64,000 nucleotides of DNA. Source: Sphingomonadales bacterium. GTDB lineage: Bacteria > Pseudomonadota > Alphaproteobacteria > Sphingomonadales > Sphingomonadaceae. Made by a program: the position numbers and the translations under genes. The notes below the pieces were generated by a model. That model made no database searches and had not been told where the DNA came from. It saw only the letters and a list, made by a program, of their open reading frames with translations. This document shows, piece after piece, positions 1 through 64,000 of the stretch (the first letter of the stretch is position 1; every line of letters begins with the position of its first letter). The stretch lies in NCBI GenBank assembly GCA_025352685.1, contig JANXSN010000064.1:1-64000 (forward strand), in the 5' to 3' direction.

Positions 1-713
1 CACGATCGTGGATGCGACTTTGATTGCCGCGCCGCCATCGACAAAGAACTGCACGAAGTCGCGCGATCCGGAAATGAAGCAGACCAAGAAAGGCAATCAG
101 TGGTATTTCGGCATGAAGGCACATATCGGCGTGGATGCGGCTTCTGGCTGCGTGCATTTGGCCGAAATGACTTCGGCCAATGTGCATGACAGCGTGGTGA
201 TCGATGCCCTGCTGCACGGCGAGGAGGAAATCGCCTTTGGCGACAGCGCCTACGCCAGTAACGAGCGTTCACTTGAAGCCGATCGAGCCGAAGGCGATGT
301 CATCTGGGGCACGCCTTTCAAGCGCCGGAAGGGCCAGGCTCTGACCGATGAACAGCGCAGGATCAACCGCCTGACGTCTGGGTTCCGCTCCAAGGTCGAG
401 CACGTCTTCCGTGTGGTCAAGCGCCAGTTCGGCTACACCAAGACCCGCTATCGCGGGCTATACAAGAACAGCCAGCAGATTTTTTGCCAACTCACCCTGG
501 CCAATATCTACATCATGCGCGAGCAACTGACCTGAACAGCAGGATGACTGCGCCCGGCGAACGGAAAATGAGCCAGAAAAGACCCAAATACCGGCGAGAA
601 TAGGCCGGAGATCCACCATATTGGCCAAATTCACCAACCACAAAGAGTGTGGGGCTGCAAAGCGCACGATTGACCACGCACGACGCCGAATTTTCTACCT
701 GCGCAGAGGTTCC
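1..713 (+). mobile_element. Right part of an IS5-family insertion sequence
   Basis: The window opens inside an insertion sequence. It holds the C-terminal part of an IS5-type transposase, then a short non-coding tail that ends in a sequence whose reverse complement begins GGAACCTCTGCGCAGG. IS5-group elements usually start with GGAA-type inverted repeats and duplicate a YTAR target. The four bases after position 713 are TTAG, which fits. The right boundary is therefore inferred. The left end lies outside the window, so the repeat pairing and target duplication cannot be confirmed. Confidence 0.5.
2..535 (+). CDS. IS5-family transposase, C-terminal part
   Basis: This is a DDE transposase that would cut and join the ends of its own element. 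The frame is open to the left edge, so the N-terminus is outside the window. All three catalytic acidic positions typical of IS5 are visible: the Asp in HIGVDAASG, the Asp in FGDSAYAS and the Glu in KVEHVFRVVKRQFGY. The run DPEMKQTKKGNQWYFGMKAH is characteristic of the family. No frameshift is seen in the visible part, so the enzyme may be intact. It is followed by a non-coding tail and the inferred right end of the element. Confidence 0.9.
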   Translation, partial: TIVDATLIAAPPSTKNCTKSRDPEMKQTKKGNQWYFGMKAHIGVDAASGCVHLAEMTSANVHDSVVIDALLHGEEEIAFGDSAYASNERSLEADRAEGDVIWGTPFKRRKGQALTDEQRRINRLTSGFRSKVEHVFRVVKRQFGYTKTRYRGLYKNSQQIFCQLTLANIYIMREQLT

Positions 714-785
714 TTAGCTCTATTGTGGTCGGGTTCCAGGTGGGCCAGGGTTATTACTTCCGACCAAAGCGCCTTTCACGGCCCA

Positions 786-2189
786 TCACGCGGCCTCGCT
801 AACTCCGAGCTCCGCCAATTTGCGATACAGCGTCGACCGTCCGATCCCCAGGCGGCGCGCGACTTCGGTCATGCGGCCGCGGTAGTGCCCGATGGCGAGC
901 CGGATGACGTCTGCCTCGATCGCATCGAGCGCCCGCAGATTGCCGTCGGGCTGGTAAAGCGCAACACCTGCCCCCGAAGGTTCGCCGGGCAGCGGCGTGC
1001 TCAAAGACTGGGCGGCGATGTGGGGGAAGTCGCTGGCAGTCAGCGCATCACCTTCGCAAAGCACCGCAGCGCGGAACAAGACGTCGTGGAGTTGGCGAAC
1101 ATTGCCCGGCCACCCGTAGCTCGCGAGTAGCGCCATTGCCTCGTCGGTGATGCCGAGATCGCGCAGGCCCGGCTGACGGGCAATGCGGGCGAGCAGGTGT
1201 CGGGCCAGCGCTGGTACATCGCCGCGCCGTTCGCGCAGCGGTGGGATCGTCAGCTGGACCGCAGCAAGACGGTAATAGAGATCTTCACGGAAGTGACCCG
1301 CGGCAACCTGCTCGAGCAACACGCGGTTGCTCGCGGCGACAATGCGGACATCGACTTCGCGAGGGTAGCGCGCACCTGCCGCGTGGATTTCGCCCGACTG
1401 GAGGACGCGCAGCAGCTTGACCTGCGCATCGTGCGGCATCTCGCCCACTTCATCGAGAAACAACGTCCCGCCGTCGGCATCGATCAGCTTGCCGATTTGC
1501 TGCGTAAAGGCGCCGGCAAAGGCGCCCTGCTCATGGCCGAAGAGTTCGGATTCGATGAGGTTGGCGGGAATGGCGCCGCAATTGACGGTAACGAGCGCGC
1601 GCTTTGTGCGAGGCGAAGCGGCGTGGATCGCCTCAACGATCACGGCTTTGCCGACACCAGATTCTCCCTCGACCAACATGGGCACGCGCGCGCGCGCTGC
1701 CTTGGCCGCAATGGCGAGGGCGGTACGGAACTTGGGGGCCGAACCAACGATCTCGTCAAAGCCCAAAGGCGCGGCAATCTTTTCGGTCAACGGACGCAGC
1801 TCGCCGCCGCCCCGATCGTTGCCCAGTGCCGCTTCGAGCGCAGCGATCAACCTCTCGGGCGCGATCGGCTTGACCAGAAAGTCGCTGGCTCCCGCACGCA
1901 TCGCGCAAACCGCGACGTCGACCGAATTGTCAGCGGTCATCATCAAGATTGGCAGGGCCGGGCGCCGCTCGCGCAGTTCACCGATCAACGGCGCAATATC
2001 TTCGCAGCCATCAATCACCACGCAATCGAGCATCATGCCGTCGCGGGTGCCGAGCGTTGCAATGGCCGTTTCGGGGTCGCATGCGACCACCGTGCGCCAT
2101 CCTGCGCGCGCGGCCAGTGCCGAGACGAAGCGAGCCTGGGCGGGCTCGTCATCGACCAGCATCAGCATTCGGGTGCCGTTCGGCGTCAT
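786..2189 (-). CDS. NtrC-family sigma-54-type response regulator with variant GAFTGA loop
   Basis: The 467-residue protein has an N-terminal receiver domain (DDE at 13-15, likely phospho-acceptor Asp60, Lys107), an AAA+ domain (Walker A GESGVGK 175-181, Walker B GTLFLDEVGE 241-250) and a C-terminal Fis-type helix-turn-helix ending in RRLGIGRSTLYRKL. This is the standard layout of bacterial enhancer-binding proteins that remodel sigma-54 polymerase. The loop that normally reads GAFTGA reads GAFAGA at 222-227, replacing the threonine that contacts sigma-54 in studied family members. The receiver also lacks the usual DxxMP after Asp60. It may still be an activator, or may work with ordinary promoters. 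No partner histidine kinase is next to it. Confidence 0.9.
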   Translation of the reverse strand: MTPNGTRMLMLVDDEPAQARFVSALAARAGWRTVVACDPETAIATLGTRDGMMLDCVVIDGCEDIAPLIGELRERRPALPILMMTADNSVDVAVCAMRAGASDFLVKPIAPERLIAALEAALGNDRGGGELRPLTEKIAAPLGFDEIVGSAPKFRTALAIAAKAARARVPMLVEGESGVGKAVIVEAIHAASPRTKRALVTVNCGAIPANLIESELFGHEQGAFAGAFTQQIGKLIDADGGTLFLDEVGEMPHDAQVKLLRVLQSGEIHAAGARYPREVDVRIVAASNRVLLEQVAAGHFREDLYYRLAAVQLTIPPLRERRGDVPALARHLLARIARQPGLRDLGITDEAMALLASYGWPGNVRQLHDVLFRAAVLCEGDALTASDFPHIAAQSLSTPLPGEPSGAGVALYQPDGNLRALDAIEADVIRLAIGHYRGRMTEVARRLGIGRSTLYRKLAELGVSEAA

Positions 2190-2335
2190 CTACGGGCCTA
2201 CCTTCGGGTCAAACTCTCGCACGATCCGTCATACCCGGAACGGGTAAAGGGGGGCTTAAGGCTAACGGGAAGCCCTTGACGCTCTCTGGCTCGTGGGTAT
2301 GGACAGACGAGGAATTTTCGAAGCGAGGACGAAAA

Positions 2336-2488
2336 ATGGCCGGACACGGCGACTCGAATGAGGAAGCAGCCACGACGGAAATCGCGGTACACCGTGCGTC
2401 CTACAAAGGTTTCATCGGCTGGTTCAAATGGGGCGCGGTGGTTGCATTCATCATCGTTGCTGTTGTCGTCGTCATCATCGCTAGATGA
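2336..2488 (+). CDS. aa3-type cytochrome c oxidase subunit IV-like small membrane protein
   Basis: This 50-residue protein has a polar N-terminus, the motif SYKGFIGWFKWG and a single C-terminal membrane helix (residues about 32-49). The pattern is typical of the small alphaproteobacterial aa3-oxidase subunit IV family (COX4_pro_2), which binds the oxidase in the inner membrane. It was too short for a 60-codon cut-off. A purine-rich stretch (AGCGAGGACGA) precedes the ATG. Its stop overlaps the next start as ATGA, so it is translationally coupled to pntAA. The other oxidase subunits are not in this window. Confidence 0.75.
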   Translation: MAGHGDSNEEAATTEIAVHRASYKGFIGWFKWGAVVAFIIVAVVVVIIAR

Positions 2489-3606
2489 AGATCGGCGTCC
2501 TCAAGGAAACCGCGGATGGCGAGCGTCGCGTTGCCGCCAGCGCTGAAACCGTCAAGAAGTTTATAGGTCTCGGCGCGGTTGTAGCCGTCGAAATGGGTGC
2601 GGGCGCTAGCGCGGCAGTCGACGATGCAGCCTATGAGGCAGCAGGCGCGACAGTTGGAACGCGTGCGGCGACGATCAACGATGCCGACATTTTGCTCGGT
2701 GTGGCAGGACCAACCCCGGCAAGCCTTCAAGGCGTAAAGCCCGGCGCATGGCTGGCCGCAGGGTTAAACCCATTTGGCGAACGCAAGCGCGTAGATGACT
2801 ATGCAGCGCTTGGCATCGAGGCGCTCGCAATGGAATTCATGCCGCGGATAACGCGGGCGCAGTCGATGGATATCTTGTCATCGCAGTCGAACTTGAGCGG
2901 CTACAAGGCCGTGCTCGATGCGGCCGGCGAATATGGCAAAGCCTTTCCGATGATGATGACGGCCGCAGGTACCGTGAATGCAGCGCGCGTCTTCGTGATG
3001 GGCGTTGGTGTTGCCGGCCTCCAGGCCATTGCAACCGCGCGGCGTCTTGGTGCGCAGGTCTCGGCGACCGATGTGCGCTCTGCAACCAAAGAGCAGATCG
3101 AATCGCTCGGCGCCAAGGCAATTTTTGTCGAGGACGTAAAGGGCATCGAGGGCGAGGGCGCAGGCGGGTATGCGACCGAAATGTCCGACGAATACAAGGC
3201 CGCACAAGCGGCCCTGGTTTCGAGCCACATCGCCAAGCAGGATATCGTCATCACCACGGCGCTCATTCCTGGGCGCGCGGCGCCCCGGCTGATTTCTGAC
3301 TTACAGATCGCCAGCATGAAGCCGGGCAGTGTCATCGTCGATCTCGCGGTCGAGAGCGGCGGCAACGTCGAAGGCGCTGTCGCCGGGCACGTCGTCGAGC
3401 GCCACGGTGTAAAAATTGTCGGGCACAGGAATGTCCCGTCGCGCTTGGCAACCGACGCCAGCGCGCTGTTCAGCCGCAACCTGTTCAACTTTCTCAGCGC
3501 GTTCTGGGACAAGGAAGCGGGCAAGCCCATACTGGACGACGAAATCGGCAACGCAATCCGTCTGACTCAAGGCGGTAAGGTCGTGAACGAGCGGCTGCTC
3601 GGTTAA
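2485..3606 (+). CDS. pntAA: NAD(P) transhydrogenase subunit alpha part 1
   Basis: This is the NAD(H)-binding domain I of the proton-translocating transhydrogenase, which uses the proton gradient to make NADPH from NADH. The 373-residue length is normal for the split alphaproteobacterial form. Diagnostic stretches are RAQSMDILSSQSNLSGY (124-140), which carries the conserved Arg and Gln, and the dinucleotide motif GVGVAGLQ (173-180). It is the first of three pnt genes (spacings 15 and 4 bases) and starts inside the stop codon of the oxidase-subunit gene, so the four genes probably form one operon. Confidence 0.95.
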   Translation: MKIGVLKETADGERRVAASAETVKKFIGLGAVVAVEMGAGASAAVDDAAYEAAGATVGTRAATINDADILLGVAGPTPASLQGVKPGAWLAAGLNPFGERKRVDDYAALGIEALAMEFMPRITRAQSMDILSSQSNLSGYKAVLDAAGEYGKAFPMMMTAAGTVNAARVFVMGVGVAGLQAIATARRLGAQVSATDVRSATKEQIESLGAKAIFVEDVKGIEGEGAGGYATEMSDEYKAAQAALVSSHIAKQDIVITTALIPGRAAPRLISDLQIASMKPGSVIVDLAVESGGNVEGAVAGHVVERHGVKIVGHRNVPSRLATDASALFSRNLFNFLSAFWDKEAGKPILDDEIGNAIRLTQGGKVVNERLLG

Positions 3607-3621
3607 CCCAAGGACACCGAC

Positions 3622-3903
3622 GTGGATTTCATCAGCATCCTTTCCATCTTCGTGATGGCCTGTTTCGTCGGCTATTATGTCGTCTGGTCGGTTACCCCTG
3701 CACTGCACACCCCGTTGATGGCTGTGACCAATGCGATCTCCAGCGTCATTATCGTTGGCGCCCTGATTGCCAGCGCGGCGGCGGGATCGGAGATTTCAAA
3801 ATATCTGGGATTGCTCGCCGTGGTGCTTGCGTCGGTCAACATCTTCGGCGGCTTTGCCGTGACGGCTCGGATGCTGGCGATGTACAAGAAAAAGGAGCGC
3901 TAG
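3622..3903 (+). CDS. pntAB: NAD(P) transhydrogenase subunit alpha part 2
   Basis: A 93-residue membrane protein with about three hydrophobic helices. It supplies the alpha-chain part of membrane domain II of the transhydrogenase, which carries proton translocation with PntB. Size and position between pntAA and pntB match the split-subunit arrangement of Rhodospirillum and relatives. The start is GTG, chosen because AAGGA lies at a suitable distance upstream and the frame opens nowhere better. Translation ends four bases before pntB. Confidence 0.93.
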   Translation: MDFISILSIFVMACFVGYYVVWSVTPALHTPLMAVTNAISSVIIVGALIASAAAGSEISKYLGLLAVVLASVNIFGGFAVTARMLAMYKKKER

Positions 3904-3907
3904 GGGG

Positions 3908-5317
3908 ATGGAGCACGTCGCACAGAACCCCTGGGTTGGCCTTGCCTATTTGATTGCGGGCGTCTGCTTCATTCTGGCGTTGCGAGGCCTGTCGTCACCG
4001 TCGACATCGCAACGGGGCAATCGATACGGCATGATCGGCATGGCGATTGCGGTGGGCACGACATTGTTCACGCATCTGAACGCCACCGTGCCCGAAATCC
4101 TGATTGCGGTCGGTATCGGCGGGGTCATCGGCGTTGTGACTGCGCGGCGGATTGCGATGACCGACATGCCACAGCTGGTGGCGGCTTTTCACTCACTCGT
4201 CGGCCTTGCCGCAGTGCTTGTCGCGTCAGCGGCGTTTTTGAACCCGAGCGCGTTCGGCATTCTGGGTGCCGGCGGCGAAATCGAACCGGTTAGTCGCATA
4301 GAGATGGGGCTGGGCGTTGCGATCGGCGCGATTACCTTCAGTGGCTCGGTTATCGCGTTCCTTAAACTCAACGGCAACATGGGCGGCAAGCCGATCATGC
4401 TACCGGGGCGACACGTCATAAACCTGGGTTTGCTTGCCGGCATTGTCGCGCTCACGGCTTATTTCACGCAGGACCAGTCGTCGTGGGTGTTCTGGTCGAT
4501 CACTGTCCTTGCCTTTGCGATCGGCTTTCTGCTGATCATTCCCATCGGCGGCGCGGACATGCCCGTCGTCGTGTCGATGCTGAACAGCTATTCGGGCTGG
4601 GCGGCGGCCGCGATGGGGTTTACGCTCCACAATACGGCGATGATCATCACGGGCGCGCTGGTTGGCAGCTCGGGTGCGATCCTGAGTTACATCATGTGCA
4701 AGGCGATGAACCGCAGCTTCATCAGCGTCATTGCTGGGGGCTTTGGCGCAGTCGCGTCGAGTGGCGCCGAAGCCAAGACCGACCGTCCCTGGAAGCGCGG
4801 ATCGGCCGAGGACGCGGCCTATATGATGAAACAGGCCGACAGCGTGATCATTGTGCCCGGATATGGCATGGCGGTCGCTCAGGCTCAGCACGCGCTGCGC
4901 GAAATGGCCGATGCGCTCAAAAAGGAGGGGGTGAAAGTCAAATACGCCATTCACCCCGTTGCCGGTCGCATGCCCGGCCACATGAACGTTTTGCTCGCCG
5001 AAGCGAATGTGCCCTATGACGAGGTGTTTGAACTGGAGGATATCAACTCCGAGTTCGCGCAGACCGATGTGGCGTTCATCATCGGCGCGAACGATGTTGT
5101 GAACCCGGCAGCCAAGACCGACAAATCGTCGCCGATCTATGGCATGCCGGTGTTCGACGTGGACAAGGCCAAGACCGTGCTTTTCATCAAGCGCAGCATG
5201 GGCGGCGTGGGCTATGCGGGCGTCGACAACGACGTGTTCTACATGGACCAGACGATGATGCTGCTGGCCGATGCGAAAAAGATGGTCGATGATATCGTCA
5301 AGGCCCTTGCCCACTAA
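3908..5317 (+). CDS. pntB: NAD(P) transhydrogenase subunit beta
   Basis: At 469 residues this has the expected length. The N-terminal two-thirds is a run of membrane helices (domain II) and the C-terminal third is the NADP(H)-binding domain III, with the GYGMAVAQAQHAL segment near residue 318 and the conserved GANDVVNPAA segment further on. With PntAA and PntAB it forms the inner-membrane proton-coupled transhydrogenase. No strong terminator is visible before the next gene 60 bases away, but the next product is functionally unrelated. Confidence 0.95.
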   Translation: MEHVAQNPWVGLAYLIAGVCFILALRGLSSPSTSQRGNRYGMIGMAIAVGTTLFTHLNATVPEILIAVGIGGVIGVVTARRIAMTDMPQLVAAFHSLVGLAAVLVASAAFLNPSAFGILGAGGEIEPVSRIEMGLGVAIGAITFSGSVIAFLKLNGNMGGKPIMLPGRHVINLGLLAGIVALTAYFTQDQSSWVFWSITVLAFAIGFLLIIPIGGADMPVVVSMLNSYSGWAAAAMGFTLHNTAMIITGALVGSSGAILSYIMCKAMNRSFISVIAGGFGAVASSGAEAKTDRPWKRGSAEDAAYMMKQADSVIIVPGYGMAVAQAQHALREMADALKKEGVKVKYAIHPVAGRMPGHMNVLLAEANVPYDEVFELEDINSEFAQTDVAFIIGANDVVNPAAKTDKSSPIYGMPVFDVDKAKTVLFIKRSMGGVGYAGVDNDVFYMDQTMMLLADAKKMVDDIVKALAH

Positions 5318-5377
5318 ACGATCTGGACTCGACCTAGTGGGCGCGCTCTAATCGACGAATGCCGATCAGAAAGAGCA

Positions 5378-6910
5378 ATGATGTCCAACCGCCTGTCCGC
5401 CAATACCAGCCGCCGTTCTGTCCTTAACGCCGGGATCATCGGCGCGGGGCTGCTCGCAACACCCGGGGCTACCTTTTCTGCAACGGGCGATGCTGCCAAC
5501 CTCATGAAGGCTATCGAAGCGGGCAATGACGCCGCGGTAAAACGGATTCAGGAGTGGATCGCGCTCCCGTCGATTGCTGCCGAGAACCGCGACATGCAAA
5601 AGGGTGCCGAATACATGGCCGCCCTTGCACTCGACGCCGGATTCCAAAAGGCTGAAGTTCTTCAGACGTCGGGCCATCCCGGTGTGTTCGCAACGTTCGA
5701 TGCAGGCGCACGGCGCACGATGGGCATTTATTTCATGTACGACGTGAAGCAGTATGATCCTGCCGAATGGTCGTCACCGCCGCTTGAAGGGCGGATCGTC
5801 GACAAACCCGGCTTTGGCAAGGTCATCGTCGGGCGCGGCGCGATCAACCAGAAGGGCCCCGAGGCGACGTTTCTGTCGGCGCTCCATGCATTTCGCGCGT
5901 CGGGTACCAAGTTACCCGTCAATCTCGTTCTGATCGCCGAGGGCGAGGAGGAAATTGGATCGCCCAATTTCAAGGAACTCGCGACCAAGCCGGCGGTTCT
6001 GGCTGCCCTCAGGAAATGCGACGGCGTCGTCATTCCGTCGGGCTGGCAGGACAAGCAGGGCAAGGTCGAGGTGAACCTGGGTGCCAAGGGGATCATCGAA
6101 CTCGAGCTGATTGCAAGTGGCAAGCACTGGGGGCGTGGCCCGGCCAGGGATTTGCACTCGAGTTACAAAGCGATGGTCGATTCGCCCAGCTGGCGGCTCG
6201 TGCACGCGCTTCAAACGCTGGTCAGCGCCGATGGCAATACCCCTGCGATCGATGGCTGGTTCGAAAACGTGCGACCCTTGTCGTCGAGCGAAAAGGCGTT
6301 GATCGCTGAAAACGCGCGCCGTTCGAATGAGGGCGAGATGAAGACAACGCTCGGCGTCCAGCACTGGATCGATGACTTGCCGTTTCCGGCAGCGCTCGAA
6401 CGACTTGCCTCGCAGCCGACCGTCAATATCGAAGGTCTTGTCGCTGGCTATACCGGCCCCGGTGGCAAAACCGTGTTGCCGTCACGCGCGGTCGCCAAGA
6501 TCGATTGCCGGCTTGTTCCTAACCAGACCCGCGCAGAGGCCACACGCAAGCTGCGTGCGCATCTCGACAAGCGCGGGTTCACTGACGTTGAAGTGAATGT
6601 GTCAGGCGGATACGACCCCACCGAAACTGCTGAAGACAGCCGTGTCATCCGCGCCGAACTCGCGACGTACAAGCGAGCGGGGGTCGTCGCGACAATCACG
6701 CCGCGCCTCGCCGGATCCTGGCCGGGGGCCGTTTTCACGGCATCGCCGGTGTCGATCCCAGCAGGTCAATTCGGGCTCGGACACGGCTCGGGCGCGCACG
6801 CTCCCGACGAGTATTACGTTATAGAGTCGAGCAATCCCAAGGTCGCAAGCCTGCCGCAGGCGACGATGGGTTTCGCCGACTTCCTCTATCAGGTCGCGGC
6901 GATCAGCTAG
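5378..6910 (+). CDS. Tat-exported M20-fold peptidase homologue with missing metal ligands
   Basis: This 510-residue protein begins with a twin-arginine signal (SRRSVLNAG at 11-19, hydrophobic to about 35), so it should be exported folded to the periplasm. The body aligns with M20 dipeptidases: GRGAINQKGP (153 on), EGEEEIGS (188-195), DLHSS (258-262) and a late GHGSGAHAPDEY. However, the first zinc His is Met120 in FMYDV, the bridging Asp is Asn157, and the third ligand region reads VVIPSG instead of carrying an acidic residue. The catalytic Glu pair and the last His remain. It may be a one-metal enzyme, a changed chemistry, or a binding protein. The fold is confident; activity is open. Confidence 0.8.
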   Translation: MMSNRLSANTSRRSVLNAGIIGAGLLATPGATFSATGDAANLMKAIEAGNDAAVKRIQEWIALPSIAAENRDMQKGAEYMAALALDAGFQKAEVLQTSGHPGVFATFDAGARRTMGIYFMYDVKQYDPAEWSSPPLEGRIVDKPGFGKVIVGRGAINQKGPEATFLSALHAFRASGTKLPVNLVLIAEGEEEIGSPNFKELATKPAVLAALRKCDGVVIPSGWQDKQGKVEVNLGAKGIIELELIASGKHWGRGPARDLHSSYKAMVDSPSWRLVHALQTLVSADGNTPAIDGWFENVRPLSSSEKALIAENARRSNEGEMKTTLGVQHWIDDLPFPAALERLASQPTVNIEGLVAGYTGPGGKTVLPSRAVAKIDCRLVPNQTRAEATRKLRAHLDKRGFTDVEVNVSGGYDPTETAEDSRVIRAELATYKRAGVVATITPRLAGSWPGAVFTASPVSIPAGQFGLGHGSGAHAPDEYYVIESSNPKVASLPQATMGFADFLYQVAAIS

Positions 6911-6919
6911 ATCCTGACG

Positions 6920-9445
6920 CTAGAATCTTTTGCGGAAATTGATTTCGATGATCCGGCCGCGGGCATCGAGGTAGCCGGGTTGATAGCCCAGGGGAATCAG
7001 GCCACTTCCGTCGTGTACCTCGCGAATCGTGTCGAAGAGGTTCATGATGCTCAGTCGAATACGCGATCCCTTGAGGAACGGTACTGCGCCAATCAGCTTT
7101 TTATTGCTGTCAAAATTCATGAAGGCACTCAGGTTGACAGTCGCGAGGTCGCCAAAATCAAGTGTGGAGGTGGCGGTCGATCCCGTCACTACCGAGCCGC
7201 TCTGATAAATCCCGGTCATGCGAACGCCGATCCCCTTGTTGAACCAGCCCGCGTCGAGATCGAAGCTGTGGCGCGGGCTACCGCCCGACGTGCCGGTCGC
7301 GTCGCCGCCAAGCAGGTTGAGGACCGGCAGGCCCGGGCGGATCTGGACCTGATCCTTGAATCGGATGCTGTCATACAGGGCAATCGTCCACCGACCCCCT
7401 TGGGTCCCGCCATTGCCGAAGCCGCGCCCAAAACCGCCCCCGCTGGGACGCGGGCCGCCACCGCCACCAGGAGGCGGGCCGCCCAGAAAGCCGGAACCTC
7501 GTCCACCCGCTGGTTGACCGAATTCCTTTTGGAACGTGAAGCCCACGCGTACCACGTCGCTCGCGGTCGCCGCGAAATTGACGCTGCGTCCGTCGATCGA
7601 GACGAGCCGCCCACTGGCGTCGCGGCTCACTCGACTGGCAAACGCGGCTTCGATGTCAGGCGTGAGCGGTGGGAAGGCGGCAACGGGGTTGGTGCTGCGA
7701 TTTCGGAAGAAATCGACGCTGACGGTCAGCCCTTTCAGTTTTGGCGGCTGGTAATTCAGACTGACTTTGGCGTCACGCTGAACTTCGGTTAGCAGCGCCG
7801 GATTGCCGCCAGAAATGCGGTTGACCAATACGGTTTCCCCTCGCGTGAAATCGTAGGTCGGAACGCCTGGTGTCACGATCGCAGGATTACCGAGCGCCCC
7901 GATGTCGGGCTCGTTTTCGCTGCCGATCGCGCTGGCTAGCAGGGTGACACCCTCGAGAGGCTGCCAGTTGAGGCCATAGCCAAAGCTGATCAGGTTGCCG
8001 AAGTCCGAAAGGTGGCGATAGCCCAGATTGCCGTTGATCGATAACTTGCCGAGAGCGGCGGCAACACCGCGGTCGGCACTCGCGAGCGGAATATCGATAT
8101 TGAGCCGCCCATTGGCTTCATCGCGGGCAAGATTTGTCCCGAGTGGGGTGCCGCTCCTTAGCGTCTCGCTGTTCAGCCGGGTCGTCGCAAAGCCGACGCG
8201 GACGGTGGTGCGGATCGCGCCCGCCGGAAGCTCGATGAGTGGACCCGACAGCGTGTAAATGCCGCTCGATGTGTAGGTTTGGGTACGTGCCGTATCACGC
8301 GCCACGAATGGCACGCTTGCTGGGAAGGCGGCGAGATAAGGATTTGCGGTGCTGCCGGGAGCCGAGATCGCGGTCTGCACTGCAGCTGCGTCGATGCCCC
8401 GATCAGTTAGCGTCGAGGAAATCGAGCGGTCATAATTGCCGGTCAGCGTCCAAAACCATTTATGGATATTGCCGTTGACGGTTAGCCCGGCGTGCAGCGC
8501 ATCGGTCTGCGTCGCGCGGGCCAGTGCAGGGATGAATCCGCGCGTCAACACAACGGGTGCACCAGCGGGAGAAAAGCTTTCTCCCGCAGGGATGGTGAAC
8601 GTTCCAACGGGAACGCCGAGCAGGGCGTCGCTCGTGTCGCGCTGCCAACTGAGGTTGACGGTCGCCGATACCGTGTCGGTGAGCTTGCGGTTGAGGACGC
8701 TGTTGAGTTTGAGCGTGTTCGACGCCGGCAGCAGCGTGCGATAGAGCCCGGTATCAGCAAACGGAAAGACGGTGGCGCGCTGGACGATGTTGCGGTCGCT
8801 TTCGAGGACCTGCGTATTTTTGTTGTACTGCCCCCCGATCGTCAGCCGACCCGTCTTGCCGATATTGACGAGCGTTGCCTCTGCCTCACCTTCGCGGCGA
8901 GCGCCCGCTGTTGAGCCCCGGTATTCACCATTGGTCGTTATCGCCCGAAAATCGTCCTTCAGGATAAAGTTCACAACCCGCTGATCGGCGGAATAGCCGT
9001 ATTGCAGGGCAACTTCTTCGGGCAGAATTTGCACCCGCTTGATGGCCTCGGGCGGCAAGTCGCGAAGTTCGCCGAACCCCGAAATCCGAAGACCGTTGAG
9101 CAGGACAACGGGGCCGCCGCTGCCGCGTCCCCGGCCGGGGCCGGTCTGCGGTGCGAGCGCGGCCAGCAATTCGGTGATCGACGTCGCACCGTAGCTTTCA
9201 ACGGCCTGTTCGCTCAGCTCGACGACGGGGGGGACGTCGCTGATGACGCTGCCGGTGAGATGCGGTGCGGTAACGACGATTTCGTCATTTGCCGGCGTGG
9301 GGTCAGGCGAAGAGGTCGTGTTAGAATTTGCCGGAGTGTCTGCGGCGATTGCTGAAGACGGTGAGGTTGAAATCGCGACGGCGACAATCACGGGACCCAA
9401 GATACGCATCGACGGCTGCATAGCTTTGTTTGATGAACCGAGCAT
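6920..9445 (-). CDS. TonB-dependent outer-membrane receptor with Gly-rich insert
   Basis: An outer-membrane beta-barrel receptor of about 840 residues. It has a signal segment (MRILGPVIVAVAIS onward), a plug domain with a DEIVVTAPH segment, VVLLNGLRISGFG and EVALQYGYSADQRVVNFILKD, then a barrel ending in a terminal Phe. In the barrel a low-complexity Gly/Pro-rich stretch (complement of about 7425-7515) lies between strands. Receptors of this kind with Gly-rich loops are common in sphingomonads, and their ligands are mostly unknown. The first ATG is used here; an in-frame TTG lies six bases further upstream and later ATGs are possible. It converges with the M20 gene, nine bases away. Confidence 0.88.
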   Translation of the reverse strand: MLGSSNKAMQPSMRILGPVIVAVAISTSPSSAIAADTPANSNTTSSPDPTPANDEIVVTAPHLTGSVISDVPPVVELSEQAVESYGATSITELLAALAPQTGPGRGRGSGGPVVLLNGLRISGFGELRDLPPEAIKRVQILPEEVALQYGYSADQRVVNFILKDDFRAITTNGEYRGSTAGARREGEAEATLVNIGKTGRLTIGGQYNKNTQVLESDRNIVQRATVFPFADTGLYRTLLPASNTLKLNSVLNRKLTDTVSATVNLSWQRDTSDALLGVPVGTFTIPAGESFSPAGAPVVLTRGFIPALARATQTDALHAGLTVNGNIHKWFWTLTGNYDRSISSTLTDRGIDAAAVQTAISAPGSTANPYLAAFPASVPFVARDTARTQTYTSSGIYTLSGPLIELPAGAIRTTVRVGFATTRLNSETLRSGTPLGTNLARDEANGRLNIDIPLASADRGVAAALGKLSINGNLGYRHLSDFGNLISFGYGLNWQPLEGVTLLASAIGSENEPDIGALGNPAIVTPGVPTYDFTRGETVLVNRISGGNPALLTEVQRDAKVSLNYQPPKLKGLTVSVDFFRNRSTNPVAAFPPLTPDIEAAFASRVSRDASGRLVSIDGRSVNFAATASDVVRVGFTFQKEFGQPAGGRGSGFLGGPPPGGGGGPRPSGGGFGRGFGNGGTQGGRWTIALYDSIRFKDQVQIRPGLPVLNLLGGDATGTSGGSPRHSFDLDAGWFNKGIGVRMTGIYQSGSVVTGSTATSTLDFGDLATVNLSAFMNFDSNKKLIGAVPFLKGSRIRLSIMNLFDTIREVHDGSGLIPLGYQPGYLDARGRIIEINFRKRF

Positions 9446-9756
9446 TGCCAACTTGGGTCTCGTGAAACTACGCGGCGTAGCTCGGTCGCAAGGCGACCTT
9501 GAGACGACGCGGTATTAGGGCCATCTGCGCCGCCACGGCGCGCCGCAGGCGTTTCCCCTTTCCTCCTTTATGCACGCCGCGTCCACCGTATCGAAGCCCA
9601 CCGCATCGAAGCCCACCGCGACGACGACGCCGTCATCGGCGGTGGTCCCGACGTTGGCCACAATCGTCAACCGTGCCTTGGTCACGCAGTAGTTTTGCAA
9701 CCATGCCTGACGTCGCTCACGAACAACCGTGGCTGCGCGTAGCGACCTCTCTCGCG
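9446..9756. other. Intergenic stretch with a 15-base tandem repeat
   Basis: About 310 bases lie between the TonB receptor start and the end of cysK. A 15-base unit, accgNatcgaagccc, occurs twice in tandem at 9585-9614. A leftward frame of 61 codons covers it, starting at TTG 9700, but it has no convincing ribosome site or recognisable product. Presumably the receptor promoter is here. No terminator hairpin for cysK was seen. Confidence 0.4.
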
Positions 9757-10674
9757 CTACTCGGGCAGGAAATCGGGCACGGAAAGATACCGCTCGCCGG
9801 TATCGTAGTTGAAACCCAGGATGCGCGAACCCGATGGCAAGTCAGGCAGCTTTTGCGCAATGGCTGCAAGCGTTGCCCCTGACGAGATGCCGACGAGCAT
9901 CCCTTCCTCAGCAGCGGCGCGCCTTGCCATGACTTTGGCATCGGCAGAATCGACCTTGATGACGCCGTCGAGCAATTGGGTGTGAAGGTTGGCCGGTACA
10001 AAACCTGCGCCAATTCCCTGGATCGGGTGGGGCCCGGGTTGACCGCCCGAGATCACGGGCGAAAGCGTCGGCTCGACCGCAAATACCTTCAGCTTTGGCC
10101 AGACTTTTTTGAGCGCTTCCGCGCAGCCGGTGATGTGGCCGCCGGTGCCCACGCCCGTGATCATGACATCGATCGGTGTGTCGCTAAAGTCAGTCAGTAT
10201 TTCCTGTGCCGTCGTGCGAACATGCGCGGTGATGTTGCAAGGATTTTCGAATTGCTGTGGCATCCACGCGCCTGGTGTTGTGTCGACGATCTCGATGGCG
10301 CGCTCGATCGCGCCCTTCATGCCCTTTTCACGCGGGGTAAGATCGAATGTTGCGCCATAGGCAAGCATCAAGCGCCGACGCTCGATACTCATGCTTTCGG
10401 GCATGACGAGGACAAGCTTGTATCCCTTGACCGCAGCCACCATCGCGAGGCCGATGCCGGTGTTTCCCGATGTCGGCTCGACGATGGAACCGCCCGGTTT
10501 GAGGGCGCCGGACTTTTCGGCGTCCTCGATCATGGCCAACGCAATGCGGTCCTTGATCGACCCTCCCGGATTTGAACGCTCGGACTTGATCCAGACTTCG
10601 GCATCGGGAAACAGGCGGCTCATCCGAATGTGAGGCGTATTGCCAATCGTTTCGAGGATAGTGGTAGCTTTCAT
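9757..10674 (-). CDS. cysK: Cysteine synthase A (O-acetylserine sulfhydrylase)
   Basis: A cytoplasmic PLP enzyme that makes cysteine from O-acetylserine and sulfide. The 305-residue chain shows the PLP lysine in [10 protein letters not shown] (Lys41), the substrate loop PTSGNTGIG (68-75 region) and the phosphate-binding [10 protein letters not shown]. The ATG overlaps the stop of the upstream MFS gene as ATGA, so the two are co-translated. The pairing suggests a transporter linked to sulfur or amino-acid metabolism, but that is inference. Confidence 0.95.
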
Positions 10675-11963
10675 GCGGGCTTCTCCTGCATCACGGCGTT
10701 GCTTGAGGCGGTCTCAGGCGGGTGAAACGTACGTGCCCGTCGGAGTTCTGGAAAGATATAGGCCCAGCCGAGCGCAACTGCCATGGCTCCGACACCACCG
10801 ATGACAACCGCGCCAACAGGACCAAGCACGGCGGCAACCAGCCCTGACTGGACTTCGCCGAGCTCATTCGACGCCGAGATGGCTAGCCCCGAAACCGCAG
10901 ACACGCGACCGCGCATCGAGTCTGGCGTATAAAGCTGGACGAGCGACGAGCGGACATAGACCGACAACATGTCGACGGCGCCAAGGATGCTCAGGGCAGC
11001 AAGCGACAGCCCCATCTGCCGCGAGAGGCCAAAGACGATCGTCATCACGCCAAAAGCTGCGACCGCGCAAAGCATCTTGAGCCCAACATTGTTCTTGAGC
11101 GGTCTCCATGAGAACCAGAGCGCAGTCAGCGCCGCGCCAACTGCAGGTGCGGCACGCAGCAGACCCAGACCCGGCGTGCCGACGTGGAGGATGTCGCGGG
11201 CGTAGACCGGTAACATCGCGGTCGCGCCGCCCAAGAGGACGGCAAACATGTCGAGCGTGACCGCGCCGAGAAGAAAGCGATGGTTGCGAACATACGCAAG
11301 ACCGTCAGCCATTTGACGAACGGGACCAGTTTTGTTCTCGAACGGCGGGGGTACGATTCGACGGATCGGCGTCATCGCGATGATCGCGATGAGCATCAGT
11401 GCCGCGGCGGTCCAATAGGGAAGTGCGGGGTTGGCTGCGTAAAGGAAGCCGCCAATTGCTGGTCCGATAACCGATCCGGTTTGCCAGGCAATCGAGCTCA
11501 TCGCGATCGCTTTGGGTAACAGGGAGGCGGGCACGATATTCGGCGCGATCGCCGATAAAGCGGGGCCGCCGAACACACGCGCGACGCCGTGCATTGCCGC
11601 GAGGGCGAATAATATCGGCAGGGTGAGCAGGTGGTGAGCGGTGACATAGCCCAGAGCGAGCGCAATGCTCATGTCGATGGCGTTTGCGAGCCGCGCGACA
11701 GTACGCCGCTCGAAACGGTCGGCGACCCAGCCCGCAACGGGCGTCAGGACCGCAAGCGGAATAAACTGGAACAGCCCGACCAGACCGATCTGGAACGAAG
11801 CTTGCGGTATCGACATCGCGTATTTGCCGCGTGCCGTGTCATAGACCTGATAGCCGATGATGACGATCATCCCGATCGTCGACAGTACGGCCGCGAATCG
11901 CGCGATCCAGAACAGTCTGTAATCGGGAATATCGAGCGGAGAGGTGGGAGTGGCGCCAGTCAC
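10671..11963 (-). CDS. MFS transporter, EntS/multidrug-like
   Basis: A 430-residue inner-membrane protein with about twelve hydrophobic helices. The loop [17 protein letters not shown] after the second helix is the MFS motif-A region, and the overall pattern resembles the EntS-like exporter group. Start is a GTG preceded by AAAGGGATGTC. It is the first gene of a two-gene unit with cysK (4-base overlap). Export of a cysteine-derived or other metabolite is possible, but the substrate cannot be read from sequence. Confidence 0.85.
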
Positions 11964-12025
11964 GACATCCCTTTGGCCTGATGATCCGCCTGCCGCAACA
12001 CTGACGGACCTTTGGTGGGCGATAG

Positions 12026-12853
12026 TCAGGCTTGGTCGATGAACGCCAATAAATCGCGGGCGACTTCATTTTTGTGCGTCGCAAGCACGCCGTGCGCTGC
12101 CCCTTCATACTCGATCAGACGCGAATTTGGAACGGCTGCGGCGGTCTTGCGCGCGCTGATGTCGATGGGGACTGTTCGGTCCTCGGTTCCGTGCAGGATC
12201 AACGTCGGCAGGTCGAACGCTGCGAGGTCGCCGCGGAAATCAGTCGATGAAAAAGCGGTGAGACAGGCGAGCGTGGGCCACAGCCCGGCCATCATCGCCA
12301 TCTGGAAGGTTGCATCGAGGACACCCTGGCTGACGGCCTTGCTGATCCACCCGTTGCCATAGAACTGAGGCGCAAAATCTTGCATGAAACCCGCGCGGTC
12401 GGACCGAATGTCCTTTTTCATACCTTCGAAAACGTCGCCAGGCGCACCGTCAGGGTTATCGGCTGTTTTGAGCATGAACGGCACCACCGACGAGATAAGC
12501 CCGACCTGCTTCACCTTCGCCTTGCTGTGGCGCGACAGGTAGCGCGCGACTTCACCGCCGCCCATCGAGAAGCCGACAAGAACAGCGTCTTCGACTTCGG
12601 CAGCGTCGATCACATCGGCAAGGTCGTCGGCGAAGCTGTCGTAGTCGTAGCCATGCCAAGGCTGGTCCGAGCGCCCGAACCCGCGCCGGTCATAGGCAAT
12701 GACCCGGTGACCGGCTTGCGCCAACGTCAGGGCGACATCGTCCCAGCTGTCGGCATTGAGCGGCCAGCCATGGATAAGGACGATATCGCGGCCGCTGTCT
12801 CCCAGCTGCTTGACGTAAAGGTCGGTGTCGTCGCGCGTCGTGATGAACGGCAT
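12026..12853 (-). CDS. Alpha/beta hydrolase, non-heme chloroperoxidase-like
   Basis: A 275-residue cytoplasmic hydrolase. The nucleophile elbow is GFSMGG with Ser96, the acid is Asp225 in HGTEDRTVP, and the His is H254 in GAAHGV. An HGWPLNADSW oxyanion segment (29-38) is typical of the cofactor-free haloperoxidase/arylesterase group. The start MPFITTRDD was chosen because CAGGAGAAATTTC lies directly upstream; a longer frame extends nine codons further without a ribosome site. The substrate is unknown. Confidence 0.88.
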   Translation of the reverse strand: MPFITTRDDTDLYVKQLGDSGRDIVLIHGWPLNADSWDDVALTLAQAGHRVIAYDRRGFGRSDQPWHGYDYDSFADDLADVIDAAEVEDAVLVGFSMGGGEVARYLSRHSKAKVKQVGLISSVVPFMLKTADNPDGAPGDVFEGMKKDIRSDRAGFMQDFAPQFYGNGWISKAVSQGVLDATFQMAMMAGLWPTLACLTAFSSTDFRGDLAAFDLPTLILHGTEDRTVPIDISARKTAAAVPNSRLIEYEGAAHGVLATHKNEVARDLLAFIDQA

Positions 12854-12934
12854 GAAATTTCTCCTGAGGATCGTCGGCAAACGCCTTCGACCAGAAAAAG
12901 TTGCTCCCCAATCGGTGTACGCCAGCAGCGGCGC

Positions 12935-13651
12935 TCAGGTAAGCGGAATGACGGCGCCAATTGCAGGCGTCTTGCCGCGTGAAACGATCACGCGGTCGCC
13001 AACCTTGACCTGCCCGAAAAGCAGCTTGGCGAACGGCACGGGCACCCCGATGCAGCCGTTCGTAGCCCAACCCCATTGCAGATGGGTCGAGCCATGCACC
13101 GCGACACCGTCGCCGGTCAGGCGCAGATTATAGGGCATCGGTGCGCCGAAGATGGACGACACGTGGTGGACGTCCTTGCCCAAGATCGGAAAGGTGCCGA
13201 GCGGCGTGGGCGAATCGTCGGCACCATAAAGAATGACGGCCGTGCCGATCTCGCGGCCGCTGCGGAAAACGTGGATCAACTGCGTGCCGATATCGATCGT
13301 GACCAGCACCGGCCCGGCAGGTATGCCTTCGTCATTCCAGATGAAGTCACCATGCTGGAACTGCTCTGGACGGTTCAAAAAGCTTGTAATGCGATACGCT
13401 GCCGGTGCCGCCGCGGGGGCAGACGGTGCCAGTCTCGCGTTGATCGGGGCAATCCCGGCGGGTGCAACAGCTGTGACGCGGGCAACGACGGGCGCCACCG
13501 GAGGTGCTGCGAACTGCCGAGCCGGCTTAGCAGGATTCGGCGCCGGCACGGCAACAACAGCGAAAATGCCGAGAATGCCGAGAATGCCGAGCAGCCCGAT
13601 GCCGAGCATGGTGTTACGCGCAGTTTCAATCGACACGGTTTTTGCACTCAT
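12935..13651 (-). CDS. L,D-transpeptidase (YkuD domain)
   Basis: The 238-residue protein has one N-terminal membrane anchor (about 15-35), an Ala/Pro-rich linker to about 85, and a YkuD catalytic domain. The catalytic region is VHGSTH (185-190) followed by TNGCIG with Cys200, the pattern for enzymes that make 3-3 peptidoglycan crosslinks or attach proteins to peptidoglycan in the periplasm. The usual Ser-His/Lys-Gly-Cys is here Thr-Asn-Gly-Cys. The membrane helix is encoded by a short 9-base tandem repeat (Gly-Ile-Leu repeats). It stands alone. Confidence 0.88.
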   Translation of the reverse strand: MSAKTVSIETARNTMLGIGLLGILGILGIFAVVAVPAPNPAKPARQFAAPPVAPVVARVTAVAPAGIAPINARLAPSAPAAAPAAYRITSFLNRPEQFQHGDFIWNDEGIPAGPVLVTIDIGTQLIHVFRSGREIGTAVILYGADDSPTPLGTFPILGKDVHHVSSIFGAPMPYNLRLTGDGVAVHGSTHLQWGWATNGCIGVPVPFAKLLFGQVKVGDRVIVSRGKTPAIGAVIPLT

Positions 13652-13794
13652 CGCAGAAGCGCTCCAGTAAGGTTGACGCCCCGTTTACTGTGTCTGGCCT
13701 CCTTGTGGGAGGGGGGCTTGCGCCTGCGTGCCGTGGTGGGACGGTAACCAACCTGGTCAACATGTTGGTGATGTAACGCGCGGCGCGCAGATGC

Positions 13795-13963
13795 GCCGGC
13801 ACGGATCGTTGCTGCCAATCTGATTGTCCTTAAGGTCAAGGGCAACGATTATCGACTGGCGGTGGTTGTAGATTTCCAAAACGCCATCGTCTGGATCAAG
13901 TGGATTGGCACTCACAAGCAGAATGACGCATCGACGTTAGCGATGTTGAATAAGGCAGCTGAC
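13795..13963 (+). pseudogene. higB: higB toxin remnant (C-terminal part)
   Basis: In the rightward frame this reads RIVAANLIVLKVKG, NDYRLAVVVDF and IVWIKWIGTH, which matches the C-terminal half of HigB-family mRNA interferase toxins. The N-terminal half is missing and no start with a ribosome site is present. The frame runs without a stop into the antitoxin relic, whereas intact modules keep two genes. It is taken to be a decayed toxin. Confidence 0.7.
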
Positions 13964-14246
13964 ATGAAGCCGGTCCGCACCGAGGCTGACTATGAAGCCG
14001 CGTTAGAACACGTGGCGGCGCTGTGGGGCGCCCGCGAACGATACGCCTGATGGCGCCGGCTCGACGTGCGGGCGATACTGATTGATGTTTATGAGGCCAG
14101 CCACCACGCAACCGACCCGCACCCGCCTCGCCGAAGTGCTCAATCGCAAACGTAGTTTGTCGATTGGCATGATTGGCCGCTTGCATGATGAGCTCGGTAG
14201 CTCGGCAGAGAGCTTGATCCAGTCCTCGCGCGCAAGAGCGGCATAA
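13964..14246 (+). pseudogene. higA: higA antitoxin remnant, interrupted
   Basis: The reading starts MKPVRTEADYEAALEHVAAL, the typical HigA N-terminus, and meets a TGA at 14048. The same frame then gives RRLDVRAILIDVYEASHHAT, the next part of the family. After DPH the frame shifts and about 25 codons of the helix-turn-helix are lost; the remaining end reads RLAEVLNRKRSLSIGMIGRL up to a TAA. The gene therefore has a stop, a deletion and a frameshift. The following 258 bases up to the helicase gene hold nothing I recognise. Confidence 0.75.
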
Positions 14247-14504
14247 CTCCCTTACGCACGGGACCGAGATCCGGGAGAAACGAAAGATCGACCCGTTTCA
14301 CGCCGACCCCGGGCTCCAAGACTTCGGCACTCGCTTCGTTGTGGCAAGGTCTTGCGCGATCTGCGGCAAAGCCATCCGCAACTACCCCACAAAAATTGGC
14401 TATTGAGCGGTAATGGCGGGCCTTTGAGGGGAGAGTGCCTTGCAAGGGCGACAAACTTGCGTCTGTATCTGTCGCGCACGCAAAACTCGTTCTGCCATTG
14501 ACGA

Positions 14505-16799
14505 TCAAGTGCTCACAAAGCTGTCCAACACTCGCTTGCGTCCCGCGTGCTCGAACTCGATCTCAAGCTTGTTGCCTTCGATTTCTGCGATCGTCCCGTA
14601 ACCGAATTTTGTGTGAAATACGCGCTGGCCGACGGCAAGGTCGTCGCGGCCTTTGTTGCCGAGGCTGATCGCAGGGCCGCGCGCCTCGACGATGCGTTGG
14701 GGTGTCGCGGAAAAATTGCCTGCCGCGCGCTGCCAGCCGGGGCCGCGCGTGCCAGCGCGGGTCGCATTGGCCGCCGCGAGATGGGCAAAGGGGTCGCCTT
14801 GTGCAGACCAGTTTGCTTGCCACAGGCTCGCGCCTCCCGCCATCGTCGTTTCGTGCTCTACGTTATCGGCGGGGAGTTCGGCGATGAAGCGGCTTGGAAT
14901 GCTGCTGGTCCACTGGCCATAGATCCGCCGGTTAGCCGCGTGAAGGATGGTGGCTTCGCGGCGGGCCCGTGTGATGGCGACATAAGCCAGCCGGCGTTCC
15001 TCTTCGAGCGAGTTGAGCCCGCCCTCGTCGAGCGCACGTTGCGAGGGAAATACCCCTTCTTCCCAACCAACAAGAAACACCTTGTCGAATTCGAGACCCT
15101 TGGCGGCGTGGATGGTCATGATCGTAACCTTGGCGTCGTTTACAGCAGCTTCGTTGTCCATGACCAGGCTGACGTGCTCGAGGAAGTCACCGAGCGTTTC
15201 GTATTCCTCCATCGCGCGCGCCAGTTCAGTGAGGTTTTCGAGGCGCCCGCTCGCTTCGACGGTCTTTTCGGCCTGAAGTGCGGCCGTATAGCCGCTCTCG
15301 TCGAGCATGGTCCGCGCGAGGTCAGCGTGCGTCATCGTGCCCGCCATGTCGCGCCAGCGCGCGATGTCACCGACCAGATTGCCTAACGCGCGCCGCGCCT
15401 GAGGGGTCAGCTCGTCGGTGTCGAGAATACGGGCGGCGGCATGCGTAAGCGGAATGGCCTGGGCACGCGCAAGCATCTGGACTTTTGCCACGGCCTTGTC
15501 GCCGAGGCCACGCTTGGGGACGTTGACGATGCGTTCAAACGCAAGGTCGTCGCTTGGCTGGTTGATGAGGCGCAGATAGGCGAGGGCGTCCCGGATTTCG
15601 GCGCGTTCGTAAAACCGGAAGCCTCCGACGATCCGGTACGGCATGCCGATCGAGATGAAGCGGTCCTCGAACTCGCGGCTTTGGTATTGCGCGCGGATGA
15701 GAATGGCGGCGCCGTCGAGGCTGTTGCTGCCCTTGGGTCCCCTTTGTTGCCAGCTCTCGATCTCGTCGCCAACGCGGCGCGCCTCCTCGGGACCGTCCCA
15801 GACGCCGATAACCTTGACCCTGTCGCCTTGCGCAACGTCGGTGAACAATGTTTTACCGAGGCGGCCAGAGTTATGGGCAATGACGCCGCTGGCAGCAGCG
15901 AGGATGTGCGGTGTGCTGCGGTAATTCTGCTCGAGTCGGATGACTTTGGCACCCGGAAAATCCTTTTCAAACTTGAGGATATTTTCGACTTGCGCGCCGC
16001 GCCAACTGTAGATTGACTGGTCGTCGTCGCCGACACAGCATATATTCTTGCGCTGCTGCGCGAGCAGGCGGAGCCATAAATACTGGCTGCTGTTGGTGTC
16101 CTGATACTCGTCAACCATGATGTAGCGGAAGCGATTCTGATAGCTTTCGAGAACATCGCGGTGCGTCTTCAAAATCACGAGCATGTGGAGGAGCAGGTCA
16201 CCGAAATCGCAAGCGTTGAGCGCGTTGAGGCGAGCCTGATAAGCGGCGTAGAGCTCGCCGCCCCGGCCGTTGGCGAAGCGTTCGCTTTCCCCCGCGTCGA
16301 CGTCCGCCGGGCTCAGTCCCTTATTTTTCCACTGGTCGATCAGGCCGCCTAAAGCCCGACTGGTCCACCGCTTCTCGTCGAGATCAGCGGCGGTGATCAG
16401 TTGCTTCATCACGCGAAGCTGATCGTCGGTATCAAGGATCGTGAAATTGCTCTGGAGCCCGACGAGTTCGGCGTGGCGGCGGAGCATCTTGGCGGCGACG
16501 GCGTGGAAGGTACCAAGCCAGGGCATGCCCTCGACCGCATCGCCGACAATGCCGCGGACACGCTCGCGCATTTCGCGTGCCGCCTTGTTCGTGAAGGTGA
16601 CGCTCAGGATTTCGGACGGGTAGGCTTTACGCGTGAAGATCAGATGGGCAAGTCGGGCCGTCAGTGCGGCCGTCTTGCCGGTGCCAGCCCCCGCCAGCAC
16701 GAGAACGGGACCATCGGTTGTGAGTACGGCTTCGCGCTGTGGCGCGTTCAAGCCGCGTAGATACCCGGGATCAGAGTCGGCGGCAGGAAGCAGGGACAT
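14505..16799 (-). CDS. uvrD: ATP-dependent DNA helicase UvrD/PcrA (SF1A)
   Basis: A 764-residue 3'-5' helicase for nucleotide-excision and mismatch repair and for clearing replication blocks. Motif I is AGAGTGKT (Lys42), motif II is VDEYQDTN, and GDDDQSIYSWRGA (motif III) and the QNYRS segment (motif IV) follow. TIHAAKGLEFDKVFLVGWEEG and AYVAITRAR cover motifs V and VI. A C-terminal Tudor-like segment ends the chain (VFHTKFGYGTI). Start at MSLLPAADSD is preferred over an in-frame ATG twelve codons upstream, since family members begin just before PGYLRGLN and a LexA-type box lies between the two. Confidence 0.93.
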   Translation of the reverse strand: MSLLPAADSDPGYLRGLNAPQREAVLTTDGPVLVLAGAGTGKTAALTARLAHLIFTRKAYPSEILSVTFTNKAAREMRERVRGIVGDAVEGMPWLGTFHAVAAKMLRRHAELVGLQSNFTILDTDDQLRVMKQLITAADLDEKRWTSRALGGLIDQWKNKGLSPADVDAGESERFANGRGGELYAAYQARLNALNACDFGDLLLHMLVILKTHRDVLESYQNRFRYIMVDEYQDTNSSQYLWLRLLAQQRKNICCVGDDDQSIYSWRGAQVENILKFEKDFPGAKVIRLEQNYRSTPHILAAASGVIAHNSGRLGKTLFTDVAQGDRVKVIGVWDGPEEARRVGDEIESWQQRGPKGSNSLDGAAILIRAQYQSREFEDRFISIGMPYRIVGGFRFYERAEIRDALAYLRLINQPSDDLAFERIVNVPKRGLGDKAVAKVQMLARAQAIPLTHAAARILDTDELTPQARRALGNLVGDIARWRDMAGTMTHADLARTMLDESGYTAALQAEKTVEASGRLENLTELARAMEEYETLGDFLEHVSLVMDNEAAVNDAKVTIMTIHAAKGLEFDKVFLVGWEEGVFPSQRALDEGGLNSLEEERRLAYVAITRARREATILHAANRRIYGQWTSSIPSRFIAELPADNVEHETTMAGGASLWQANWSAQGDPFAHLAAANATRAGTRGPGWQRAAGNFSATPQRIVEARGPAISLGNKGRDDLAVGQRVFHTKFGYGTIAEIEGNKLEIEFEHAGRKRVLDSFVST

Positions 16800-16803
16800 C
16801 GAC

Positions 16804-16818
16804 GAACGATTAGGGAAC
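16804..16818 (-). promoter_or_regulatory. Putative LexA (SOS) box upstream of uvrD
   Basis: On the minus strand the sequence is GTTC-CCTAATC-GTTC, an exact match to the GTTC-N7-GTTC direct repeat bound by alphaproteobacterial LexA. It ends four bases before the chosen uvrD start, so bound LexA would block the start region. A second exact match precedes radA, which strengthens both. The site is seen; its function is inferred. Confidence 0.6.
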
Positions 16819-16849
16819 GCAGGTGCCCGGGGCAACCGCTGCGTGAAGT

Positions 16850-17020
16850 TTAGGCGTTGCGACCGACGCGCATTGCTTCGGTTTTTTCAGCGCGGTCGGC
16901 CATTGCGGTCCAGGCCATCGCAGCCCGCTGGCAGCGCTCACGAACGTTGACGAGAACGGCGGCGTCGGCATCGGCCTGAGCTTGTGCGGCATGCGAACGA
17001 TAGAGCTCGAGGGTCGACAT
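16850..17020 (-). CDS. Small conserved-type hypothetical protein, 56 aa
   Basis: A short, Ala-rich, probably helical cytoplasmic protein (MSTLELYRSHAAQAQADA onward) with no membrane segment or signal peptide. The start was set by CAGGAG eight bases upstream; a longer frame from position 17068 has a hydrophobic leader without a ribosome site and overlaps the cspA terminator. It lies between the cold-shock terminator and uvrD on the same strand. I do not recognise a function; similar small proteins are common in sphingomonads as I recall. Confidence 0.6.
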   Translation of the reverse strand: MSTLELYRSHAAQAQADADAAVLVNVRERCQRAAMAWTAMADRAEKTEAMRVGRNA

Positions 17021-17057
17021 GCGGGCAGGCTCCTGAAGATAGAATAAGAAAAGAAAA

Positions 17058-17089
17058 GGGGCGGACACCGGCGCACCGGTGCCCGCCCC
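17058..17089 (-). terminator. Rho-independent terminator of the cold-shock gene
   Basis: On the minus strand a 14-base stem (GGGGCGGGCACCGG pairing with CCGGTGTCCGCCCC, one G-T pair, 4-base loop) is followed directly by TTTTCTTTTCTT. It starts about ten bases after the cspA stop codon. Stem and T-rich tail make this the clearest intrinsic terminator in the window. Confidence 0.9.
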
Positions 17090-17098
17090 CAGATCTTG

Positions 17099-17305
17099 TT
17101 AGGCCGACTGAAGGTTTACAGCCGAGGTCTTGCCACGCTTGTCGGTTTCCAGTTCGTACGTAACGCGCTGGTCCTTATCGAGCGTGCGCATGCCGGCGCG
17201 TTCTACAGCCGAAATGTGGACAAATGCATCGCCCCCGCCGCCTTCCGGCGCGATGAAGCCATAACCCTTGTCCGCATTGAAGAATTTTACAGTTCCGGTA
17301 ATCAT
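17099..17305 (-). CDS. cspA: Cold-shock domain protein
   Basis: A 68-residue single cold-shock domain with both RNA-binding motifs, KGYGFIAP (RNP1) and DAFVHISA (RNP2). It would bind single-stranded RNA or DNA in the cytoplasm as an RNA chaperone. Two ATGs are in frame; the second (MITGTVKFFN) is chosen because AAGGA lies eight bases before it, while it nearly touches the first. The Gly-rich loop PEGGGGD is one residue longer than usual. The gene stands alone with its own terminator. Confidence 0.93.
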   Translation of the reverse strand: MITGTVKFFNADKGYGFIAPEGGGGDAFVHISAVERAGMRTLDKDQRVTYELETDKRGKTSAVNLQSA

Positions 17306-17499
17306 ATCGGGCATTCCTTAGTCCGAATTGACGGGCATGGTCCAAATGCGGGCCATCCCGGCGTCGTGAAGCTCGTTCGGGGACAAAGGGGGGCAAAAGC
17401 GGCCCGATATCCGTCGCAGGCGACGTTCAGCGTTTTCCTCAGTAAAGCATTGCGCTTAGAATAGCTAGGGTAGCGTGACCGGGCAGGTGGGGGGTACGG

Positions 17500-18792
17500 G
17501 TGGCAGTGACATTTCTGGGTGAGCGGCGGGGTGGCAGCACACAGCGGATTCTTGGGGCCAGCCTGGCGGGAACGGCAGTCGAGTTTTACGATTTTTATAT
17601 CTACGCGACAGCGGCATCGCTCGTTTTTGGGTCGGCTTTCTTTCCCCTGTCGGCGCCCGGAATGGGCTTGATGCTGTCGTATGCAACACTCGCCGTGGCG
17701 TTCGTAGCGCGGCCGGTGGGCGCGATTGTGTTCGGTCATTTCGGGGACCGCATCGGGCGTAAATCGACCCTCGTTGCTTCGCTGCTTATCATGGGACTGT
17801 CGACGCTCTCGATTGCCTTCCTGCCGACCTATGCGGATATTGGCTGGATCGCCCCTGCGCTCCTGTGCCTGCTTCGCTTTGGACAAGGGTTTGGACTGGG
17901 GGGTGAGTGGTCGGGCGCTGCATTGCTGGCGGTCGAAAATGCCCCGCCGGGCTGGCGGGGGCGGTTTGGCTGTGTGCCGCAACTGGGGGCGCCGGTCGGG
18001 TTTATCGCAGCCAACGGGCTATTCCTGGTGCTTGGCGTGACCCTGAGCCCCCAGGATTTCAAATCCTGGGGCTGGCGGGTGCCCTTTGTCCTGTCGATCC
18101 TGCTCGTCGGCGTCGGACTGTGGGTGCGGTTGCGGCTGACCGAAACGCAGGCTTTTGTCGCTGCCCTGAAGGAAGCGCCACCGGCACGGGTACCGTTTGC
18201 CGAGGTTTTCGCGACGCATGGGGGTGCAGTTGTCGCCGGGACGTTCGGCACCGTCGCCTGTTTTGCCGTGTTTTACCTCTCGACCGCATTCGCGCTGGGC
18301 TATGGGACGACGACATTAGGGTATGCGCGTGCAGAATTCCTGCAGCTCCAGCTGGGCGCGATCCTGTTCATGGCAGCGGGGATCGTCGCCGCAGGATGGC
18401 TATCCGATGTGTGGAGCCCCGCCCGCGTCCTGATGATGGGGTGTATCGGCGTCCCGATCGCTGCAGCACTGATGCCGGCGATGCTCGTCGCTGATGCGCC
18501 AGCTGCAGTTTTCCTGTGGCTCGCTTTTGCGCTCGTCGTGATGGGATTCGTTTATGGTCCGCTGGGCGCATGGCTCCCCAGCCTCTTCGCCCCGCGCGTA
18601 GCCTATACCGGCACGGCAATTGCGTTCAACGTCGGCGGGATCATCGGCGGCGGTCTGACGCCGTTGATCGCGGCGTGGCTGGCCAGTTATGGCGGGCTGG
18701 CGATGGTCGCGGTTTATCTGGCCGGCGCCGGTGTGCTGAGTCTGGTGGCGTTAGTCGCGGTACACGTTATGCCAAGGCTCGCAGCACCGTGA
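17500..18792 (+). CDS. MFS metabolite:H+ symporter (MHS family)
   Basis: A 430-residue, twelve-helix inner-membrane transporter. GTAVEFYDFYIYATAAS near the N-terminus and GHFGDRIGRKSTL after helix 2 are typical of the metabolite:H+ symporter family (ShiA, ProP, KgtP types), which imports small acids or betaines. GTG start, after the weak element GGGGGGTACGG. The last 26 bases overlap, tail to tail, the end of rsmD on the other strand. The substrate is unknown. Confidence 0.85.
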   Translation: MAVTFLGERRGGSTQRILGASLAGTAVEFYDFYIYATAASLVFGSAFFPLSAPGMGLMLSYATLAVAFVARPVGAIVFGHFGDRIGRKSTLVASLLIMGLSTLSIAFLPTYADIGWIAPALLCLLRFGQGFGLGGEWSGAALLAVENAPPGWRGRFGCVPQLGAPVGFIAANGLFLVLGVTLSPQDFKSWGWRVPFVLSILLVGVGLWVRLRLTETQAFVAALKEAPPARVPFAEVFATHGGAVVAGTFGTVACFAVFYLSTAFALGYGTTTLGYARAEFLQLQLGAILFMAAGIVAAGWLSDVWSPARVLMMGCIGVPIAAALMPAMLVADAPAAVFLWLAFALVVMGFVYGPLGAWLPSLFAPRVAYTGTAIAFNVGGIIGGGLTPLIAAWLASYGGLAMVAVYLAGAGVLSLVALVAVHVMPRLAAP

Positions 18793-19312
18793 CCATTGCC
18801 TTCCCGTAGACGCGCTCCGCTTCAGCCTCGAAGCCTTCGATCGTGACCGCTTCGCCCTTGGCAGTTTCGACCGTGGCAAGCGCACCTGGTGCGAGCCATC
18901 CGAGGCGAAGGCAACGCTCGAGCGCGACGACGCCGGCGCCGCTGCGGTACGGCGGATCGAGCAGAACAATGTCGTACGGCGCGGCTGCCGGGCCGAGTGT
19001 CATCACCGATTGCGCGCGCACGTCGCTCAGCGGCGCTGCACCCATTTTCGCAACATTGGTTCGCAAGGCGTCGAGTGCGGCGCCATCATGTTCGACGAAG
19101 GTGCAATGTCCCGCGCCGCGTGAAAGGGCTTCCAGCCCGAGTGATCCGGACCCGGCAAAAAGGTCGAGGACGCGCAGGCCTTCAAAACTGCCAATGCGGC
19201 TGACGAGCATTGAGAACAAGGCTTCGCGTGTGCGGTCCGCGGTGGGACGCGTGTCCGTTCCCTTTGGCGCGATCAGCGTTCGCCCACGCCAGTTGCCCGC
19301 GATAATCCTCAT
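18767..19312 (-). CDS. rsmD: 16S rRNA (guanine(966)-N2)-methyltransferase
   Basis: A 181-residue SAM-dependent methyltransferase that methylates G966 of 16S rRNA during small-subunit assembly. It has the SAM-binding LFAGSGSLGLE (51-61) and the catalytic DPPY (119-122). Length is normal. Its ATG overlaps the stop of the upstream pseudouridine-synthase gene (ATGA), so two rRNA-modification genes are co-translated. The 3' end overlaps the convergent MFS gene by 26 bases. Confidence 0.95.
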   Translation of the reverse strand: MRIIAGNWRGRTLIAPKGTDTRPTADRTREALFSMLVSRIGSFEGLRVLDLFAGSGSLGLEALSRGAGHCTFVEHDGAALDALRTNVAKMGAAPLSDVRAQSVMTLGPAAAPYDIVLLDPPYRSGAGVVALERCLRLGWLAPGALATVETAKGEAVTIEGFEAEAERVYGKAMVTVLRALA

Positions 19313-20385
19313 TTTTTCGGACCTCGACCGGGTTTGGGTTTAGCTTTGGCCCAGCCCGACTTGTCGACGCGCGCGCGCAGCGGGCGCGGCGTGTCGGGGA
19401 TTGTCGTCGTTGCGCGATCAGTGGCTGAGACCCTTGGGCGCGCAACGGGATCGGGCCGGTATTTGGGTACCGGCGTCGATTGGGTCCCAGGTGTGGTTCT
19501 CGCTTCGCTCCGGCGCACGCCGCGTGCGCCTGCCTCTGCCCGGTGTGGAGGCGGCGAAGGGCGCGCGACCTTCGACGGGGCGATGCGCCAATGTTTGCGC
19601 AGCGCCGTAGTCTTAACGCCAGGCTCTGGCGCGGGCTCGGGTTCGGCACTGCCGAGCTCCTTCAGGAATTCGACAAGTTCGTGTTGCTTGACTTCCTCGA
19701 CTGCACCCGGCGGCAAGTCTTCGAGCGCGAACGGACCATAACGGGTGCGGATCAGACGGCTGACGCGCAGACCGAGATGTTCAAGGACGCGGCGAACCTC
19801 GCGGTTCTTGCCCTCTTTCAACGTCATTTCGATCCACACGTTCGTGCCGGTTCGACGTTCGAGGTTGGCGTCGATTTGACCATATCGCACGCCGTCAATT
19901 TCAATGCCGTGGATCAATTCCTCCAGTTGCGCCTGCGTCACGGGACCATAGGCGCGCGCGCGGTAGCTGCGCGGGACGCCAGTCGAGGGCAGCTCGAGCC
20001 GGCGCTTCAGCGCCCCATCGGTTGTCATCAGGAGCAACCCTTCGGTGGTCAGATCGAGCCGGCCAACGGGCACGGTGCGTGGCAAGTCGGCCGGTAACTT
20101 ATCGTAGATCGTCGCGCGGCCCTTCATATCGCGCTCGGCGGTGAGCAGCCCGGTGGGCTTGTGATACCGGAACAGGCGTGTCGGTTCGGCAGCGGCGACG
20201 GGGTTTCCATCGACGGTGATGCCTGCCAGGCTGGTGACAATGGTTGCAGGCGTTTCGAGGGGTACGCCATTGATGGCGATGCGGCGCTCTTCGATCATCC
20301 GCTCGATCTCGCGCCGGGAAGCCACACCGGCACGGGCGAGGAGCTTTGCGATGCGCTGCGAATTTTTCGGGGGTTCGGCCATCAT
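19309..20385 (-). CDS. rluB: 23S rRNA pseudouridine synthase, RluB/RsuA family
   Basis: The 358-residue protein has an N-terminal S4 RNA-binding domain (about 9-60), then the synthase domain with [14 protein letters not shown] and catalytic Asp111. After about residue 245 comes an Arg/Pro-rich, probably disordered tail of roughly 110 residues, longer than in E. coli RluB. Such basic tails are common in alphaproteobacterial members. It starts at ATGATG, overlapping the Rieske gene stop, and its own stop overlaps rsmD. RluB and RluE types cannot be separated by eye. Confidence 0.88.
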
Positions 20386-21509
20386 TGGCCGATACGCGAC
20401 TCCACCTCGTCGTGGAAGGCACGGATGCCAGTTTCGAGCGTCCCGAGGGTAACACGCTCGATTGCACCCGATGTCAGCCCTTGCTGGCCGAGCTCGGCGG
20501 CCCGGAAATCCTCCTGGCTGAACACCTTGCCGTCGAGGAGATCCCAGCTGCGTTGCCAGTGGTCGCGCGCCTTTTCTGTCGTCGGTGGTTCGGGGATCAG
20601 CATGAAATCCTCGACGAGCGTGCGTCCCTCGCTCTGCGGCATCAGAACCATCAGATTGACATAATCGGGACTGAAAATCACGACGGCGTTGGGAAAGAGC
20701 GTGTAGGTGAATGTCACTGTCCGACGCAGAGCGGGCACGTCGTCGAGGTCGCCCATTTCCGCCGCGCGGCCGACTGCAGAGCGCCGATGCGGGCCGACCG
20801 TATCGCCCGACGTTACGCCGTCCTTGAAGAACGGGCCGATACTTCCCGAATGAAGGCGCAGAACATGATAGCTTTCAAGGAAGGCGTCGTGGATCAATTT
20901 CCAGTTGGCGGCAACGTCATGCGTGCGCCGTGCAAACAGATGGAGCTGGGGTAGACCCAGGGCCGCAAAATCATTTCCCAGCGTGGTGGCGTCAGTAAAG
21001 TCGGCCCCCGTGCCACCAACCCAGATCAGGCCGCCTGCCTCGACGCTTGGGAGTTCTTTCAGGCCGTAATCCGCCTTGTCGAGGCCAGGGAACGTCTCTG
21101 GTCGCGGCATCGCCTGAAGGGCGCCATCAAGGCGATAGCTCCACGCATGATAGGGACAGACCAGTAATTTGGTACAGACTTGTGCTGCGCCTTCGACAAG
21201 GCGCGTGCCACGATGTTGACAGACGTTGAGGAAGACATGCGCCGTGCCTGCGCTATCGCGGGTAATCAGTAATGGTCGGCCAAAGCCATCGTGCGGGACT
21301 GCACTGCCAGACGTAATCAACGCTGAAGGGGCTATGACCTGGGGCAGAGCGTCGAACAGCGCGGCGCGCTCGGCAGCAAAGCGATCAGGGCAGGCGTACG
21401 CGCTGACGTCGACGTGCGTGACCCTGCCGGGCGCGCGTTTTACATCATCGGCAATGTCTTGCGCCAAAGTGCGTTGCCCGAGGGTGAGCGCGTTCAAACT
21501 TCTCTCCAT
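20382..21509 (-). CDS. Aromatic-ring-hydroxylating/Rieske oxygenase alpha subunit
   Basis: A 375-residue iron-sulfur oxygenase. The Rieske [2Fe-2S] ligands are in CQHRGTRL and CPYHAW, and the mononuclear iron site in [14 protein letters not shown]. It would hydroxylate an aromatic or quaternary-amine substrate using electrons from a reductase that is not nearby. The start ATG 21509 has a weak ribosome site; the TTG four codons later has GGAGAG in front and is a real alternative. A longer frame reaches into a REP-like hairpin and is not accepted. It is first in an operon with rluB and rsmD, an unusual partner set. Confidence 0.85.
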
Positions 21510-21510
21510 T

Positions 21511-21590
21511 CGGGCTAAACTTGTCGAAGCCCTGTTCTTGCTTAGAAGGCTAGAAGCATGAGAGCACTTCGACAAGGTCGGGGCCAAAGG
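21511..21590. repeat. Degenerate REP-like palindrome of sphingomonad type
   Basis: Two arms, CTTGTCGAAG (21520-21529) and CTTCGACAAG (21567-21576), form a perfect 10-base inverted repeat around a 37-base loop that contains further short repeats (TTAGAAGG, TAGAAG). From memory, sphingomonad genomes carry many dispersed copies of a hairpin built on TTCGACAAGCTCAG. This copy is diverged. It lies in the divergent promoter region between the Rieske gene and ampG. Confidence 0.55.
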
Positions 21591-21604
21591 GACAAGGCGC
21601 GTGT

Positions 21605-23305
21605 ATGACCCAAGCCGTCATTGAGACCGGAATCGCGCCGCCGCCAAAACCCAAGGGCTTTCGTCTTCTTCGTCTGGCGCTCGGCTCGCGCAAGTCCTTC
21701 ATCATGTTGATGCTGGGCTTCTCGTCGGGACTTCCTTACGCACTGCTGATCGGCACATTGAACGCTTGGTTGGGCGAAGTCGGGATCAAGCTCGCGACCA
21801 TCGGGGTCCTGTCGTGGATCGGACTGGCCTATTCGTTCAAATTCCTGTGGTCGCCGCTTGTCGATCGGTTCGAGTTGCCGCTTTTGAATGCGCTCGGACG
21901 GCGAAAGAGTTGGATTCTGTTGTGCCAAGCCGTGATGGTCGGAGCATTTTCGGCATTGGCGCTGACGAACCCGGTCACCAATATCGGTTGGTTTGCGATC
22001 TTTGCCGTGATCGCAGCGATTGCCTCGGCAACGCAGGATGTCGCGGTTGATGCGTGGCGGATCGATGTGGCGGATGAGGCAACGCCAGTTGAAATTCTCT
22101 CGCCGATTTATCAGTTTGGCTATCGGACCGCGTCGATTGTCGGCGGGGCCATTTCGCTGGTGCTGGCGGCACGCATGAGCTGGCCGAGCGTATTTTCGAT
22201 CATGGCGGCGCTGATCGTCGTCGTCGCGTTGATCACGCTGCGCGCGCCTGACACTGATCGTCCCGACGCAAGCAGGCTGCAGACCGAGCTCGCCGGTGTT
22301 GGATCCGTCGATCCAAGGACGCGTGCGGTCGCGCTGTTGGTCGTCGCGTTCAGCTGGATTTGGGCGATCACGTCGCTCGGACGCTTCATGGCGAGCGTGC
22401 TTGCGGTGCAACCACCTGGAGTCAAACCACCCTCGGCGAGCGACTTTTTGAAATCCACAGGTCCCTGGATCGTGGTGGCGACCGTTCTAGTCCCGCTGAT
22501 TGTCGCCGCCGCCACGAACTGGATGAAAGCTCACAAGACAAACGTGCTGACCGTAGCCGACACAACGCACAGTCCCGTTCGGACCACCATGAATCATCTT
22601 TACGGCGCTCTGGTTTCCCCGCTGGCCGAACTGGTCGAACGCCTCCGGTGGGGCGTGCTGGTCATCTTCGGGATGATCCTCACCTATAGTCTTGTCTTCA
22701 ATGTGTGGTCGTCGTTCGCGTTTCCGTTTTACCTCGACTACCTCCACTATTCAAAGGACGAGGTGGCATTCGCGTCAAAGCTGTTCGGCATCATCATGAC
22801 GATGGTCGGCGTCGGTCTCGCCGGCTATTTGTTCGCGCGCATCGGCCGGTTACCGACAATGCTGATTGGCGCCATTCTGCCAATTTTCGGCAACTTCATC
22901 TACGCCGACCTTGCCGAGGGCGGCGCGCACATCGATATTTTCTGCAATGCATTGGGAATTAACACGTTTGCGGGACTCTTCGGTTTTGACGCGCGGATGA
23001 CACGTCTGCTGACCTCGATAACGGCGGAGAACATCTCGACCGGAATCGCCGGCGCGGCCTTTGTTGCCTATGTCTCTGGGATCGTCAGTCGGAAATATAC
23101 CGCGGTACAGTACGCGCTCTTGTCGTCGCTGACCTTTCTGATCGGGTCACTTGGGCGGGGGATCGCGGGAGAGGCCTTCGATACATATGGCTATGCCCCG
23201 GTTTTTCGCGGGACCGCTCTAGTGGGCCTGGTTGCTGTCCTGTTTGTGTTGCTTGAATGGGCGCGCGTCAGCCGGTCGCCGGCTGCAGCAGACCAGCGCG
23301 CATAA
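21605..23305 (+). CDS. ampG: AmpG-like muropeptide permease (MFS)
   Basis: A 566-residue inner-membrane transporter with twelve or more helices. The N-terminal run [20 protein letters not shown] followed by [10 protein letters not shown] and [13 protein letters not shown] matches AmpG, which imports anhydro-muropeptides from the periplasm for cell-wall recycling. An enlarged central loop and the extra C-terminal helices are usual for this family. It ends nine bases before the convergent folC gene. Recycling would link to beta-lactamase induction, but no ampR/ampC is present. Confidence 0.9.
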
Positions 23306-23313
23306 TGCTGCGC

Positions 23314-24546
23314 TCAGTCAGGCAGGGTTGCGTTGAGCTGGAGCGCGACACCGGCAAGGTATAGCGAACCGACAATGACGGTTTCGCCTGTGCGGACGCC
23401 GTCGACGCCGACGGATACGGCAAGAGCGTTCTCGATCGAGTCGGTAGCCCGCCCTCCCCATCTCGCAGCCAAAAGTGCTGGATCATGACTGTCATGCTCG
23501 GGCACGGGGACAAAGGTCAGGCTCAGCGCGTGAGGTGCAAGGGCGGCCATGATGCCATCGGCATCCTTGTTCACGAGAATCCCGACGATCAGGTGCATGG
23601 GGTGCTGCGCGAGTTCGTGCGCGAGAACCTCGGCCGCAGCGGGGTTGTGCGCGCCGTCGACCCAGATCGGACCGTGGACGGTGAGGGGGCCCTCCGGGAG
23701 GCGCTGAAAGCGGGCAGGCCAAGTTGCAGCGGCGATGCCGGCGCGGATTGCGGCGTCGCCAATGCCGCGCACCGCGAGCATCTGGGCCGCAAGGTTGGCG
23801 TTGCGCACCTGATGCGCACCGGCAAGGCCCGGCGTTAAGCTGGGATCGATTTGCCAGTCGCGGCCTTCGAGCCGGAACGGCGCGCCGGCTGCGGCCACGC
23901 GAGCCTCGATCGCGGCGATTGCCGCCGGCTCCTGCGCAAGGCAAATGAGGGACACGCCGCGTTTGGCGATACCCGCTTTTTCAGCTGCGATTTCAACGAG
24001 GGTTTCACCAAGGAACGCCTGATGATCAATGCCGACCTGCGCAATGCCGCATACGACTGGAGTAACCACGTTGGTTGCATCGAGTCGTCCGCCAAGCCCG
24101 ACTTCGATCACGCAGGCGTCTGCTGGCGTGCGGCTGAACGCAAGAAGGGCAGCGGCTGTCGTGGCTTCAAAGAAGCTGGGGGCGAGATCATGCGCTTGCG
24201 CGGCGTCAAGGACCTCGGCGAGCAGGGACGCAAGGGTCGCGTCATCGATCAGGTGGCCAGCGAGACGGATACGCTCGTTGAAACGGACAAGATGGGGGCT
24301 GGTGTAGACGTGGACGGTCTGTCCTGCTGCTTCGAGCGACGAGCGCAGGAACGCGCAGGTCGATCCTTTGCCGTTGGTCCCGGCAACATGATAAACCGGC
24401 GGTAGGCGGTGGTGGGGGTTTTCGAAAAGCGCAAGCAGTGCCGTGATGCGTTCGAGGCCGAGAATGTCGCGACCGGGCGATAGTTGGGCGAAGCGGTCGA
24501 GCTGAGCCTGGACGACGGGACTATCCGACCGGGCATGGTCGGCCAT
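23314..24546 (-). CDS. folC: Bifunctional folylpolyglutamate/dihydrofolate synthase
   Basis: A cytoplasmic Mur-ligase-type enzyme that adds glutamate to dihydropteroate and tetrahydrofolate. The 410-residue chain has the ATP loop AGTNGKGST (55-63) and the downstream WVDGAHNPAA motif. It is the last gene of the leftward lapA-to-folC block and its ATG directly follows the accD stop. The accD-folC pair is widespread in proteobacteria. Confidence 0.95.
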   Translation of the reverse strand: MADHARSDSPVVQAQLDRFAQLSPGRDILGLERITALLALFENPHHRLPPVYHVAGTNGKGSTCAFLRSSLEAAGQTVHVYTSPHLVRFNERIRLAGHLIDDATLASLLAEVLDAAQAHDLAPSFFEATTAAALLAFSRTPADACVIEVGLGGRLDATNVVTPVVCGIAQVGIDHQAFLGETLVEIAAEKAGIAKRGVSLICLAQEPAAIAAIEARVAAAGAPFRLEGRDWQIDPSLTPGLAGAHQVRNANLAAQMLAVRGIGDAAIRAGIAAATWPARFQRLPEGPLTVHGPIWVDGAHNPAAAEVLAHELAQHPMHLIVGILVNKDADGIMAALAPHALSLTFVPVPEHDSHDPALLAARWGGRATDSIENALAVSVGVDGVRTGETVIVGSLYLAGVALQLNATLPD

Positions 24547-25398
24547 TTAGACCGTAACCTTTCCCGCCATAAGATAGGCAATTGTACGGGCCAGCATCGC
24601 CCTGAGCTCAGCACGGGGAATAACCATGTCGAGCATGCCATGTTCGAGCAAATATTCGGCGCGCTGGAACCCCTCGGGCAGTTTCTCGCGGATCGTGCTT
24701 TCGATCACGCGCTGCCCTGCAAAGCCGATCAGCGCACCGGGTTCGGCAATCTGGATGTCGCCGAGCATCGCATAGCTGGCGGTCACGCCACCTGTGGTCG
24801 GGTCGGTCATGACCACGATATAGGGTAACCCTGCCTCGCGCAGCATCGTGATGGCCACGGTGGTCTTGGGCATCTGCATCAGCGACAGAATGCCCTCTTG
24901 CATGCGCGCGCCGCCCGCAGCCGTGAGGATAACGTAGGGGCAACGCGCCGAAATCGCTGCCTCGACGCCGGAGACAAACGCTGCGCCGACGCCAACGCCC
25001 ATCGATCCGCCCATGAAGGCGAAATCCTGAACCGCAAGGATCGCGCGTTGTCCTTCGATATTGCCTCGCGCGGTGACTAGCGCGTCATATTCACCTGTGG
25101 CGGCACGAGCCGCCTTGATGCGGTCTGCGTATTTTTTTGAATCGCGGAATTTCAGCGGGTCTTCGGGCACTTTTGGCGCAGTCAGCAAGGTATAGCCGGG
25201 ATCGAAAATCTGATCGAAGCGTGCCTGCGGGCCGATCCGTCCGTGATGGCCGCAGTTTGGGCAGACCGACAAGTTTTCGATATACTCGCGGGTGAACACC
25301 ATCTGCGCGCATCCGGGACACTTGATCCACAGATTATCGGGCGTCTCGCGCTTGGCAATGAACGGAATGCGGTTTCGGACGCGGTCGAGCCAACTCAT
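24547..25398 (-). CDS. accD: Acetyl-CoA carboxylase carboxyltransferase subunit beta
   Basis: A 283-residue subunit that, with AccA, transfers the carboxyl group from biotin to acetyl-CoA to make malonyl-CoA for fatty-acid synthesis. It shows the N-terminal zinc ribbon (Cys27, Cys30, Cys46, Cys49) and the crotonase-type core with GGSMG and GGARMQEG. The start overlaps the trpA stop as ATGA. Gene order trpA-accD-folC is typical for alphaproteobacteria. Confidence 0.96.
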
Positions 25399-26198
25399 GC
25401 GACTCTGCTCGAGTGCCCGGTCACTTTGTGAACGACATCGGCCAGCGAGCGGACATAGGCCTCAACGTGCGGTGCGGCCTCGGCGCCGTGCTTGGCGACG
25501 ATTTCGACGATCGCCGAGCCAACGACGACGCCGTCGGCAACCTGCGCGATCGCGGCGGCCTGCGCGGGGGTACGAACGCCGAAACCGACCACGACGGGCA
25601 GGGCGGTTGCAGCCTTCAGCCTGGCGACGGCGCTTTCGATGCTGACTTGAGCCGCCTGTTGCAAGCCGGTGATGCCCGCAACCGAAACATAATAGACAAA
25701 CCCGCTGGCACCCTCGAGGACCGCTGGGAGTCGTGCGGCGTCGGTCGTCGGCGTGGCGAGGCGGATGGGAGCGACGCCGGCCGCACGCAACGGAGCGGCG
25801 AGCTCGTCCTCCTCGGGTGGTAGATCAACACAGATTACTCCATCGACACCCGCTTGGGCGCAGGCGTGCGCAAACCATTGTGGCCCGCGGCGGATCATTG
25901 GGTTGGCATAGCCCATCAGGATCAGCGGGATGGCCGGGTGGCGTCCCCGAAAAGCCTTGGCAAGCGCCAGGATGTCGGCGGTGGTTGTGCCCGCGGCCAG
26001 ACTGCGCAAATTGGCGGCCTGGATCGACGGGCCGTCGGCCATCGGGTCTGTGAACGGCATGCCGAGTTCGATGACGTCGGCGCCTCCTTCAACCAGCGCA
26101 TCGAGGATCGCCGATGTGCAGTCGGGCGCAGGGTCACCGGCAGTCACAAACGTGATGAGGGCAGGGCCGCGCGCGAAGGTTGTGGCGAGGCGGCTCAT
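25395..26198 (-). CDS. trpA: Tryptophan synthase alpha chain
   Basis: A 267-residue TIM-barrel enzyme that splits indole-glycerol phosphate to indole, passed to TrpB. The catalytic pair is Glu44 ([10 protein letters not shown]) and Asp55 (MADGPSIQ). It overlaps the preceding 56-residue membrane-protein gene and the following accD by four bases each, so translation is coupled through the block. Confidence 0.96.
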
Positions 26199-26365
26199 AC
26201 CGAGCGGCGGTTCACGATGAGCAACACGATGGAGCCTGTCGCTGCACCGATGGCGCCACTATAGGGTCGCGCAGCAGCGAACCGATCGAGCACCAGAACT
26301 AGGGCCACCGCGACGACCAGGCCCGCGATCCAGCCTTGCCAGTTTTTCCTGACCTGTGCGCTCAC
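26195..26365 (-). CDS. Small membrane protein between trpB and trpA, 56 aa
   Basis: A short protein with two hydrophobic helices (about 12-29 and 40-52) and a basic end NRRSV. Start is GTG, forming GTGA with the trpB stop; its own end forms ATGA with the trpA start. Both junctions are perfect coupling overlaps, which argues that it is translated. I know no function for it. It may be an inner-membrane peptide kept only to pass ribosomes on, or a small unknown partner. Confidence 0.7.
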
Positions 26366-27606
26366 ATTTTCACCCCGAGCGCGTCCGCCACCGTGAAAAT
26401 GTCCTTGTCGCCGCGACCGCACAGGTTGACGATCACGAGCGAGTCCTTCGGCATCGATGGCGCGCGCTTGATCACGGCGGCGATGGCGTGGCTGGGTTCG
26501 AGGGCAGGGATGATCCCTTCCAGTAGGCACAACATCTTGAACGCATCGAGCGCCTCGACGTCGGTGATGCTGTCGTATTCGACGCGACCGATATCTTTCA
26601 GCCAGCTGTGCTCCGGCCCGATGCCGGGATAATCCAGACCTGCACTGATCGAATGTGCTTCGGTGATCTGGCCATCCTCGTCTTGAAGCAGGAACGTCTT
26701 GTTACCGTGGAGAATGCCAGGCGATCCGCCTGCCAGACTGGCAGCATGGGCCTTGTCGAGGCCGTGTCCTGCCGCCTCGATGCCGAGCATCTTCACGTCC
26801 GTGTCGTCGAGGAACGGGTGGAACAGGCCGATCGCATTCGACCCGCCGCCGATTGCGGCGACCAGCAGGTCAGGCAAACGCCCCTCGCGTTTCACGATTT
26901 GCTCGCGTGCTTCCTTGCCGATGACGCTTTGAAAATCGCGGACCAGTTCGGGATAGGGATGCGGCCCGGCAGCAGTACCGATGATGTAGAATGTGTCGTG
27001 AACGTTGGCGACCCAGTCGCGCAACGCTTCGTTCATGGCGTCCTTGAGCGTTTGCGCGCCACTGGTCACGGGCACGACTTCGGCGCCGAGCAGTTTCATG
27101 CGGAAGACGTTGGGCGATTGGCGCTCGACGTCGCGCGCGCCCATGAAGATGGTGCAAGGCAGGCCGAAACGCGCGGCGACGGTTGCAGTGGCGACGCCGT
27201 GCTGGCCAGCGCCGGTCTCGGCAATGATCCGTGTTTTACCCATTCGCATCGCGAGCAGGATCTGGCCGATGCAGTTGTTGATCTTGTGCGCGCCGGTGTG
27301 GTTCAGCTCGTCGCGCTTGAAATATATCTTAGCGCCGCAGTTCTTGTTGGGCGCCACACTGCGCAGCGCTTCAGTCAGCCGTTCCGCATAATAGAGCGGG
27401 CTGGGGCGACCGACATAATGTTCGAGCAAATCGTCGAACTGCGCTGCAAACGCCGGATCAGCTTTCGCCGCATTATATTCGCGCTCGAGATCGAGGACCT
27501 GGGGCATCAGCGTTTCGGCCACGTAGCGGCCGCCGAACTGACCGAAATGGCCATTGTCGTCGGGCTGTGCGCGCAGCGTGTTCGGGCGAGTGTTTGCGAG
27601 TGTCAT
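26362..27606 (-). CDS. trpB: Tryptophan synthase beta chain
   Basis: A 414-residue PLP enzyme that joins indole and serine to tryptophan. The PLP lysine is Lys108 in [10 protein letters not shown], and the phosphate-binding GGGSNA loop is present ([11 protein letters not shown]). Its start overlaps the trpF stop by four bases and its stop overlaps a small GTG-start gene instead of trpA directly. Confidence 0.97.
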
Positions 27607-28241
27607 GTGCGCGCGGCTTTAAGGAACGCAGCAATCTTGTCCACATCCTTCACGCCGGGAGCGGATTCCACACCCGACGAGACATCGACCAAGGGCGCGT
27701 CCGTGATCCGGATGGCTTCGGAAACATTGTCAGCATCAAGGCCGCCTGACAGTGCCCAGGGGAGCGGGTGGCGATGGCCACTGAGCAATGTCCAGTCGAA
27801 GCGCAGGCCGTTGCCGCCAGGCAGGTCGCCACCCTCGGGCGGCTTGGCGTCATACAGGATCATCGCGGCTGCGCCTCTGAACCTGGCGGCCGCATCGCGG
27901 TCAGCGGCTGTCCGGACAGCGACGGCTTTCCACACGTCGCGCGCGCGTGTCTTGGCAATGCGTGCAACGGTTTCCGGGGTCTCGTGGCCATGCAGCTGGA
28001 GAATATCAAGGCGAACGCCTGACAGGATCCTGTCGAGGTCATCGTCGGTTGGATCGACAAACAGGCCGACCGATTTGACGTGCACAGGCAGGCGTGCCGC
28101 CAGCGACGCCGCCCGATCCGGCGTCAGGTTCCGTGGGCTTTTGGAAAAAAAGACAAAACCGACATGGCTCGCACCGCGCTTGATTGCCGCATCGAGTGTG
28201 TCGGGCGTGGAGAGACCGCATATTTTGGTGAGGGTGGGCAT
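27603..28241 (-). CDS. trpF: Phosphoribosylanthranilate isomerase
   Basis: A 212-residue TIM-barrel enzyme, the third step from anthranilate to tryptophan. The catalytic Cys8 lies in KICGL and the catalytic Asp in VDVSSGVES. It follows pyrF by 43 bases and overlaps trpB. No leader peptide or attenuator hairpin is visible in the 43-base gap. Confidence 0.95.
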
Positions 28242-28284
28242 GGCGGGCCCATAACGTCATTCGCTCGAAAGCGGGAATCCCAAG

Positions 28285-28956
28285 TTAAAGCGTCGCTTCG
28301 ATGGCGCGGACTGCCTTGTCGGGGTCTTCAGCCTGCGTGATCGGGCGCCCGATCACGAGGATCGACGCCCCTGCATCCAGCGCTGCACGCGGAGTGACAA
28401 CGCGCTTCTGATCACCGGTCGCTCCGTCTGTCGGCCGCACGCCTGGGACGACAAAAAAGCCCTGCGGCCATAACTTGCGTGCGGCGGCCACTTCGTTGCC
28501 CGAACAGACGACGCCGTCGAGCCCGGCTTCGCGCGCGGCCGCAGTGAGGCGCAACACCTGGTCATGCGGGCTTCCGGTGATGCCAGCGCTTGCGAGGTCG
28601 CCCGCGTCGAGGCTGGTGAGAACAGTGACGCCGACAACCTTGCAGCCAGTCGGCGCAGCGGCCTTGGCGTCTTCCATCATCATCCGGCCGCCCGAAGCAT
28701 GGACGGTCAAGATTGCGGGTTCGAGGTGACCGAGCGCCTGCACGGCCTTTGCGACCGTATTGGGAATGTCGTGCAGCTTGAGGTCGAGGAAAATCGGCAA
28801 CCGCATCTTTGCCATCTCGTGTACTCCGGCCCGTCCGTTGGCAGCGAAGAATTCGAGTCCAAGCTTGATACCACCGATATGGCGTCCGACCTTGGTGGCG
28901 ATGTCCTTCGCGCGTTCCAGATCAGGGGTGTCGATCGCGACCCAGATCGGACTCAT
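28285..28956 (-). CDS. pyrF: Orotidine 5'-phosphate decarboxylase
   Basis: A 223-residue enzyme making UMP, the last step of pyrimidine synthesis. The catalytic Lys-Asp-Lys-Asp set is visible as Lys31 (GGIKLGLEF) and Asp58, Lys60 and Asp63 in FLDLKLHDIPNTV. The start overlaps the lapA stop (ATGA). The arrangement lapA-pyrF-trpF is conserved in sphingomonads as I recall. Confidence 0.96.
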   Translation of the reverse strand: MSPIWVAIDTPDLERAKDIATKVGRHIGGIKLGLEFFAANGRAGVHEMAKMRLPIFLDLKLHDIPNTVAKAVQALGHLEPAILTVHASGGRMMMEDAKAAAPTGCKVVGVTVLTSLDAGDLASAGITGSPHDQVLRLTAAAREAGLDGVVCSGNEVAAARKLWPQGFFVVPGVRPTDGATGDQKRVVTPRAALDAGASILVIGRPITQAEDPDKAVRAIEATL

Positions 28957-29279
28957 GCAGCACCTGGCGGCGGAGCGATCGGCGATGCGCCAGGCGGCGC
29001 CATTTCGCGGTGCACGGCGGGCGGGGACAGCGTATCGGTCAGCGCGCGCTGGGCATTATCCAGACGCCGGCGCAAGCTCCAGCGTGTCGCGCGGTGGAGG
29101 ACCAATGTCGGAATGAGCCCAGCCAGAAACGAGATCAGGACAAGCAACCAGATCGGAGACTGAAAGCCAACTTCGCCATAGACGGCCACGAAGACGGCTT
29201 TCTGATTCCATTTGTTGAAGGCGAAAGCTGCGACGAGCACCGCAATGACAACCCAGAATATGGTCTTCAGGAACTGCAT
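28953..29279 (-). CDS. LapA-domain (DUF1049) inner-membrane protein
   Basis: A 108-residue protein with two membrane helices (about 4-20 and 43-62) followed by a short Arg-rich stretch and a Pro-rich tail ending PPPGAA. This fits the LapA/YciS family, which in E. coli works with LapB in control of lipopolysaccharide synthesis. It begins the pyrF-trp-acc-fol block and lies 30 bases after the patatin-like gene on the same strand. Confidence 0.8.
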   Translation of the reverse strand: MQFLKTIFWVVIAVLVAAFAFNKWNQKAVFVAVYGEVGFQSPIWLLVLISFLAGLIPTLVLHRATRWSLRRRLDNAQRALTDTLSPPAVHREMAPPGASPIAPPPGAA

Positions 29280-29309
29280 GGGGCGACGGACTTTCGTGTT
29301 ACTACGCTG

Positions 29310-31535
29310 CTAGTCTAGGCCGGTCGTCCTTGCTTTGCCAGACAGTGACGCAAGCCGGGCGCGAAGCTCGACGATCGTTTCGGGAATCGCGGTCAGCCGC
29401 GCGCCTTCGTCGTCGAGGATGGCGCCGAAGGCCGCGCATTTGGCGCGGGCGATCGCGCCGGCATCGAGCGCCCCGTCGGCGAGCGTGGCGACAACGATGT
29501 CCACCAGCCGCTCGGCACCGTGCAGGCGGCCCCAGAGGTAGTCGTTTTCTCGGTATGCCCGACTAAAAAACGCACCGAAGCCGTTGAACTGAATACCCTT
29601 GAGCACCGAGGCCCCACCCGACAGCGATGTCGCGTCCTCGGCGGCAATACGGTCGACCGTGACCGGGTCGAACTCGTCGAATCCTTCGCCCTGCAACAAG
29701 GCAAGCGTTGCCACGTCGTAAAACGGGAAGCCAAGATAGGCGAGCAACGGTTGACGGCGGTGCGTGCGCAGGCACGCGCCAATGGCGTCGGCCATAGCGG
29801 CGTCGGTCTGCCTATCGAGCGTTGCCAGATCCCAGCGCGCCTCGATGACGTCAAGCCGCGCCTTGGCATCGACGCCCTCGATGATCCCCAGAAAATGAGG
29901 CGATTCGCGTTCCAGGTAGCGAGCCAGGCAAGCGTAGACGGTTTTGCGGACGCTCTCGTAATCGGCCGTCGGTCTTTCGTCGACGAGAACCGCCAGCCGC
30001 CGCGCGACGAAGCGCAGCCGACGGATCCGGTAGCGAAGGTCGAGGTGGCCGAGATCAGTCCGCGCGGCAAGTTCGGCGTGGAGTGCAACCACATCAATTT
30101 GTTCTGCGGTGACGCGGTACAGGTTTTCAGCGATCGCCGAACGGACAATCTCGCGGTAGGCCACGAAGGAGTGCCCCGCGTCGCGCGCGGCTCGCTCGCC
30201 GGCGCGCGCGCGCCACGTGGCAAGACGGGCAGCGGTCGGGCGATCGAGAAACAAGGTGCGTCCGAACAGATGCTCGACCGAGGTTTCGACATCGGGGCGC
30301 AGCGCTTCGATGATCCGTTGGGTTCGCGCAATACGTTCGCTGCGTCCGGCAATGGCCTCCAGATTGTCTCGAATCGGTTGTGTCCGCGGAATGTCGGACA
30401 AGGCGCCGAAGAGCGTGGTGAAGAACCCCGGTGTCTCGCTGTTACCCGAAAGACGAAAGTTGTTATGTCCCGGCTTGGGGTCGATATAGACGAAGCGCCG
30501 GTCGACCTCGCGTCGTGCGGGACGGTTGCGCAGCGCTTCGATTGCGGGCCGGAACGGCGCGTTAGCAAGGACAGAACCGTCGATGAGCGCCGTCGTCTCT
30601 GCCGTGCCCTCCGCCGTCTGACGCGGCAGAACGCGGGCCAGGAAGGCTTCGCGCTCCGGCCAAGTCTGGCCCGCTGCGGCAAGCGCGCGGTCGAGCTCGG
30701 CAACGGTAAAGGGTGGGAAAGCGCCTGGAAAACTCGCAGTCGCGCGGGCCGCAAAGACGAGGCCTGGGATTTGATCGAGCTGCGCAATCGAGCCGGGAGC
30801 GTCGCGGAAGCTCAGCGTCAGCCGGTGTTCGGTCTCGACGATCATCGGCGGTGAGTGGATCGGCAAGAGCTCGGGATGCCCGCTGAAATCTGTGACTGTC
30901 ACAAAGAGATCAAGCGGTTGCTCGTCTGGCAACAAGCGCGGCCCTCGCGGCCCGGCTTTCATCGCGGCAAACGCGTCGAGCAGCATTGCGTCGAAAACCT
31001 CGCCCCCGAACGGCGGCTCGAACCAGCGTGAGCGAACGAAACGCGTCAGTTTGGCGTAGATTTCATCGCGGGATTTAGCGTCGAGGCCGTCGTCCCAGTT
31101 GTTACCTTGCCGGCCCGCGAACGCCCAGGCGATCGGAGACGCCCAAAGCTTCGACACGCGAGACGGTGCGCGTGCCTCTGGGTCGAGCAGTGCATCAACA
31201 TCGGCCTTGTCGAGCCACAGGTCGGTCAACGGGTCGAGCGAATGGCCAGTAGCGATTGCCTCGGCAAGAAAAATGCCGTTGATGCCCCCTGCGCTCGCTC
31301 CCGCGATAATGTCGGCAAGCACACGCAATCTGGTGCCCGTTCCGGTTTCAATGGCACCAAGCAGATCGAGATAGGCTAGCTCGACCGGATCGTCGGGCAT
31401 GGTGCCGTCGTGGAATGAGCGGCTCGCCCGAGCGAGATGCCAGATTTCCTTGGTGACGCCGTGCATATACACCGCAAGACTGATGCCGCCGTAACAGACG
31501 AGCGCAAGACGCAATTCTTTCTCTTTCATGCTCAT
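29310..31535 (-). CDS. Large patatin-like phospholipase (DUF3376 type)
   Basis: A 741-residue protein. The patatin catalytic dyad is Ser81 in GASAGGINGIF and the Asp of LIDGSVLANAPF, with the oxyanion Gly-rich start LVCYGGISLAVYMHG (12-26). The long C-terminal half corresponds to the DUF3376 region of TIGR03607-type proteins. It would act on membrane phospholipids or acyl esters; the cellular role is unknown. No signal peptide is seen. It may share transcription with lapA, 30 bases downstream. Confidence 0.88.
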   Translation of the reverse strand: MSMKEKELRLALVCYGGISLAVYMHGVTKEIWHLARASRSFHDGTMPDDPVELAYLDLLGAIETGTGTRLRVLADIIAGASAGGINGIFLAEAIATGHSLDPLTDLWLDKADVDALLDPEARAPSRVSKLWASPIAWAFAGRQGNNWDDGLDAKSRDEIYAKLTRFVRSRWFEPPFGGEVFDAMLLDAFAAMKAGPRGPRLLPDEQPLDLFVTVTDFSGHPELLPIHSPPMIVETEHRLTLSFRDAPGSIAQLDQIPGLVFAARATASFPGAFPPFTVAELDRALAAAGQTWPEREAFLARVLPRQTAEGTAETTALIDGSVLANAPFRPAIEALRNRPARREVDRRFVYIDPKPGHNNFRLSGNSETPGFFTTLFGALSDIPRTQPIRDNLEAIAGRSERIARTQRIIEALRPDVETSVEHLFGRTLFLDRPTAARLATWRARAGERAARDAGHSFVAYREIVRSAIAENLYRVTAEQIDVVALHAELAARTDLGHLDLRYRIRRLRFVARRLAVLVDERPTADYESVRKTVYACLARYLERESPHFLGIIEGVDAKARLDVIEARWDLATLDRQTDAAMADAIGACLRTHRRQPLLAYLGFPFYDVATLALLQGEGFDEFDPVTVDRIAAEDATSLSGGASVLKGIQFNGFGAFFSRAYRENDYLWGRLHGAERLVDIVVATLADGALDAGAIARAKCAAFGAILDDEGARLTAIPETIVELRARLASLSGKARTTGLD

Positions 31536-31924
31536 GCTCTGGCATGACGCTGCCGTGCGACAAACTGAAATACGGGCGGCGTCCGGGCAAAGGTTACGGG
31601 CCGTGCCGAAATCAGGAGGAACGGATCATGTCGCTCGCCTTGCCTTCGCGTGTTGAGACCGCAGGCGGCGACAACAACGGGGCGCGACGTGACCGTGTCG
31701 AGCAACCAGCGATTGTGCCGCGCCGCGCTCTCATCACGCTGGTGCCGGCTGGCATTTTCAGACGCCGGTTCCGCAATCGAGCGCGGGCCGGGTCCGAGCG
31801 TAACCGGCAAATTTTACGAGTGCATAAATCGCTGCTTTGATGGCGTGAGTGCGCCGTGCAAATCTTTATGCCGACTTCGGCAACCGACCCCAATTCAAAC
31901 CCGGCCTTCGCGCCTGCCGTCCCG
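31536..31924. other. Long intergenic stretch before the FrhB relic
   Basis: This is the left part of about 1 kb without an intact gene. A rightward 70-codon frame at 31628 has a good AGGAGGA site before its ATG, but it shifts frame after about 20 codons: the continuation with a more natural composition (VTVSSNQRLCRAALSSRWC and GKFYECINRCFDG) lies in another frame. It could be a small secreted protein broken by one indel, or chance. No product is recognised. Confidence 0.35.
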
Positions 31925-32160
31925 CGCGATCTGTGTACCGATTACGGTGTCTCGCGGATAGACGATCCCAAGCGATGTGGCCGTGCTTGTCAGTTTATAG
32001 CGCCGGATTACCCGGCGCCCGAAGTGCAGGTGCATTACCCCGCGATTTCTTCCCCCTCACCTGCCGAACGTGCGTCGACTACACCAACGTGCTCGCCGAC
32101 ATCACCATCGGCTATATGGGCGGGCAGGGCGAGCAATGGCTGGTCGCGCCCTACGGCGTC
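31925..32160 (+). pseudogene. Remnant of an FrhB/BciB-type coenzyme F420 hydrogenase beta-subunit gene
   Basis: Two pieces of one family are fused. The first, in one frame, reads LCTDYGVSRIDDPKRCG and ACQFIAPDYPAPEVQVHY, the N-terminal cysteine region. The second, in another frame from about 32038, reads PRDFFPLTCRTCVDYTNVLA and DITIGYMGGQGEQWLV, the C-terminal cysteine region. Roughly 250 central codons and the reading frame are lost at the junction. The family includes 8-vinyl reductase BciB and F420-reducing hydrogenase subunits. The sequence between here and radA (to 32564) shows no further matching segment. Confidence 0.75.
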
Positions 32161-32533
32161 ACACCGCAAAACGATGAACGACCAGCTGACCCGTGACACG
32201 GATGCGTCTCGCTCGAGGCTCTGTTCAGACCGGGTTGGGCAACGGCGGCCTAAGGGTTGCGCGGGCGACGGACGTCGATCCCCGGGGCTGACCGTCAAGG
32301 TTTCGCGGTTTGGGTCGTGTTGATTGGCGAGTGACGACGTTCGTACCAAGTTGGCATCAAGAGGAAGAAACGAGCGGCCGCCACGCACCCCGGGTTGTCG
32401 AGCACCGTGAGCGTTTCAGCGATTGTGTCGACGACTGCGAGCTGTTGGCCCATCAAAGCGGATCCCACGCGCCTTGGTTTGCTCTGTACGTCCCTGGAGC
32501 CAGGGGGTTGCCGCGGCGCGCCGAGCGAGCTAG

Positions 32534-32548
32534 GTTCTTGCTTCGTTC
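32534..32548 (+). promoter_or_regulatory. Putative LexA (SOS) box upstream of radA
   Basis: The sequence GTTC-TTGCTTC-GTTC is an exact GTTC-N7-GTTC direct repeat, the alphaproteobacterial LexA operator. It ends 16 bases before the radA ATG. The same arrangement occurs at uvrD. In E. coli radA is not a classical LexA target, so local regulation may differ. Confidence 0.6.
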
Positions 32549-32564
32549 CAAAGCTGAAGGTCTC

Positions 32565-33926
32565 ATGGCAAAACCCCAAAAACGTTATGTCTGTCAGGCC
32601 TGTGCGTCGATCGCATCAAAATGGGCGGGGCAGTGCGACGATTGCCTCGAATGGAACACGCTGGTCGAAGACGCCGGCGCGGTCGTGACGCCGTTTTCGG
32701 CACGGCATAACCTCCAGTACGGCGGGCGCGCAGTCAGTCTGGTTGCGCTCGACAGCGAAACAAAACTACCCGACCGGATGGCGTCGGGCATTGCCGAACT
32801 GGACCGTGCGCTGGGCGGTGGATTTGTGGTGGGGTCGGCGACACTGATCGGCGGCGATCCCGGAATCGGCAAGTCGACCTTGCTGCTGCAGGCGGCAGCC
32901 AAGCTGGCGCTGACCGGCAAGCGCGTCGCCTATGTTTCGGGCGAGGAAGCCGTCGACCAGGTTCGGCTGCGCGCGCAACGATTGGGGCTGGGGCATGCGC
33001 CAGTCGGTCTGGCGAGCGCGACGTCGGTGCGAGATATCCTGGCAACCTTCCCTGCGCCTCCTGATCTGCTTGTGATCGACTCGATTCAGACCATGCATTC
33101 CGACCTTATCGAAGGCGCGCCAGGCACCGTGTCGCAAGTACGCGCGTCGGCGGGCGAGCTGATTCGCTTTGCCAAGGAACGGGGGTCGGCGGTCGTGCTG
33201 GTCGGCCATGTCACCAAGGACGGCAGCATCGCGGGGCCGCGCGTGCTCGAGCACATGGTCGATACCGTTCTCGCATTCGAGGGCGAGCGCAGCCATCAAT
33301 ACCGGATCCTGCGTGCAATCAAGAATCGCTTCGGCGGTACCGACGAGATTGGCGTGTTCGCGATGGGCGAAGGAGGATTGGGCGAAGTCGGCAATCCATC
33401 GAGCCTGTTCCTGACGACGCGCGGCGAAGCAGTGACCGGGACGGCCGTGTTCCCGGCATTGGAGGGTACCAGACCGGTCCTCGTCGAGGTTCAGGCCCTC
33501 ATTGTGCGACTGGCGAGCGGTGCAACGCCGCGCCGGGCAGTCGTTGGCTGGGACGCGGGGCGATTGGCGATGATCCTGGCAGTTTTAGAGGCACGCTGTG
33601 GCTTGTCGTTGTCGAGTGCGGAGGTCTATTTGAACATCGCCGGGGGATATCGGCTGACGGACCCAGCGGCAGACCTCGCGGTTGCCGCGGCGCTCGTCAG
33701 TGCCTTTTCGGAGCGGCCCATCCCTGCCGATATCGTCGCATTCGGCGAGGTTGCCCTTTCGGGCGAAGTCCGTCCTGTCGCACACGGCGGGCTGCGACTG
33801 AAGGAATCGGCCAAGTTGGGATTCGAGCGCGCGTGGGTGCCGGCCGGCGTCACGGGAGAGGGAATTGCAACGAGCGGGTTCAAATCGCTCGGCGCGCTGG
33901 TCGACCACGTGCTTGACAAGCGATAA
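32565..33926 (+). CDS. radA: DNA repair protein RadA
   Basis: A 453-residue RecA-like ATPase that helps branch migration in recombinational repair. The N-terminal zinc finger has Cys10, Cys13, Cys24 and Cys27. Walker A is GGDPGIGKST (96-105), the RadA-specific motif is KNRFGGTDEIG, and a Lon-protease-like domain fills the C-terminus. Start MAKPQKRYVC follows GAAGG; the frame is open 85 codons further upstream, but that part is non-homologous and contains the LexA-type box. Confidence 0.95.
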   Translation: MAKPQKRYVCQACASIASKWAGQCDDCLEWNTLVEDAGAVVTPFSARHNLQYGGRAVSLVALDSETKLPDRMASGIAELDRALGGGFVVGSATLIGGDPGIGKSTLLLQAAAKLALTGKRVAYVSGEEAVDQVRLRAQRLGLGHAPVGLASATSVRDILATFPAPPDLLVIDSIQTMHSDLIEGAPGTVSQVRASAGELIRFAKERGSAVVLVGHVTKDGSIAGPRVLEHMVDTVLAFEGERSHQYRILRAIKNRFGGTDEIGVFAMGEGGLGEVGNPSSLFLTTRGEAVTGTAVFPALEGTRPVLVEVQALIVRLASGATPRRAVVGWDAGRLAMILAVLEARCGLSLSSAEVYLNIAGGYRLTDPAADLAVAAALVSAFSERPIPADIVAFGEVALSGEVRPVAHGGLRLKESAKLGFERAWVPAGVTGEGIATSGFKSLGALVDHVLDKR

Positions 33927-34007
33927 CGGACCCCCCTTGCGCCCCTCTTTCCCCGCGATTAGGGCTGGCCGCCGAACTTACACTCAGATGAACGAGAAGG
34001 ACCCTTC

Positions 34008-34244
34008 ATGAGCGAGACCGCCGACCGGGTGAAAAAGATTGTCGTCGAGCACCTCGGCGTCGATGCGGACAAGGTAACCGAAGACTCGAGCTTTATCGAC
34101 GATCTGGGAGCGGACAGCCTCGACATCGTCGAGCTGGTGATGGCGTTTGAGGAAGAATTTGGGGTGGAAATTCCCGACGATGCCGCCGAGAAGATCTCGA
34201 CCGTCAAGGACGCGATCACATTCATCGATGCGAACAAGGGCTAA
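34008..34244 (+). CDS. acpP: Acyl carrier protein
   Basis: A 78-residue acidic carrier of growing fatty acyl chains. The 4'-phosphopantetheine attachment serine is Ser37 in the DSLDIVE motif. Length and composition are normal. A strong hairpin lies between it and fabF, so acpP can be made in excess of FabF. AGAAGGA precedes the ATG. Confidence 0.97.
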
Positions 34245-34273
34245 ACCTTTTTTGAAGGTTTGCTCAGGGCTTG

Positions 34274-34308
34274 AACAGGCTCGGCCCGCTCAGGGTCGGG
34301 CCTGTTTT
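34274..34308 (+). terminator. Terminator-like hairpin between acpP and fabF
   Basis: A 14-pair stem (AACAGGCTCGGCCC with GGGTCGGGCCTGTT, two G-T pairs) closes a 5-base loop and is followed by a short T run. It sits 30 bases after the acpP stop and 31 before the fabF start. It would end or thin transcription after acpP, which is usually needed in much higher amount than FabF. Confidence 0.8.
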
Positions 34309-34338
34309 GCGTTCGGGGTGTTTAGTTAGGGGATTGGG

Positions 34339-35604
34339 ATGCGTCGTGTCGTCGTAACGGGCCTTGGCCTCGTCACCCCGCTGGGGGCCGATGTCGAAAC
34401 CACTTGGACTAATATCCTTGCGTCCAAATCGGGTGCTGCGCGGATCACGCGTTTCGATCCCTCGGACCAGAAATGTACGATCGCATGTGAGGTAAAGCCT
34501 GCCGATCACGAATATGGGTTCGATCCGAACCTGCGGGTCGATCACAAGATCCAGCGGCAGGTCGATCCGTTTATCATCTATGGCATCGATGCGGCTGGTC
34601 AGGCGCTCGAAGATGCAGGGTTGACTGAGGCCAGCGAGCTCGAGCGGTTCCGCATGGGCTGCTCGATCGGGTCGGGCATTGGCGGCCTGCCGGGCATCGC
34701 CAGCGAGTCGCTGGTGCTGAACGAGAAGGGGCCAAGTCGTGTTTCTCCCCACTTCGTTCACGGGCGGCTGATCAATCTTATTTCGGGGCAGGTCAGCATC
34801 AAATACGGGCTGATGGGGCCAAACCACGCTGTCGTGACCGCGTGCGCGACGGGCGTCCATTCAATCGGGGATGCGGCGCGGATGATCATGATGGACGACG
34901 CCGATGTGATGCTCGCGGGCGGCGCCGAGGGCGCCATCTGTCCTTTGGGGATCGCGGGCTTTGCGCAAGCTCGTGCGCTGTCAACTGGCTATAATGACAC
35001 ACCCGAGAAGGCTTCGCGCCCCTATGACAAGGGCCGCGACGGCTTTGTGATGGGAGAAGGTGCCGGGGTCGTCGTGCTCGAGGAATACGAGCACGCCAAG
35101 GCGCGCGGCGCCAAGATTTATGCAGAGATCCTGGGTTATGGGCTGTCGGGGGACGCCTATCACGTGACCGCGCCGCATCCCGAAGGGTCAGGCGCCTATC
35201 GCTCGATGGAAATGGCCATGCGCAAGTCTGGTCTGAGCCTTGCCGAAATCGATTACGTCAACGCGCATGGCACGTCGACGCCGCTCGGCGACGAACTCGA
35301 ACTCAGCGCGGTGCGGCGGTTGTTTGGGCCAGCACTCGAAACGATGTCGATGTCATCAACCAAATCGGCGATCGGGCATCTGCTGGGCGGCGCAGGAGCG
35401 GTCGAGAGCATCTTTTGCATCCTTGCGATTCGCGACCAGATCGTGCCGCCGACACTCAATCTCGACAATCCCAGCGAGAGTTGTATCGGCGTTGACCTCG
35501 TGCCGCATTTCGCGAAAAAACGCTCGGTCAAGGCAGTGCTGAATAACTCGTTTGGCTTTGGCGGGACAAATGCCTCACTGGTGATGCGCGCCGTAGAGCT
35601 CTAG
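34339..35604 (+). CDS. fabF: Beta-ketoacyl-ACP synthase II
   Basis: A 421-residue condensing enzyme for fatty-acid elongation. Catalytic Cys169 lies in VVTACATGVHSIG, and the two His in NAHGTSTPLGD (near 309) and KSAIGHLLGGAG (near 347). Length is normal. A TTAGGGGATTGGG stretch precedes ATG. mltG follows after nine bases, as in many proteobacteria. Confidence 0.96.
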   Translation: MRRVVVTGLGLVTPLGADVETTWTNILASKSGAARITRFDPSDQKCTIACEVKPADHEYGFDPNLRVDHKIQRQVDPFIIYGIDAAGQALEDAGLTEASELERFRMGCSIGSGIGGLPGIASESLVLNEKGPSRVSPHFVHGRLINLISGQVSIKYGLMGPNHAVVTACATGVHSIGDAARMIMMDDADVMLAGGAEGAICPLGIAGFAQARALSTGYNDTPEKASRPYDKGRDGFVMGEGAGVVVLEEYEHAKARGAKIYAEILGYGLSGDAYHVTAPHPEGSGAYRSMEMAMRKSGLSLAEIDYVNAHGTSTPLGDELELSAVRRLFGPALETMSMSSTKSAIGHLLGGAGAVESIFCILAIRDQIVPPTLNLDNPSESCIGVDLVPHFAKKRSVKAVLNNSFGFGGTNASLVMRAVEL

Positions 35605-35613
35605 AGCCAGCCT

Positions 35614-36564
35614 ATGCGTCGCATTCTGCTTCTGATTGTCGTCATTGCGCTCGTGGTGTTCGCTGTCAGCCGCTGCTCTGGCGGCGGCGCGCGCCGCGAC
35701 GTCGAGGTTGTCATCCCGTCGGGATCGAGCTTGAAGGCGGCGGCAACATTGCTCGAAACGGCTGGCGCCATCGACTCGACGAATACCTTTTTGACCAATG
35801 CCAAGCTGTTCGGAGCGAAAGATCCGATCAAGCCGGGCGAATATCGCATCAAAAGGGGAATGGACGCGGCTGCAATTCTCGCGCTGCTCCAATCGGGCAA
35901 GGTCATCCAGCGGTTCGTGACCGTGTATGAAGGCATGCCGTCGATTCTCGTCTATGAACGGCTGTATGCGACGGCGCTGCTTACCGGCGAAATTCCTGTA
36001 CCGCGCGAGGGGTCCGTGCTTCCCGACAGCTACGCGTATAGCCGCGGCGAGACGCGAAAGTCGGTCCTCGCCCGGATGCAAAAGGCGATGCAGACCGAGA
36101 TCGCTAACGCCTGGCCGAAACGAAAGCCGACAACCGCGGTCAACACGCCCGAGGCCGCGATAACGCTTGCCTCGATCATCGAAAAGGAAACGGCGAGAGC
36201 CCAGGAGCGTCGCCTGGTAGCGGCAGTTTACAGCAATCGGCTGAAACGCGGGATGCCGCTGCAGGCCGATCCAACGACGATTTATCCGATCACCAAAGGC
36301 AAGCCACTCGGACGACGAATCCTGCGGTCCGAACTCCAGAGCAACGATCCGTATAATACGTACCGCCGTAACGGCCTGCCGCCGGGACCTATTACCAATC
36401 CAGGCAAGGCGTCGATCAGGGCTGCTCTCGACCCTGCACCTTCCGCCGCGCTTTATTTCGTCGCGCAGGCCGATGGCAGCAGTGCATTTTCAGACACGCT
36501 CGAACAGCAAAATGCCAACGTCCAGAAATGGTATGCCCATCGCCGAGGCAAGGGTGAGATGTAG
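35614..36564 (+). CDS. mltG: Endolytic murein transglycosylase
   Basis: A 316-residue YceG-family protein anchored by one N-terminal helix (about 2-18) with the rest in the periplasm. It cleaves nascent glycan strands and so sets their length. The catalytic Glu lies in the LASIIEKETA stretch (Glu190-Glu192). The C-terminal FRRNGLPPGPI-type motif appears as YRRNGLPPGPITNPG. It is coupled behind fabF. Confidence 0.94.
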   Translation: MRRILLLIVVIALVVFAVSRCSGGGARRDVEVVIPSGSSLKAAATLLETAGAIDSTNTFLTNAKLFGAKDPIKPGEYRIKRGMDAAAILALLQSGKVIQRFVTVYEGMPSILVYERLYATALLTGEIPVPREGSVLPDSYAYSRGETRKSVLARMQKAMQTEIANAWPKRKPTTAVNTPEAAITLASIIEKETARAQERRLVAAVYSNRLKRGMPLQADPTTIYPITKGKPLGRRILRSELQSNDPYNTYRRNGLPPGPITNPGKASIRAALDPAPSAALYFVAQADGSSAFSDTLEQQNANVQKWYAHRRGKGEM

Positions 36565-36911
36565 TTTTCCTGACCGCTAGAATGTCGGAGATGTCGGGAG
36601 CAATCGAACGCATCTGGCGGGCCAGCATCACCTCGCCGTGGTGAACAATGTCAACGACGATACCGATCAGACGACAACGATCAATCGTCTGTACGGCGCT
36701 AAGTGGTTTATCGTGTGCGAGCGACAGAATGGACGCTTTTTGGGCGTCGCAAAAAGTGCGGAAACCTCGCTCTCCGTGAAATGTTTGCCTGCAGTTGTTT
36801 CAAGGGTCAATCTGCCCCTCGGCGAAACGAGGACTGCCTCGCTCGCCGACCCCGACCCGATCGTCTGGACGACACGGGCCTTGCCAGAGGTCGGGTGGCT
36901 ACCGATAGGAT
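36565..36911. other. Intergenic region with no recognised gene
   Basis: About 350 bases separate the convergent mltG and katG genes. Both strands have open frames of 90-130 codons, but none has a ribosome site, a known motif or a natural residue composition. I see no RNA or repeat structure apart from the hairpin at the katG side. Confidence 0.4.
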
Positions 36912-36944
36912 CAAGGCGGGCACGCCGTATGCGTGCCCGCCTTG
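36912..36944 (-). terminator. Perfect hairpin downstream of katG
   Basis: CAAGGCGGGCACGC pairs perfectly (14 bases) with GCGTGCCCGCCTTG around a 5-base loop, seven bases after the katG stop codon on the minus strand. There is no T run, so it is either a weak intrinsic terminator or an mRNA 3'-end stabiliser. Confidence 0.7.
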
Positions 36945-36951
36945 TCATGGC

Positions 36952-39198
<2,247 letters not shown>

Positions 39199-39317
39199 TC
39201 AGATGCTGTTTCGCCCAGCCGTGTCTCGGTGTCCAATCGATTAGTCGGTATGCTGTGATCGACTGAAGCGTTTAGTAACAAAGCCGGGTCCGTAGCCTCG
39301 ATTAATGCGCGCCCGAT

Positions 39318-40220
39318 CTATGCAGGTTCGGTTGCCGCCGGTACCCCATTGCTGACTGCCTCTCGCAGCTTTCTTGCCAGGAGGCGAAATTCGTCGCGTC
39401 GCGCGCTGCCGGCACGCCAGGCCAGCACAATTTGCCGCTCGGCCCCTGGCGACAGCTTCATCGTGTCGATTGCCCTGCCCTTCAGTAAGCCGGCGTCGAT
39501 CGCCATGCGCGGAAGAAACATGGTGCCTAACCCTGCTTCCACCAGCTCGATAAGCGTCTGTAGCGAGCTCGCAACCATGGCGGCACTGCGGACCCGGGGT
39601 ACGCCACAGGCAATGAGCCCGTGCTCGTTGAGGCAGTGTCCCTCTTCAAGCAAAAGCAGCGACTGGGGGTCTGGGACCGGGGGCAGCGCCCCGCGCGGCG
39701 CTGCAAGTACAAGCGGGTCGCGCAGGATCTCTTCGTGCTCGATCCGCCCGCAGTCATAGGGAAGTGCAAGAATGAGCGCATCGAGCATGCCGCGCTGTAG
39801 CGCGGTACACGCAGCCTCGCTCGTTTGCTCGCGCAAATAGAGGACGAGCGCAGGAAAGGCAGTGCGGATGGGCGCGAGGATACGCGGCAGCAGGAACGGC
39901 GCGACCGTCGGGATGATGCCGAGTCGCAAGGGACCGGTGAGCGGCTCGGCGGCGGTCGACGCAAATTCGGTGAGTTCGTCGGCGGCGTTAACCAGGCTTC
40001 GTGCCCGCGCGACGAAAGCCTCTCCGACCTCGGTAAAGCGCAGCGATCGCTTGGTTCGCTCAACAAGCACGACCCCGACCAGGCGTTCGAGTTCCGAGAT
40101 GCCCGCCGACAGCGTTGACTGCCCGACGCCCATGACGGCCGCAGCCCGCCCAAAATGCCGTTCGGCGTCGAGGGCGACGAGAAACCTTAGTTGGCGAAGG
40201 CTGGGACTAAACGCGGTCAT
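39318..40220 (-). CDS. oxyR: Hydrogen-peroxide sensor LysR-type regulator OxyR
   Basis: A 300-residue LysR regulator: winged helix at about 8-65 (FGRAAAVMGVGQSTLSAGI) and a sensor domain. Cys196 and Cys205 in GHCLNEHGLIACG have the same nine-residue spacing as Cys199/Cys208 of E. coli OxyR, so peroxide sensing through a disulfide is expected. The start MTAFSPSLRQLR was chosen because family members begin there; the frame is open 26 codons further upstream. It sits 143 bases ahead of katG on the same strand. Confidence 0.93.
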   Translation of the reverse strand: MTAFSPSLRQLRFLVALDAERHFGRAAAVMGVGQSTLSAGISELERLVGVVLVERTKRSLRFTEVGEAFVARARSLVNAADELTEFASTAAEPLTGPLRLGIIPTVAPFLLPRILAPIRTAFPALVLYLREQTSEAACTALQRGMLDALILALPYDCGRIEHEEILRDPLVLAAPRGALPPVPDPQSLLLLEEGHCLNEHGLIACGVPRVRSAAMVASSLQTLIELVEAGLGTMFLPRMAIDAGLLKGRAIDTMKLSPGAERQIVLAWRAGSARRDEFRLLARKLREAVSNGVPAATEPA

Positions 40221-40355
40221 GGCAGCTATTATTTGGTTCTCACACGCAAAGGCTGCGTCATACCACGTGAAAATAAGCCTGGTCGACGCCTCAAGCAATG
40301 GACTCGGGCGCCCCGCTCCACAACAACTACGTCACCAGCGGTGGGCAGGGCCGTG

Positions 40356-41258
40356 TCAGAGACGCAGCCCGGCTTCCTCGGGCAGGCCAGCCATCAGGTT
40401 GAGACTCTGCACCGCCGCCCCGCTTGCGCCCTTGCCGAGATTATCGAGCGCAGCCACAAGGCGGCACTGGGTACCGTCAGCTCGTCCCAACACGTAGAGT
40501 TCCATCCCGTCGTGACCGGCGAGATGTTCGACTGTCAGGCTTGCCTCGTCAAAACTGCGGACGCGAACGATGGTCGATCCGTCGTAGAACGAGGAAAGCG
40601 TGTCGCGTGCCTTGGCAGGATCGAGGTCAAACAGGGGCACCTCGACGATCATGCCTCGATATGAGGCCGCGACAGAGGGCGCGAAAAGTGGCGCGCGGCT
40701 GAGCCCGCTGCGAAGCTGCATTTCTGGCACATGCTTGTGGGCGAGCGCCAGCGCATAGGTGCGCCATGCCGTCGCGGCGGTGCCGCTCTCGAACTCGGCG
40801 ATCATCGCTTTGCCACCGCCCGAATAGCCCGACACGGCATTGCAGCTCAATCGCGCACTGCCATCAATCAGGCCGCCGCGCACGAGAGGCGCGACGAGTG
40901 CGATGAATCCGGTTGCGTAACAACCGGGATTCGACACGCGAAAGGCTTCTGCGACGGCGGCACGCCCGACGAGCTCGGGGAAACCAAACACCCATCCCGA
41001 TGCCGTGCGGTGCGCGCTCGATGCGTCGATAACGCGCGTTGTCGGATTGTCGATCAGGCCAACGGCCTCGCGCGCCGCATCATCGGGCAGGCACAGGATG
41101 ACAACATCGGCCGCATTGAGCGCGTTGCGGCGGGCGCCGGCGTCCTTGCGCCGGACATCGTCGAGTTTGATGAGATCGAACTCGCTCCGTTGGCGAAGGC
41201 GGGCTTCGATTTCGAGCCCGGTCGTCCCTGCCGCGCCGTCGATAAAGACCCGCGTCAT
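40356..41258 (-). CDS. argC: N-acetyl-gamma-glutamyl-phosphate reductase (type 2)
   Basis: A 300-residue NADPH-dependent enzyme of arginine synthesis. The catalytic cysteine is Cys113 in SNPGCYATG, the N-terminal dinucleotide loop is GAAGTTG. The short length marks the type 2 ArgC group. MTRVFIDG is preferred as start because it forms a 4-base overlap with the end of the SH3 gene. No other arg gene is nearby. Confidence 0.94.
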   Translation of the reverse strand: MTRVFIDGAAGTTGLEIEARLRQRSEFDLIKLDDVRRKDAGARRNALNAADVVILCLPDDAAREAVGLIDNPTTRVIDASSAHRTASGWVFGFPELVGRAAVAEAFRVSNPGCYATGFIALVAPLVRGGLIDGSARLSCNAVSGYSGGGKAMIAEFESGTAATAWRTYALALAHKHVPEMQLRSGLSRAPLFAPSVAASYRGMIVEVPLFDLDPAKARDTLSSFYDGSTIVRVRSFDEASLTVEHLAGHDGMELYVLGRADGTQCRLVAALDNLGKGASGAAVQSLNLMAGLPEEAGLRL

Positions 41259-41614
41259 GGGTTCACGTCGTCGCAATTCTGCTCGAGCGCCGCGACTTCG
41301 ACATAGCCGACCGGACCGACTTCACCACGACCCCACGCCCAATCGCGTCCAAGGTCGAGCACATAGAAGGGATCGCCCGCCTTCAACTCGCCGCGCGCGT
41401 CGGCGCCGGTTTCGGGGCGACGAAGGACAACTGCGTCCCGGGACAGGCGACGCGGCATTGGATCGACATAATGTTGGGCAAAGATGCGATCCGCCACCGC
41501 TATTTCGGCAAGGTCACGACGGACGGCAAAGCGGCCGGGTTCGAGCGCAACCGACGGGCCGATCAGACGAAACTGCCTACGCGGCGGCGCGGCGGCTTTG
41601 ATCACCGCTGACAA
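41255..41614 (-). CDS. SH3-domain protein overlapping marR
   Basis: About 119 residues with RRQFRLIGPSV near the N-terminus, DLAEIAVADRIFAQHYV, then an SH3b-like segment (LKAGDPFYVLDLGRDWAWGR, VGPVGYVEVAAL). This matches the N-terminal SH3 region of sphingomonad NlpC/P60 cell-wall proteins, without the peptidase. The chosen TTG start lies 38 bases inside the 3' end of marR; a GTG three codons later is equally possible. It ends in a 4-base overlap with argC. It may be a truncated NlpC/P60 relative or a stand-alone SH3 protein. Confidence 0.6.
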   Translation of the reverse strand: MSAVIKAAAPPRRQFRLIGPSVALEPGRFAVRRDLAEIAVADRIFAQHYVDPMPRRLSRDAVVLRRPETGADARGELKAGDPFYVLDLGRDWAWGRGEVGPVGYVEVAALEQNCDDVNP

Positions 41615-41915
41615 GTCGTCCAAATTCGCCAAGAAAATCCGCCCCTGCCTGTGTTTTTGCCACGAATACATTTCGCCGATCGTCTTCGTCGCGCTGGCGC
41701 GCCAGATAGCCCAGCCCCCCCAGCCTGTTCAAGGCGCGTGTCACGACAGGCTTAGAGACATTGAGATCGCGGGCAAGGCCACGCACAGTATGGGGTCCCG
41801 GCGTCTCGTAGACGACCATGAGCAAGGCCATCTGGCGGTTGGTCAGGTCAGGCTGGCCGGACCGCACATAGTCCAGCAACGTCGTCATCCAGTTGTTTAT
41901 CATCGATCGGGGCAC
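41577..41915 (-). CDS. MarR-family transcriptional regulator
   Basis: A 112-residue single-domain regulator. The recognition segment is LARDLNVSKPVVTRALNRL and the wing is RQRDEDDRRNVFVA, both typical of MarR. Start GTG was chosen for the AAGGAA six bases upstream. The gene overlaps the SH3-domain gene by nearly 40 bases, and then argC follows, so it leads a three-gene unit. The regulated genes and ligand are not evident. Confidence 0.85.
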   Translation of the reverse strand: MPRSMINNWMTTLLDYVRSGQPDLTNRQMALLMVVYETPGPHTVRGLARDLNVSKPVVTRALNRLGGLGYLARQRDEDDRRNVFVAKTQAGADFLGEFGRLVSGDQSRRAAA

Positions 41916-42000
41916 AGTCGGTTCCTTCCCACCCGCTTATGTGACGGATGATTTGTTCAGGCTGAACGACCGAAGGGCGTAACGGTTGCGTTGGCTGCGA

Positions 42001-43389
42001 TTAGCTGAAGCGGAGCTGGACCATCGCCCAGACTGCGCGCAGGCCGAGTGCTTCGCCCCCTTTGGGACGGCCGGCCTTGGATGTAGGTTGCCATGCAAAG
42101 GTGTCGAGGTGCAGCCAGGGTGTGTTGCCAGGTACAAAGCGTTGAAGGAACAGAGCGGCCGTCACGGCCCCTGCAAGCCCACTATCGGGCGAGTTGTTGA
42201 GGTCGGCAATATCGGATGTGAGCATCTCTTCGTAGCCGGCGTGCAGTGGCATGCGCCACAGCGGATCATCGCAAGCCACTCCGGCCGCCAGGACAGCGGC
42301 GGCAACGTCGTCGTCGTTGGCAAACATTGCGGGCAGATCGGGTCCCAGCGCAACACGCGCGGCCCCGGTGAGGGTCGCGAAGTCGACAATGAGCACCGGA
42401 TTGGCTTCGCCTGCCTTGGCGAGCGCATCGGCCAGAACCAGCCGGCCTTCGGCGTCGGTATTGGTAACTTCGACCGTAAGCCCTTTTCGGCTGGTCAGCA
42501 CGTCGCCGGGGCGAAAGGCATTGCCGGCAATCGCGTTCTCGACGGCGGGGATAAGCATGTGAAGCCGCACCGGCAGCCGCGTGGCCATGATTAGGTGCGC
42601 GAGCGCAAGCGCATGCGCCGCGCCGCCCATGTCCTTTTTCATGAACCGCATGCCCGAGGATGGTTTGATGTCCAGGCCACCGCTGTCGAAGCATACGCCC
42701 TTGCCGATGATTGCCAGGCGCGGATTCGCTGGATCCCCCCACTCCAGTTCGATCAGACGAGGCGCAAAGTCGCGGCTCGCGGCCATGCCGACAGTATGGA
42801 TGAGCGGGTAATGGATTTGGAGATCGTGACCGCGTGTAACGGTGAGTTTTGCGTCGAAAATCTTGGCGATGCGGGTGGCTTCCGCCTCGATTTGTGGCGG
42901 CCCCATGTCGGCAGCGGGCGTGTTGATTAGGTCCCGAACCAAGGCAACGGCGTCAGCCTCGCGAACAATGGAACCGATCGAGGCAGGCGTATCCGTCAGC
43001 AACACGCGAGGGCCAGCCGCCTTGTCGTCGGTCCTGTAGCGGTCAAATTTATATTGGGCCAGCAGCCAGCCAAGCGCTGCGGGCCCGGGCGATCCGCTTG
43101 CCAGTCGGTAGCTCCCCTCAGGCAGTGTCTCGGCAAGTTTCGCCAGGCACCAGGACGAGAGCTTGTTGACGTCAGCGACGACGGTGACGACCGACCAGTC
43201 TTCTGCATCGTCGCCCGGCAGAAGAGCGCTCGCATATCCGGTTGGTTTCAGCTTTTGCGCTGCAGCCGCGGCTCGTGCGCGGGCGGGCTGAGCTGAAAAC
43301 CACGCATCGAAACCACGCGCGTCGATGACATCGATCGTGCGGGCCGGTTGGCCGCGATCTGCCTGCAGAAGGGCAGCGAAATCGGTCAT
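42001..43389 (-). CDS. Leucyl aminopeptidase family protein (M17)
   Basis: A 462-residue cytoplasmic two-metal aminopeptidase. The signature [14 protein letters not shown] starts at residue 310, and the metal-binding [13 protein letters not shown] lies before it. It removes N-terminal residues from peptides. The start overlaps the rimO stop by four bases (ATGA). The N-terminal domain differs from PepA, as usual for the alphaproteobacterial short group. Confidence 0.92.
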
Positions 43390-44714
43390 GCTGGCACGCC
43401 GAACAGGTCATGGTCGTCGGCGTCTTCGACCAGCACCGGGACGATGTCCCCCTGCACCAGGCCGCCGGCATCACGCAGGAAGACGTTTCCGTCGATTTCC
43501 GGCGCGTCAGCCTGGGATCGTCCCGTTGCGCCGCCGTCGTCGTCGACTTCATCAATGATGACGTCGAGGGTGCGGCCAATCTTTGCTGCAAGCTTTTCGG
43601 CACTGATCCGCGCAGTCAGTTCCATCAGGCGGGCGTAGCGGTCTTCCTTGACCGCTTCGGGCACCGGATCCGGGAGCGCATTGGCGGCGGCACCCTGGAC
43701 AGGTTCGAAGCGGAAGGCGCCGACCCGGTCGAGCTGGGCTTCTTCGAGCCAGTCGATAAGATACTGAAAATCAGCTTCGGTCTCGCCGGGAAAGCCAACC
43801 ACGAAGGTCGACCTGATTGCGATGTCGGGGCAAATGGAGCGCCAGCGATGGATGCGTTCGAGTACTTTGGCCTCGTTTGCGGGCCGCTTCATCGCGCGCA
43901 AAACAGAGGGCGCTGCATGCTGAAAAGGTATGTCCAGATAGGGCGTTACGAGTCCTTGAGCCATCAAGGGAATGACATGATCGACATGGGGGTAGGGGTA
44001 GACGTAATGCAGACGCACCCATGCCCCAAGCGAGCCGAGTTCGCGTGCCAGATCAGTCATGTGCGCGCGCACTCCGCGGCCGCGCCACTGTCGGGGCTCA
44101 TGCTTGATATCGACGCCATAGGCGCTGGTATCCTGTGAAATGACAAGCAGCTCACGGGTTCCCGCTGCAACGAGCTTTTCAGCTTCGCGCAAGACGGCGT
44201 CGGGGCGGCGGCTGACCAGGTCGCCGCGGATGCTGGGGATGATGCAGAACGAGCAACGATGGTTGCAGCCCTCGCTGATCTTTAAATAACTGTAGTGGCG
44301 CGGCGTGAGTTTGAGGCCACTTTCGGGAACGAGATTAAGAAACGCGTTTACCGGCATGGGCGCCGCCTCATGGACGGCGCCGACAACCGCCTCGTACTGA
44401 TGCGCGCCGCTGATCGCGAGCACCTTGGGGAAGCGTGCGCGGATCATTTCGGCTTCCTGCCCGAGACATCCCGTCACGATGACGCGACCGTTTTCGGCCA
44501 ACGCCTCTCCGATGGCTTCGAGCGATTCTTCCTTGGCGGAGTCGAGAAATCCGCAGGTATTGACCAGCACGACATCGGCGCCAGCATAGTCGGGCGACAA
44601 GCCGTAACCATCAGCGCGCAACTTGGTCAGGATCCGTTCGCTATCGACGAGAGCCTTGGGGCAGCCGAGCGAAACCATGCCGACTTTGGGTGGAGTGGGA
44701 AGAACAGTTACCAT
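43386..44714 (-). CDS. rimO: Ribosomal protein S12 methylthiotransferase
   Basis: A 442-residue radical-SAM enzyme that methylthiolates S12 Asp88 (E. coli numbering). The N-terminal cluster uses Cys18, Cys54 and Cys83, the radical-SAM cluster Cys150, Cys154 and Cys157 in GCNHRCSFC, and a TRAM domain ends the chain. An open frame extends 60 codons further upstream, but that part is the antisense of tRNA-Val and adjacent sequence, so [10 protein letters not shown] is the true start region. Confidence 0.95.
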
Positions 44715-44806
44715 GAAGGCTCGCGCCCTTAGCGAGAAACCGCCGGTTGCGCCAGATGACGACTTGGGGCATCGAAGACTTTCCCAAGTCCGGGCCGCGA
44801 CAGCGC

Positions 44807-44882
44807 GGGCGATTAGCTCAGTTGGTAGAGCGCCTCCTTTACACGGAGGATGTCGGCGGTTCGAGCCCGTCATCGCCCACCA
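44807..44882 (+). tRNA. tRNA-Val (anticodon UAC)
   Basis: A complete cloverleaf: acceptor GGGCGAT with ATCGCCC, D arm GCTC-AGTTGGTA-GAGC, anticodon arm CCTCC-TTTACAC-GGAGG with TAC anticodon, T arm beginning GGCGGTTCGAGCCC, and encoded ACCA at the end. It reads GUA and, by wobble, other valine codons. Confidence 0.97.
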
Positions 44883-44900
44883 GCTTGTCTCCAAGCGTAG

Positions 44901-45341
44901 CTAAACCCAGCTGCCAGTCGTCCGACGCCGATGGAGTGTTCTGATGATCGCATAGGTGAGTAGTCCGATAGGACCGAGTAGGAAAGTCAGGATCAAAGGC
45001 ACAATCATGGCCCAGTGCGGCACGCCGATGTTGCCCGCATCCTCTATTTCCCACGCCCCGACAAACAGATCGAACGCGAGGTAATGTGTCCAGCCGAGCA
45101 TGACATTTCCCGGGTTCGAAAACAGTGCGGCGACGCCCGCCAATGAAGCAAAGCTGCCCCCCGGGACCGGCTGGGTAAGCACGAACAGCTGGATCAAATA
45201 AGCCAAGGCGAGCAGACACGACACGGTGCGTGCGCTGCGGATCAGCGGTATCCGAGCGAGAGGCGCGAGGAGAAGGGCAAACCAGCCGCACAGCGCGAGC
45301 AGCGAACACAAGGAAAAAATGCGTTCGAGGCCCATCGTCAT
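44901..45341 (-). CDS. ABA4-like (DUF4281) membrane protein
   Basis: A 146-residue inner-membrane protein with four hydrophobic helices. The central GWTHYLAFDLFVGAWEIEDA is the signature of the ABA4-like family, named after a plant protein of neoxanthin synthesis; the bacterial role is not known to me. ATG is chosen because it forms ATGA with the stop of the upstream regulator gene, a better start than an ATG twelve codons upstream inside that gene. It converges with the tRNA. Confidence 0.75.
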   Translation of the reverse strand: MTMGLERIFSLCSLLALCGWFALLLAPLARIPLIRSARTVSCLLALAYLIQLFVLTQPVPGGSFASLAGVAALFSNPGNVMLGWTHYLAFDLFVGAWEIEDAGNIGVPHWAMIVPLILTFLLGPIGLLTYAIIRTLHRRRTTGSWV

Positions 45342-45901
45342 AATGTGCGCACAAGTTTGACTGCACTCGCTGCCCATGCAGGATCGCTCACGATTTGCTG
45401 TTTGCCGCCTGGCTCGAGCGGTAGAATCTGCAAGCGGTCACCTTCGCGCCCGATAAGGCGGCCGAAGATGAATCGCCCGCCAGGGCGCGGGAGCAAGACG
45501 TCGCGGTTGAGCAGCGTGGCGTAAGCGTTGGGCGCGACCTTGAGACACCAGATCACGTCGCTTCGACGATAATCGCCGATCCCGTCCTCCACCTTTATCG
45601 CAACCATATCGCCTTGAGGTATGGGCGGGGCAACGACCGAGTCGTTGCGTGGCGCGTGAGCACCCTCGCGACCGAGGATTGCGACGACGGGCAGGGCGGC
45701 GCGGTCGGGCAACTCGACGAGATCTCCTGCCGTGACGCCAAGTGCGGCAGCAATCCGGTTTAGCCAGCCCACCGAAACGGTTCGCGTACCCGTCTCCAGT
45801 CGTCCAATCGTTTGCGCTGTCGTGGGTGGCAGGCAGGCATGCGCAACGTCAAGCAATGTCAGGTTCTTGGCTCTCCGGACTTCGCGGATGCGCGTGATCA
45901 C
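45338..45901 (-). CDS. XRE-family helix-turn-helix regulator
   Basis: A 187-residue protein with an N-terminal XRE domain (IREVRRAKNLTLLDVAHACL, then RLETGTRTVSVGWLNRIAAAL) and a C-terminal domain rich in beta strands with a LexA/S24-like look (GDMVAIKVEDGIGDY and RDVLLPRPGGRFIFGRLIGR) but no clear Ser-Lys dyad. Start GTG was chosen for AGGAG eight bases before; an ATG lies thirteen codons upstream. It is translationally coupled to the ABA4-like gene, perhaps as its regulator. Confidence 0.75.
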   Translation of the reverse strand: MITRIREVRRAKNLTLLDVAHACLPPTTAQTIGRLETGTRTVSVGWLNRIAAALGVTAGDLVELPDRAALPVVAILGREGAHAPRNDSVVAPPIPQGDMVAIKVEDGIGDYRRSDVIWCLKVAPNAYATLLNRDVLLPRPGGRFIFGRLIGREGDRLQILPLEPGGKQQIVSDPAWAASAVKLVRTL

Positions 45902-46096
45902 GATCGCAACTCCTAACCAAAACAGACTTCTGTGTCCCATAAGCCATGCAACTCTACAAGCCTATTTGGTCAATTTTTGAGGCAAGAAGGACATGATAAA
46001 TTGATAGTCCCGGTATCAGATATCGTTGCGTTGGCCGTGCCATCAGGGTGGTGATTTTTTTGCCGGCGCGCCATAGCTGCCGACGAGGAGAGAGAT

Positions 46097-47182
46097 ATGC
46101 CCCACCAGATTACGGTTGCGCGTGCTGCGATTATCGAGGCGACATTGGACGATGTCGCGCTCCCTTCGCTGAGGCCGGGCGAAGCGTTGCTCAAGATCCA
46201 GCAGTTCGCGATTACGGCGAATAACGTGACGTATGCCGCCATTGGCGAGGCGTTTGGCTATTGGGATTTTTTTCCGGCGAGCGCAGAGCGCGGGATTGTG
46301 CCGGTGTGGGGCCATGCAACAGTCATTGATGCGGGCGACACCCAACTGACCACCGGAGAACGGATCTACGGATATCTGCCGATGGCGACGCATCTGGTCG
46401 TGCAGCCGGCCGTGACCGGTGCAGGCAGTTTCGTCGACACGAGCGCGCACAGGGCGGCACGTGCCGCGGTCTACAACCAATATCGGCGGTTGAACGGCGA
46501 TCCGGGGCATGTGCCCGGCGGCGAGGATCTGCGAAGTGTGTTTGAACCCTTGTTTCTCACGAGTTTTCTCATCGAGGCCATGTTCCGCCGTCATCGCTGG
46601 TATGGGGCAAAGCGACTGATCGTAACCAGCGCCTCATCGAAGACCGCAATAGCGCTCGCGTACGTCGCGCGAGCGGCGTCGCCGGAGATCGAGCGGGTTG
46701 GACTGACGTCGGCCCACAACATCGACTTCGTCGAGCGCACTGGTCTTTATGACAAAGTGCTCGGCTATGACGAGCTGGACGAGCTGGGCGAGCTTGAAGC
46801 AGAAGCAAGCGTGTCGGTCGACTTTGCCGGCAACGGCGCAACGCTCGCGAGGGTACATGTCGCGGTGGGCGACGACCTGAAATACTCGTGCTTGGTCGGC
46901 GTGACCGATTGGCGGAACCGGGGTGGTTTTGGCGAGCGCGAGATGACGGGCCCGAAGCCCGTTCTATTCTTCGCGCCCGACCACGTTGCAACGATGATCA
47001 GCGAGTCAGGATCAAAAGGCTTTCAGCTCGCGGTCGCAGAGCGCTGGCTGGGGTTTGCAAAAAACGCCGCGCAACTGGTCAAGGTTGCGCCCATCGAGGG
47101 ACTGATACACGTGATCCCGGCGTGGGTGGCCGCGGTCAAAGGGCAAACGAGAGCCGACACCGCGATTATCGTGCACATTTAG
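46097..47182 (+). CDS. DUF2855 family protein
   Basis: A 361-residue protein with the start MPHQITVARAAIIEA after GAGGAGAGAGAT. It shows an MDR-like fold pattern (quinone-oxidoreductase-like core with ITANNVTYAAIGEAFGYWDF and a nucleotide-binding segment LIVTSASSKTAIALA). This matches DUF2855, whose members lack defined function. Zinc ligands of alcohol dehydrogenases are absent. A reductase on an unsaturated or aldehyde substrate is likely but not shown. Confidence 0.8.
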   Translation: MPHQITVARAAIIEATLDDVALPSLRPGEALLKIQQFAITANNVTYAAIGEAFGYWDFFPASAERGIVPVWGHATVIDAGDTQLTTGERIYGYLPMATHLVVQPAVTGAGSFVDTSAHRAARAAVYNQYRRLNGDPGHVPGGEDLRSVFEPLFLTSFLIEAMFRRHRWYGAKRLIVTSASSKTAIALAYVARAASPEIERVGLTSAHNIDFVERTGLYDKVLGYDELDELGELEAEASVSVDFAGNGATLARVHVAVGDDLKYSCLVGVTDWRNRGGFGEREMTGPKPVLFFAPDHVATMISESGSKGFQLAVAERWLGFAKNAAQLVKVAPIEGLIHVIPAWVAAVKGQTRADTAIIVHI

Positions 47183-47246
47183 TTTCAGATTGAGACGTAG
47201 TTTGATTGTCGCTAGGTCGGGGCCGTCATCATAAGGGGTTTGTCAC

Positions 47247-47882
47247 ATGATCGTTCACGGCAGCAGTATTTCGCCTTTCGTCCGTAAAGTCCTTGTGTTC
47301 GTCGCTGAGAAAGGTTTGGCGACCCAGCACACGCCGACAGGGATTGGCCCCAAGAGCGCCGAGTTTATGGAAATAAGCCCCTTTGGCAAGATTCCGGCGT
47401 TCGAGGATGGCGACTACAAGCTCTGCGATTCAAGCGCGATCGTCCATTATATCGACGCCGCCTATCCTCAAAAATCACTCATTCCTGCGGAGCCGCGGGC
47501 GCGCGGGAAAACGGTCTGGTTTGATGAATATGCGGACACAATCATGTTTGCGGCGTTCGCGCCGATCTTTTTCAATCGGGTGCTGGCCTCGCGAATCGGA
47601 CTTCCCGTCGATCTCGGTGCCGCGGACAAGGCCGAGGCTGAAGCGGTGCCTCCGGTGCTTGATTATCTCGAGACGATTGTCACCGACAGCGGTTATTTGA
47701 TCGAAGATAGGTTAACCTTGGCCGACATTGCGGTGTGCGCACCCCTGGCTAATGCCGGTTTTGCCGGAATGGTGGTCGACTCGGCCAGATATCCGCGGGC
47801 AGCGGCCTACACATCCGCCATTCTGGCCCGGCCGAGCTTCGACGTCCTCATCGCTCAGGATCGAAAAGCGCTCGGGCTGTAA
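47247..47882 (+). CDS. Glutathione S-transferase family protein
   Basis: A 211-residue cytoplasmic protein with an N-terminal thioredoxin-like domain (IVHGSSISPFVRKVLVFVAE, with Ser near residue 6 or 8 as candidate catalytic residue, and DSSAIVHYIDA as the glutathione-binding turn) and an all-helical C-terminal domain. Substrate and partner are unknown. It lies 64 bases behind the DUF2855 gene and may share transcription. Confidence 0.88.
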   Translation: MIVHGSSISPFVRKVLVFVAEKGLATQHTPTGIGPKSAEFMEISPFGKIPAFEDGDYKLCDSSAIVHYIDAAYPQKSLIPAEPRARGKTVWFDEYADTIMFAAFAPIFFNRVLASRIGLPVDLGAADKAEAEAVPPVLDYLETIVTDSGYLIEDRLTLADIAVCAPLANAGFAGMVVDSARYPRAAAYTSAILARPSFDVLIAQDRKALGL

Positions 47883-47966
47883 CGCACCGGACAGGTGTCG
47901 CGCGCAACCGTTAAAGCGTCCTCACGCCAACACGCGTGAGACGTGCGTCGCGACCGGAGAACTTGA

Positions 47967-48251
47967 AGGTTCGTATTTGAGTGCGCCCCGGGTGGCGCGT
48001 GTGAAGCGAACGCCGTTGGCGATTGCGGGCTCGCTCGCCACTCATACACGGGTTCTACGGCGCAGACACGATGGGGCGACGACTGCACCGACTGGCGCTT
48101 CGGCGATCTGTCAGACGAGGTGAAACCGTCGATGGGTTTGCCCGCGCCTGCCGGGTCTCGGTGGCGTGAGCTGGATTGGCCATGGATGGAACGTCAACCA
48201 TTGTTGCTCGATCGCGAGCGTAGTTACGGGTCAATCCAGGCGCGGTCCTAG
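47967..48251 (+). pseudogene. Possible gene fragment of unknown family
   Basis: Within 640 bases that lack an intact gene, one frame is open for about 95 codons with protein-like composition and no start codon of its own. It reads TRWGDDCTDWRFGDLSDEV and then PAGSRWRELDWPWMERQPLL and LDRERSYGSIQARS. The tryptophan-rich, charged pattern looks like the end of a real protein. I cannot name the family. The rest of the gap (48252-48525) holds the ompA promoter region and nothing else recognised. Confidence 0.35.
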
Positions 48252-48525
48252 CCACCGACGGTCACCTCATGACAGTCTCCGGACGCAGGGGCCCGTGTCT
48301 TAATTGTCACGAGAATGGTGCAGGGTGAACCGAGCGCCGCAAAATTGTAGATCTCCCGGAACCTTTGGTAAAACAGGGCGTTGTGCGGCTGTTCTTGACT
48401 AAAGCGATTGTTCACGTGTGTAACATTTAGGCAACAATTTGGCCTATCTGCGTGCTTGCGCGCCACGCTCGCTTTGGTTAGGGCATTTAACGCTGTCCAT
48501 AGTGACAAACGGAAAGGGGATTCAT

Positions 48526-49641
48526 ATGCGGAAGCTAGCCATCGTCATGGCACTTGCCTCCACCGCGATTGCGGGCCCAGCGCTCGCGCGCGATAAAGCC
48601 TGGTATATCGGCGTAGAAGGTGGACCATCTATTGTTGAGAATATCCAATACAACATTGCCGGCACCAAAGCAGCTGCCACATCCAAGCAAAAGGCTGGGT
48701 ATGATGTCGATGGCATCATCGGCTACGACTTCGGTGCGTTCCGACTGGAAGCCGAAGTTGGATACAAAGAAGCCAAGCTGAGGTCCTACACCAGCTCGGT
48801 CGCAACATACTACTCGCCGACTGCCAATCTCGCCCCAGGTACCTATGACGGTGCTGTCGGCAAGGTCTCGGCACTCAGCTTCATGATGAACGGGTTGCTG
48901 GATTTCGGCAGTGATGACGGCATCAGCGGCTTTGTCGGTGGCGGTGTTGGTGTTGCGCGCGTCAAGTACAACGGGTTCACGACTGATGGTCCTTCGCCGT
49001 TCTTAAACGATTCGTCGACGGGCTTCGCTTACCAGGCAATTGCTGGTGTGCGTGCGCCACTGACCGATCATATTGACGTCGGTCTTAAGTATCGTTTCTT
49101 CACCGCCACCAGCGTCAACGTAGTTGATGCTCTTGGTCAGCAGGAGCGCAGCCGTTATCGCTCACACTCGATCCTTGGGAGCCTGATTTACAACTTTGGC
49201 GAGCCGGCAGCACCGCCGCCTCCGCCTCCTCCCCCGCCTCCGCCTCCGCCTCCGCCGGAGCTTGCTCCACCGCCACCACCGGCGTTGGTTTGCACTCCTG
49301 GACCGTTTATTGTGTTCTTTGAGTGGAACAAGTCAGACGTCACGCCTGAGGCTGCCAGCATCCTCGACGGCGCGGTTGCCAACTATGCAAATTGCGGAAC
49401 GGCGCAGGTTGAGCTTCGTGGTTACACCGACACGTCGGGTACGCCGAAGTACAACCTCGGTCTCTCACAGCGTCGCGCCGATTCGGTCAGCGCGTACATG
49501 CAATCGAAGGGCATTGCTGGCGGGATCATCACGACCAAGGCATTCGGTGAAACCAATCTGCGAGTGCAGACTGCCGACGGTGTTCGCGAACTGCAGAACC
49601 GTCGCGTCGAAATCACATACGGCGCTGGCGCCGGCATGTAA
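48526..49641 (+). CDS. OmpA-family outer-membrane protein
   Basis: A 371-residue precursor: signal peptide 1-21 (cleaved after PALA), an N-terminal eight-stranded barrel domain of OmpW/OmpA type to about 222, a proline-rich linker of fourteen Pro in a row plus more, and a C-terminal peptidoglycan-binding OmpA domain (YTDTSGTPKYNLGLSQRRA). It should link the outer membrane to the wall. GGAAAGGGG before the ATG is a good ribosome site. A strong terminator follows. Confidence 0.92.
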   Translation: MRKLAIVMALASTAIAGPALARDKAWYIGVEGGPSIVENIQYNIAGTKAAATSKQKAGYDVDGIIGYDFGAFRLEAEVGYKEAKLRSYTSSVATYYSPTANLAPGTYDGAVGKVSALSFMMNGLLDFGSDDGISGFVGGGVGVARVKYNGFTTDGPSPFLNDSSTGFAYQAIAGVRAPLTDHIDVGLKYRFFTATSVNVVDALGQQERSRYRSHSILGSLIYNFGEPAAPPPPPPPPPPPPPPPELAPPPPPALVCTPGPFIVFFEWNKSDVTPEAASILDGAVANYANCGTAQVELRGYTDTSGTPKYNLGLSQRRADSVSAYMQSKGIAGGIITTKAFGETNLRVQTADGVRELQNRRVEITYGAGAGM

Positions 49642-49675
49642 GCCTATTCCAAGCTCTTCATGGGCCTGGAACGAG

Positions 49676-49704
49676 AGGGGTTGGTCGAAAGACCAGCCCC
49701 TTTT
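49676..49704 (+). terminator. Rho-independent terminator after the ompA-like gene
   Basis: AGGGGTTGGTC pairs with GACCAGCCCCT (one G-T pair) around a GAAA tetraloop and runs into TTTTT. It lies 35 bases after the stop codon. Stem, tetraloop and T run are all textbook. Confidence 0.92.
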
Positions 49705-49797
49705 TCGTTAAATGACCGGGTCGAAATATCGGCCCTCCGACGTCGTATCGCGTAATAATCTTGCGCCGGCATGTGGCGCCCGCGTAGGGATCCCGCG

Positions 49798-50913
49798 ATG
49801 ACTCTGGCTTCAACAAAATCGGCGCCTGTCCCCAACCCCTGGGTGATGTCGATCGCGCCTTACGTACCTGGCCGCTCCACGAGCAGTGGCGGAGCCGCTG
49901 CCATCAAGCTCTCATCGAACGAAAACCCGCTCGGTACATCGGCCCACGCTGCTGCCGCATTCGCTGCGCATAAAGACGACCTTGCACGCTACCCTGACGC
50001 GAGCGCCCATGACCTTCGTGAGGCTCTCGCCAGGCATCACGACCTTGATCCCGCCCGATTGATCTATGGGACAGGCTCGGACGAAATCCTTCATCTGGTC
50101 GCCGGCGTCTACGCAGGGCCTGGCGATGAAGTCATCTACGTCCGGTACGGATTTACCGTGTACGACATTGCTGCGCGGCGTGTTGGTGCGACACCCGTTA
50201 TTGCGCCCGATCGTGACTATGGCACCGACGTTGATGCCATCGTTTCGCTCGTAACCGAAAGGACGCGGCTGGTTTACGTCGCGAATCCAAACAACCCGAC
50301 CGGCACCTACACCGCTGCAGCTGAAATCAAGCGCCTCCACGCTCTGCTTCCCGACGATGTCATGCTGGTTCTCGATCAAGCGTATGCGGAATATCTCGCA
50401 GCCGACGAGGATGATGGCGGCCTTGAACTTGCGCGAACCAAATCGAACGTTTTCGTCACGCGCACGTTTTCCAAAATCCATGGACTTGCTGCAGAGCGGA
50501 TCGGCTGGGGCTATGGTTCGCTCGAAGCGATTGACGCGATGCATCGAATCCGCGCGCCGTTCTGCGTAACCACCGCCGGACAAGCCGCCGCGATTGCAGC
50601 GATAGGTGCGGCTGATTTCGTCGAAGCGAGCCGGTTTCACAATGCCACCTGGCGGACGTGGTTCAGCGATGAAATTGCGTTGCTCGGCAATGCCGGTCTG
50701 CGCGCGATACCCTCGAAGGCAAATTTCGTCCTCGTCCTGTTCGAAGGTGTGGTTACTGCGGAGGCGGCATATAATGCCTTGCTCACTAGCGGGTATATCG
50801 TGCGCTGGGTGCCGGGGCAGGGTCTTCCGCACGGACTGAGGATGACGATTGGGACGGAGGCCGAGACGCGCGGTCTAATCGCTGCACTGCGTGAGATCGT
50901 TGGAGCCGCCTAA
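49798..50913 (+). CDS. hisC: Histidinol-phosphate aminotransferase
   Basis: A 371-residue class I/II aminotransferase. The PLP lysine is Lys226 in TFSKIHGLAAERIGWGYG, and the substrate-binding SSNENPLG (39-46) and NPNNPTGT are present. It exchanges amino groups in histidine synthesis or, as in many sphingomonads, in aromatic amino-acid synthesis. The start MTLASTKSAP is chosen by family length; nine further codons are open upstream. No his or tyr neighbour is present, so its exact pathway is unclear. Confidence 0.88.
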   Translation: MTLASTKSAPVPNPWVMSIAPYVPGRSTSSGGAAAIKLSSNENPLGTSAHAAAAFAAHKDDLARYPDASAHDLREALARHHDLDPARLIYGTGSDEILHLVAGVYAGPGDEVIYVRYGFTVYDIAARRVGATPVIAPDRDYGTDVDAIVSLVTERTRLVYVANPNNPTGTYTAAAEIKRLHALLPDDVMLVLDQAYAEYLAADEDDGGLELARTKSNVFVTRTFSKIHGLAAERIGWGYGSLEAIDAMHRIRAPFCVTTAGQAAAIAAIGAADFVEASRFHNATWRTWFSDEIALLGNAGLRAIPSKANFVLVLFEGVVTAEAAYNALLTSGYIVRWVPGQGLPHGLRMTIGTEAETRGLIAALREIVGAA

Positions 50914-50975
50914 ACGGCGGGTGACGACGCTCATGACCCACGATATGCTCTTCGTCGAAGAGAGGCTGAAGCATA

Positions 50976-53900
50976 ATGAGCCAAACTACCGACGTTACTG
51001 ATCGAATTCCGGCGCCGCAGTCATTGCCGGTGCTCGGTAACCTTCATCAAATACCCAAGGCAGGGCTGATCGGTCATTTGCTCAGCGTTTCGAAAGATTT
51101 TGAAGACCCCGGTATTTTCAAATTGCGATTTGGCAGCCGTGTCGGCGTTTTCGTGACTCACCCCGATCTCGTTGCCGAATTGTGCGACGAAACGCGGTTC
51201 CGCAAAATCCCCGGACCCGGGCTGCGTGTCGTTCGGAAATTCGCAGGCGACGGTTTGTTCACGGCGTTCAGCGACGAGGCAAATTGGGGCAAGGCCCATC
51301 GGATCCTGTTACCCGCGTTCAGCCAACGGTCGATGCGCGGCTATTACGACCTCATCCTCGAAGTGTGCGACAAGCTCGTTGCCAAGTGGACCGCTCATGC
51401 TGGCGAGGATATCCTCGTTGCCGACGACATGACACGGCTGACGCTCGACAGCATTGCGATCGCAGGATTTGGCCATCGCTTCGAGAGTTTTGAACGCGGC
51501 GAGCTCGATCCCTTCCTGCTCAGTCTCGGCGATGCGCTGGGGGAAGCGCTCAATGTCATCACGCGTCTCCCAATCCAGCAGAAATTTGCCAAGAAATCGA
51601 CCGCACAATTCAACGCCGATATCGCGACAATGAACAAGCTCGTCGATGATGTGATTGCACAACGACGCGCCAATCCGACAGACGCCAAGGATCTGCTCAC
51701 CTTGATGCTGACCGCCACCGATCCGGAAACTGGCGATCGTCTCGACGACCTCAACATCCGTTTTCAGGTTCTGACGTTCTTGATTGCCGGGCATGAGACG
51801 ACGTCGGGACTGCTTACGTTTGTTTTTATGGAATTGCTCAAGGCTCCGGCCGTTCTGGCGCAGGCTTATGCAGAGGTCGATCGTGTCCTGCCGGGCAAAA
51901 CGCGTCCTGCATACGAGCATCTCGCGCATCTGAAAGTCATCGAGCGGGTGATCAAGGAAACCCAGCGCCTCTGGCCGACGGCCCCTGCGTTTTCAGTGGG
52001 ACCGTGGGACGATACGGTCGTTGGCGGCAAATGGCGCTTGCGCAAGGACCGGCCCGTCAACATTTACGTGCCAGGGCTTCACCGTCACCCCAGCGCTTGG
52101 GAGAACGCCGAAGAATTTGACATTGATCGCTGGCTCCCGGACGAAGAAGCTACCCACCACCCGCATGCCTACAAGCCGTTCGGTAACGGCGCACGCGCGT
52201 GCATCGGACGCCAGTTCGCGCTCGTTGAAGCCAAGCTCGCCGTCGCGCTGATTCTGCAGAATTTTGCGATATCGGATCGACGCGGTTACCGGATGACCCT
52301 AAAGGAATCGCTGTCCATCAAACCGGATGATTTCTGGATGCGGGTGCGAATTCGCAAGCCCAATGAGCGGCTAACGGTCGCTGAGCCGCTTACGATCAAC
52401 ACCGGGAACGCTGACATTGGATCGGCGGCGGGCGCGGGGCAGCGGCTGTCGGTACTCTACGGCACGTCGCTTGGCACCGCGCGTGATATTGCCGAGGAAA
52501 TCGTCGATCGTGCTGCCGCCGATGGATTTGAGGCACGCAGCTTGTCGATGGATGAAGCGCTCGGGACGCTGCCCGAAGACCGCGTCATCGTAGCGGTAAC
52601 GGCTACGTACAACGGACGCGCGCCCGACACAGCTCTTGCTGCTGAAGCCGCGATCGACGCTGGGCACTTCAAGGAAGCACGCTGGCCCGAAACCAGATTT
52701 GCTGTGCTTGGCATCGGCAACAGCCAGTGGCCGAACTACCAGGCGTTCCCCAAGAAGATCGATGCAGCATTCGAGGCGACCGGTGCGCAACGGCTTTGTC
52801 CGCGTGGCGAAGCGAACGGCGATGGCGACTTCGACGGCGGGGTCGCAGCATTCCTGAAAGACCTTTGGACAGCGCTCGGCAGCAAGGGCGAAGCGGTCAA
52901 GGCGTCGGGTCTGAGCCTGCAAGTTGTCGATGGTCGGGATGCGCGGGCGGCGGTCTTGCCTGACCAAGCCGTCGAGATGGAGATTATCCGCAATGACGAA
53001 ATTATCCGACCCGCTGACGGTCTGTGGGACTTCGCACTCGAAGCGCCACGGGGCTCGACGCGCTTCATTTCCGTAAAATTGCCTGAGGGTCAGATCTATG
53101 CCGCGGGAGACCATATCGCAGTCTATGCGCGCAATCAGAAAGAGCATGTTGATCTCGCCATAGAGCGGCTCGGGGTATCGGAAGCGATGCAGGTCATACC
53201 GTCGGGATCGAGCGGGCGGTTTCGGCATTTGCCGATCGGTCGCACTGTCACGGTACGACAATTGCTCACCGATTTTGTCGAGATTCAGGACCCGATGCCG
53301 CGTCGCGCCCTCGACGTGGTCGTACTCCAAACACGCTGTTCGAATACAAAGGCGGCACTGATCAAACTGGCTGATGATATAGTTTGGCAGGCAGAGGTAG
53401 CGGAAAAGCGTCTGACCGTGCTCGGACTGTTGGTAAAATTTCCTGCCGCAGAGTTGACCCTGGAAAGCTTCGTCGAACTCTCGTCTGCCGTCGCGCCCCG
53501 CTTCTACTCGATTGCGTCCTCGCCGCTCGAAAACCCGCATGTCTGTGATCTGATTGTGGGCACGGTACAGGCTCCGGCGTGGTCTGGTGTCGGCGTGCAC
53601 CAGGGTTTTGCTTCGACCCATATGCGCGATCTTGGTGTCGGACAGCCCATCTTTGGCTACGTTCGACGCCCCAATCCACCCTTCGCGCCGCCGCACGACG
53701 GCGCCGTGCCGCTTGTTCTGATCGGGCCAGGAACAGGATTCGCGCCGTTGCGGGGATTTGTTCAGGAGCGAGCGGCTCTCAGCGCCGGTACACCTTGTCA
53801 TGTGTTCTTTGGGGCGCGTCATCCCGATCATGACTGGCTGTGTCGTCAAGAAATGGAACGCTGGGCAGCGGACGGCGTGATCGATCTTCACATGGCCTTT

Positions 53901-54161
53901 TCGCAACTGGCAGGACACCCTCATCGATATGTGCAGGACGCGATCTGGGCCGCGCGCGGCGCGGTGTGGGATGTCGTTGCCCAAGGTGGTCAGATCTTCG
54001 TTTGCGGCGATGGCAGATTCATGGCGCCTGCAGTGCGCGATACGCTCATCAGGATGCATGCCGACAAAACCGGCGGCGATCATTTGGCTGGCTCGAACTG
54101 GCTGGAGGGTCTGATCGAAGACGGGGTCTATCATCAGGACGTGTACGGGTTCGGGAAGTAA
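50976..54161 (+). CDS. Self-sufficient cytochrome P450-reductase fusion (CYP102/BM3 type)
   Basis: The 1061-residue soluble protein carries a P450 domain (to about 470): Arg55 in SRVGVF and Phe95 in GDGLFTAF correspond to Arg47 and Phe87 of BM3, I-helix AGHETTSG (271-278), KETQR with Glu328 and Arg331, and haem Cys409 in FGNGARACIG. Then follow a flavodoxin-like FMN domain (LYGTSLGTA, about 490-640) and an FAD/NADPH domain (about 675-1061: RFYSIASSP, GPGTGFAPLRGF, CGDGRFMAPAV). It should hydroxylate fatty acids near the omega end using NADPH. The usual TetR repressor gene is absent. The linked upstream hisC is 62 bases away. Confidence 0.95.
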   Translation: MSQTTDVTDRIPAPQSLPVLGNLHQIPKAGLIGHLLSVSKDFEDPGIFKLRFGSRVGVFVTHPDLVAELCDETRFRKIPGPGLRVVRKFAGDGLFTAFSDEANWGKAHRILLPAFSQRSMRGYYDLILEVCDKLVAKWTAHAGEDILVADDMTRLTLDSIAIAGFGHRFESFERGELDPFLLSLGDALGEALNVITRLPIQQKFAKKSTAQFNADIATMNKLVDDVIAQRRANPTDAKDLLTLMLTATDPETGDRLDDLNIRFQVLTFLIAGHETTSGLLTFVFMELLKAPAVLAQAYAEVDRVLPGKTRPAYEHLAHLKVIERVIKETQRLWPTAPAFSVGPWDDTVVGGKWRLRKDRPVNIYVPGLHRHPSAWENAEEFDIDRWLPDEEATHHPHAYKPFGNGARACIGRQFALVEAKLAVALILQNFAISDRRGYRMTLKESLSIKPDDFWMRVRIRKPNERLTVAEPLTINTGNADIGSAAGAGQRLSVLYGTSLGTARDIAEEIVDRAAADGFEARSLSMDEALGTLPEDRVIVAVTATYNGRAPDTALAAEAAIDAGHFKEARWPETRFAVLGIGNSQWPNYQAFPKKIDAAFEATGAQRLCPRGEANGDGDFDGGVAAFLKDLWTALGSKGEAVKASGLSLQVVDGRDARAAVLPDQAVEMEIIRNDEIIRPADGLWDFALEAPRGSTRFISVKLPEGQIYAAGDHIAVYARNQKEHVDLAIERLGVSEAMQVIPSGSSGRFRHLPIGRTVTVRQLLTDFVEIQDPMPRRALDVVVLQTRCSNTKAALIKLADDIVWQAEVAEKRLTVLGLLVKFPAAELTLESFVELSSAVAPRFYSIASSPLENPHVCDLIVGTVQAPAWSGVGVHQGFASTHMRDLGVGQPIFGYVRRPNPPFAPPHDGAVPLVLIGPGTGFAPLRGFVQERAALSAGTPCHVFFGARHPDHDWLCRQEMERWAADGVIDLHMAFSQLAGHPHRYVQDAIWAARGAVWDVVAQGGQIFVCGDGRFMAPAVRDTLIRMHADKTGGDHLAGSNWLEGLIEDGVYHQDVYGFGK

Positions 54162-54228
54162 TGCTGCCGGGGCTATGGGCTTGCCTATCGGTGCCAGCAG
54201 GGACATTCGTGCGGGACGGGGAGCATAG

Positions 54229-55668
54229 ATGACAGACCTATTTCGCAAAAAAATCATTGTGCGCAGCGAAGATCAGCCGGCGCATGACCGATTGGCGCGC
54301 ACCTTGTCATGGCCGCACCTCGTTGCGCTTGGCGTGGGGGCGATTGTCGGGACGGGCATCCTGACGCTCATCGGTGTGGGCGCCGACCGCGCGGGACCTG
54401 CGGTACTGATCAGTTTCCTCGTGGCAGGAGCGATCTGTGCGTGCGCGGCACTTTGCTATGCCGAAATGGCGACGATGATTCCCGCTTCGGGTAGCGCCTA
54501 CACCTACAGCTATGCCGTGCTCGGCGAAGTCATCGCATGGGTTGTCGGCTGGAGTCTGATCCTCGAATATTCGCTGGTGGTGTCGACCGTCGCGGTAGGC
54601 TGGTCGGGCTATGCGGTTGGGTTTCTCAGAGGACTTGGGATCATCTTGCCCGATTGGTTGACGCACGGGCCCGCCGTTGCAGGTCGACTGTTCGACGGGA
54701 CATTCCACTTCACGGCGCACGGGGTCAATGTCCCGGCAGTTTTCATCATTGCCGTCGTCGCGGGTTTGTTGACCCTCGGCACGAAGGAAAGTGCACGAAT
54801 CAACACGGTTCTGGTCGTGGTCAAGATCGTAACCCTCGCTCTGTTCGTCGCGGTCGCATTGCCGCATTTTGACGTCGCGCACCTTCATCCTTTCGCCCCT
54901 TACGGCTTTGGGAGCACGGCAGGCGAGGGCGGCGTCAAGTTCGGCGTCATGGGCGCCGCTGCGATCATCTTCTTTGCATTTTATGGGTTCGATGCGATCT
55001 CGACCGCTGCCGAAGAAACCAAAAATCCAGAGCGCGATCTCGCCATTGGAATCATTGGGTCGATGGCTGCCTGTACGGTGATCTACATGGTTGTTGCAGT
55101 AGCGGCGGTCGGGGCGGTAAAGTTTGACGTATTCGGCAAGAGCGCTGAGCCGCTTGCCTTGATTCTGCGCTCACTCGGCCAGCCCGGCGTTGCCACAGTG
55201 GTCGCCGCAGCGGCAGCGATTGCGCTCCCGACCGTCATCCTCGGTTTTCTATACGGGCAGAGCCGTATCTTCCTCGTGATGGCGCGCGACGGCTTTTTAC
55301 CCCCAGCACTCGCAAAGATCTCGACGCGCGGGACGCCAGCACGGATTACGCTTGTTACTGCCATTTTCGTAAGCGTCATCGCAGCGCTTACCCCGCTCGA
55401 CGTCATTGCAAGCCTTGCCAATGCGGGCACCCTGTGTGCGTTTGTCGCCGTCGCAGCCTGTGTACTCGTATTGCGACGGCGTGACCCTGGCGCGCGCCGG
55501 CCGTTTCGCACGCCTTGGGCCTGGGTCGTCGCACCGTTGGCGATTCTGGGCTGCCTTTACCTTTTCACCAGTCTGCAGACGGTGACGCAGGAGTCGTTCC
55601 TCGTGTGGAACACGTTGGGCCTGCTCGTCTATTTCCTTTGGGGGCGCCAGCATGCCGTGGCGCGGTAG
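54229..55668 (+). CDS. APC-family amino-acid permease
   Basis: A 479-residue inner-membrane transporter with twelve or more helices. The N-terminal GVGAIVGTGILTLIG is the helix 1 substrate-binding motif of the APC superfamily, and FYGFDAISTAAEETKNPERD is the helix 6-7 region typical of the cationic amino-acid (YfnA/CAT) group. The substrate is not fixed. It lies 67 bases after the P450 gene on the same strand. Confidence 0.9.
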   Translation: MTDLFRKKIIVRSEDQPAHDRLARTLSWPHLVALGVGAIVGTGILTLIGVGADRAGPAVLISFLVAGAICACAALCYAEMATMIPASGSAYTYSYAVLGEVIAWVVGWSLILEYSLVVSTVAVGWSGYAVGFLRGLGIILPDWLTHGPAVAGRLFDGTFHFTAHGVNVPAVFIIAVVAGLLTLGTKESARINTVLVVVKIVTLALFVAVALPHFDVAHLHPFAPYGFGSTAGEGGVKFGVMGAAAIIFFAFYGFDAISTAAEETKNPERDLAIGIIGSMAACTVIYMVVAVAAVGAVKFDVFGKSAEPLALILRSLGQPGVATVVAAAAAIALPTVILGFLYGQSRIFLVMARDGFLPPALAKISTRGTPARITLVTAIFVSVIAALTPLDVIASLANAGTLCAFVAVAACVLVLRRRDPGARRPFRTPWAWVVAPLAILGCLYLFTSLQTVTQESFLVWNTLGLLVYFLWGRQHAVAR

Positions 55669-55761
55669 CAGACACCCAGCTGTTCCAAAGCGCACTCTTG
55701 CTCCTCGCATGATTCAGGTTCAGCATGATTTGCAACATACCGCTGAGCGCAGGGAGAGAGC

Positions 55762-57318
55762 ATGCAGCAGCTGAGCGGCCAGGACGCCAGTTTCGTTTAT
55801 ATGGAAACGCCATCGACGCCGATGCACATTGGGTCGGTCGGCATTTATGACCCCTCGACCGCACCAAGCGGATTCGTACGTTTCAAAGATATCCTCCAGT
55901 TTATCGAGACCCGATTGGGCGGCGCGCGATCTTTCCGAGAACGGTTGGTCCGTGTGCCTCTCGACCTCGATCATCCTTATTGGATTCAGGATCCTGATTT
56001 CGATATCGAATATCATGTTCGTCATATCGCACTGCCGTCCCCGGGTGACTGGCGCCAGCTGTGCATCCAGGTAGCCCGCCTTCACTCGCGACCATTGGAC
56101 CTGACCAAGCCGCTCTGGGAATTCATCATCGTCGAGGGGCTCGACAATATCGAGGGACTCCCCAAAGGCTGTTTTGCGCTGGTAGCAAAGGTTCATCATG
56201 CAGCGATTGATGGCATGTCGGGCGTCGAAATGTCAGCGGCAGTGCACGATCTGTCGCCCGACAAGGCGAACAGGTTCGACGATATCGGCTGGAAGCCGGA
56301 GGCCAAACCGGGCATTGGAGAGCTCTTGATCTCCGGGTATTTCAATACTTTGCGTCAACCGTTGCGCTATGTCGAAACGATAGCACGCAGCGTACCAGGG
56401 CTAACGCGGCTCGCGAATGAAATCCGCAAGGGCGACATCTCGATCGCTGGTGCGCGCACCCCGCCCAAGACGCGCTTCAATGCCAAGGTCTCCCCGCACC
56501 GCGTTTTTGACGGCGTGTCGTTTCTCCTGAACGACGTGCGGGCAATCAAGGGCGCCGTGCCCGGCGCAACCGTCAATGACGCGATCCTCGCAATTATCGG
56601 TGGAGGTTTGCGGATCTATCTGAACGACAAGGGCGAACTGCCCGAGGCGAACTTGACGGCGATGGCGCCGATCTCGGTCCGTCAAGAGGGAGAAAAGGCT
56701 GCGCTGGGGAACCTTGTGTCGGCAATGGTTGTCAGCCTTGGCACGCACATCGCCGATCCCATCGAGCGGCTGGCCCATATCCATACCGATGCAGTCAATT
56801 CCAAAGGACTGACCAATGCGGTCGGGGCCAGGACGCTCACCGATTATTCGCAGCTGATTCCGAGCGGTCTCGCGGGGCTTGGCGCTCGTCTGTACACGCG
56901 ATTGGGCGTGGCTAACGCCACTGCGCCAGTGTTCAACGTTGTCGCGACCAACGTGCCGGGAAGTCGGGTGCCGCTCTATTTTTGCGGCGCGAAGATGGTC
57001 AAGATGTTTGGATTGGGCCCGATCTTCGATTCGGTCGGCCTTATCAACACGATTTATTCTTATGTTGACGAGATCGCCATCAGCTTTACCTGTGACCGCG
57101 ACATGATGTCCGATCCCGATGTTTATGCAGCGGCGCTCCGGCAGTCCTTCGCGGAGTTGTTGGCTGCAGCAAATGCCGGCCCTGCGGCGATGGCCACACC
57201 CAAACCCAAGGCGGTAACAAGACCCGCACGACCAAAAACGGCGTCCGTGCACAACGAGGCACCCAAATCGAAGGTGGCACCCAAGCCCTTTCCCAAAATC
57301 ACCCGTGAAACCGCGTAA
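55762..57318 (+). CDS. Wax-ester synthase/diacylglycerol acyltransferase
   Basis: A 518-residue bifunctional acyltransferase making wax esters or triacylglycerol from acyl-CoA. The catalytic HHxxxDG is HHAAIDG (145-151). The start MQQLSGQDASFVYMET is the family's N-terminal LSxxDxxFL segment. The C-terminal Lys/Pro-rich tail (from about 470) is low-complexity. A phasin gene follows 15 bases later. The product would be deposited as cytoplasmic lipid inclusions. Confidence 0.95.
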   Translation: MQQLSGQDASFVYMETPSTPMHIGSVGIYDPSTAPSGFVRFKDILQFIETRLGGARSFRERLVRVPLDLDHPYWIQDPDFDIEYHVRHIALPSPGDWRQLCIQVARLHSRPLDLTKPLWEFIIVEGLDNIEGLPKGCFALVAKVHHAAIDGMSGVEMSAAVHDLSPDKANRFDDIGWKPEAKPGIGELLISGYFNTLRQPLRYVETIARSVPGLTRLANEIRKGDISIAGARTPPKTRFNAKVSPHRVFDGVSFLLNDVRAIKGAVPGATVNDAILAIIGGGLRIYLNDKGELPEANLTAMAPISVRQEGEKAALGNLVSAMVVSLGTHIADPIERLAHIHTDAVNSKGLTNAVGARTLTDYSQLIPSGLAGLGARLYTRLGVANATAPVFNVVATNVPGSRVPLYFCGAKMVKMFGLGPIFDSVGLINTIYSYVDEIAISFTCDRDMMSDPDVYAAALRQSFAELLAAANAGPAAMATPKPKAVTRPARPKTASVHNEAPKSKVAPKPFPKITRETA

Positions 57319-57333
57319 AATAAAGGAGACAAT

Positions 57334-57666
57334 ATGATGGCAAAAGGCGAAAAGATGACCGAGAAGGCATCGGAAGCGGTCAAGAAGGCCGGCAAGTCGT
57401 TGAAGCAGGCCACGACCAAGGCAGCGGGCAATGCTGCAGCGCTGAACAACAAGGTAATCGATCACGCTGAGGAGAATACTCGTGCTGCGTTTGCAGCGAT
57501 GCGCTCGGCGGCAAGTGTCAAGTCCGTGAAGGATCTGGCCAAGGTCCAGTCCGACTACGTTAAGGAACAGGGCGCGCGCGCGATGACGCAAGTCAAGGAA
57601 GTCGGTGAGTTGATTGCCCAGTTCGGCCGCGACGCTGTGGCTGCTTGGCGTCCAAAGGCGGACTAG
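57334..57666 (+). CDS. Phasin-family granule protein
   Basis: A 110-residue, Ala/Lys-rich, almost fully helical protein (SEAVKKAGKSLKQATTKAAG). It has the ENTRAAFAAMRSAASVKSVK and DLAKVQSDYVKEQ heptad pattern of phasin 2 proteins, which coat polyhydroxyalkanoate or lipid granules. AAGGAGACAAT lies before ATGATG. Coupling to the wax-ester synthase suggests it may coat neutral-lipid bodies as well as PHA granules. Confidence 0.85.
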   Translation: MMAKGEKMTEKASEAVKKAGKSLKQATTKAAGNAAALNNKVIDHAEENTRAAFAAMRSAASVKSVKDLAKVQSDYVKEQGARAMTQVKEVGELIAQFGRDAVAAWRPKAD

Positions 57667-57692
57667 GGTTTCGTCAGGCGCGCTTCACTGCA

Positions 57693-57720
57693 ATCGACGC
57701 CGGGCTCGCTCGGCGTCGAT
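57693..57720 (+). terminator. Hairpin after the phasin gene
   Basis: ATCGACGCCG and CGGCGTCGAT form a perfect 10-base stem around an 8-base loop, 26 bases after the phasin stop. There is no T run, so termination is plausible but not certain. The remaining 240 bases before the convergent hydrolase gene show nothing recognised. Confidence 0.55.
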
Positions 57721-57958
57721 CTGGCCGACATGCGCCCGTCGAACTTGCTGAAGGACAACCTCGAACGATATCGACGAGGACATGCGGGTGGTTTGCCCTT
57801 TGCCCGCCGCCGCTGTGCGGTACGCAAATACGGCGTCAGCGAGAGACTGGCTGTACACCCGATGACCCGGGCACACTGCGTACAATCTGGGTGGCCACGC
57901 CAGCGAAGATTGAACCACTAATTGGACTTTCAAGACCCGTCACTGCGCGGCGTGCGCC

Positions 57959-58804
57959 TCAGTGGACGTGTCCCGATGACGGGTACAGCAGCGCCTTCAA
58001 CCCCTTGCGCTCGAACGGCTTCCAGTCGTCTTCGGCCTGCGATAGCCGATCAGCGACGGCATAGAGCACCGCGCCATTGACGCCCAAGCCGCAGTGGCTG
58101 CCGTTCACTTCGATGTTGTCGGTGGTTGCAGTTTCGGGCTCGCGGCAATTCTGCCATGCGACGACGCCATCGTACTTCGAGAAGATCGCCGTTGAAGGGA
58201 CCGGCGGGGGGAGTTCGCTTTCGCGCAGCTGGCGCTGGGTATCCTTGTCCTTGAGACGTTGGCCAGTCATCCACTCATAAGCTTTCCAGACGTTGGTCGC
58301 GCGTGGATCACCCGCGAACGGTGATCCGAGCGAGATGACTTGCCGGACCAGATCTGGTCTGCGCCGTGACAGTTGACGCGCAAGGACGCCGCCCAGACTC
58401 CAGCCAACGAGGCTGACTTTTCTACCCGTCTTGTGAAAAATCGCTTCGAGCCGGGCAATCAACTTTTCGCCTTCCCACCCGATCGCACGAGGGCCAAGAT
58501 TGCGGCCCAGTTCCCAGGCATGCACGTCATAACCAGCCCGAGCCAGATACCGCCGCAGCACAGTTGTCGACAGGTCGGTTGTCGTGAACCCGGGCAGCAC
58601 CAGCACCGGATGGCCATCGCCGCGCGGAGCGCTCAACAGAAACGGTGCTGCCAGCGGTAGGGTGCTGAGTTCGAGCGCCGCACGCCCTATTTCGGTCAAC
58701 GCCAGAAACATAGACGGCGGCGCGATGTGATCATCAGCCGGAATTTGTTGCTTTGATTGCACGCCCAATATCCTTCTCGCGAACGGCTGCAGTTCTTTCG
58801 ACAA
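57959..58804 (-). CDS. Alpha/beta hydrolase, lipase-like
   Basis: A 281-residue hydrolase with nucleophile elbow GWSLGG (Ser136), HPVLVLPGFTTTDLST as oxyanion segment and a late HCGLG with the likely catalytic His. No signal peptide. Similar single-domain lipases are often next to wax-ester synthase genes. It could release acyl chains from stored lipid. It converges with the phasin gene. Confidence 0.8.
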   Translation of the reverse strand: MSKELQPFARRILGVQSKQQIPADDHIAPPSMFLALTEIGRAALELSTLPLAAPFLLSAPRGDGHPVLVLPGFTTTDLSTTVLRRYLARAGYDVHAWELGRNLGPRAIGWEGEKLIARLEAIFHKTGRKVSLVGWSLGGVLARQLSRRRPDLVRQVISLGSPFAGDPRATNVWKAYEWMTGQRLKDKDTQRQLRESELPPPVPSTAIFSKYDGVVAWQNCREPETATTDNIEVNGSHCGLGVNGAVLYAVADRLSQAEDDWKPFERKGLKALLYPSSGHVH

Positions 58805-58887
58805 GCGTGCCGCCCTCTCATCCTGCCTTAATGGATGCGGTTGTCGAGCGTTTTATTTTGCAACCTTTTACCCGCAGCCTTTTGTGT

Positions 58888-59442
58888 TCAAACGAATGCG
58901 CTCCGCTTGGCATCGCTGCGCCCGACATCGAGCGACAGAATTGCAATGTCGTGGACCGTTCCGTCGCGCGCCTTCACATGATCACGCAGCATGGCCTCGC
59001 CGCGGAATCCAGCTTCTTCAAACAGCATGATCGCGCCGCGTTGGTCCGGCGTCATGCGCGCCATCAATTTGGTCGTGCCGCCCTCGCGTGCGAGACCAAT
59101 GCTGGCATCGAGCAATGTGCGGCCGAGCCCTTTGCCGCGCATTGCCGGGGAAACAAGCATCCGCACCTCGGCCACATGGGGAGACCAACTCAGCGGATCG
59201 CGTACGATCGCAGTGGTGGCGACGACCGCATCATCGGCCGTTGCCACAAGGCTCTCGATTTCGCCTGCCTTGATCGCATCCAGCCATGCCTCGATCACGC
59301 GGGCGTGCTTGATGTCGCGGCTGAGAAACAGCAGGTCATGCTCGGGAAGACTTTGAGCAAACTCGGCGACCCCCGTGGCGTCAGCCCGCGCGAAAGGGCG
59401 GATCGTGACCCATGTGCCTTGGCAATCGATCGTTGTCGTCAT
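58888..59442 (-). CDS. GNAT-family N-acetyltransferase
   Basis: A 184-residue acetyltransferase. VRMLVSPAMRGKGLGRTLLD is the acetyl-CoA-binding motif A (R/Q-x-x-G-x-G/A) and LFEEAGFR the motif B region. The acceptor substrate is unknown. The ATG forms ATGA with the phaC stop, so it is made with the PHA synthase. Confidence 0.85.
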   Translation of the reverse strand: MTTTIDCQGTWVTIRPFARADATGVAEFAQSLPEHDLLFLSRDIKHARVIEAWLDAIKAGEIESLVATADDAVVATTAIVRDPLSWSPHVAEVRMLVSPAMRGKGLGRTLLDASIGLAREGGTTKLMARMTPDQRGAIMLFEEAGFRGEAMLRDHVKARDGTVHDIAILSLDVGRSDAKRSAFV

Positions 59443-60506
59443 GTGCTCCGATCTCCCAACCACTGGTCGATCTGTGGCCAGAGCCGCTTGATCGCATTAC
59501 CGCCTGCAACAAGGCTGACGTGCCCGCCCTTGAGGACAACGGCTTGCTTGTCATTTGACCCGACCATGTCGATCAACGGGGCAGAAGCGCCGGCGGGCAC
59601 AATATGATCGTGCTCTGCAGTGACGTGTAGAAAGGGCGCCGTGATTTGCGAAAGATCGACAGAACGATCGCCGACGGTCATCGTCCTGTTCATCAAGCCG
59701 TTATCCCACATCAATTGCTTGGTCGTCTGGCGAAAAAACTCGCCCGCGAGTGGCAGCATGTCAGCACTCCAGCGGTCGAACATACGGTGTGATTTCACGA
59801 ACTCGTCGTTCCACATATTATCCCACAGCCGAATGTTTCCGGCTATGCGCCCGCCAGGTCGCAGCATGTCGAAAGAACTGTAGAGCATTTCGGCCGGGCA
59901 ATTGCCGAGCGTATCGACGAGCCGATCGACATCAAAGAACCGTTTGTCCGACCATGCCTGAAACAGAGGCATCCCGTCGAAATTCACAGGCGTCGTAAAG
60001 GTCACAAGATTTTTGAGATTGTCGCCGCCGTAAAGGCTCGCCCACAGAATCGAAAGGACGCCGCCGAAGCAATAGCCAAGAACAGAAATATCGTCTTCGC
60101 CGGTAACCTCGGCAACCTTGGCGACGCATTGCGGGAGAAAGTCGCCGACGTAATCCTCGATGCCGAGATGTCTGTCGTCGCGACGCGGGGCATCCCAATC
60201 CACCATGAAGACGTCGAACCCGCGCAGAAGCAAGAATTCGACGAAACTCTGCCCCGGAACGAGATCGAAGATGTAGCCGCGGTTCGTCGTGGCCATCACG
60301 AGCATCACAGGCACGCGGTACACGTCATCAACCTGCGGTTTGTAGTGATAAAACCGCAAAGGGCCGCGTGCGATCAATGTCTCTTTTGCGCTCGCACCCA
60401 TCACCGGGGCTGGCGAGGAGAAATACTCAAGCCCCTTGATGTTCCTCAGCATTGCTCGTTCAAATTCGACCTTCGATTGTTGTAAGATGTCGAGAGGATC
60501 ACTCAT
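59439..60506 (-). CDS. phaC: Class III poly(3-hydroxyalkanoate) synthase subunit PhaC
   Basis: A 355-residue synthase, the same length as the Allochromatium class III enzyme. It polymerises 3-hydroxyacyl-CoA into PHA at the granule surface. The lipase-like box with nucleophile Cys146 is GYCFGG, the Asp lies in AEHDHIVPA and the His in KGGHVSLVAG. The start MSDPLDILQQ forms ATGA with the upstream PhaE-like stop; a 99-codon upstream extension is antisense-like and overlaps that gene, so it is refused. Confidence 0.95.
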   Translation of the reverse strand: MSDPLDILQQSKVEFERAMLRNIKGLEYFSSPAPVMGASAKETLIARGPLRFYHYKPQVDDVYRVPVMLVMATTNRGYIFDLVPGQSFVEFLLLRGFDVFMVDWDAPRRDDRHLGIEDYVGDFLPQCVAKVAEVTGEDDISVLGYCFGGVLSILWASLYGGDNLKNLVTFTTPVNFDGMPLFQAWSDKRFFDVDRLVDTLGNCPAEMLYSSFDMLRPGGRIAGNIRLWDNMWNDEFVKSHRMFDRWSADMLPLAGEFFRQTTKQLMWDNGLMNRTMTVGDRSVDLSQITAPFLHVTAEHDHIVPAGASAPLIDMVGSNDKQAVVLKGGHVSLVAGGNAIKRLWPQIDQWLGDRST

Positions 60507-60853
60507 GCGCTGGGCGCAGGTTTGCGCCCGCGTGTGGGCCTCGGTTTGGACTGGTGCACAGCGTTGCCGCTCGCGAGGGCGGTCTCTATGCGCGCCAGGC
60601 TGCCTTCGATTGAAGTCAGCCGCTGGCTGAGCGTTTCGACCTCTACCTTGCTCGGCATGTTTGCGGCAGCCAAAACCTTGGCCATCGCTTCCTGTACAGC
60701 GTTTTGGACTTGCAGACCTGCAGCGGTTGCCGAGTGCATTGCCTGCGCTGCCTCGGGGCGCGCGAGAAACTGACTGCCATACTCGTTGGCCAGTTTTTCC
60801 CACTGGTTTACAACGTCGCGCAACATGGTCATGGGGTCAATTGGGGTCGCCAT
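60503..60853 (-). CDS. Short PhaE/PhaR-like PHA-synthase subunit, 116 aa
   Basis: A small helical protein: DPMTMLRDVVNQWEKLANEY, VQNAVQEAMAKVLAAANMPSK and VETLSQRLTSIEGSLARIE resemble the C-terminal helix of PhaE and PhaR (the LN/MPT-x-E stretch followed by a coiled coil). It lacks most of the usual 180-360 residues. It is directly coupled to phaC, the place of a second subunit, so it is likely the activator partner. A Lys/Arg/Pro-rich tail ends it. Confidence 0.65.
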   Translation of the reverse strand: MATPIDPMTMLRDVVNQWEKLANEYGSQFLARPEAAQAMHSATAAGLQVQNAVQEAMAKVLAAANMPSKVEVETLSQRLTSIEGSLARIETALASGNAVHQSKPRPTRGRKPAPSA

Positions 60854-61294
60854 CGGCGAATGGTCGGACCGAACGGCCGCGTGGTCAACCCCCCCAAACG
60901 GTGCGTCCTGGTTATCCCAAGACGAAGACGCTGCGCAAAATATCGGCTGGACCTGAAAGAAGCTCGCCCTGAACAGCCATCGCTTTAACCCGCAGCGCCC
61001 TTATGGGGTTACGGCGAGCAACCGATCGCATGGCGCGCTCGCAGTCGACGCGTCGAAGTCTTCGCTCGATCGCGGCCGTTCCTGTCTCTCGCGCCGCAAA
61101 AACCTGCAGCAACCAGCCGCGCCGTTGTGCCTCGATACCGAATATGTTGGGGCAATAAGCGACAGGCGGGATTGTCGTTGCCGAGCGGGCGTAACGGCAA
61201 GTGCGGGCGGCACAAGGGCGCGAGCTGCTCGTCGCCCCGGCCTAACCAGTCACCCCGCCGAGTTCCAAGTCGATCCGCGACACAGCGATCGCGC
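60854..61294. other. Intergenic region between the PHA genes and the TonB receptor
   Basis: About 440 bases hold the promoter of the leftward PHA genes and the tail of the leftward receptor. Open frames of 60-100 codons occur on both strands, but none has a ribosome site or a known motif. No hairpin with T run was found. Confidence 0.4.
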
Positions 61295-63421
61295 TCAGAA
61301 CTTCTTCGCGATCCCGGCAAAAAAACCGCGCCGCGCGCCGAACTGGGGCGCGCCGACGCCGACGCCGGAACCGTCGCGCAAGGCGTAGGCCTTATCGAAT
61401 ACGTTCACGATGTCGAACCGGATTGACAGGCCCTTGAGAGGGCCTAGTCCATCGAAATTCTGCGCGATTCCCAAGTTTGCCGTAATGTATGAGGGCAATT
61501 TCCCGCCATTGGGCACGACGCCATTGGGGTCGCCGGCGCGCAAGCCATCGCCATAGAGAACGTCGGCTGACGGTACGAGCGTGCCGAGTCCATCCTTCAT
61601 CGAAACACTGCCCCCGCCGGACAGGGTCCAGCGTTGAGAATGGTCGGTAAAAATGTAGTTGTCGCGGATATAATCGAGGTTTTTCTGCGAGAAAAAGAAT
61701 TGGCTTGAGACGATATTTTTGCCTTTCTCCTGACCACGCGCGACGTTGGCGTAGAGTGAAAGGGGGCCATGAGTATAATCGGCGCGCACCTCTACACCCC
61801 AGGCGTAACCGGTCGCATAGTTGAACGGCGCGAGGACAAGCGATGATCCAAACTGTCCTTCGTCGAGCAGATTGGTCTTATTTTTGTAATAGCCGTCGAT
61901 CGCTAACGTAAAGCCGCGGGCTAGCGTTTGTTGCACACCGGCGTCGAAATAGCTTTCCCGTTCGGCTCGGACAGGGTCGCCGAACGGAACCTCAGACTGC
62001 TTGGTTGTCCCGATGAACTGGGCGACGGTCGTCGTTCCGACCAGCTCCTGCGGCGGCGGCGTGAAATTGCGCGCATAGCCGATGTGGACCGTCGTACCCT
62101 CCGCGGGCTTGTAAACCAGGTTTACGCGCGGGCTGAATTGCTGCTCGCTGGTAAAGGCGCGCACGGTATCGAACCGCGCGCCGTAATTCAGCGTCAGATG
62201 CGGCGAGAGTGTCCACTCGTCTTGAAGATAGACGCCGTAGAGTTGCCCCGTCTTGTTGCCGTTGTCGGTAAAGCTGCTCGGCACATCGGTCGTCTGAGCA
62301 CCGGCTGTGTTTACCGGGAAGAACAGCGATGTCACCGACGAGCGGGTTCGCTCGTTCTGAAAAAAGACGCCGAAGCGAAGTGTGTGTGCATCGGACAGTT
62401 TGTAACTGCCATCGGCCTGCACACCGATTGCGAGACTGGAGAGCCGCGAGCTATCGTTGAACCCTCTGAAGATAATGTCGCCACCCTGCGGATCCGGCGT
62501 GTAGCGCGTCTGTGAATATCGGACGAACGGCGCCAGTTGGAAGTTGAGCGCGTCACCGGCGTATTGATAGGCGATAACGCCGTAATGGGTGATCTCGCGC
62601 TGGTTTAGGTCGAGCGTTGCGGAATCAAAGGTTGTGCGACCGTTGAGCTGGTATTGTGCAAGCTGCCCGGGATTATTGGGAATTTGGAAAAACCCGATCG
62701 CCGTCCCGCCAAAGATCGTCAGGCGGCTGGTGTCGGACAGAACGTCGGAAAGATAGCCAAACGCACGGTACTGGCGCGTGCGGTCATGGTTCGCGCTCGA
62801 CGCAGAAGTCGTGTTCTCGACGCCAAGGTCGTTTTGTAGATAACTGCCCGAAAAGAAGTAATTTAACCGCCCGGTGGAGCCGCGCAGGACGGCGCTTGGC
62901 TCGATCGTGTTGTGGCTGCCCCCATAGATGCCGACCTCGCCACCATTTTCGAACGAACCACTGTGGGTGCTCAGGCTGACGATCCCTGACGTTCTGTAAC
63001 CGTATTGCGCAGGCAGCGTACCGGTAATGAGCGTAATCGAGTCCGCGACGCGCGGATCGAAAGTCTGACCGAAGCCGGCAATGCTTTCGGGGACAATCAC
63101 GCCGTTCAGTCGGTACTGGAGATTGCCGTGTTCATTGCGCACGTGAACGGCGCCGTAGCTGTCCTGGGTGACGCCGGGGGCCTGGAGCAGCACCTGCGTC
63201 AGGTTGCGGTCAGCCCCCTGGGGCTGGTTATCAAGCGTTGTGCGTGAAAAGACGAACTCGCTCGCACCCAGCGAAGGCAAAATCGAGTCACGCGCCGCGT
63301 CGAGTCTCTTGCCCGTAACGACGATATCGGTGGGTGCGGAATCATCGGGCGCGGTATTAGCGGTTTGGGCAAATGCCTGGACGGGAAGCAGCGCAAGGGC
63401 AATAAAAGGCAAACGACGCAT
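61295..63421 (-). CDS. TonB-dependent receptor, predicted zinc-regulated
   Basis: A 708-residue outer-membrane receptor. Signal peptide MRRLPFIALALLPVQAFAQ, plug with NLTQVLLQAPGVTQDSYGAV and QYGYRTSGIVSLSTHSG, then a barrel ending in Phe. The third ATG in a row is the start because GGAG lies seven bases before it. A perfect Zur-type palindrome overlaps its promoter, so it likely imports a zinc complex under zinc shortage. Unlike Neisseria ZnuD it has no His-rich loop. The ligand could be a zincophore or free zinc. Confidence 0.85.
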   Translation of the reverse strand: MRRLPFIALALLPVQAFAQTANTAPDDSAPTDIVVTGKRLDAARDSILPSLGASEFVFSRTTLDNQPQGADRNLTQVLLQAPGVTQDSYGAVHVRNEHGNLQYRLNGVIVPESIAGFGQTFDPRVADSITLITGTLPAQYGYRTSGIVSLSTHSGSFENGGEVGIYGGSHNTIEPSAVLRGSTGRLNYFFSGSYLQNDLGVENTTSASSANHDRTRQYRAFGYLSDVLSDTSRLTIFGGTAIGFFQIPNNPGQLAQYQLNGRTTFDSATLDLNQREITHYGVIAYQYAGDALNFQLAPFVRYSQTRYTPDPQGGDIIFRGFNDSSRLSSLAIGVQADGSYKLSDAHTLRFGVFFQNERTRSSVTSLFFPVNTAGAQTTDVPSSFTDNGNKTGQLYGVYLQDEWTLSPHLTLNYGARFDTVRAFTSEQQFSPRVNLVYKPAEGTTVHIGYARNFTPPPQELVGTTTVAQFIGTTKQSEVPFGDPVRAERESYFDAGVQQTLARGFTLAIDGYYKNKTNLLDEGQFGSSLVLAPFNYATGYAWGVEVRADYTHGPLSLYANVARGQEKGKNIVSSQFFFSQKNLDYIRDNYIFTDHSQRWTLSGGGSVSMKDGLGTLVPSADVLYGDGLRAGDPNGVVPNGGKLPSYITANLGIAQNFDGLGPLKGLSIRFDIVNVFDKAYALRDGSGVGVGAPQFGARRGFFAGIAKKF

Positions 63422-63459
63422 CAACATACTCCGCATCTGATGAGGCGCTTTACCCGTAA

Positions 63460-63474
63460 TGTTATATTATAACA
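63460..63474. promoter_or_regulatory. Zur-type operator
   Basis: TGTTATATTATAACA is a perfect 7-1-7 inverted repeat. It matches the core of the known Zur consensus (TGTTATANTATAACA) in every position. Its centre is 46 bases upstream of the receptor start, in the promoter. The upstream partial gene ends 100 bases away on the same strand. Confidence 0.8.
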
Positions 63475-63575
63475 ATGGTCTTTTGCCGCGGTGCAACATG
63501 CGTTTGCGACCATGAACAGGGGATGAGCAGCTTCGCCCGGACCCATTAAATCCGGTCAGCGACCAGTGCGCCCGG

Positions 63576-64000
63576 TCAAACCTCGCGATAGGCCGGCGTT
63601 GCAAACGGGGTCGGATAAACACGCATCAGGCCAATATTAAGCGCTGCGAGTCCAACGAACCAGATCGCGTCATTGAAAGCGACGCCTTCGATGATGGCGG
63701 GGGAGAAATTCTCCACCCCTCCGAAACCAAGCGCGCCGAGATAGATCACCAACTGATAAGCGACAAAACTACCGCTCAAGGCTGCCGCGATCCGCAACGG
63801 CGAAGTGTTACCGCGCAGCACGGTACGCGCAGCACCATAGGCAGCCAACGCCCCAAGCCCGAGCGATAAGCCAAGCGCGTAGGTGTCGACCGTTTGCGGA
63901 TAATGCATGAGCGTAAAACCCACGACCTGATTGGCAAACCACGTGGCAACCACCAATGCTGCACCGCGCCGCACATCAAGTGTGAGCGCGGAGATCGTGG
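63576..64000 (-). CDS. Membrane protein, partial at right edge
   Basis: The frame is open to the window edge, so the N-terminus lies outside, although an internal GTG at 63974 could be a start. The visible 141 residues have about four membrane helices (TWFANQVVGFTLMHY, GLSLGLGALAAYGAA, AAALSGSFVAYQLVIYLGAL, AFNDAIWFVGLAALNIGLM). I do not recognise the family. It lies upstream of the predicted zinc-regulated receptor on the same strand, possibly as part of the same metal locus. Confidence 0.6.
   Translation of the reverse strand, partial: TISALTLDVRRGAALVVATWFANQVVGFTLMHYPQTVDTYALGLSLGLGALAAYGAARTVLRGNTSPLRIAAALSGSFVAYQLVIYLGALGFGGVENFSPAIIEGVAFNDAIWFVGLAALNIGLMRVYPTPFATPAYREV

Follow-up and report, generated by a model that had tools for sequence, protein, structure and literature searches.

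Closest described M20 proteins

The closest described relative of the protein studied here is the metallo-carboxypeptidase Sso-CP2 (PDB 4mmo), which is the best match both in sequence (phmmer E 2.5e-53) and in fold (at 32% identity). It has the motifs DLHS, EGEEEIGS, TVLP/TIVP...RLVP and HAPNE in common with the protein in the window (the whole stretch of 64,000 nucleotides that was analysed), but it carries His, Asp and Glu where the window protein has Met, Asn and Pro/Ser, and it does not have the insert ahead of DLHS. The carnosinase CN2, a cytosolic non-specific dipeptidase (2zof, 4ruh), is likewise similar in fold, and its E166, E167, H445, H228, T330 and R343 all have equivalents in the window protein, whereas its H99, D132 and D195 are replaced by Met, Asn and Pro/Ser. 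The metal ligands of CN2 are His99, Asp132, Glu167, Asp195 and His445, with Glu166 as the catalytic residue, and bestatin, too, is bound by the metal at H99/D132/D195, through its amine and hydroxyl end (PMC6271292). ArgE and DapE (8uw6, 7rsf, 3isz, 5vo3) have the same fold, and their mono-zinc forms are examples of one site being filled alone. The ligands of Zn1 in E. coli ArgE are H80/E169/D112 and those of Zn2 are D112/E145/H355; however, the site filled in mono-zinc ArgE is Zn1, which is the one missing in the window protein (PMC11270798). The concept of a conserved fold with lost metal ligands is that of the inactive metallopeptidase homologues, which have been reviewed (PMC11266112) in a text that does not discuss M20. 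No description of M20 homologues without the Zn1 site was found in the literature searched, which covered few subscription papers, and a listing in MEROPS is possible.

The gene, its product and the export signal

The gene and its signal region are located as follows.
5378..6910, + strand: gene for the Zn1-less M20-fold protein of 510 amino acid residues (open reading frame, Pfam M20 and M20_dimer matches, AlphaFold2 model, fold match to Sso-CP2)
5378..5485, + strand: signal peptide region with the twin-arginine motif S11-R12-R13-S14-V15-L16, read from the sequence, the end of the signal being an estimate

The product matches Peptidase_M20 (E 7.6e-15) and M20_dimer (E 1.1e-11) of Pfam, both above the cut-off. 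Its AlphaFold2 model, predicted from a 24-row alignment of its nearest relatives (clade A, see below), has a mean pLDDT of 85.5 and a pTM of 0.83, with lower confidence in the signal region, at residues 132-135 (pLDDT below 50) and in the blocks near 191-200 and 471-480 (69-76), which are active-site loops. The best fold matches of the model in the PDB are Sso-CP2 (Z 39.0, rmsd 2.4 over 429 residues), CN2 (Z 35.1) and DUG1 (Z 34.2). With a catalytic domain, an inserted lid/dimerisation domain, Pfam matches over the cut-off and matches to M20 structures, the protein is without doubt of the M20 fold and carnosinase/Sso-CP2-like. It falls outside the Sso-CP2/PRK06446 subfamily, since PRK06446, the best NCBIfam model, scores 230.7 bits against a curated cut-off of 369, and the protein sits in a separate clade with a support of 100/100.

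The RRSVL at residues 12-16 is followed by a hydrophobic stretch, as in the RRxhh pattern of Tat signals, and a Tat signal with export of the 510-residue protein is thus predicted with good support. An RR-type signal is found in 97/111 of the clade-A relatives, and about seven of the remainder have an apparent Sec-type leader instead.

Residues at the metal sites

The residues were mapped through alignments to the solved M20 structures Sso-CP2, 2pok, DUG1, CNDP1 and CN2, which gave the following positions, all on the + strand.
5735..5737, + strand: Met120, at the first His metal ligand (CN2 H99); Met in 112/112 of clade A and 8/8 of clade B, Met or Gln in clade C
5741..5743, + strand: Asp122, the Asp of the HxD motif, retained, with no variation in either the superclade or canonical M20
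5846..5848, + strand: Asn157, at the bridging Asp (CN2 D132); Asn in all members of clades A, B and C (130/130), Asp in every canonical row
5852..5854, + strand: Lys159 of the GxxNxKG motif, retained by alignment
5948..5953, + strand: Glu191 (general base) and Glu192 (Zn2-site ligand), retained and aligned to CN2 E166/E167; Glu191 is kept even in the plasmid-borne relatives L137 and L141, both without Glu192 and His474
6035..6049, + strand: Pro220-Ser221 at the fourth ligand (CN2 D195; Glu in Sso-CP2), with the clade-specific Gln224; Pro220 and Gln224 each in 111/112 of clade A
6128..6142, + strand: W251-G-R-G-P255 insert ahead of the lid His, found in the majority of superclade members but not in canonical M20C
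6155..6157, + strand: His260 of DLHS (CN2 H228), the substrate/oxyanion His of the lid domain, retained and invariant
6470..6511, + strand: Thr365 and Arg378 at the CN2 T330 and R343 positions, substrate-contact residues, retained; Arg378 invariant, Thr365 invariant in clades A and B
6797..6799, + strand: His474 at the CN2 H445 position, Zn2-site ligand, retained in 112/112 of clade A, 8/8 of B and 10/10 of C, and aligned with the His of HAPNE in Sso-CP2

A di-metal M20 peptidase has the five ligands H, D (bridging), E, D/E and H, of which E192 and H474 alone are left in this protein; the fourth position aligns to Ser221 or Pro220. As read from the alignments, Met120, Asn157 and Pro220-Ser221 stand at all the ligand positions of one metal site, while the other site keeps its terminal ligands. 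The lost set is Zn1 in ArgE/DapE numbering and metal 2 in the naming of CN2. The general-base Glu ahead of the ligand Glu is present as E191 (112/112 in clade A), and the lid-domain His and the Arg for the substrate carboxylate are present as H260 and R378. We take H228, T330 and R343 of CN2 to be its contacts with bestatin.

These alignments agree with the original prediction, in which Met120, Asn157 and a Pro-Ser stretch took the place of three of the five metal ligands, and they bear out its statement that DLHS and the final His are kept, as His260 lies on CN2 H228 and His474 on the last His ligand. Its "catalytic Glu pair" needs to be divided: both Glu are present, but Glu191 alone is catalytic and Glu192 is a metal ligand.

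The mutants H133A and D166A of the carnosinase CN1 have their activity abolished (PMC6271292). The ligands in the crystal structure of CN1 are numbered His106, Asp139, Glu174, Asp202 and His452, and by our own mapping, which follows spacing and number order, the two mutations hit the His and bridging-Asp positions that are altered here. Because the whole Zn1 set is gone and these two mutants are inactive, the normal M20 di-metal mechanism is not expected in the window protein.

Clade A and selection on the gene

A genome-wide survey yielded 80 loci at 60-88% identity to the 510-residue protein, and a superclade match at E <= 1e-60 is found in 68/298 genomes of the family, in a patchy distribution. 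Clade A, as defined here, consists of 112 aligned sequences with more than 50% identity to the window protein, some of them near-duplicates, in which M120, N157, E191, E192, H260 and H474 are each found in 112/112. Its hosts are Sphingomonadales, Caulobacterales, Hyphomonadaceae, Xanthomonadales, other gammaproteobacteria, Acidobacteria, Thermoanaerobaculia and Gemmatirosa (Gemmatimonadota). Between the window gene and its nearest relatives, dN is 0.08-0.19 while dS is saturated. Since more than 100 relatives share the strictly conserved replacements, the protein is being maintained, with its active site remodelled, and is not an enzyme in decay. The view that the chain is without decay thus holds, with replacements that are invariant across phyla, and the invariant substitutions, the strong purifying selection and the retained signal also favour the earlier proposal that the product would be a functional exported protein other than a normal di-zinc enzyme.

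In one Allosphingosinicella MAG, two clade-A copies lie near each other (L018:5001-6497 and L018:6923-8410). Three other clade-A copies (G286:C15:96692-98176, G020:C65:11938-13404 and G168:C4:554812-556314) have one internal stop each, from sequencing error or recent gene loss. The genome of the window holds seven other M20/M28 matches, and the frames read there have ordinary H.D and Glu motifs; no second gene of the Zn1-less kind was seen in this genome.

The vacated site in deeper clades

The proposed tree check of homologues showed that the three changes travel together, not only in clade A but across a whole superclade. Clade B (39-42% identity) has the motifs YMMYDVQP or YMMLDVQP and GATNQKGP or GATNTKGP, and clade C (about 31-35% identity) has YW[MQ]YDTMP, GA[TV]NSKGP and EGDEERM, with Gln at the Met120 position in most of its members. 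Plasmid-borne members come from Cytobacillus (L138), Bosea (L137), Natrialba (L141) and Natronosalvus (L156). In place of Met120, Asn157, Glu192 and His474, the Bosea protein reads His, Ala, Leu and Ala; in the Natrialba and Natronosalvus proteins the four residues are Met, Lys, Leu or Ile, and Glu. No plausible metal site can be read from these three sequences, which are likely metal-free relatives, and all three retain Glu191, His260, N350 and Arg378.

In a tree of 67 rows, the superclade is split from Sso-CP2, 2pok, DUG1 and three canonical M20 proteins encoded on plasmids by a branch 1.06 changes per site long, supported at 100/100. The tree was rooted at its midpoint, and the Natronosalvus protein was joined after the tree and placed via alignment alone. 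The branching order in the deep part is unsure because of the long outgroup branches and the midpoint root. The window protein has the marks of the superclade, which are residues other than His/Asp/Glu at the three Zn1 positions, the xxKGP motif, the insert before DIHS and monophyly, and the definition is loose at its edge because the Bosea protein has the first His and another member (L155) has an apparent bridging Asp. By alignment, the vacated site is present in the deeper clades too, including those of Bacillota and haloarchaea.

Gene neighbourhoods

No conserved partner gene was found for clade A past local synteny within genera. The pntB neighbour of the window recurs only beside an 88% relative (L002), and a TonB-dependent receptor neighbour recurs in L002, L082 and L083 only; these two neighbours are local, and no operon function is proposed for clade A. 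The gene at window 6920-9451 (- strand), convergent with the M20-like gene, encodes a TonB-dependent receptor-like protein that has a weak plug-domain match (E 3.9e-5) and a glycine-rich part near the C-terminal third. A DDE transposase fragment (PF01609) lies at the window's start (8-535).

According to Pfam, the clade-B genes adjoin genes for M14 carboxypeptidase with HxxE retained, M19 dipeptidase and amidohydrolase. The M14 carboxypeptidase-domain proteins beside clade-B genes (L113:5433-8456, L114:709-3777 and L116:1055-3835) have about 930-1020 amino acid residues and, as judged from the retained HxxE, are apparently active peptidases. A divergent clade-A member (L122) adjoins genes for DPP IV-type peptidase and amidohydrolase. 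The clade C proteins have lipobox-like leaders and are encoded in tandem arrays next to genes for MacB/FtsX-type ABC exporters. For example, L118:3791-10577 and L120:3575-10417 each hold four M20-like lipoprotein genes in tandem, followed by an ABC ATPase and a MacB/FtsX permease, and the array copies are strongly diverged, carrying Gln or Met where the first ligand would be. Among the plasmid-borne members, those of Bosea and Natrialba adjoin ABC permease genes, that of Cytobacillus adjoins genes for M14 peptidase and an ABC substrate-binding protein, and that of Natronosalvus lies near an M32 carboxypeptidase gene. These neighbours of clade B, clade C and the divergent relatives suggest the transport and breakdown of peptides or amides as a common thread.

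Proposed function and alternative explanations

We assume, with a probability of roughly 0.5, that the product would be an exported protein handling peptides or acyl-amino acids and holding at most one metal through Asn157, Glu192 and His474. These three residues may bind a single metal weakly at the remaining site, while in the periplasm Glu191 and His260 would act on a ligand that resembles an amide or a peptide. By alignment, the pocket that takes up the carboxylate end of peptides or acyl-amino acids in M20 enzymes is retained in His260, Thr365, Arg378 and Ser447, and the ligand probably has no free alpha-amine, which is the group gripped by the lost site in CN2. The protein would then work as a hydrolase with one metal or as a processor of its ligand, rather than as a classic di-zinc dipeptidase. 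The recurrence of the same vacated state in clades B and C is consistent with this proposal. Furthermore, N157, E192 and H474 are lost together in the Bosea, Natrialba and Natronosalvus proteins, where E191, H260 and R378 stay, and this coupled loss, probably one event in one lineage, points to the three residues as one residual metal site. Against a single metal, the remaining site is the weaker one in ArgE, whose mono-zinc form fills the missing one (PMC11270798), two protein ligands plus an Asn make a poor zinc site, the CN1 mutants are inactive, and clade A has no conserved neighbour that names a substrate. The gene itself belongs to an old M20-fold subfamily, in whose common ancestor the whole Zn1 site was lost and in which the replacement set Met120, Asn157 and Pro220...Gln224 has since been fixed.

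The main alternative, though rather doubtful, is a metal-free pseudoenzyme. The M20 fold would here have been taken over for binding or delivering peptides or acyl-amino acids in the periplasm, or for assisting an active peptidase as its partner, with Glu191, His260 and Arg378 serving ligand binding only. The plasmid-borne relatives that have no useful metal ligands yet keep E191, H260, N350 and R378 indicate a metal-independent role of the pocket, and the ABC permease and substrate-binding protein genes beside the plasmid-borne members, together with the lipoprotein-like clade C arrays by exporter genes, would fit such a protein. However, a metal-free binder would have no need to keep E192 and H474, yet both are unchanged in clades A, B and C (130/130), and the catalytic Glu191 does not vary anywhere.

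A normal two-metal M20 hydrolase, with the second site completed by a residue such as Gln224, Glu130, Asp108 or Met120, is improbable. Glu69, Asp108, Glu130, Gln224, Glu241, Asp403 and Arg443 are among the positions that clade A conserves and canonical M20 does not; of these, Gln224 is new, nearly invariant and near a lost ligand, and Glu69, Asp108, Glu130 and Glu241 are clade-A-specific acids that could speak for a restored site. In M20D, which has a Cys/His ligand set, a ligand change with retained activity is known. Nevertheless, the alignment columns showed no new His, Asp, Glu or Cys that is fixed in all three clades and able to replace the lost ligands, the closest being Asp403, which is already Asp in half of the canonical rows, and the bridging carboxylate that both metals need is an amide in 130/130.

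It is more improbable still that the vacated site has turned to another metal, for example as a Met/Asn/His/Glu site for copper or a soft metal, or to new metal-independent chemistry. Met120 is invariant in clades A and B at the former His ligand and an export signal is present, but most of clade C has Gln for this Met, no metal-handling gene is conserved alongside, and the idea is purely inferential. Finally, a decaying former peptidase retained by chance in the lineage, for which the loss of metal ligands as a usual sign of decay, the three relatives with an internal stop and the patchy occurrence could be cited, is excluded for practical purposes by the replacements fixed in more than 100 orthologues from several phyla, the low dN against saturated dS and the intact reading frame with its signal.

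Implications for the M20 family

The finding is wider than what was predicted from this one gene, as the alignments delineate a conserved subfamily of the M20 fold in which one metal site has been vacated. We put forward, tentatively, that a new active site (Met/Asn/Gln with Glu-Glu-His) may be fixed across the superclade in bacteria and haloarchaea and may carry out one-metal or metal-free chemistry on amide-like ligands, which would be a reaction centre not described for M20. The public annotation of the plasmid-borne relatives is 'M20/M25/M40 family metallo-hydrolase', and because of this label members of the superclade are probably misannotated in many genomes. Moreover, the same fold is found with two metal sites in canonical M20, with one, or with none, as in the Bosea and Natrialba proteins, and always with the substrate pocket retained, which amounts to a natural experiment. 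The superclade therefore offers a test of the role of each metal in M20 and of the conversion of a metallopeptidase to something else.
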